Positions 1-64,000 of a stretch of DNA of 64,000 nucleotides are shown one piece after another (position 1 is the first letter of the stretch; each line of letters starts with the position of its first letter). Origin of the DNA: Mesostigma viride (Eukaryota > Streptophyta > Mesostigmatophyceae > Mesostigmatales > Mesostigmataceae). Location of the stretch: positions 1,504,955-1,568,954 of the forward strand of contig RPFO01000188.1 in assembly GCA_009746045.1 (NCBI GenBank), in the 5' to 3' direction. The position numbers and the translations under genes were made by a program. The notes below the pieces were generated by a model that worked only from the letters and a program-made list of their open reading frames with translations, was not told the origin of the DNA and did no database searches.

Positions 1-197
1 TTTGCGCCCCTCCTCCACCAAGTATGCGGGTTACTCGACGAGCTTCCTTCGCCCACCAACCTGTCTAATTACTTCCCCTTCTCCTATTCATCCCCATTAT
101 CTATCTTAAGTGGGCTACTCGACGCGCCTCCTTAGCCCACCGACCTATCTGATTACTTCCCCTTGTCGTCCTTTTCATCCCACTATCTATCTACCAG
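1..197 (+). repeat. Intronic tandem copies of a SerRS exon start
   Basis: Two degenerate copies of the first 25-30 nt of the exon starting at 198 lie at about 19-48 and 108-137. Each is followed by the same 60-nt pyrimidine-rich intron stretch that precedes the real acceptor. The unit is about 90 bp and the third copy is the functional acceptor plus exon. The copies carry substitutions that break the coding sequence. Confidence 0.8.
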
Positions 198-3100
198 GTA
201 TGCGGGCTACTCGACGTGCTTCCGCAAGGAGGTCGGCTCCCACGGCCGCGACACGCTGGGCATCTTCCGCGTGCACCAGTTTGAGAAGGTGGAGCAGTTC
301 ATCATGTGCTCCCCACACGGCGAGGAGTCGTGGCGCATGATGGACGAGATGATTGCCAACTCTGAGGATTTCTACCAGAGCGTGAGTTGCCCCTCTTTGC
401 TGCCTGTTTGGTCGCGCTTGCCTGCTTCCTTGTGTCCTTGTGTCCTTGTGTCCTTGTGCCCTTGTGCCCTTGTGCCCTTGTGCCCTTGTGCCCTTGTGCC
501 CTTGTGCCCTTGTGCCCTTGTGCCCTTGTGCCCTTGTGCCCTTGTGCCCTTGTGCCCTTGTGCCCTTGTGCCCTTGTGCCCTTGTGCCCTTGTGCCCTTG
601 TGCCCTTGTGCCCTTGTGCCCTTGTGCCCTTGTGCCCTTGTGCCCTTGTGCCCTTGTGCCCTTGTGCCCTTGTGCCCTTGTGCCCTTGTGCCCTTGTGCC
701 CTTGTGCCCTTGTGCCCTTGTGCCCTTGTGCCCTTGTGCCCTTGTGCCCTTGTGCCCTTGTGCCCTTGTGCCCTTGTGCCCTTGTGCCCTTGTGCCCTTG
801 TGCCCTTGTGCCCTTGTGCCCTTGTGCCCTTGTGCCCTTGTGCCCTTGTGCCCTTGTGCCCTTGTGCCCTTGTGCCCTTGTGCCCTTGTGCCCTTGTGCC
901 CTTGTGCCCTTGTGCCCTTGTGCCCTTGTGCCCTTGTGCCCTTGTGCCCTTGTGCCCTTGTGCCCTTGTGCCCTTGTGCCCTTGTGCCCTTGTGCCCTTG
1001 TGCCCTTGTGCCCTTGTGCCCTTGTGCCCTTGTGCCCTTGTGCCCTTGTGCCCTTGTGCCCTTGTGCCCTTGTGCCCTTGTGCCCTTGTGCCCTTGTGCC
1101 CTTGTGCCCTTGTGCCCTTGTGCCCTTGTGCCCTTGTGCCCTTGTGCCCTTGTGCCCTGGCGCCCTGGCGCCCTTGTGCCCTTGTGCCCTTGTGCCCTTG
1201 TGCCCTTGTGCCCTTGTGCCCTGGCGCCCTGGCGCCCTGGCGCCCTTGTGTCAGAGGAGTTCTACCAGAGCGTGAGTGGCCCCTCTTTGCTGCCTGTTTA
1301 GTCGCGCTTGCCTGCTTCCTTGTGTCCTTGCGTCAGAGGACTTGTTCCAGAGCGTGAGCGCCCAGTTGTTTCATCAGTGCTTGCTGCCCTTTGTGTCTTA
1401 TTTACGGAAGTTGTGCCACTGTGTCGGTGCCGGCAATGCCTAGTTTTAGCTCGGTATCCCCTTTCTTGGAATTGTGCTACCCACGCGCGATCATTGGGAG
1501 GCAGTAGTGCTTTGCTCTTCCTTGCCTTCTATAAAGCCAAGGAGCTTGGTAGTCGGCTTCCTGCTCTTGTCAAGGATTTCAGAACCATGATCGCGTCAAG
1601 AGACAATTACTAGCCACGGTTCTCGCATTTATGGGTGCCTAAAGCAAGTTCGCCTCCTATGCCTTCCACAGGCGCACTTACACAGCTGCCCATGGCTATG
1701 TTGTGGACCTCCTTGCTCTGGCAGGGAATGGGATCCGATCACTGTATCGCCTATCACCCCATCACCCTATCACCCCATCACCCTATCACCCTATCACCCT
1801 ATCACCCTATCACCCTATCACCCTATCACCCTATCACCCTATCACCCTATCACCCTATCACCCTATCACCCTATCACCCTATCACCCTATCACCCTATCA
1901 CCCTATCACCCTATCACCCTATCACCCTATCACCCTATCACCCTATCACCCTATCACCCTATCACCCTATCACCCTATCACCCTATATACCCCATCACCC
2001 CATCACCCCATCACCCCATCACCCCATCACCCCATCACCCCACCACCTTATCACCCTCTCACCCTATCACCCTATTCACCTTATTCATCCTATCACCCTA
2101 TTTGCTACCTGCTGCGCAGCTGGAGATCCCCTACCGCATTGTGAACATTGTCTCGGGCGCGCTCAACAATGCGGCCGCCAAGAAGTATGACCTGGAGGCG
2201 TGGTTCCCCGCATCAAAGACATACCGTGAGCTGGTCTCGTGCTCCAACTGCACCGACTACCAGGCGCGGCGCCTGGAGACGCGCTTTGGCAACAAGAAGG
2301 TGGGTGGGGGTGGGTGGGGGTGGGGGGCACGCTTAGACAACAAGAAGGGGGGGGGGGGGGGGGGCACGCTTAGACAACAAGAAGGGGGGGGGGGGGGTAG
2401 TGGGCACGCTTAGACAACAAGAAGGGTGGTGGTGGTGGTGGTGGTGGTCACGCTTAGACAACAAGAAGGGGGTGGGTGGGTGGGTGGTGGTGGTGGGCAC
2501 GCTTAGACAACAAGAAGGGGTGGGTTGGTTGGGGGTGGGTGGGGGGTGGGTGGGGGTGGGTGGGGGTGGGTGGGGGGTGGGTGGGGGTGGGTGGGTGGGG
2601 GGTGGGGGCACGCTTAAACAACACGAAGGGGTGGGGGGTGGGTGGGGGGTGGGGGTCGGCACGTTTAGACAACAAGAAGGGTGTGGGGGGGGGGGGGGGG
2701 GGGTGGCACGCTTTGGCAACAAGAAGGTGGGGGGGGGGGGGGCGATGCAGTCATCGCAGTAGCAGACAGCTGAACGTGGTTATACTAGAATAGGTTTGAA
2801 TATGCATGTTTGTATGCTTTGGCAATTAGAAGGTAGCCGGTGGTGCGATGTTGCTGTAGTAGGCAATGCTGTCAAAACAAAACTTAATAATTATAAATTG
2901 TGTGTTGGTAGGAAGAGGGTGGGGCATGGGCCACACTAGTTGAGTCTTTTCATGTCAGAATGTCATCTGGAAAGTGCTTGGAGGACATGGTTCTAAAAGA
3001 CATTGTGCGATTGGATGTCTTAAGAAGTTTAAGCTTAAGCACTCTATTATGTGAAATTATGTTGAGGAACATCCTTACAAAGACTCATATGGCCAATTGA

Positions 3101-4035
3101 ATACGGTATCCCAACCCCGGTTACCAGCTTTATTGCACTGTCATATGCAAGGAGATGTTCATGCAAGAAAATAATATTTTACTTGGTTTTTGTCAATGCC
3201 TCTGCATAGCAGTTTTCTCTTTCCCCTTAATCCTTGCAGTTATATTTTTGTGCCTGTCAGTGTCTGTTGAGCCAATGATGTCCCTGCTATGCTGACCCAG
3301 TCCCAATTTATGTAAAGGCTTACGAGTACCATGTATTGCCTGTTCTTCTCCCAACAGAAACAGATGTTTTGAAAATAACTCACCAAATTAGGCCCCCCTT
3401 GCTGTCGCCCCTTCCACCCATTTCCCCCCACCTTCCCCCTCAGGTAGAAAGGAGTACCTGCCTTCCGTTGATGGTGAATATATAGCTGGTCTTTCACCCC
3501 ACCCTTTTCCGCACGCACGCACGCACGCATGTACACACATATATTTACACTTACACACTGTACTTACATGGACACACGGACGCACGCACGCACAAACACG
3601 CACACGTACACACACACACACACCTGATGGGCAAGGAATATGTGCCTCACATAGTTCATGTAGTTGGCCTTATTCCTCGTGTTCCTTTAGTTGACCTTGT
3701 TCCTTGCCCTGGTCTCGCCCTCCCCTTGCGCCAGGTGGGCGCGGACGCGTACAAGGACTATGAGCCTCACGTTTATAGTTGGTCACCCTGCCTTAGTTGA
3801 CCTTTTTCCTTGCCCTTGTCTCTCCCTCCCCATGCGCCAGGTGGGCGCGGACGCGCGCAAGGAGTACGTGCACCTGCTCAACAGCACGCTCTCGGCCACC
3901 GAGCGCACGCTGTGCTGCGTGCTGGAGAACCACCAGACGGCTGAGGGGTTCAAGGTGCCCGCCGCGCTGCTGCCCTTCATGCACGGCATCGAGTTTGTGC
4001 CCTACATCTCCATCCCCAAAGCCAGCAAGAAGTAG
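198..4035 (+). CDS. Seryl-tRNA synthetase, cytosolic type (C-terminal part; gene enters from left edge)
   Basis: The enzyme charges tRNA-Ser with serine in the cytosol. Exons read as 198-381, 2120-2299 and 3841-4035 (stop TAG 4033-4035). The first exon begins with the third base of a split codon; the other two junctions are phase 0. The first exon carries class II motif 2 ([12 protein letters not shown], then [14 protein letters not shown]). The second has [17 protein letters not shown] and the conserved [14 protein letters not shown] segment. The third carries motif 3 ([19 protein letters not shown]) and ends in a Lys-rich tail (KASKK), as in eukaryotic SerRS. The N-terminal tRNA-binding coiled coil and motif 1 lie outside the window. 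About 185 residues are visible of a family length near 450-500. Nothing is broken in the visible exons. Both introns are loaded with minisatellites and degenerate copies of the exon edges. Identification is near certain; boundaries rest on GT-AG sites and frame. Confidence 0.95.
431..1253 (+). repeat. 8-bp minisatellite (CCCTTGTG)n in SerRS intron
   Basis: About 100 tandem copies of an 8-bp unit, very homogeneous, with a few CCCTGGCG variants near 1155-1240. Because 8 is not a multiple of 3, all three plus frames read as long Cys/Pro/Leu repeats; these are not proteins. The array lies just 3' of the donor at 382 and is followed by two more degenerate copies of the exon end plus donor (about 1254-1300 and 1335-1360). 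Confidence 0.95.
1755..2095 (+). repeat. 8-bp minisatellite (CCCTATCA)n in SerRS intron
   Basis: About 40 copies of an 8-bp pyrimidine-rich unit directly upstream of the acceptor at 2119, shading into CCCCATCA variants near 1985-2040. It sits where a polypyrimidine tract is expected. It is open in several frames but has no protein character. Confidence 0.95.
2300..2830 (+). repeat. G-rich array with about nine copies of a SerRS exon end
   Basis: Starting at the donor (2300), GGGTGGGGGT-type tracts alternate with degenerate copies of the exon end (ending GGCAACAAGAAG). Copies lie near 2329, 2368, 2407, 2451, 2498, 2608, 2660, 2707 and 2814. In most copies the TTTGGC of the exon has become TTAGAC; the copy at about 2707 keeps TTTGGC. 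G-runs give strong quadruplex potential on the transcribed RNA. Confidence 0.85.
3510..3840 (+). repeat. CA/ACGC microsatellite and two copies of the last SerRS exon start
   Basis: At 3510-3625 there are (ACGC)n, (AC)n and related alternating purine-pyrimidine tracts. Then come two degenerate copies of the start of the exon at 3841: about 3626-3654 and 3731-3775, the second with its own CGCCAG acceptor-like site. Each is followed by a TTAGTTGACC and CCTTGCCC spacer like the one that precedes the true acceptor. Unit length is about 105 bp. Confidence 0.8.
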
Positions 4036-5002
4036 GCGGCATGCGCGCGCGTGCCACACACCCCACGCCAGGTGAGCAGAGCAACCGCATTAGCGGGATC
4101 CGTGGGGCAGGATGTGATGCGCTGGCTTGACCATCCAAGGACATTTATTTTTGTCTCGTTGACTAGGGTACCTTGCCTAGCTAATCGAATGGAAGGTGTT
4201 TCATTGGCGTAAGGAGCCTATGTCCTTCACCTGGAGGGATGCTGGCTAGTTGACCAGGAAAGCTTGTTTGTTCATTAGCGGAGCTCTCCTTGGGTGCGGC
4301 GTTTGTGCAGAGATGAGGGATTCACGCGCTCCAAGGGGTAGTGAGGATGCAGCGGTGTGGCAAGGATCATTAGGCCTGTTGTGCGCCTGGGCTGGCATGG
4401 ATTGCATGAATGGCCAGGGGTGTATGGGTTTCCCTGTGGGTGCTACATGGGTTGGCATTCTTCATTGTCGGAGCCCGTCACCCTGCTTGATGGTTACCCT
4501 CGTTTGGTAATCTGACGGCTGCGGTAACTTGGAAAGACGTGTTGTGGATTTCTGGTGACCTTTAGATGTGCGGCGAGAAGTAAAGTGAGCAATGATGGTA
4601 TGGCGAAATGATTTACGGCTTACGCAAATGTGCAGCACATGGCTTTTCGTCTGTTTTTACTTTCTGATTTGTTCGACATTCTAATATGAGTCCCTGTTTT
4701 CCTGGTCACTCCGTGCATCGCATGGCAAATGCATTTGTGTGCGTGCAGCCGTTGAACATGTAACGAAGCTGGGGCATATTGAGCTGCAGCATGATTGTTT
4801 ATGAATAACCGTTATACCATGGCTTGATTTTGTAGAGGGCGTTGACTGTGCACTACACGGTTGTGGAATACAGAAACACATTTTGTCGACCAACCCCACA
4901 ACAGTTAATAAGCCCTACAACAATTAATAAAAGCATCTAGAATAAACCTGCGCATATTACTGCGAGGTATTAACTAATATGCGCATGTGAATATAATATA
5001 AG
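4036..5002. other. Intergenic region downstream of SerRS
   Basis: This is the SerRS 3' UTR and downstream DNA. I see no gene, no recognisable element and no obvious repeat. Short ORFs on both strands (for example 4250-4510) have no family character. The region becomes AT-rich after about 4900. Confidence 0.5.
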
Positions 5003-5188
5003 GTTGTCTCCTTGATAAGGTCAATAAATCATTATTAAGTATCAATCATCATTAAGTGAGACAACTATTCCTGGACGCATGACGATCCAACGCCGTGAAA
5101 GGACTAGGGTAGTTGTCTGAGAGGAAAGACGCGAAGACCGCGGGAGCTGCGTGGCTATCTATAGGCTAGATTATCAAGGAGACAACCA
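5003..5188. mobile_element. Small foldback element (MITE-like)
   Basis: A 17-bp inverted repeat, GGTTGTCTCCTTGATAA at about 5004-5020 and its complement at about 5171-5188, bounds roughly 185 bp with no ORF. The interior includes ATTAAGTATCAATCATCATT. No clear target duplication was found. Size and ends fit a short non-autonomous DNA transposon. Confidence 0.55.
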
Positions 5189-5234
5189 GCGCAGGCCAGA
5201 AATCGGGAGATTATGCGCACAACATGCACAAGAG

Positions 5235-5785
5235 TCTTTGTATCAGGGTATGCCTCGCATTTCGGACGAGATTAGGCAGCGTAGGATAGCATTCGTATGA
5301 CATCTTGCTCGCACCAGTCAGGTAGACACCGCCCTCAGTCTGGCCGGCCCCCAGCGGCTTGGCCAACCAGGGCGGCACATCCTGACCTGGCCTGGCCCCA
5401 AGGACATTCCTAGAAAGATGGGTAAACCTGCCATGAACTACACACAGCAGTTGCTGGCCGACCTAGTGGTCCCAGCTAAGTTTGAACACCGCATTCACTC
5501 CCTGTCTCTTGCTTGGACTGCTATGCAGGACAAGAAGAGGTGGAAGACGATTGTCCAGGCTCACACGCCGGCCCCTGTGGGCAAGCCCCCTCCCCCCAGG
5601 AGGAAGGGGCGCTGTTGCTGAGTAGAGTAGTTAGGGTTTAACTATATTAGCTTAGAGTTAGCTTAGTTCGGTTAAATCGCGGCTTAGATCGCCCACCTCC
5701 ATCCATCCAGCAAGGGAATACGTGCTACATGATCTCCCAACGGAGTCATGTTATATAATTTAATTTTATTTAATTTGCGTGCACA
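5235..5785 (+). mobile_element. LINE 3' end: ORF2 C-terminus, hairpin and AT-rich tail
   Basis: The plus frame from about 5260 to the stop at 5619-5621 reads like the C-terminal tail of a LINE reverse transcriptase (EIRQRRIAFV, a stop where Arg is expected, then HLARTSQVD ... DKKRWKTIV ... KPPPPRRKGR). This matches the common GHVLRM...RW pattern downstream of LINE RT domains. A TGA replaces an Arg codon, so the copy is dead. The 3' UTR ends in a hairpin at 5727-5751 (ACATGATCTCC, AAC loop, GGAGTCATGT) followed by TTTAATTT-type sequence. Two further copies of this 3' end follow. Confidence 0.65.
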
Positions 5786-5924
5786 AGTATCACAGTCATT
5801 ATAAGATCGAGCAGTGACCCCAGGCACCAATGAGCCGGCCCAGGCGTTTTGTCCTTACATGGTGCGCCCCAGGCCACTATGCATGAGCAGCAGGGCGACT
5901 ATCCCTGGAATAACCATGCATGAT

Positions 5925-6155
5925 AGACACCGTGTGGGCAACCCCCCCCCCCCCCCCCCCCCCCCCCCCAAGCGGAAGGGGCGCTTTGCTGAGTGGAATA
6001 GTTAGGGTTTTCTAGAATAGATTAGCTTAGAGTTAGATTAGTTCGGTTTCGCGGCTTCGCCCACCTCCATCCATCCAGCAAGGGAATATGTGCTACATGC
6101 ATGATCTCCCAACATACGGAGTCATTAAATTAAATTAAATTAAAATTAAATTATA
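5925..6155 (+). mobile_element. Second LINE 3' end copy
   Basis: A direct copy of the 3' part of the preceding element. It starts at the Pro-rich end of ORF2, where a run of about 30 C replaces the PPPP codons, and runs through the GTTAGGGTTTTC and CCATCCATCCAGCAAGGG segments to the hairpin near 6101-6125 and an (ATTAA)n tail. 5' truncation is typical of LINE insertion. Confidence 0.65.
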
Positions 6156-6440
6156 ACATGCCTCCGTGGGGAGGTCATGTAGCACATATTCCATGATGGA
6201 TGGGGTGGAGGAAGCCGCGTGATCGAACTATCCTAACTCTATCTAGAAAATCCTAACTACACTACTCATCAAAACGCCTCCTCCGCTTGGGGGGAGGTGG
6301 CTTGCCCACAGGGTCGGGCGTGTGCGCCTTGACAATCTTCTACCGCGTCTTGTCCTGCATGGCAGTCCAAAGACGGGAGAGAGAGAGTCATGTTATAATT
6401 TAATACGGAGTCATGTTATAATTTAATTTAATTTAATAGA
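6151..6440 (-). mobile_element. Third LINE 3' end copy, inverted
   Basis: A minus-strand copy of the same 3' end. Its tail (6125-6155) is shared with or abuts the plus-strand copy, and the hairpin is at 6156-6180 (ACATGCCTCC, GTG loop, GGGAGGTCATGT). Reading leftward on the minus strand gives WTAMQDKTR, a stop, then KIVKAHTPDPVGKPPPP, so the copy is inactive. The two insertions are tail to tail. Confidence 0.65.
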
Positions 6441-7414
6441 CACTGTAAGTGAATGCGTTACCCCTGCCACCGACTTGGGGTTGGTATCGATCCTTTAAAA
6501 CTACCTGCCACCTATCTTTGCGAGTCATCTGCCCCCAGATTACAGACAGACCAGGAGGCTGCCCGGGCTTGAGCCCGTTCCTAGGGTAGCACATGTCCAG
6601 TCCCAGCATATCATGAAAAGGCCAGCGGTGGCCACCATGCTGCGTGTAGTAAGCCCAAATTGATCTAGCAACGCACCAGACATGGCCTCATGAAAGCTAG
6701 CCAAACACGGAATCCATTAGCCATTGCACACGTCTTCGAGAAAATCTATTCGCACTTGAGACTTTGGAACATTGATGATGCCATCGCGCCAAAGAACCTA
6801 AAACTTGAAATCATGGCACAATGGAATACCCTTTGGCCGAATGAACCTGCAGCTGGGTTCCAGTCTCAAACTCTTCATTGAGATCTCAACAACAACCGTC
6901 TAACACAAACCAGTTGTCGAAGCTTGAGATCTTAAACTTATCAGGGCCCCCATCCGCTGGACATCTTCGGAGGCCTGCCTTACTGAAAGCAAGCAGTCAG
7001 CTATGCAGCTGGAACAAAGGGACACCCAGTTGCTTGAGTTCCCATGCCCACCAACAAGCGCTTGCTGCTTCAGAGCTGCCCTGGTTGCCTCACACATGAG
7101 CCACTTGATTGCGTCGGTCTTTCATTATGAGGTCCTTTTGACTTTAAGACCAGTGCACTGGCTGCGCATTGATAGAATTATAAAAGGGCTGCCCCACCCC
7201 TAGCGTTTCATGGCGAGTGACACAATATTAGAACACCGCACGCCCACTGCGTAAAGGCTACCATGCAAGCAGGTGGGCGTGCATACCAGCCAGTTCCTTC
7301 CCAATTCCTTCCTGGCCTCCTCAGCCCGCACCTAAAAGCCTAAAGGAAATTGCAGCAAGGGAAGGGGGGAACATGATATGGGAGGCAAGTCCCATAAAGA
7401 AGATGAGGGGACCC
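6441..7414. other. Intergenic region, no recognised feature
   Basis: Unique-looking sequence with a few short ORFs (for example 6690-6881) that match no family I recognise. A small AT-rich repeat of TTTAATTTAATTTAAT lies near 6420-6436. Confidence 0.4.
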
Positions 7415-7825
7415 TCAGATCTGCGTGACATTCCGGATATCATGCCGTATTTGTTTCCACGCAGAGGTGTTGTACGTATAAGTGACATCCAATTTAACAG
7501 TTTCTGCTGCCGGGACTTGAGCCAAGAGCTCCACGTCCACTGTCATTTTATCATCTTTGAGCTCCACAGCAGGACCACGGGTCACAGTAACTGTCCTAAC
7601 TCTGCCAAAGTCCTTAGTATACGATGGCAAGATCGTGTCGCGGCCTGTGGCGACAAGCTTGCCGTCTAGCCAGACTTGCACCTGCTGATCCAAGCAGCTC
7701 GAAACACCCTCTAGATCTCCTGCATTATAAGCCGCAATATAACGGCTAAATTCTTCCAGTACACGCTGGCTTGGTTCCATTGGATTATCTCGACACGTCA
7801 GGTACAATCGCAGTAGGACAGCCAC
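7415..7825 (-). CDS. NTF2/SnoaL-like small protein
   Basis: A single-exon ORF of 136 residues on the minus strand, stop TGA at 7415-7417. The segment YIAAYNAGDLEGVSSCLDQQ followed by VWLDGKLVATGRD has the helix-then-sheet pattern of NTF2-like/SnoaL-like domains, where a substrate pocket or dimer sheet follows 'AYNAGDLEG'. The C-terminal strands (AVELKDDKMTVDVELLAQ) fit the cone-shaped fold. Substrate and role cannot be told. A second ATG about 15 codons in (MEPSQR) gives a protein that starts right at the fold and may be the true start. It is the only single-exon host-like gene here; its upstream side faces an ORF on the other strand across about 60 bp. Confidence 0.6.
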   Translation of the reverse strand: MAVLLRLYLTCRDNPMEPSQRVLEEFSRYIAAYNAGDLEGVSSCLDQQVQVWLDGKLVATGRDTILPSYTKDFGRVRTVTVTRGPAVELKDDKMTVDVELLAQVPAAETVKLDVTYTYNTSAWKQIRHDIRNVTQI

Positions 7826-7886
7826 GCAGGGTTCGTTAATCCTGGGCTTTTAAAGACTTGTTTTAAAACGTGGCAACTTAGCTTAG

Positions 7887-8171
7887 ATGCCGTCCAGGCA
7901 GCAGATGTCTTTCAGAAGCAGCCAGCATCAGACCAAGCTAGTTTCGCGAACTTCTGTGGGCATCCTGCGGGACGCGATTGATAAGGGGCTTGCCCATGCT
8001 GTGATGTCGCTGACCGGTACTAACGTATCACCCTGCCAATCGTTGCCATATTCCGCGATGGCCGTGTGGGACGCGAAAAACCGCTTCATTGTCGGTGGTG
8101 TCCGTAGTGTGTTTTCGGGCGTAACGAGGTTATCACACCGGGCCTGCCCTGCACCAGCGGCTAAAGACTGA
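7887..8171 (+). CDS. Doubtful 94-residue ORF divergent from the NTF2-like gene
   Basis: An ATG-started ORF that begins 61 bp from the start of the NTF2-like gene on the opposite strand. The middle (VGILRDAIDKGLAHAVMSLTGT, written with breaks: VGILRDAIDKGL / AHAVMSLTGT) looks moderately protein-like, but no family is recognised and no introns can be proposed. It may be noise. Confidence 0.25.
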   Translation: MPSRQQMSFRSSQHQTKLVSRTSVGILRDAIDKGLAHAVMSLTGTNVSPCQSLPYSAMAVWDAKNRFIVGGVRSVFSGVTRLSHRACPAPAAKD

Positions 8172-8349
8172 AGAGTTTGTTATGATTTTTAAACGGGTGA
8201 TTTTGTAAGTACGTTGCGCTTGCCACCATGAACGAAACGATTTATGCTAGCAAGTGTTAGTTAGTTAGTTACCGTTGCTGAATCCCACGCTAGCATGATT
8301 GTGTACCTAGGGTCATCAGCAATCAGCATGCCATATGCATGCCGTCTGC

Positions 8350-8379
8350 AGCAAGCAAGCAAGCAAGCAAGCAAGCAAG
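8350..8379. repeat. (GCAA)n microsatellite
   Basis: About seven perfect tandem GCAA units just left of the MITE at 8392. Confidence 0.9.
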
Positions 8380-8391
8380 GGAAAAGGTACA

Positions 8392-8632
8392 TACAGGCAT
8401 TCACGCCTCAAGTTGGGTTGGCTTAAGTTGTGTTCACGCCTTAAGTTGGGTCAAATAGGGCATTACAAGTTCAAAGTAGTTCAGAATATTATTTTTTAGT
8501 ATCTTTAGTTCAAATTAGTCGAATTTACTAGAATCATTCACGCCTTAAGTTGGGTTCACGCCTTAAGTTGGGTTGACCCAGGGTTGACCCCTCAAAAACC
8601 TCGAACCCAACTTCAGGCGTGAATGCCTGTAC
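8392..8632. mobile_element. MITE with 28-bp terminal inverted repeats
   Basis: The ends are inverted copies: TACAGGCATTCACGCCT with AAGTTGGGTT on the left, and the complement at 8605-8632, with one mismatch. The interior carries three further direct copies of TTCACGCCTTAAGTTGGG and two of GGGTTGACCC. It is about 240 bp without coding capacity. The subterminal repeats may be transposase binding sites. Confidence 0.7.
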
Positions 8633-9026
8633 CAGATCTTAGTTGATCCAGGGTTGATCCACCGTACCAACGCCGTGGCGGGCAAGTGGCCGGGTGGTGT
8701 GCCAGTACATACGTACCACGTGATGCTCCTCAGGCGCTGCGAGATCGCCTTACGTGGAAGCGAGCCGGGCTGCGTTCTTGCCTACATTTGACAAGTTACG
8801 TGAAAGGTTGAAGGTGACACGCAGTAGTGGTGGTCCGTGAAAAATATCCCCACCATTCAAGAATACGATCATAATTGCTGTGCTTTACAGTAGCTCAGAA
8901 CGGAATCCATTCCAGGGCTGACCGCTCTGGACGAACTTTGGGAAGATGATAACAGCAGGATAGCATTTTTCCCTTGGGAATCACCGAGAGCTTTGACCAT
9001 GTCAGCGTGACCTGCCACAAGCAACC

Positions 9027-40277
<31,251 letters not shown>

Positions 40278-41213
40278 GTCAAGTAATTGCTGGAGCGCAG
40301 GTCAAGGAGTTAGTGGATAAATATACATGCACCACAAGTAGGAGTCAAGGAGGAGATTCTAGCAAACGAGGTGAACGGTAGTGCTGGAATATGTTTGGCT
40401 ACACTTGCCAGCTTTCAGTCCCAGCTAGCACGGCTATCAACTATTGTGACCTACTACTGTGTCATTGACATCATGGGTTGACATCATATCATCTACTGTT
40501 CATCTTAAGTACTGCAGAGACCACAGCCTGCACTCATGTTCACATCACAGCACATCTGGCGCCGCCAGATGCGGGGTGCTCATGCTTGGTGCTCACCAGC
40601 CAATTATGGTGAGGTCTAGCGACACCCAGCATGTCCAGCTTTATCAATCGTAAGTGCTTTAGAGGCATCCTGACATGGATAAATAGCCTTTTCGAGGCAG
40701 GCATCTTGATGTCGTCTTGCGGCTGACGGTGGTATCCAGGAATCTAGTATGTACCCGGTGTACTATATTGAATCGATTCATCACCATTGTTGTAAGCGAA
40801 TTCTTATACACGAGCATGCATATTTTGGATGATGTATACTAGCTAGAACATGCAATCGTGCCGGTGCATGTAGCATGCACAAGTCCTCGATCCACAACCT
40901 CAACAAACTGCGTCGCACGCTATGGTGTAATTTAATTTAAATTAATGGTCAATACATTCCTAGCTAGCATCTTGTCCATCAGAGTTCCTTCCCACCATGC
41001 AACACTTTTACAAGTGTTCCCGTTGTACTATATTGAATCGATTCATCACCACTGTTGTAAGCGAATTCTTATACACGAGCATGCATATTTGGATGATCTA
41101 TACTAGCTAGAACATGCAATCGTGCCGGTGCATGTAGCATGCACAAGTCCTCGATCCGTGGGATCCCCAACAAACTGCGTCGCACGCTATGGCCGGTGTA
41201 ATTTTATTTTAAC
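40278..41213. other. Region downstream of the kinase-U-box gene, with two direct repeats
   Basis: Two 170-bp direct repeats at about 40760-40930 and 41022-41195 (TACTATATTGAATCGATTCA, AACATGCAATCGTGCCGGTG) each end in an AT-rich TTTAATTT tail. The segment GGTCAATACATTCCTAGCTA at 40948 recurs at 45790. These look like 3' ends of short retroelements. No gene is seen. Confidence 0.55.
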
Positions 41214-41757
41214 TAATTAATTAATCAATTAACACGTGCTCCCGTTGGGGAGCCACGGAGCACCGGAGTGCTTTCAATCCCTGTATATGCACAGCAGGAA
41301 AAGGGGCAGAGACCCCCCCCTTTCCTTCATGCCTGACGCATGCCACAGCAGCAATCGGATACGAATAAACGATCCGGCAAATTCTGTGGGTGCAATAAGA
41401 CCCGCATGAGCATATAGCATGACAAGGAGAGCGTGGGCAAGCATGCTGAGCGAGGTGATGGACATAGCATGACTGGCTGGGCTATTGATAAGCTATAAAC
41501 TGGCTGGTAATGTCGACCGTGCATTAGTGTTGCACGTGACAGCAGGTGTCCAGGTGTGGTGAGGCTGCGTATACATTGTTGGTACATTCTGGGCAGCGGT
41601 TGCTACAATGGCGACAATGACGTCTACCAATGGTTACAAGGGCTAATCTAGCCTGCGGGGGGCGTCCACGTCTTGTGGTTGATCATTAGGTCCCCGCCCC
41701 GGCCTCCAGTAGACTTTGGGCTTCTGGGGATCCTGCTTGTGGCGGAGGTATGCCGGC
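41214..41757 (-). mobile_element. L1-like LINE 3' fragment, minus strand
   Basis: Reading leftward: AYLRHKQDPQKPKVYWR (end of ORF1, then frameshifted), 3' UTR, hairpin at 41236-41263 (GTGCTCC ... GGAGCAC) and a (TTAA)n tail at 41214-41231. 5'-truncated. It faces the plus copy head to head near 41757, making an inverted repeat of about 0.5 kb arms. Confidence 0.75.
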
Positions 41758-42470
41758 CTGCGTGGGTGCCACCGCCTTCCCCACTCACGGGACAAGGCGG
41801 CCCCCCCACCAGTCCTACTCACCTTCCCCTCCCCTGAGGATAAGCAGCGGTTCCTCTCTCGTCGCAAGCGGTTGCACGACCTCACCTGGACGCTGGATGA
41901 CGACCTCACCCCCGCTCAGCAACAGCAGCGACGCGACCTGTGGCCGGAATACCTCCGCCATAAGCAGGACCCCCAGAAGCCCAAGGTGTACTGGAGGGGC
42001 GGGGACCTGATGATCAACCACAAGATGTGGACGCCCCCAGCGGGCTAGAATAGCAATAGCCCTAGCTTGTAACCATTGGCGTCACTGCCGCTAAGGCAGC
42101 CATGCCTAGAATGTTGCCTAGCTGTGCCAACACACCTAGTCACGTGCCGCCAACGCACGGTACACAACCAGCCATAGCCTTAGCCTAGTCCTAGTACAGC
42201 CATGCTACGCCCTGGCTATGTTCAGATTACTTGCCCACGCTCCTTGCTATGATATGCTCACATGGGTCTTATTGCACCCACAGTTTGCCGGATCGTTAGC
42301 CTGTCCTTTTAGCTAGCCGCGCCCGATTGCAGCTGTGGCATGCCTTTGGCATGAAGGAGACTGGGGGTCTCTGCCCTTTCTCCTGTAGTGCACACACAGG
42401 GATTAAAAGCACTTCGGTGCTCCGTGACTCCCCAACGGGAGCACGAGTTTAATTAATTAATTAATTAATG
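41758..42470 (+). mobile_element. L1-like LINE 3' fragment, plus strand
   Basis: The ORF1 C-terminus is intact from about 41758: PPPVLLTFPSPEDKQRFLSR, LTWTLDDDLTPAQQQQRRDL, KPKVYWRGGDLMINHKMW, stop near 42046. The 3' UTR ends in hairpin 42417-42444 (GTGCTCCGTGA, CTCCCCAACGGGAGCAC) and a (TTAA)n tail at 42449-42470. The best-preserved ORF1 C-terminus in the window. Confidence 0.8.
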
Positions 42471-45400
42471 CCGGCCTGGACACTGACTGAGGTCGCGTCG
42501 CTGCTGCTGCTGCTACTGCTGCTGAGCGGGGGTCAGGTCGTTGTTGCAGCGTCCAGGTGACTGAAGTCGTGCAACCTCTTGCGACGAGAGAGGAACAGTC
42601 GCTTATCCTCCAGAGAGTGGAAGGTGAGCAGGACTATGTAGTGGGGGAGCCGCCTCATTGTCCCGTGAGTGGGGAAGGCGGTGGCACCCACGCAGAACTT
42701 TCTACTTTGCCTGCCAGGCCCACGAGGGTAAGAAGCTTGTTCTTGAGCTCGTCAGCGACAGAGGTTGACGTCTCCCCTGGCTCCTGGGGGAAACGACGCA
42801 TGCAGCACCACTTGGCTCTCGCCGGGCGAGCGCGGTCGGTGGCCTCCCGTTGTTCCGCCTGGCGGTGTGCTTCCAGCTCCTGGAGTTTCGTGGTCGGATG
42901 GCGTCGCGGTGGTCAAGGCGATCGCTGACCGCAGCAGGTCGGCCCGACCACCACGGGCATAGGAGAGCGGCGGGAGGTCACCAGCATCCTGCCGGGTGGC
43001 GGGGCTGGGTCGCGATGGGTGGCCGTCTGCGCCGCGATCTGACACTGAGACACTGAGACCTGCGTGGCCAGGGCCTCGGTGTGGGCGGTGATGGCTTCAA
43101 GCTTCTTGATGAGCAGGCCACACTTGCCCTCCACCTGGTTGAGGCGGGAGAGTAGGGCAGCATGCGCATCAGAGGCCTGCGCCGCGGGATCTGCAGCGCC
43201 GTGAGCTGAGATTGAAGCTTCAATGTGGGCGACCTTGTTTTCCGCATTGGAGACCTTGGCCTCCACCGTGTTAACTCGTCGTCTGTCCCAACTCAGTCCT
43301 CACAGGAGGACTGAGTTGACAATTTTCAACCGCATGTAGCGACTAGGTGGGGGGTCCATCCCAAATGTTTTGATGTGGATCGGGGGTGTACTAGATGTCA
43401 TTTTGTTGGCAAAAATACTGCATATGTGAAAACTTGACCCGAACACCTGAAAATTACACGGACGATGGGCACCCCTCGCGAATTTGCATTTTTCGGGATA
43501 AGAACGAGTGGGAAAAATTCAATCAAATCCTCGTGCATGAAGAAAAAATATAGGCATGTAAACAATATAGTTCTTGAAACGAGGAAAAAAACTGGGCTCG
43601 ATTTGGCCACTGCAACTGCCTGAAACAATTAAAAAACTCTCAGTCCTCAGGAGAGGAATGGGGCTTTTGCTAACTTTGCTAGCATGTAAGTGCGGTCATA
43701 CTACACACCACCGTGGCCACCAACCATCCCAATCAACTCATTTCCCTTCAAGCATTACAGGACAACACACTTGCATCATCATACTTCAGGTATATCATAC
43801 CTTATCATGTAGTGAGAGCCTATGCATGCATGTAGGGAATGGGCTTGGATACCCTACCAACAAAGGGTTATGTTATAAGTGTCAACCACCAATATAATGG
43901 GTAGGTTAAGCATATTTCCATTGTTTCTAACAACAATAGATATGGCTATAACTGTTTTGCCTTGCCATGATGTGGCCAACATAGTTGCTGGCACATGATG
44001 GCAGTGGTTTGTCACCAAGACTTTTCACTCACCCGTAAAAGCTTGAATGCACCCTTGACGCGGCCCGTGGCCTCAAAATCATGCAGTATGAACGTAGCAA
44101 AAGAATAACTAACATCTATGAAGGTGTTTAAACCTGCACAGCTCCTAAAACCCTGCACAACTACACTGGGTCAAGGCAAATGCCTGATAACATCATCTGA
44201 AAAGGGGGTTTTAGAGAGGGCAGGCAACGGTCAAGAAAGAGCATCAAGACTTGAACCTGACAACGCCTCGCAAGCTTAAACTCATGTACGAACATCAAGA
44301 AACGAAGAGGCAACGATTATCCGGCTTTACCTGGCACGGCTAGCGTTACCTTGGCCCAGGCGGTGCCCGCAAAAGTGGCACTTTGCGGCACATAGACCAT
44401 GACGTGACAGAATGGTCGAAATACTCAAATCTATACTGTCACTCAATTTATTCTAATACAATGCATGTTAAAATGTAGAAAGAAACCTATCAGCCATTGA
44501 AATTGCGCCGGAAAGCAAGCGCAGTCATCAATTCCGTCGACCTGCCTTATCGCCGTTTTTTCCAGCAAGAACAGTGCCGACACCGGGTAAATCGCATCCC
44601 CGCGAGCTAAAAATGTATTTTTATCATCTTTAGGGCATGTTAAATCTATTTCCTGAGTTTGGACAGCTAACTCGTCCGCAAACGTAAACTGCATGCATGG
44701 GCGCGAGCCGCCATGGCTAGGTCGTGCATTTCCGGAACTCGCGTTTCACGTGGAAAAGTACCCTTACCACCTGTACTTTGACCGTACATTTAGCCGCTCA
44801 TACCAAATCCAAAAAAATCGCAAAAATATGTCCAAGAAAGATCTTTTCACGTAGTATTTGAATAAATTTTGAGAGAATTTTTTTGTCAAACATTCTGACC
44901 GGGGCGAATTTTCTACGAAACCCAAAAACTCGGTCCTCTAGAGAGGACTGAGTTCAACTCAGTCCTCCGTAGAGGACCAGGGACAGACGACGAGTTAAGC
45001 CCCGTGGTCAGCGATGCATGTCATCTTCTCGGCCAACAGCCAGGTCACGTGCTCCTCCAGCACTGCTCGGATGTAGAGTCCTTGCCTGAGGGGGAGGAAG
45101 CCGATGGGGCGGCCGGCTGCGCCGGCCGGGGCTGGGTTGCGGAGCTTAATCAGTTGCGCGGAGCTGGAAGACGCTGGTCAAGATAATCGTGTGGAGGTCC
45201 ACATCGATTAACTGATTCCAATTCCGCGGTTGTCATTGTAATCGACATCCTCCCCTTCTGTGGGCATTAAGCGCTTCCGTTCCTTGCATGACGAGGAACT
45301 GAATGATCTGGACGCATATTCCCTCTTCGTCAGGTAGAGCCAGTCGAAGAAGGTGAAGCGTTCGATCCGCGTTGACAGGGCTAGCGGCAACGTTCGGCTA

Positions 45401-45575
45401 TATACGGGTGTTCGTGGCAAGGTTAATTCTTGGGCTCAGGTGAGGCGCTCGGCGATGGGTTGGCGGGTAATCTTGGCGGCTGCGCAACGGCAAGGGCGAG
45501 AGGGTTGGGCTGGGAGCTGGGAAGCTGTTCCAGCTCCTTCTTTTCCAGACCTCGTTTAGCTTTCGGAGTCGTAAT
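42471..45575 (-). pseudogene. L1-like LINE ORF1, minus strand, split by a DNA transposon
   Basis: From right to left: an N-terminal region (about 45570-45000), then ORF1 resuming at 43270 with VEAKVSNAENKVAHIEASI, ALLSRLNQVEGKCGLLIKKL and a Pro-rich hinge, continuing to the RRM-like part and a truncated end (QQQQRRDL) at about 42480. The coiled-coil heptads and Ala/Ala-rich segment are L1 ORF1-like. Removing 43275-44994 and one TTAA joins the two halves in frame (ending LTTGL, then NTVEAKV). Other frameshifts are present, so it is a pseudogene. Confidence 0.7.
43275..44994. mobile_element. piggyBac-like TTAA-flanked element, non-autonomous
   Basis: Perfect 15-bp terminal inverted repeats CTCGTCGTCTGTCCC / complement at 43275-43289 and 44980-44994, flanked on both sides by TTAA (43271-43274 and 44995-44998). 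Both ends carry subterminal palindromes of AACTCAGTCCTC and GAGGACTGAGTT. TTAA duplication and short TIRs are the hallmark of piggyBac-type transposition. No transposase is recognised in the 1,720 bp; the longest ORF (44443-44694, minus) has no family signature. It interrupts a LINE ORF1. Confidence 0.85.
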
Positions 45576-45969
45576 ATAGCTTGAGTCTTAATTGTCACGT
45601 GCGTAGCTTTTGCGATACTGCGTTTCAGCCGTAACCGATTATACTGGCGGGTGCGTCTTGAGAAGACGCATCGAATGCAAGTGATCTGACTAGCTGAATT
45701 TGGGGCTCAGACGCAAAAGTTGTGAGCGCCGCCGTCAGCCAGGTCGCCGTCAGCCCTGGGATACCTAGGTAAGCTATAAATTTAATTAATGGTCAATACA
45801 TTCCTAGCTAGCATCTTGTCCCGATCAGAGTTCCTTCCCATATATGCACCATGCATGCAACACTTTTTCAAGTGTGCTACCTATAGGCTTTATATTCAGT
45901 ATAGAGCCTATACCACAACATTTAAAAACGTTACACACGTGACAAGCAGTTATGATGATGATGACTCTG
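45576..45969. other. Spacer between head-to-head LINE copies
   Basis: Includes a TTTAATTAATGGTCAATACA segment at 45781-45800 also present at 40940, and otherwise unique DNA. No gene is seen. Confidence 0.4.
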
Positions 45970-47830
45970 AAAGCAAAACGAGGTTTGGAAAAGGAGCTCA
46001 TATGTAGTTTCTGGCTCCCAGCCCAACCCACTCGCCATCGTCCTTGCCCAGCCGTCTGGGCCCGCAAACCCATCGCCAGCAATTAATAACCCATCGCCAA
46101 GCGCCTCGCCAGAGCCCAAGAAACCCTGCTACGACAAGAGCTTCAAATGGCGACAGTACCTAGAGTACGCATGCTTTACGTTCAGCGGCTGCAGCTGAGA
46201 CTGACCGACGCACACTGCGCCGAGATAGTCCAGTACTTCGCACTGGAACACAAGCAAGCTCTGTGGGCCCGATGGGCCCATGATTCCCCGCCAACAAAGT
46301 GGAGGAGTTTCTCGCCCTGCCAGAATTCAATCATTGCCTCGCTGTCCTTTTCAGCTTAACTTCAAGCTAAGTTAACGCGACCTCGTCGCTAAGCTCCGCA
46401 ACCCAGCCCGGCGCCTGCGCAGCCGGCAGCCACATCGGCTCCCTCCCTCTGCAAGGATGACATCCGAGCAGCGCTGGAGGAGCACGTGTCAACCTGGCCG
46501 TTGGCCGAGAAGCTGACCTCGCTGAACACGACCGGCTCAACATGCACGGTGGCGGGCTCGGGTCACCAATGTGGAAACCAAGGTCGTCCACAAGCTCCAA
46601 CCTCAGTAGTTCACGGCGCTGCAGGTACCGCGGCGCAGGCATCTGAGGCGCATGCTGCACTTGTCTCTCGCCTAAATCAGGTGGAGGGCAAGACTGTGCG
46701 GCTTGCTCGTCAAGAAGCTCCAAGCCATGCATCACCACCCAAACCGACGCCCTGGCCGCGCAGCAGGCCCCGGCGATTGCAGCGCAGACGGCCACCATGC
46801 ATAATTGCAGCCCAGCCCACCCGGCCGGCAGATGATAGCCTCTCGCCGCGTACTCCTACTAGCTGTACGCGGACCTGCTGCGGTCAGCGACCGCCTCGAC
46901 CACTGACTCCATCGCTACGAAACTCCAGGAGCTTGAAGACCTTCGCCAGGCAAAACAACGGGAGGCCACCGACCGCGCTCGCCGGGAGTGCCGGGTGGTG
47001 CTGCGTCGCTTCCCCCAGAAGCCAGGGAAGACGTCAACCACCCTTGCCGACGAGCTCAAGCCGACCAGCTCGGCCTTACCCTCATGGGCCTGGTAGGTGA
47101 GGTAGAACTGCGTGCATGGGTGCCACCGCCTTCCCCACTCACGGGACAAGGCGACTCCCCCACCAGTCCTGCTCACCTTCCCCTCCCCTGAGGACATTGA
47201 AGCAGCGGTTCCTTTCTGGTCGCAAGAGGTTGCACGACCTCACCTGGACGCCGGACGACGACAGTGACCCCCGCTCCGCAGCAGCAGCGACGCGACCTGT
47301 GGCCGGGATACCTCCGCCACAAGCAGGACCCCCAGAAGCCCAAGGTGTACTGGCGGGGCGGGGACCTAATGATCAACCACGTATTACTATACCATCCAAG
47401 TGCCGGACTAGCTAATAGCCCTAGCTTGTATCCCTCAGTAGTCACTGCCGCCATGGCAGCCATATGCTTAGAATGTTTGCCTAGCTGTGCCAACATACCT
47501 ATAGTCACGCGCATCGCTCATGCACGGTATACAACCAGCCATAGCCCTAGCTTAGTCCTTGTACAGCCATGCTACGTCCTGGCTATGACCAGATTCCTTG
47601 CCCACGCTCCCTTGTTATGCCATGCTCACATGGGTCATATTGCACCCACTAGATTGCCGGATCGTTAGCGTGTCCGTTGAGCTAGCGCGCCCGAATGCAG
47701 CTGTGGCATGCCTTAGGCATGAAGGAGACTGGGGGTCTCTGCCCTTTCTCCTGTTGTGTAAAAGCTCTTCGGTGCTCCGTGACTCCCCAACGGGAGCACG
47801 AGTTTAATTAATTAATTAATTAATTAAGTG
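45970..47830 (+). mobile_element. L1-like LINE ORF1 copy with 3' UTR, plus strand
   Basis: ORF1 is readable in pieces: RLQLRLTDAHCAEIVQYFAL (46190), a region homologous to the split copy (GAEKLTS then LNTT near 46510), SRLNQVEGKTVRL (46670), LQELEDLRQAKQREATDR-type heptads (about 46925), RECRVVLRRFPQKPGK (about 46985), then LTWTPDDDSD and KPKVYWRGGDLMINH. Several frameshifts, so dead. The 3' UTR ends in hairpin 47772-47799 and a (TTAA)n tail at 47802-47827. No ORF2 follows, so the copy is internally deleted or belongs to an ORF1-only family. Confidence 0.7.
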
Positions 47831-48189
47831 CCGGAGTGCAGTGGTGGGATTATCAAGGGCTACCTGATGTGTGGTCCATGCACCGATGTCGGGCTGCCGG
47901 GGCGGCGGAGGAGGGTGTGGCCAGTGCTGAAAGCTAGTGCTGGCCATGGGGCACTCCCACGCTGTAGCGCTATAGGGGAAGCCATCCATGAGATGGTCCT
48001 CTAGGCCACGGGCGCTTTGGATCCTAGACGGCAGGTGAACCGCTCACAAGTGTAGGGGAGCTGACCGTGCTTCGGAATGCATGGCCGTAACCCAACCGCC
48101 CTAGCCATCGAGTACAAGGAGGAGAGCACGATCGAGGGAGATGCAAATCGACCTTGAGGACCCCCCTACCCCTATGGTATCCATCACTA
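47831..48189. other. Unassigned stretch before the RT fragment
   Basis: No recognised protein or repeat. It may be the upstream part of the degraded element that follows. Confidence 0.35.
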
Positions 48190-48835
48190 TTGATGACCTG
48201 GTGGTCAGCAATTGCATGGCGCACGTGCGATCGAGGCGGTGAATCGCTTAATCACGAGTGCTATTGAAGACGGGTACGCGCCTAACAACCTTGTGCCCTC
48301 CATGGACAAGACGATCATGGCTAGCCCGGAGGGGGAGGATGAGCTAGAAGCTTTGGGTGTTGTTCACCGGCGGGATGGCCGGGGTGTTGGAGCCGACAGC
48401 TAAGCAGCTCACCCTTGTGGTTGAGCACACTCGTGTACTCCTCGAGAGGGGACGCACTACCGCTGAGGCGCTGGCGGCCGTCGTGGGCCGGTGGGTGTGG
48501 CTGCAGATGCTCAGCCGCACTTGCTTGTCCATATGGCAGCAGAGTTTTAAGTTCATCAACCTCAATTACAGTAGGGCCGGTGGGGCCAGCGAGCGCGACC
48601 CTTGTGGCAAGGTGTGCGCGATGAGCTCGAGTGTGCCATGGCGTTGGCCCCCATGCTCCGTGTGGACCGGGGGGCTGCCCTGGCTCCGGTGGTGGTGGCT
48701 TCGGATGCGTCTAGTTTTGGGCAGGGGGTGATATACGCTGAGATGGCCCCAGCTGAGGTGACGGAATTAGCTCGGGGCCGGGAGGTGCGGGGTTATCCAA
48801 CCCTGCTCACCCCAGGTGAGGCCATGTATGTATAG
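48190..48835 (+). pseudogene. Degraded DIRS-like RT/RNase H fragment
   Basis: Three plus-strand frame pieces: EAVNRLITSAIEDGYAPNN (48230), then AAVVGRWVWLQMLSRTCLSI (48475), then VRDELECAMALAPMLRV and VVVASDASSFGQGVIYAEM (48620-48745). The order 'GRW-W...R...S', 'R-EL...LAP', 'ATDAS--G-GV' is the thumb-to-RNase H pattern of DIRS-type and related algal retroelements; the Asp of SDAS is the first RNase H residue. At least two frameshifts. The remainder of the element is not identifiable. Confidence 0.55.
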
Positions 48836-50091
48836 AGCGCATTCTTCACTGACAGTGCAGCGAATTTCTTATTTTGCAGTCTGTGTTGCGGAATAGGCTC
48901 TGAGTCTGGTACGTATGAGACGTTTTCACGAACAAGCCTGAGCCAGATCACATTTTCTTGAGCCCAAGCTAACGCACCAGACCAGCCAACTCAAGTGATT
49001 CTGCTGCTGTCGACTATTCGACACTGCATGCGTCAATCTGCCCGACCCGCTGGAACAGCAACGAACTCTGCACGACAACAACAATCAGCCGACACAGTGT
49101 GGTGGTGGCAACGAGTTCTTCCAGTCATGACAATCAATGCCTTCCTTTTCAACGACTATACATCTGTCAGTTTTGGTGACAACATCTTCATGTTTCGGCA
49201 ACAACCTTTAGTTGTACTCGCCGACACTTTGCTGTACTGCAGCGACATCTGGTTGTGGCGACAGCGTCGTCTGCTGCAACGGCATCTGCTGGGCCAACAT
49301 CTTGAGAAGCAGGTGGGCACCTGGTGATCTCTTTTGGTTGCAGAAGAGATGTCTAGCTAGCTAGGGGATGAGACATTTTTCATAATGCTCACCACCACCA
49401 TAATAATGCTAGAATGGAGAAGACCTCGTTCTGTAAGCAGTTAGGAGGAAGGTCTTTTCCCTGTTCTAGTAGTACATGGCTTGTAAAAAGGGTGACAGTC
49501 ACATGTTTCTCAAGGTGTGCTGTCATATTGCTGACACCAAGGTAAGACGTACGTACGTGAGTCACTGGTGTGGATGTCGATCCGGTTGGACAAGGTCACT
49601 GTTGTTCCTAACACCTACATGCCTACATGTAGTTAGGGAGTGCTGGTGTAACGTGCCAAACCCATCGGCCACTGAGGCACGTTGCATGGGAAAGATCGTT
49701 TCTATCTACGGGACCATCGTCCCGGTTTGTTGTCTGCCTGAGAGGGGAAGGGAATCACTATACTACGGGCTACTTGCTGTCATCACTGAGTAGGCCCAGA
49801 AGCATTATAATAATTACCTTCTTGTGTTCTTGCAATTGCAGTTGAACAAGATTATGCGCCGGACATGATTGTATTAAAAGGAATAGATTCGTAGCTCAGA
49901 TTAACTGAGGTGGGTGAGTCGGCGGATTGGCGGACGACTGTCTTGTCCATCGTCCTCGCACGCCTTTATGCCAAGCAGTGCCACTAGGTCGGCGCTGAGC
50001 TGTTCCAACCCTTGTGGCCAGCTAAGCACCCAGAATATTCCACGCTTAATTTACGTTATATTGTAGTGGGCCGAACTACGGGTCGAACATA
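48836..50091. other. Unassigned region, no gene recognised
   Basis: Unique-looking DNA with short ORFs of no family character (for example 48995-49327, which is Gln-rich, and 49476-49793). Confidence 0.35.
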
Positions 50092-50204
50092 TTAGGGCTG
50101 ATCAACCTCTAACCATGTCCGTGGTAACCATCGTTACGTTATATATTAGGGCTGATCAACCTCTAACCATGTCCGTGGTAACCATCGTTACGTTATGCCA
50201 TCGG
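50092..50204. repeat. Tandem duplication of about 56 bp
   Basis: Two copies of ATATTAGGGCTGATCAACCT, CTAACCATGTCCGTGGTAAC and CATCGTTACGTTAT in tandem, nearly identical. Confidence 0.9.
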
Positions 50205-52371
50205 ACACACATCCATCGGTATATATCCCAATGTCACCAATATTACTCTATAGATCTCAACTGTCGGCACCCTCGTATACACATGCAGAGGAGTGCCGGA
50301 AGGTATGGACTTCAAACCACCTTAGGTATCTATCTCTTTTTGCACGCATCTTTTTATACCATATTTCTTTTGCCAAACTTTCTCATGCTCACTAGGTTCG
50401 ACCCTAGTCGGCACGCTACACTCCTCAGGAGGGGGGCCCCCTTATCAGGGAAGGGAGCCCACTCCCTTCAAGCGAAGGGTTCAAATAGTTTGGCTCATAC
50501 TCTATCCAGACCTTGGCCTCGTTACCTTCTGACCCTAGGCTTCCCTTAGTCACGCATCAAGCTGGGTACTGATCCGCTGGAGCCCACCCTATATAGTGAT
50601 TCGAGGCGGGCGCACACGATCGGGGGCACGATCGGACGGCAGGCGCGCACGATCCGGCTAGCCACAGTGATCGGGGGCACGATCCTGGGCACTAGCGATC
50701 GGAGGGGGGCCGCGCTCGAATAGGGACTCTCCCCACGGATAGACCTGCCCCGGCAGGATTTGTTTCCTTAGGTCGCCCAAGTGTCCAGCTCTAAGACCTT
50801 GGTCCCTAACTATCTACCGGGCCGAAGAACCCGGGCGGGCGTAAGGCCCTCCTATACTACCGAGGAAGCCCTCGGTCGGGCCTAGAGCCCTGAGATGGAA
50901 CATAGGGCTATAGGAGCGTTCATGAGCTGGTCCGGCCGCCAGGCCTTAAGATTCAGCCTATATGATTTCAGGCATCCGCCCTGGGTTACACCAGATTCAT
51001 GACCAATCCTATATACCCGTTCCTTGAAAGCAGCTTATATCCGCTCAACGTCCATAGAGGGTGGATCCGGCAAGCCTATAATAATAGCTGTTGATCGTGC
51101 CGGTCCATTTGGTGGATTGAAGACATCCATTGTGATGTCAGGCACTTGTGAGGCTGCCAGGTAGTCCTGACCGCTGCTGGGATGTCTGGCCATGCGCCAG
51201 ACTAGCTTGATCAGTTACTTGACGTAAATATCGAAATCGTGACGATACGTATCACAGTTGCTTGGGGTTGTTGTCGTCTGAGTTGTCGACTGAATCAGGA
51301 GAAGCCGTACATGAACCGGTGGCTGTGTTGCTAGCGTGCAGCTCGGTCATATCGGAGAAGAACCGCATGTTGATGGTGCAGTCAGACCGTGCACCGCTGA
51401 ATTGATTACTTGATGTAGCGTCGCGTGTTCAGCGACCGGGAAATCAGCGTTCAGCGACGAAGAGTGCGCCGGTGTCAGATGGGTGCCACTCTAACCTGCA
51501 AGATTGTGTGCATGGGTTGGTTGCGCTTGTGGTCGTGCAGAAGCATGGCATATACAAACAAAAGTCAGGCTGATTCTCGGGGTGGCAAGAAGCCAGCCCC
51601 AAGAGAAAGAAGGTACGCAACAAGACATAACAAGACCACTAGTGTCAAGTTAGAACAACAAGACAACAAGGCTCCACCTATAGTAGCCTCTGGAATTATG
51701 GCAACTGCTGAGGGCAGCCATCGCTAGCCAGCAGCCATGCAGGAAAAACGAAAAGACAACTACTAAGTACCACACAGATCTGTCAAGTACTATTATATAT
51801 TCTGACACTATACTATATTCTGAAGGCCCTGCACTTAAGTTGTCGTTTCATCACAACCTTGTCAGACTCCTCCCCCCCCTATAAATGGATCTGGAGACAG
51901 TACAGTACTATGATGTCGACAGATTCGTCGCGCCAGATCCGTCGACACGTACACTAGGGATGAGTCAATCAGTCAATGTGTCAATGCGATATTAATATAT
52001 ACTGCGGCATAAGCGGCAATACCGATTAGCTGCGGCAGGCCATTGTGCATGTCACAATTAGCAGGATCCTCAACTTCACGGCCAAACACAACATTGAGCA
52101 GAGGCTGCCGGCCACGGCTATAAAAAGGAAACGGGGGTGTGGTCGGCACTGAGCAATTAATAGTAGGCAGACATGACAAGTGGTGAATCAGTGTCAGACC
52201 TCCCGGCCGCAGCATTTCGGAATGGTTGCCGACTATGCGACAGACCTACATGCCCGGCCTTAGCCTGGCAGCATCCTGCCAGGGAAGAAGTGAACAGGTT
52301 GGTTCTTTCCCAAAGAAAGGTTGGCTGAGTATCAAACCGCAATGCAAAGCTAGGGGTCCACATGATCACGT
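50205..52371. other. Unassigned, possibly LTR/untranslated parts of nearby retroelements
   Basis: The motif GATCGGGGGCACGATC recurs at 50619-50685. Otherwise no repeat edges or genes are convincing. The minus-strand gag-like fragment begins to the right. A 3' LTR of the adjacent gypsy element could lie here but I could not define its ends. Confidence 0.3.
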
Positions 52372-53142
52372 TCAATAGGTTGCCGACGTGTCACCGGCCG
52401 GGCGTGTCTGCTCCTCTCGATCCCCAACTTCGGGCAGTTGCGCTTCATGTGACCGATCTAGCTCCTGGCAATAGAAGCACCGCATGTGCCAGCTGCGGGT
52501 ATTGAGTATAGAGCATTGACGTACCTGGGAGTCATTCTGCTCGTCGCCGATCTCGCCGTCCTCATCTTGCTCCTTCTCAGCTGGGGATTCCTCCGCGTGG
52601 TCGCCTTCGTCTGCAGGATTCGACGCGTCAGTACCGCGCCGCGTCGAGCGCGCAGTCCTACTTGCCATGTGGTCGTCGGCTGCAGTGAGGAGATATGCTT
52701 TGACCTTCAATGCATGGACATGTCCCACAGATGCCACGGGGTGTCTGCGAACTTCTTCCTATAGCCTCGAGCTGCAGATCAGGGTGGATGGCCTCCATGA
52801 GGCGAATGTTGTACTCGTGGCCCGACACATCCAATAGGCGATTCGCCATCTCGTCGAATTCCACCTCAAAGTCGCGGTAGGGCATGTCACCCTGTCAGAA
52901 TGCGCCAAAGGCGATGCGCTCCTGGAACTCAGCGTCTGGTGGGACGAGCTAAGTTCTGCTGAATTCCATCAGCTCGTGGATATCCTTGGGGTAGGACTGT
53001 GACGCGATGCCATCGCAGTGAAGCAGTCGTGTACATAACTGAGATGTCCATGGCCTGGGTGATGATCAAGTCGATCAAGTCCTTGGTGGACAGATCCCAG
53101 TTGTGGTAATTCGACCAGAATGTGACGGCCTTAATTGTTATT
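52372..53142 (-). pseudogene. Retrotransposon gag-like fragment directly after pol
   Basis: Minus strand, right to left: KAVTFWSNYHNWDLSTKDLI (about 53130), EFQERIAFGAF, MPYRDFEVEFDEMANRLLD (52885), YNIRLMEAIHPDLQLEAIG, an acidic linker (ESPAEKEQDEDGEIGDEQND), and MRCFYCQELDRSHEAQLPE, a decayed CCHC zinc knuckle. The helix-rich part followed by a zinc knuckle is the gag pattern. It has stops and frame changes. It starts within a few bases of the pol stop codon of the neighbouring gypsy element, which is out of normal order. Confidence 0.55.
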
Positions 53143-55230
53143 TGTTCACCAGCCTAGCCCACTCCTGGATGTCTCGCGGCTTCATGCTCTTGTTTAGCTT
53201 GGGGATGTGCTTGAAGTCGGGCATGGGGTCTGCCTCCGACTGGCTGAACTTCCATTGTACGCGGTACTGGCGCACCATGCCCCTGCCTCGCTTCTGATCG
53301 CGGTGGGCCACAATGGCCTCAACCTCATTCTCCGTCCTCTCCCGTCTCTGGGTTGTGTTCTAGCGGCGCAGGGGCGTCTACCCTACCCGGGAACGTGCTC
53401 TTGTGCATGGTACAGTTTTAACTGGTCCCTGTGGAACGTGTTATTCTGCACCTGCCAAGTGGAGGGCACGTCTACCCGGAACATGCAGTCCTTGAACTTG
53501 TCCACCACCGGATACGGGCTGAGGAAGATTGGCTTCAACTTGGTCTTAAGCCCTTCCTCCACCTTCTGGGCGAAACCACCTAGTTGAGAACCCTCCACGA
53601 GGACCAAGTCCCCGATTTCGATCGCGGGCGTGCGAGCATCAATCGCGGCTCTCAAGCGGCGCGCCAGGCGTTTGTCTCGTGTGGCTTGGTATCCCAAAAC
53701 CGCACTTTCCTGTGCCTGCTTCATGTGCTCAAGCATCTCCCTCACACGTACCTCGCACCGTCGTGCGTATGGTTGCGTCCTTGCTGGGCATCTGGCTGGC
53801 CAGCATTACGGCTGGGGTGAGGGGGGGCTGTCCTGTGTCCAGGAAAAATGGCGTATAGCCCGGCGTGGGCAGCCTGGGACGAGTTGTTAAGGGCCACTGA
53901 AACTCGACAAACCCAATGAACTCATCCCAGTTGTGGCCTCGCCCCTTGATGTAGTGGCGCATGGTCTCCTCCACTACCCGGTTAAGTCGTTCTACCAGAT
54001 GTGTAGAGGAGCTGTGGTATGCGGTCCCGAGGGAGACCTTGATGCCCAGGGTTCCGAAGAACTCTTGCCAAAACGTGGCAGTGAACAGCTTGTCGCGGTC
54101 GGAGATAAACTGGCGACTCAGCCCATGGTACTTGAAGACATTGTCTAGGTAGAGTCGGACGCAATCCTGCGCGGTGAGTGTCAGGGGACAAGGCACCAGA
54201 TGGCACCTGCGGGTCAACCGATCGAGGAACACCAAAATCTGCTCGTTACCCGACGGGGTCCTTTTGAATGGACCAACGAAGTCCATCATCAGGCTATCCC
54301 AAGGTCGCAGCGGATCAGGTAATGAGTGGGGGGTGGCCTGCGACCCGGTGTTGCGCGGCTTCATCAATTGGCACGAATGGCATGTGCGCACATATTCCAG
54401 TGCCTCCTGCTTCATGCCAGGCCAGAAGAATAGCCGTCGCAGGTGGCTTAGGACCCGATGGGTGCCCTGATGACCTCCCAAGGGAGCTCATGCAAGAGCG
54501 CGGCTCTAGCGATGGGCGGTATATACAGCCGCCATTGATCCCGGGGTCCCGTCATCACGTACAGGACCCCGTCTTGGAACTTGCAGGGGAGTCCGTTCAT
54601 CTGCTGCGGGTGCACTGCAATGGCTGCCTGCGCCTCGGGTTCGGTCACCGTGAACCTACTGACGATGCGCTCCAAGTCGGACGTTATCTTAAAGCTCTCC
54701 GTGTTGCCTTCGGGTACGGGCAGCTTTTCCAAGTCGTCCTGCTCCTGGCGAATGGTGGTGTCGCCTGGTTGCGAGGTCGTGACTCGCCTAGCCTGGTTCG
54801 CGTGAGCGCATTGATGTCCGCAACGGAGCCGAAGTTTCTGTCGACAAGAAGGGGCTCGCCAAGTGGTGTGAGGCTAAAGCCGCCTACTACTGGTGGGACC
54901 GCATGACTGAGAGGGATCCGGTGATGGGACCCCTCCCCCCCCATCGGGGTGGGCGCGTCCTCGAGCTCGTCGCGGGGCCAAGGGGCCAAAACGTCAGCCC
55001 TGGGTGGTATGGTCCTCATGGAAGAGGAACCGTGAGGTCAAGGATCCGTCCGACACGCCATACTACGGCGGGACAGGACCCATGGTGGGCACACAAACGG
55101 TGTGCAGCACATCCAAGTCCTCATAGAACTGGTAGTCTGCGCGGCGGGAAAGCGCGTCCGGGACAACTTTGTCCTCACCCTTCACATATTGAATGCGAAA
55201 GGGGGCGAACTGGGACAGATACTCCATCCC
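53143..55230 (-). pseudogene. Ty3/gypsy chromovirus pol fragment (RNase H end, integrase, chromodomain)
   Basis: Minus strand from 55230: VKGEDKVVPDALSRRADYQ (end of RNase H), a linker, then the integrase: zinc-binding region (GGHQGTHRVLSHL ... CHSCQ), core with MMDFVGPF, FISDRDKLFT and the Glu in HLVERLNRVVEE (the DDE triad), then the C-terminal GDLVLVEGSQLGGFA and TFHRDQLKLYH module. After a stop region (about 53390) a decayed chromodomain-like tail reads VAHRDQKRGRG. Frameshifts near 54475 and 53360 disable it. The core ORF at 53729-54481 is still open. RT and protease are missing; the 5' break is near 55235. Confidence 0.85.
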
Positions 55231-55887
55231 TGACTATGATGATCTTGGACCACGCCCCCATCGGGACGGCCCACGCCCCCATCGGGACGGGTGCTCGGAC
55301 TATCGTCCAATGGTACATGTTGTTGAACGAGCCTACGACCCGAGCGTAGCGTCCGGACATCTATATATCGATCGTCATCCGAGGGAAGCTCAGGCATTAA
55401 CTCGCGGTGCGCCATCGTTTTCAAAGTGCTACTCGTACCGTGTGATTTTGGATGTGCTAGTCTATTAGGTGTTTAGGTCAAGCACTCGAGGCCGGCTGCC
55501 GGGGTCACGGATCACCACACCCCAACTACCCACCCCTTAGACAAGTCCACACACACGCACACACACACAACTTTATAGCACTTAGTACAAATAGTAGTCC
55601 TACTAGAACCACTCTTGATTCCTGGTCAACTTGTACGAGTATTATTAGTAATCGTAGACCTACTCTTTAATAGTACGTGGTCACCTTATACACGGCTAAC
55701 TGCAGCTAGGTCTATTGTTTTGATTTATATAATGTAATAAAGTTTAGGACCCAGAATAGGGTTGCATCTAAATCAAAATGCAGTATAACTTATGAAGGTA
55801 TATAAGTCAAGCCACAACCATTGTCCCAACTTAAGGCCTAATGTCCTTGCCCATATGCTGATAGGACAGCGTGGGCAGCTGAGGTGT
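55231..55887. other. Unassigned region
   Basis: A 17-bp direct repeat (GGACCACGCCCCCATCGG / GGACGGCCCACGCCCCCATCGG, about 55248-55290) and a short (CA)n. No gene is seen. Confidence 0.35.
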
Positions 55888-57240
55888 GCAGAACCCGGGT
55901 TGGCAAATACGGGTACGGGGTATAATACGTGGACCTAAAATACGCGTATTATACGTGGGGGGTGTAAAATACGCGGCGGTAAAATACGCGACAGTTTTTG
56001 TGGTCCAATTGTCAGTCACCCAATTAGCACGCTCCTTGATGATGGTCATGCAGTTATTGCAACTGAAATTTGGTGTATATGCTTATTTATTAACATCTTC
56101 CATTAATTTATGCCCTGCAATCCTATCTGATTATGATTTGTTAAATGCAGGGGGGAGCAGACTGCAACGGGAACTGTAAGGAATCAATTAATTAGTTAAT
56201 TGTAAGGAAAGCCATCCACTATATAATGCATGAGAGGACATAAGACACAACTAAGGACCATGCTCTCAAGGATTCCACATGAACAAGCTCCTTTGCAGTA
56301 CTGGATCATGCCGGCCACCATCTGCTTGAAAGAGGCGCTCTCAGCCGCATTGAAGGCAATGCCGTTCTCGATAAAAAATTCGGCAGCCAGCAGCTGGACA
56401 CCTTGTTCGTCGACGGGAACCAGCCATTTGGTGATGCTCAGCTGGCCTTTGCTGGGAACCGACGACAAGTCAGCCGGCGCAGCCCCTCCCATCTCCGCCA
56501 TTGCCCTGTTCAAATTGTGATGCTTCTTGGCGTCTGACTTCTGCAACTTGTTGTTAGCAATCCTGAGAAACCTGCTCCGGATATTCGGTGGAATTTTGTC
56601 GCAGGGTAACATCCCTTCCCCTGCGATTCCGGCAAAGTGTGCACGGACTCGGAATACGCTGATTGGCCCCGCCTTGTAGGAGAATTCTTGTTGCAAAATG
56701 AGCAGAACATCCTCGACACATACTGCGTTGTGTTACTATAACAGCATCTGTGACTGCTTCTTTCTTCTCGAGAACCAAATCCCATTCAGGCCCTTTCTTC
56801 GGCATGGCTGCAAATCGAAAATGGCTGCACACTATCGCACAGTCGCACTGGCCTCGTCGTCGCTATATTGTCAGTAGCACAGCTGGCATTTGCTGGCACA
56901 CTGTTATTATGCGTTATGTACCTAGTCCTAGCTGTCTCCTACCGGCCAAAGATTTTGCAAGGCTTGCGCTTTATGGAAAGAACTGTACGCATCTACTTCT
57001 ACTAGTAGTAAAAATCTCAAATGTGCAGTGAACGCGCCGCGCCCAGAACCTGGGCACCGCGCCAGTGCCCGCTGCCCGCTGGTACCCCCGAAAAATTCCG
57101 AAACCGCGTATTCTGAAGTAAGTCCAAACCGCGTATTCTGAAGTAAAGTACGCGTATATACGGCGGAGGCCTTCAGTGTACGTTTTCCCGTATTTTTGCG
57201 GCTCTGTACGGCGTACTGACCAACCCGGTTAACAGGGCTA
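55888..57240 (-). mobile_element. hAT-like DNA transposon remnant with BED-finger transposase N-terminus
   Basis: The ends are imperfect inverted repeats (AACCCGGGTTGGCAAATACG at 55888; CCAACCCGGTT near 57222-57232) with subterminal AAATACGCG repeats on the left and CGCGTATT repeats on the right. Between them, minus-strand pieces at 56832-56196 read MPKKGPEWDLVLEKKEAV, FCSFCNKN (other frame), RVRAHFAGIAGEGMLPCDKI and LLAAEFFIENGIAFNAAESA. The paired Cys and His-x-Cys of a BED finger and the 'FF-ENGI-FN' start of the hAT middle domain are recognisable. The catalytic part is missing and frames are shifted. Confidence 0.65.
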
Positions 57241-57369
57241 GAGAGGAATGGGTTTGTCCTGATCCACGTAGTAAGTCCCAGGTACCACCTGTAACACCGA
57301 TTGAGGCACTGCCACAAAGGGCTAGAAAGCTCAGACTGAAGTTTGTCTGCAAGCATAAACCCCAGGCAG

Positions 57370-58723
57370 ATGGGACACCTCCCATTTTTCATGCCAGACC
57401 TTGTGTCACGGAGTTCAGGGGCTCCACCGCTGAGCTAACAGAGGCTGAACTGTATACCCCTGGTATTCAGCAGACGTCTCCTGTTGGCAACTTTCCTTCA
57501 CCATCTGAATGCTGGCAAGGACTACGTGAGTAAAGCCACTGACATTAAACGAGCCTTTCTCAAAGGCAACCCTGACATAGCCCAAAAGGTGTGGAGGGGT
57601 CAAGTCTATGTGGTAAACACTCCCAAGGTCTGGTCTGCATGGGGACATCAAGGAACCTCACCTAAGGCCTAATTTGGGGGTGGAAGGGCTACAGTCAGCA
57701 CCTAAAATTTTTAGGCTGTCTGCCCAAGAGGTCTTCCTGAAGCTGGGGGCCCAGTATGATGATATTGACCATTGTTTGTTCACCATCCCTCATCCTGCTG
57801 GTATGATGATGTTTGTGTGGCATGGGGACGATCAGCTCATTACTACTGGTCCCAGGGCAGCTGTGGAGGATTTTATTGCTCAAGTGTCTGCTAGCTTTGA
57901 GTTAGGCAAGCAGCTGGAGCTGGGGAAAGTACTGTCAAGTTTTGTGGCATCATTCTGAACCTGTTTAAGGAGCAGAAGGAGTGCATGGCTGTGTTCTCTC
58001 AAAGCATCCTCTGAATATGTCACGTCTTGTAAAGATGTTCTCCCCTCAGACATCACTCCTGCATGATCTCTGTCCCACTATTACTATAAGGGCCGGGTAA
58101 GCTAGGGTGGCTGTGTGCCACGTGTGCTCCTCATCTGGCAGTGGTCAGCAGAGTGGATGATGATGTTCTCATGGAGGTTGGGTCTAGGGCTATTAAACAG
58201 GTGTTGCATGATGCATGGCCCTCCCCTTATTCTTCATGCATGCCTTGGATCTGTTCCAACCCATCCACATCACCTGTATGATGGACAGTTCCATGGAGTC
58301 ACGGGTAATCACTAAGGTACAAGCCAGAGAGGCAGGTCTCTTTATGTTGTCTAACCACACTGGCAAGCAGTCTTTGGTTTCCTGGTTCAGCAGACTCCAC
58401 AAGCGCAAGCAGTCAGCAGCAATGTAGCAGAATGCCGTGCTGTGGTCTCTTCTGTATTGCATGCCAGGTACTTGAACCATCTGCTGGTGTGGCCTCAGCA
58501 TCAGGCTGGTAGTTATGCTGGTGTCAAATCCCATCTGCTGACTGACAGTCAATCCCTTCTCTCTTTCCTGGACAACCCCTTGGCTGTGCACACTGATTTG
58601 GACTGGATTGTCCTCAAGCAGGAGTGTACCTATCTGGAATCCAAGACTCACATCAGAGACCCGGACAATGCAGCTGATGCACTGACAAAAGTGCATGCCA
58701 CAAGCTGCAGGGCCTCAGTATAG
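57370..58723 (+). pseudogene. Ty1/copia pol 3' part (RT to RNase H)
   Basis: Plus-strand pieces: KATDIKRAFLKGNPDIAQKV (57530), then QEVFLKLGAQYDDIDHCLFT and MMMFVWHGDDQLITTGPRAA (57726-57860; the YVDD box reads HGDD), FELGKQLELGKV, then RNase H (REAGLFMLSNHTGKQSLVSW, LHKRKQSAAM) and the final VLKQECTYLESKTHIRD, NAADALTKVHAT. Order and motifs are those of copia pol. Several frameshifts and stops make it inactive. Integrase and gag are not visible upstream. Confidence 0.8.
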
Positions 58724-59895
58724 AGTTCTATACAAGCTGATGAACCCGTATGACGGCAGAGGGTGAAGTACCTCAGCCTAGGGTAGTTAGCGCCAGATAG
58801 GAGGGTGGTCATGGGGTGGCAGGGACTGAAGTGTCCACCTGTAGACTCTCTTCGCGTCTGAGATTGAGGTCAGAAGGGTCCTCGATCTTTATTGATGGCT
58901 TGTTGTTTGTCAATAAAACGTGTGGTTCTATTTTTCTAACTTGGTTTTCCCAAAACAGGCATACAACCAGTGTGGATGTTGTATCCAACACGGAGGAGCT
59001 ATGGGCGCTTTTAACAATGCATCTCTTTCAGTACGTGTCCTGGTTTGTCCCTGTGGGGAACCTTGTATCCAAGCAGTAGGTTGGCATATGAGTGGGTTGT
59101 GGGAAGAGTCTTCCCCTCACTCTCCAAAGAAAACTAATAATGGGAGTTATTCTAGGGCTTCAGGCCTAGACTATCTGTACATGTGGCGTTGTCTCCGTTT
59201 CCCAAGTGGGATACGGACCTGGACGGTGGTGTAGTACACTGGACAGATCTCTACTAGGGTTTAGATCCGCGCGTGCCATGTTGGGCACGTGGGTGCTAGA
59301 TATTAGCACTGAGATCTGTAGGGCACACGCACGTGATACGCACGTGGTAGGGTTTATGAGCTGTGAGGCAGACCACAAGGTGGGCATGCTAGTCCTGTAC
59401 GGAGGTCCTAGGGGAGGTCCAGGACCATCCACGTAGTGCTGTTAGGCAGTCGTTGCCTGTGGGCATCGTATCAGTCCTAGCTGGAGTAGATCTAGCTGGA
59501 CGGAGCCAGCATCTCATTGGTTAGCACTAGTGCAGGATAGCTAGGTTACCCTAACCTACGTGCCCATGCAATCCAGCTTGGCAAGCTTGCATGGATTGAT
59601 ATATGCCAGCCATTGCATAATCAAGACACACGTTCGCTTCCATTTGCCACAGTGCATAACTGGGGGACGATCATCATGGCTAAACGATGGCTAGTAGGGC
59701 ATGGCTTCTCAGCAGAGAGTAGCTCTCTGCATGGGCACAGCATAACTAAATAAAGCTAGGCATCATCTGGGGTGTGGCACATCATAGGCACGCATGTACA
59801 TGGCTAAATAATGCTAAGTCATCAGCTGGTATAGTATAGGGGGCCCATAATAGGCGTACATGTACAAGGCCACGGTGCAGCTAAGCCTTACTATT
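58724..59895. other. Copia 3' flank and unassigned DNA
   Basis: An LTR may begin near TGTCCACCTGTAGACTC (58831) after a purine-rich stretch; its right end could not be set. AATAAAACG at about 58911 could be a polyadenylation signal. A 13-bp hairpin (CATGCAATCCAGCTTGG and complement) lies at 59567-59600. No gene is seen. Confidence 0.35.
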
Positions 59896-60468
59896 TGTTA
59901 CGCCGCGGATATCTACCTCCACCTCTACCTCTAATGGGCCTGATACTACCTAAACTGGTCAGGCCTCCTCTACTCAAACCTCTGGCGAAAGACGAACGTG
60001 ACGGAGCTGATCTCAATGCATTAACGTAAGTGTTACTATAATACGCCATACAACCATTTACCAAAACCCGTTTACTCCAGGAATAGAGGAAGGAAACACA
60101 ACTACATTGCCGTGACCCAAGCCTATATGTGTTAATTCATTTAACACACGCCGAGTGCACACACAAGGGGTAGAACGCGCATAAATGGTCACCAACGGTC
60201 CAACACGCTCGGGCCGACTATGGCCCTCGCCTACAGATGCACGCTGGTCCACTACATCTACTGATGCACGCTGGTCCACTACATTCTACCACAGGATCAG
60301 GACCACTAGTAAAGTACGCGGCGCGGCGCCCAACGGCACCCAATGTACCACAGTACTGTTACGAAGACAATAATGTCCCGGTAGGAGCCTAAACGTAAAC
60401 CTAGGGACAACCGAGGCAAAAGACCTAATTTACGTCCGTAACTACACGAATTGTTACGCGACGTAACA
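59896..60468 (-). repeat. LTR of the right-hand Ty3/gypsy chromovirus (3' LTR)
   Basis: Bounded by TGTTACGCCGCG on the left and CGCGACGTAACA on the right, i.e. TG...CA with a 12-bp imperfect inverted repeat. It is 573 bp. On the minus strand the element reads ORF, polypurine tract, LTR, so this is the 3' LTR. A 25-bp direct repeat (GATGCACGCTGGTCCACTAC) lies at 60236-60283. The partner LTR is outside the window. Confidence 0.75.
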
Positions 60469-60480
60469 CCTCCCCCCCAC
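60469..60480 (-). other. Polypurine tract
   Basis: GTGGGGGGGAGG on the minus strand immediately before the LTR; it primes plus-strand DNA synthesis in LTR retroelements. Confidence 0.7.
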
Positions 60481-60838
60481 AAAGGTAGGGAGCCCTCTCC
60501 CTACGCACAGGGAGGAAACGAAGGGGTAGGAAAAACCTAATGCACCCAACACACACCAACACAATCGATAGACCATCCCAGATACAAAGCACCAATAGTT
60601 CACACGGTCTCCACCACCACGCCGGGTGGTGTAGGGTTAGCCAGCACCAAGCCTGGTGGGAGGTTCCCCTAACTGCCTGGAACGGAGTCCTGGCCGGGGG
60701 GGACGGCACTGGGCAGGACACACAGAGTAAACACATCAGCGCCAAGGACCAAGAACAGCCAACCAACTGGCCAGAATATGAGGGCGACTCTACATACCGG
60801 AGGGACAACACCCTCAGGTCGGGCCTAAGGCCCTCTAT

Positions 60839-63145
60839 CTAATGGCCATCCGTCTGGTAGGTACCACGGGAGGCCAGCAGGACATCCAGGTAGGCCTGGT
60901 AGTGGGCCACATCCTCGACATTGTCATGCCTATCTACAGTGAGGAAAACATCGGCCCACACACCGTCAGGAAAAAGGCCCAGAAAGGCCCAGTAATACCT
61001 ATGCTGCGTAAGAACGACCTGGCCACGGGCCCAGTCCAGGAAGCCACAGGCAAAGAGGCGAAGGAAAGGCTCTACCGCGATCAAACAGAGGGCCCGCAGG
61101 AGGAGACGATGGTACCGGATCCGCGGGCGCAAACCCGTCGGGAAAAACAGGTCCACCAGGGGCTCCACGTTGGACGGCCACATCCGGATGTGACGAACCT
61201 CTCGGGAGCGCCACCGACGAGCACACTGGCGCGACCCGAATGTCTCCAGGTAGTCGCTGGCCCGAGGAGGAGGGTGGCCACGGGAGTCTAGCCCCTGGCC
61301 CGGGATGGGCGCTGGACGACGGGCATCCCACTCTAAGATGGGCTGGAGAACAGTGCTATACGTGGCACCCGGTACCGCAGGAAACTCTACCGTAAGGGCA
61401 TCCGAAGCCATAATGCCCAGAGGCGGAGGGTAAGCCCACTGGAACCCACCGTAGGTGTCCAAGTCGTTGTGACGCCTAGCCCAGCGGTACAGAACGCGCC
61501 GAACCAGGATCTCACCCTGGAACACAGGATCAGCTAAAATAACCATGTCGAAAGGGGGCCGATCAGTCTCGACAGGTAGGCCACGATCCCGCGGCGCCCG
61601 ACACACCTGGGAGAACCCGTAGGACATGGGCGTGATGGCCACCTCGGCGGAGGCGCGCGGCAGGTCACACTGACGGCAGGCGAGTGCAGACATACCACAC
61701 CCAGGCACGGGCGTGTCACGCGACTCCGGCGTCGCATGCACCACGGAAGGGGCCCTGTCCCGATCACCCTGGGACAACTCCCGGAGGGAATCGGCCGCGC
61801 GGGTGACGCGAGGGTCCTGAACAGTGGACTGAACAACCGCAGCCAAAGACCGCGAGGCCGAAGGGGCAGGGGCCGAAGCAGGGGCGGGAGCCGACACCGA
61901 CGCAGGTGGCACTGGTACAACAGGAGGTCGCGCCGGACCCGAGGCCACAGAGGGCCGCGACGGACCCGCCACCGAAGCCGACGCGCCGGTCTCTGTTGCC
62001 GGCGCACCCCCAGGCCACATGTTGAAAATAGGGCCCGTAGGAACAGGCAGTCCGGCATAAGATTGGTTACCATCCAAGCTCCAGTCAGGCACCGGAATCC
62101 TCTGCGGGGGACCACCCTCCCAAAGCCTGGGAAGCCCGCTAGCATCGCCAAAGAAGCCCCGCGACGGCTGCGACTGAGCTTGTGGAGGCTCGGAAGCAGC
62201 GACGGCGGGCGCGATCGCAGGGGCAGGAGACTCGCGCGCAGGCGTAGGTACAGCGGTCACAGGCGCAGAGGCAGCAGGAGTCGCGACAGCCGACGGAACC
62301 ACAGCGACCGCGGGCGCGCGCGGGGGCGCAGGCGAAGCCGTAGTCGCCGAGGCAACAGAAGGGGTAGGTGGCGCAGCAGCAACAGACGCCGCACCAGGCG
62401 CAACTAAAGCAGGCGACTGAGACGCCATGAAGGCCCCGAATGCCGAGGCTAAGGACTGGATCTGGGCCTGCATTGCAGACACCGTAGCCGCAAGGGGGTC
62501 AGGCTCTCGATCCACACCCGGAGGGGTAGGCGTCGGCTCCACCGACACGCACCTGGTCGACCGCGGAGAGGACGGAACAGGAGAAGGCGCCGACCTGGAG
62601 GAGGAGGAAGCTGCGACTGAGGCCGAATACTCCGGCGTGTACTGCGACTCTACCGGTGCATCCACAGGGGAAGGATCTCCATGTGCCGACTGATCCGCAA
62701 TCTCCATGAACTCGACCGCCCGCAGAAGGTCACAAGGGTGATCATCTAACTCAGCATCGCCCTCGGCCGGAAGCCAAGGGAAAACATCCCGGAGGCAAGA
62801 GCGGCCCACAGGGGTAGACAGGTATGAGAAAACCCTAGGACACTGAAGGATGGCATCTATCTGCCCCAAGGCAGGGCAGCGGGACCCACACTCAAGGAGA
62901 CAGTGTCCCGCGTCGTCGAAACCATGAACGACCAACTGCTGTGGTTCATGGGGGTCTGGCCCAAACCAGGAGACCCCGAAGAGGGCGGCCCGGACCAAAG
63001 CAGCGTGACTCGCCTGAAGGGCAGGATGGATTGGGCCACCCGGGAAGCTGGACCTGGAGACCCACCGGCCCGGAAGGACCTCATAATATAGCTCCGGATC
63101 AGGGGTAGGCGGCAGGGACTCCATCTGAGGGGTAGGCTCCGACAT
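60839..63145 (-). CDS. 768-residue ORF of unknown function between pol and 3' LTR
   Basis: ATG at 63143-63145, stop TAG at 60839-60841, uninterrupted. It begins 75 bp after the pol stop and lies before the polypurine tract, so it belongs to the chromovirus. Residues about 1-165 look globular (ALFGVSWFGPDPHEPQQLVV, FSYLSTPVGRSCLRDVFPWL). About 165-480 is a Ser/Pro/Ala/Val-rich disordered stretch. About 480-768 is globular again (ACRQCDLPRA with Cys pairs, RRVLYRWARRHNDLDTYGGF, RHIRMWPSNVEPLVDLFFP, HRYYWAFLGLFPDGVWADVF). No signal peptide, transmembrane anchor, protease, RT or zinc knuckle is seen, so neither env nor ordinary gag is supported. It is the longest intact single-exon ORF in the window. 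Function unknown. Confidence 0.7.
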   Translation of the reverse strand: MSEPTPQMESLPPTPDPELYYEVLPGRWVSRSSFPGGPIHPALQASHAALVRAALFGVSWFGPDPHEPQQLVVHGFDDAGHCLLECGSRCPALGQIDAILQCPRVFSYLSTPVGRSCLRDVFPWLPAEGDAELDDHPCDLLRAVEFMEIADQSAHGDPSPVDAPVESQYTPEYSASVAASSSSRSAPSPVPSSPRSTRCVSVEPTPTPPGVDREPDPLAATVSAMQAQIQSLASAFGAFMASQSPALVAPGAASVAAAPPTPSVASATTASPAPPRAPAVAVVPSAVATPAASAPVTAVPTPARESPAPAIAPAVAASEPPQAQSQPSRGFFGDASGLPRLWEGGPPQRIPVPDWSLDGNQSYAGLPVPTGPIFNMWPGGAPATETGASASVAGPSRPSVASGPARPPVVPVPPASVSAPAPASAPAPSASRSLAAVVQSTVQDPRVTRAADSLRELSQGDRDRAPSVVHATPESRDTPVPGCGMSALACRQCDLPRASAEVAITPMSYGFSQVCRAPRDRGLPVETDRPPFDMVILADPVFQGEILVRRVLYRWARRHNDLDTYGGFQWAYPPPLGIMASDALTVEFPAVPGATYSTVLQPILEWDARRPAPIPGQGLDSRGHPPPRASDYLETFGSRQCARRWRSREVRHIRMWPSNVEPLVDLFFPTGLRPRIRYHRLLLRALCLIAVEPFLRLFACGFLDWARGQVVLTQHRYYWAFLGLFPDGVWADVFLTVDRHDNVEDVAHYQAYLDVLLASRGTYQTDGH

Positions 63146-63220
63146 GACGGCTGCGGAGGGAGGGGACAACCAACCACCCGTCGACAGCAGACGTAACGTA
63201 AGAGAGGAGAAGGTCTGACA

Positions 63221-64000
63221 CTAGAGCTTGTGCAGGGTTTTATACTCCTGCAGCAGGCGACTACACCCATCTAGCTCACTTTCCGTATACCAGACCTTAT
63301 CTACCTCACTACGAGCATACATCCACTTCACCTTATACTGGCGCTGGGTACCGCGGCCCTTTTTGATATCTCTATGGGCCACGATACCCTCTACTTCGTC
63401 TTCTACCTCCCCAGTGTCAGGGTTATGCTCTAAAGGGGCAGGCGCTAGCTCTCTACCAGCGAACGTACTAGGGTGGTACAGTTTTAGCTGGCTCCTATGG
63501 AAGGTGTTCGAATGTGTCTGCCAAGAGGTAGGGATATCGACTTTATATAGGAAATTTCCTACTCTAGACAAAACATGGAAGGGTCCTAAGAAGGCGGGCC
63601 TAAGTTTGACCTTAAGTTCTGCTTCAAACTTATGAGCAAAACGGCCAACACGGGGGCCTTCTACTAATACTAGATCTCCTATTTCTATCTCAGGTGCTCT
63701 TCTATCTAAGGAGGCACGCAACCTAGCAAGGTACTTAGACTGAGCTTTTTGGTACCCTGAGATCGCGTGGTCATGAGCAGTTTTCATTCTATCTAGTAAG
63801 GACTGTACACCTTCTACAGTATCTCGGGACACATCATCCTTGTCCCGTAGAGGACTAGCTAAGAGAGAGGTAGGGTAAGAGGCTGTCTACCAGTATCTAA
63901 GAAGAAGGGCGTATATCCATGCGCAGCTTGGGGACAATTGTTGAGGGAGAACTCTACCAAACATAAATAATCCTCCCAATCACTACCCGAGCCATTAACA
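63221..64000 (-). CDS. Chromovirus pol C-terminus (integrase end, chromodomain), continues off right edge
   Basis: Minus strand from 64000: DWEDYLCLVEFSLNN, HGYTPFFLDTGRQP (end of the integrase core), a frameshift near 63875, then LASPLRDKDDVSRDTV, EIEIGDLVLVEGPRVGRFAH, LRPAFLGPFHVLSRVGNFLY, NTFHRSQLKLYH (integrase C-terminal module), and a chromodomain VEGIVAHRDIKKGRGTQRQY, KVKWMYARSEVDKVWYTE. Stop TAG at 63221-63223. It is clearly related to the pol fragment at 53143-55230 but better preserved. The chromodomain would target integration to marked chromatin. One frameshift disables this copy unless it is programmed. Confidence 0.85.

Follow-up and report, generated by a model that had tools for sequence, protein, structure and literature searches.

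In the stretch of Mesostigma viride DNA analysed here (64,000 nucleotides; the window), introns carry degenerate copies of their own exon-intron junctions. The question that this raises is whether some process repeatedly duplicates DNA centred on splice junctions, as an earlier note on the window had proposed, or whether junctions preserve the traces of a more general duplication. The window holds part of a SerRS gene (match to PF00587, E 1.2e-32) and a kinase gene of 26 exons. The hand-built model of the kinase gene encodes 1502 aa, and its product is identical to EukProt Mesvir1 protein Mv12188-RA. The exon-proximal donor agrees with the annotated protein at 25/25 kinase introns. The reported mean intron length of the species is 1142 bp (Liang et al. 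2019, PMC6947507). Simple repeats are abundant in the region.

198..381, + strand: SerRS exon s1, gene extending beyond the window (ORF, AG/GT borders, PF00587)
2120..2299, + strand: SerRS exon s2 (exon/intron junction test)
3841-4035, + strand: SerRS exon s3
9026..40276, + strand: ankyrin-TKL kinase-U-box gene, 26 coding exons (model identical to P0001; Pfam Ank, Pkinase, U-box)

The donor-side copies are real and far above chance. At 13 of the 27 donors (s1, s2, e3, e6, e9, e14, e15, e19 and e21-e25) the terminal 40 nt of the exon score higher against the intron that follows than against any of the 26 other introns, versus 0/27 mid-exon and 0/27 exon-start windows ranking top for their own intron among the 27 introns of the two genes. 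Mid-exon windows are an invalid control for duplication into introns, because a tandem duplication that carries such sequence into an intron must carry the exon end as well, and also because selection is expected to remove in-exon duplications. Junction-spanning windows added e4, e5, e10, e12 and e16, and e13 (p 0.08 on the full target) ranked top only against short targets of 100 or 150 nt from the intron start. All 19 donors named in the earlier note were thus supported in at least one test, five of them thinly: e13, e4 (a single pair separated by 733 nt), e10 and e16 (each with one window that just reached the threshold of 24) and e12 (scores of 24-27 in the spanning-window test). The other 8/27 (e1, e2, e7, e8, e11, e17, e18 and e20) found no support in the exon-end, spanning and short-target tests. 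Several copies can accompany one junction, as had been claimed, with a maximum of eight (s2) rather than nine. The donor copies are as follows.

1251..1311, second copy from about 1333, + strand: s1 donor copy, past the (CCTTGTGC)n array (scores 106, 41)
2336..2862, + strand: s2 donor copies, up to 8, with G-rich runs between (junction alignments; TRF arrays 2307-2742)
11263..11340, + strand: e3 donor copy, exon end 11191 (exon-end test and junction alignment)
12691..12755, + strand: e4 donor copy, weak and distant, exon end 12014 (score 33; spanning windows)
16275..16566, + strand: e6 donor array, 58/119-bp unit, exon end 16232 (TRF and junction alignment)
19276..19495, + strand: three e9 donor copies, exon end 19242 (scores 45, 41, 38)
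21513..21575, + strand: e12 donor copy, exon end 21482 (score 45; spanning windows)
22389..22450, + strand: e13 donor copy, thin, exon end 22330 (score 48; top for short targets only)
23439..23645, + strand: three e14 donor copies, exon end 23382, and a fourth candidate at +416 (scores 52, 41, 38; fourth 33)
24689..24970, + strand: three e15 donor copies with 43-48 nt of coding sequence, exon end 24629 (scores 59, 49, 44)
26102..26195, + strand: e16 donor copy, weak, exon end 25817 (score 40; one spanning window)
30063..31295, + strand: two e19 donor copies (from 30063 and from 31245), exon end 29996 (scores 75, 41)
33046..33095, + strand: e21 donor copy, exon end 32956 (exon-end test and junction alignment)
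33421..33622, + strand: e22 donor crossed by a recent 60-bp array, exon end 33435 (99% TRF array; junction alignment)
34594..34655, + strand: e23 donor copy, exon end 34558 (score 53)
36810..37495, + strand: e24 donor touched by a 61-bp array, exon end 36811, followed by four older candidate copies at +229, +377, +512 and +637 (TRF; scores 54, 40, 27, 30)
39422..39495, + strand: e25 donor copy, exon end 39351 (score 66)

Copies differ from their source by substitutions and indels, and near sequence beats far within the same intron. In a search of the same strand only, the two members of a donor pair lay 28-255 nt apart in 41/49 pairs and farther in 8. In many copies the alignments show similarity to either side of the junction. 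Gap-free identity beyond +6 was random-looking (0.27 in 13 copies); gapped alignment nonetheless detected intron-side similarity past the splice consensus in 8/21 exon-selected copies at p<=0.1, somewhat below the 51-60% of simulation, and the idea that copies consist of exon and splice consensus only was rejected. For the e15 copies this similarity reached p 0.05. The copies are tandem duplications across the donor, with units mostly of about 30-130 bp, that have since decayed, and on this point the earlier note read them correctly. The copy is intron-specific at 13/27 donors in the comparison across all 27 introns, and no introner-like family shared between the introns of these two genes was seen.

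Two other origins can be weighed on the same evidence. Misassembly, low complexity or faulty gene models might be suspected of producing the pattern in a region rich in simple repeats, the more so as the gene models of our wider sample come from a finder trained on this window. Such an artefact is nevertheless extremely improbable, given the substitutions and indels in the copies, the masking of arrays of period <=10 (in most scans, including the sensitive- and strict-score counts), the agreement of the kinase model with a separate annotation and the clean mismatched-intron controls. It is just as hard to credit that the introns arose when AGGT segments of exons were duplicated in tandem, leaving the copies as relics, although tandem duplication is a recognised agent in cases of intron gain (PMC4974935, PMC2891723). 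Under the AGGT model an intron should carry a copy of the upstream exon end in its 3' part and one of the downstream exon start in its 5' part. In targets 100, 150 and 300 nt long, upstream exon ends ranked top in 1, 1 and 1 of 27 cases and downstream exon starts in 1, 1 and 2 of 27, approximately chance, against 12, 11 and 12 of 27 when donors were tested on identical targets. Like the Rogers model, with Drosophila cases in PMC2891723, the Mesostigma pattern has tandem duplication as its agent; unlike that model, it consists of donor-side copies inside an existing intron and not of exon-end copies at the intron 3' end.

The pattern extends to other genes. In 20 other 10-kb loci of Mesostigma viride, copies were found at 23/84 donors. 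The gene finder predicted 176 exons in these loci, of which 109 were used (internal, score >=26, >=60 nt; 135 at score >=22 in one earlier scan). Introns or targets below 250 nt (below 200 nt in an earlier scan) were excluded, as were windows in which masking covered more than 8 bases (more than 4 in the spanning-pair and dinucleotide counts).

Mid-intron windows, the comparison that the earlier note had itself proposed, gave different answers under our two scores. By the sensitive score (window and sample pooled), local self-similarity in intron interiors (4.88 and 4.51) is as high as at donors (3.75 at the exon end, 5.18 spanning, 3.75-5.31 overall), the outcome that the note had named as refuting its proposal, and acceptors fall below interiors (1.56 and 2.78). 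By the strict score, donors stand at about twice the interiors (exon end 10/27 and 14/82, spanning 9/25 and 21/84, interior 55/334 and 105/993), with a per-intron donor-minus-interior difference of 0.080-0.236 over 94 introns, and acceptors are not above interiors. In the short or degenerate class (scores 24-39, obtained by subtraction) donors exceed interiors three- to ninefold. Near-identical copies (score >=55) occur in 0/27, 0/82, 0/25 and 1/84 donor windows versus 36/334 and 50/993 interior windows, a scarcity that fits a steady state less well and for which no depletion is claimed, since geometry lowers the expectation at donors. These counts lend no support to a junction-centred process, with sensitive-score interiors as high as donors and acceptors equal or lower under both scores; a moderate excess of donors over interiors may remain.

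We compared these values with simulations of uniform duplication in which the exon was frozen. The real exon-end/interior ratios by the sensitive score were 0.77 for donors and 0.35 for acceptors, against 0.50-0.98 in four steady-state runs and 0.91 and 1.71 in two old-burst runs, so that uniform duplication reaches near the donor values but not as low as the acceptor exon-end value. The donor spanning ratio of 1.06 lay just over the steady-state runs (maximum 1.04) and the donor edge ratio of 1.09 over all six (maximum 0.97). By the strict score, five simulated settings gave exon-end/interior ratios of 0.45-1.24. Median pair spacing was 115 for donors (49 pairs) and 129 for acceptors (19) versus 89.5 (58) and 80 (57) for interiors; the ranges overlap, with p 0.11 for donors against their own interiors and p 0.008 pooled. 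A donor unit of about 105 bp was considered and is not claimed (103-127 nt in 12/49 donor versus 8/58 and 6/57 interior pairs; pooled Fisher 0.06).

The strict-score excess, the position of donors far above acceptors and the edge windows slightly over every simulation are what one might expect of a mutational process aimed at 5' splice sites, such as transcription- or splicing-coupled breaks, R-loops or slippage at the G-rich intron start. In that case 5' splice sites would be hot spots of tandem duplication, owing to breaks or fork events that are coupled to transcription or splicing and fall immediately downstream of exons; introns would grow mainly from their 5' ends, acceptors would not be hot, and the donor excess left after correction for decay would be partly mutational. 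Intron starts are indeed G-rich on the coding strand (0.368 in the first 60 nt, 0.244 in the interior). However, G content in these 60 bases is the same at donors with copies (0.368, n 37) and without (0.369, n 74; p 0.95), and G-richness was rejected as the cause; the R-loop borders to which the earlier note had pointed find no support in G content. Recent copies show no donor enrichment, the sensitive score places interiors level with donors, and gaps outside introns are equally rich in duplicates. We consider such targeting unlikely, both as a process and as the hot-spot account of intron growth.

Within the window, duplicates appeared to favour introns (0.150 of 828 windows) over intergenic DNA (0.035 of 1386). 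The contrast is gone in the 20-locus sample (introns 0.139 of 1374 windows, non-intron gaps 0.158 of 3174), and intron-specific duplication was rejected. Single loci weigh heavily in this sample (L036, 0.70 in gaps; L050, 0.61 in introns). Duplicates are scarce (0.028) across the non-genic 40.3-64 kb of the window, which counts against duplication pervading non-coding DNA, although this part carries retroelement ORFs.

The most interesting part of the pattern is the asymmetry between donors and acceptors, with copies at 14/27 donors versus 3/27 acceptors in the window and 23/84 versus 8/80 in the sample loci. The acceptor copies claimed for two SerRS exons and for e20 and e25 were all recovered, s3, e20 and e25 clearly and s1 by a separate test; acceptors e15 and e21 also ranked top, at low scores (20 and 19).

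22..47, + strand: s1 acceptor copy (24/26 identity, score 42 versus <=20 in 27 other acceptors)
3735..3774, + strand: s3 acceptor copy (score 37; distance 106)
31826..31850, + strand: e20 acceptor copy, exon start 31955 (score 27; distance 129)
37721..37760, + strand: e25 acceptor copy with its own C tract and AG, exon start 37846 (score 44; distance 125)

Selection could also have maintained the copied splice sites, either as decoy or backup donors or as binding sites for U1 that protect long introns. GT follows the copied exon end in 15/27 exon-selected matches (one of the 27, L048, is a masking artefact), and by a stricter count the splice dinucleotide is retained in 7/13 exon-selected and 4/8 intron-selected donor copies (counting alignments that end within 12 nt of the junction). 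This retention is close to flanking identity (0.69 versus 0.56-0.79 per base), and functional decoys were rejected for want of any excess over it. Many copies, the 8/21 above, run on into plain intron. Selected decoys thus appear very unlikely and, as far as sequence can tell, the donor copies give no sign of either function or purging.

We conclude that the junction copies are probably fossils of a pervasive local tandem duplication of non-coding DNA, with no junction-targeted process needed. Short tandem duplications (mostly about 20-130 bp) would accumulate in non-coding DNA with no strong preference for splice sites. In plants, fill-in repair at adjacent nicks or staggered breaks is known to leave short tandem duplications behind; slippage or such repair could be the cause here. 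By analogy, the units of tens to about a hundred bases and the lack of a donor element may be alike, the Mesostigma breakpoints being too decayed for comparison. A unit crossing a donor would leave the mRNA unchanged if the exon-proximal, first-transcribed donor is used, and such copies would be nearly silent because the true site is transcribed first; the surplus exon end and donor would fall within the intron and decay neutrally. Exon borders would preserve these fossils because one copy cannot drift, so that similarity within such a pair remains visible for longer than between two intronic copies of equal age. A unit crossing an acceptor would endanger the mRNA, and such duplications would be partly removed because the false acceptor stands first in line. 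We infer the neutrality of donor-crossing copies, the purging at acceptors and the molecular cause alike; decoy acceptors of intact appearance persist at s3 and e25, which counts against the purging account.

A close known case is the potato RdRp gene (Ma, Lan and Niu 2016, PMC4974935), as described there a local direct duplication over a splice border with copies diverged at some sites. That single duplication crossed an acceptor, altered the transcript, in keeping with the risk to the mRNA described above, and made a new intron, whereas the duplications in Mesostigma are many, mostly cross donors and are confined to the intron. The same paper also mentions an 83-bp tandem duplication within the first intron. 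There are also tandem repeats and minisatellites that reshape genes (PMC2812944), alike in having units able to change or touch gene structure; the Mesostigma copies differ in being mostly one to few decayed units, recognisable through the frozen exon copy. Among the literature matches listed, none reports widespread donor-junction copies, and an earlier description is possible.

Exon borders may thus serve as clocks, with one copy frozen by selection and the other free to decay, from which the duplication rate and neutral intron decay could be read in a single genome. This would offer a direct test of how the introns of this early streptophyte grew to their present mean length. The asymmetry in turn lets competition between splice sites be studied as a natural experiment: should the site transcribed first prevail, duplications over a donor are expected to be silent and those over an acceptor harmful, and the counts suggest so.

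The window lies in an assembly of 440 Mb. Its first gene encodes the C-terminal part of a class II tRNA synthetase, which we take to be SerRS (exons s1-s3), and its second a protein with ankyrin repeats, a kinase domain and a U-box (exons e1-e26). The translation of our hand-built 26-exon kinase model is identical to Mv12188-RA of EukProt Mesvir1, presumably Mesostigma viride, across all 1502 residues. The 27 introns used here have a mean length of 1112 bp; for the NIES-296 assembly (442 Mb), Liang et al. (2019, PMC6947507) give a mean intron length of 1142 bp, with repeats making up 30.1% in introns.

For each exon, the final 40 nt were aligned with the opening 1000 nt of the intron that follows it and of the 26 other introns. 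The own intron was top-scoring at 13 of the 27 donors, versus 0/27 for exon-start and 0/27 for exon-middle windows in the same test. Each of the 19 donors at which the earlier note had reported copies is supported by at least one of three alignment or ranking tests (e4, e10, e12, e13 and e16 thinly). At acceptors the own intron ranked top in 5/27 cases (controls 1 and 0), strongly for s3, e20 and e25 and with low scores for e15 and e21; the s1 acceptor, whose upstream intron extends beyond the window edge, scored 42 versus at most 20 for the others, so that the acceptor copies described earlier were recovered as well. In the alignments the copies take in roughly 8-50 coding nucleotides, with similarity reaching past the junction into the intron in many cases.

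The pattern extends to other genes. The 20 sample loci, each 10 kb long, surround the strongest among 149 WD40 matches; their exons were predicted by a small gene finder for which the window had served as training data. On that training sequence it recovered 20 of 29 hand-made exons exactly, shifted a border in eight and missed one; exact exons scored at least 21, and one false exon exceeded 20. Among the shifted donors, those of e12 and e22 had moved to a downstream donor copy. In a first, unmasked test of 108 sample donors, the own score reached at least 24 in 20 exon ends versus 6 mid-exon and 0 exon-start windows (p ≤ 0.05 in 27, 11 and 4, respectively); acceptors gave 9/109 versus 4 and 4 in controls. 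A later test found copies at donors of 23/84 sample exons versus acceptors of 8/80 (Fisher 0.005), and in the window at 14/27 versus 3/27 (Fisher 0.003). Sample acceptors are perhaps predicted less exactly than donors, which could depress their count, but the asymmetry is also present in the curated window. The data come from a single strain and comprise one curated gene, a second in part, and 20 WD40 loci with predicted models; either the trait is general and the kinase gene shows it strongly, or imperfect gene models dilute the signal in the sample.

The comparison with intron interiors depended on the score used.

Windows with copies by the strict score (window; sample)
Donor exon ends: 10/27; 14/82
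Donor spanning windows: 9/25; 21/84
Donor-side intron edges: 17/50; 19/167
Donor-set intron interiors: 55/334; 105/993
Acceptor exon ends: 3/27; 4/79
Acceptor spanning windows: 3/27; 8/77
Acceptor-set intron interiors: 39/338; 102/934
Deep exon: 0/40; 5/152

Windows that share an intron are statistically dependent, so the conclusions rest mainly on the per-intron tests. Donor minus interior was 0.080 to 0.236 across 94 introns, with a rank-test p of 0.007 (0.043 for the window by itself, 0.086 for the sample); the mean of acceptor minus interior spanned zero (-0.086 to 0.043, 92 introns), yet its rank test gave p 0.006. Results were similar under another null. Recent copies, scoring at least 55, occurred in 0/27, 0/82, 0/25 and 1/84 donor windows versus 36/334 and 50/993 intron interiors. 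With the sensitive score (nearest 200 nt, excess over mismatched introns, window and sample pooled), donors gave 3.75 at exon ends, 5.18 in spanning windows, 5.31 at edges and 4.88 in interiors; acceptors gave 1.56, 2.78, 3.56 and 4.51, and deep exon 0.40 and 0.06. The junction-centred process proposed in the earlier note is not supported: donors exceed interiors by the strict score, but by the sensitive score interiors match donors, and acceptors fall lower. Self-similarity was local, near exceeding far inside the same intron. Windows scoring below 18 kept a weaker excess (interiors 1.02 and 0.90, deep exon 0.27 and 0.10), the pattern expected of introns crowded with duplications too decayed to be recognized.

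Non-genic gaps of the sample equal introns in duplicate richness, and the 40.3-64 kb stretch of the window is duplicate-poor (0.028). In the latter lie ORFs for integrase, Tf2-1-like SH3 and chromodomain. Retroelement ORFs and, within introns of the two genes, very long simple arrays were noted at:

53732-54487 and 63224-63886: minus-strand ORFs of retroelements (integrase H2C2 plus rve core; Tf2-1-like SH3 plus chromodomain)
428-1250: intronic array, 8-bp unit
1750-2101: intronic array, 8-bp unit
9902-10874: intronic array, 4-bp unit
21621-21855: intronic array, 4-bp unit
35290-36382: intronic array, 6-bp unit

Kinase intron 4 also holds a large nested inverted repeat of the foldback type (13072-14249; arms of 338 nt, 99% complementary and 85 nt apart, and of 117 nt, 98%), and inspection revealed a short telomere-like stretch of CCCTAAA units within a kinase intron (32633-32655). 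Two ORFs, 30110-30643 (intron 19) and 46393-47097, have the string RLNQVEG in common and gave no Pfam match at E 0.01; they are possibly pieces of related dispersed elements.

We compared these values with introns simulated to accumulate tandem duplications at random, together with substitutions, indels and deletions, beside a frozen exon. By the strict measure, exon-end/interior ratios in five settings were 0.45 to 1.24, highest with single duplications, versus about 1.6 and 2.2 at real donors and 1.0 and 0.5 at acceptors; the donor excess could reflect an older burst or a real bias. By the sensitive measure, four steady-state runs gave 0.50 to 0.98 and old-burst runs 0.91 and 1.71, versus 0.77 at real donors and 0.35 at acceptors; by this measure, therefore, donors require little more than a uniform process, and acceptor exon ends lie below what it yields. 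The donor spanning ratio (1.06) lies just over the steady-state maximum of 1.04 and inside the burst range, and the edge ratio (1.09) exceeds all six runs (at most 0.97).

Copy distances overlapped broadly (medians: donor 115, n=49; interior 89.5, n=58, and 80, n=57), junction pairs being spaced somewhat wider than interior pairs (pooled p 0.008; donors against their own interiors p 0.11). Similarity past the splice consensus on the intron side was found in 8/21 exon-selected copies at p ≤ 0.1, versus 51-60% in simulation. GT was retained in 7/13 exon-selected and 4/8 intron-selected copies, much as often as the flanking bases, and G content did not differ between donors with and without copies. 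Intron birth by tandem duplication of exonic AGGT segments is disfavoured, the copies it would leave at the far intron end occurring at chance level.

The copies are tandem duplications crossing donors that have since decayed, with a comparable interior background and fewer at acceptors. Pervasive local tandem duplication without strong splice-site preference, leaving fossils recognizable by their exon borders, is probably the correct reading; a duplication hot spot at donors appears unlikely. The small difference in spacing, together with an edge value above all simulations, slightly lowers our confidence in the uniform process and slightly raises the odds of the hot spot.

A unit crossing a donor would leave the true donor to be transcribed first, the copy ending up in the intron; in a unit crossing an acceptor the copy would come first and would be usable as a splice site. 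A duplication across an acceptor of potato RdRp that altered the transcript, as described in PMC4974935, fits this order-of-transcription account. Exon 25 of the kinase gene is preceded by two acceptors (37721 and 37846), 125 nt apart with a C tract at each. Splicing to the upstream one would change the reading frame, since the spacing is not divisible by 3, and the pair offers a natural test of acceptor choice.
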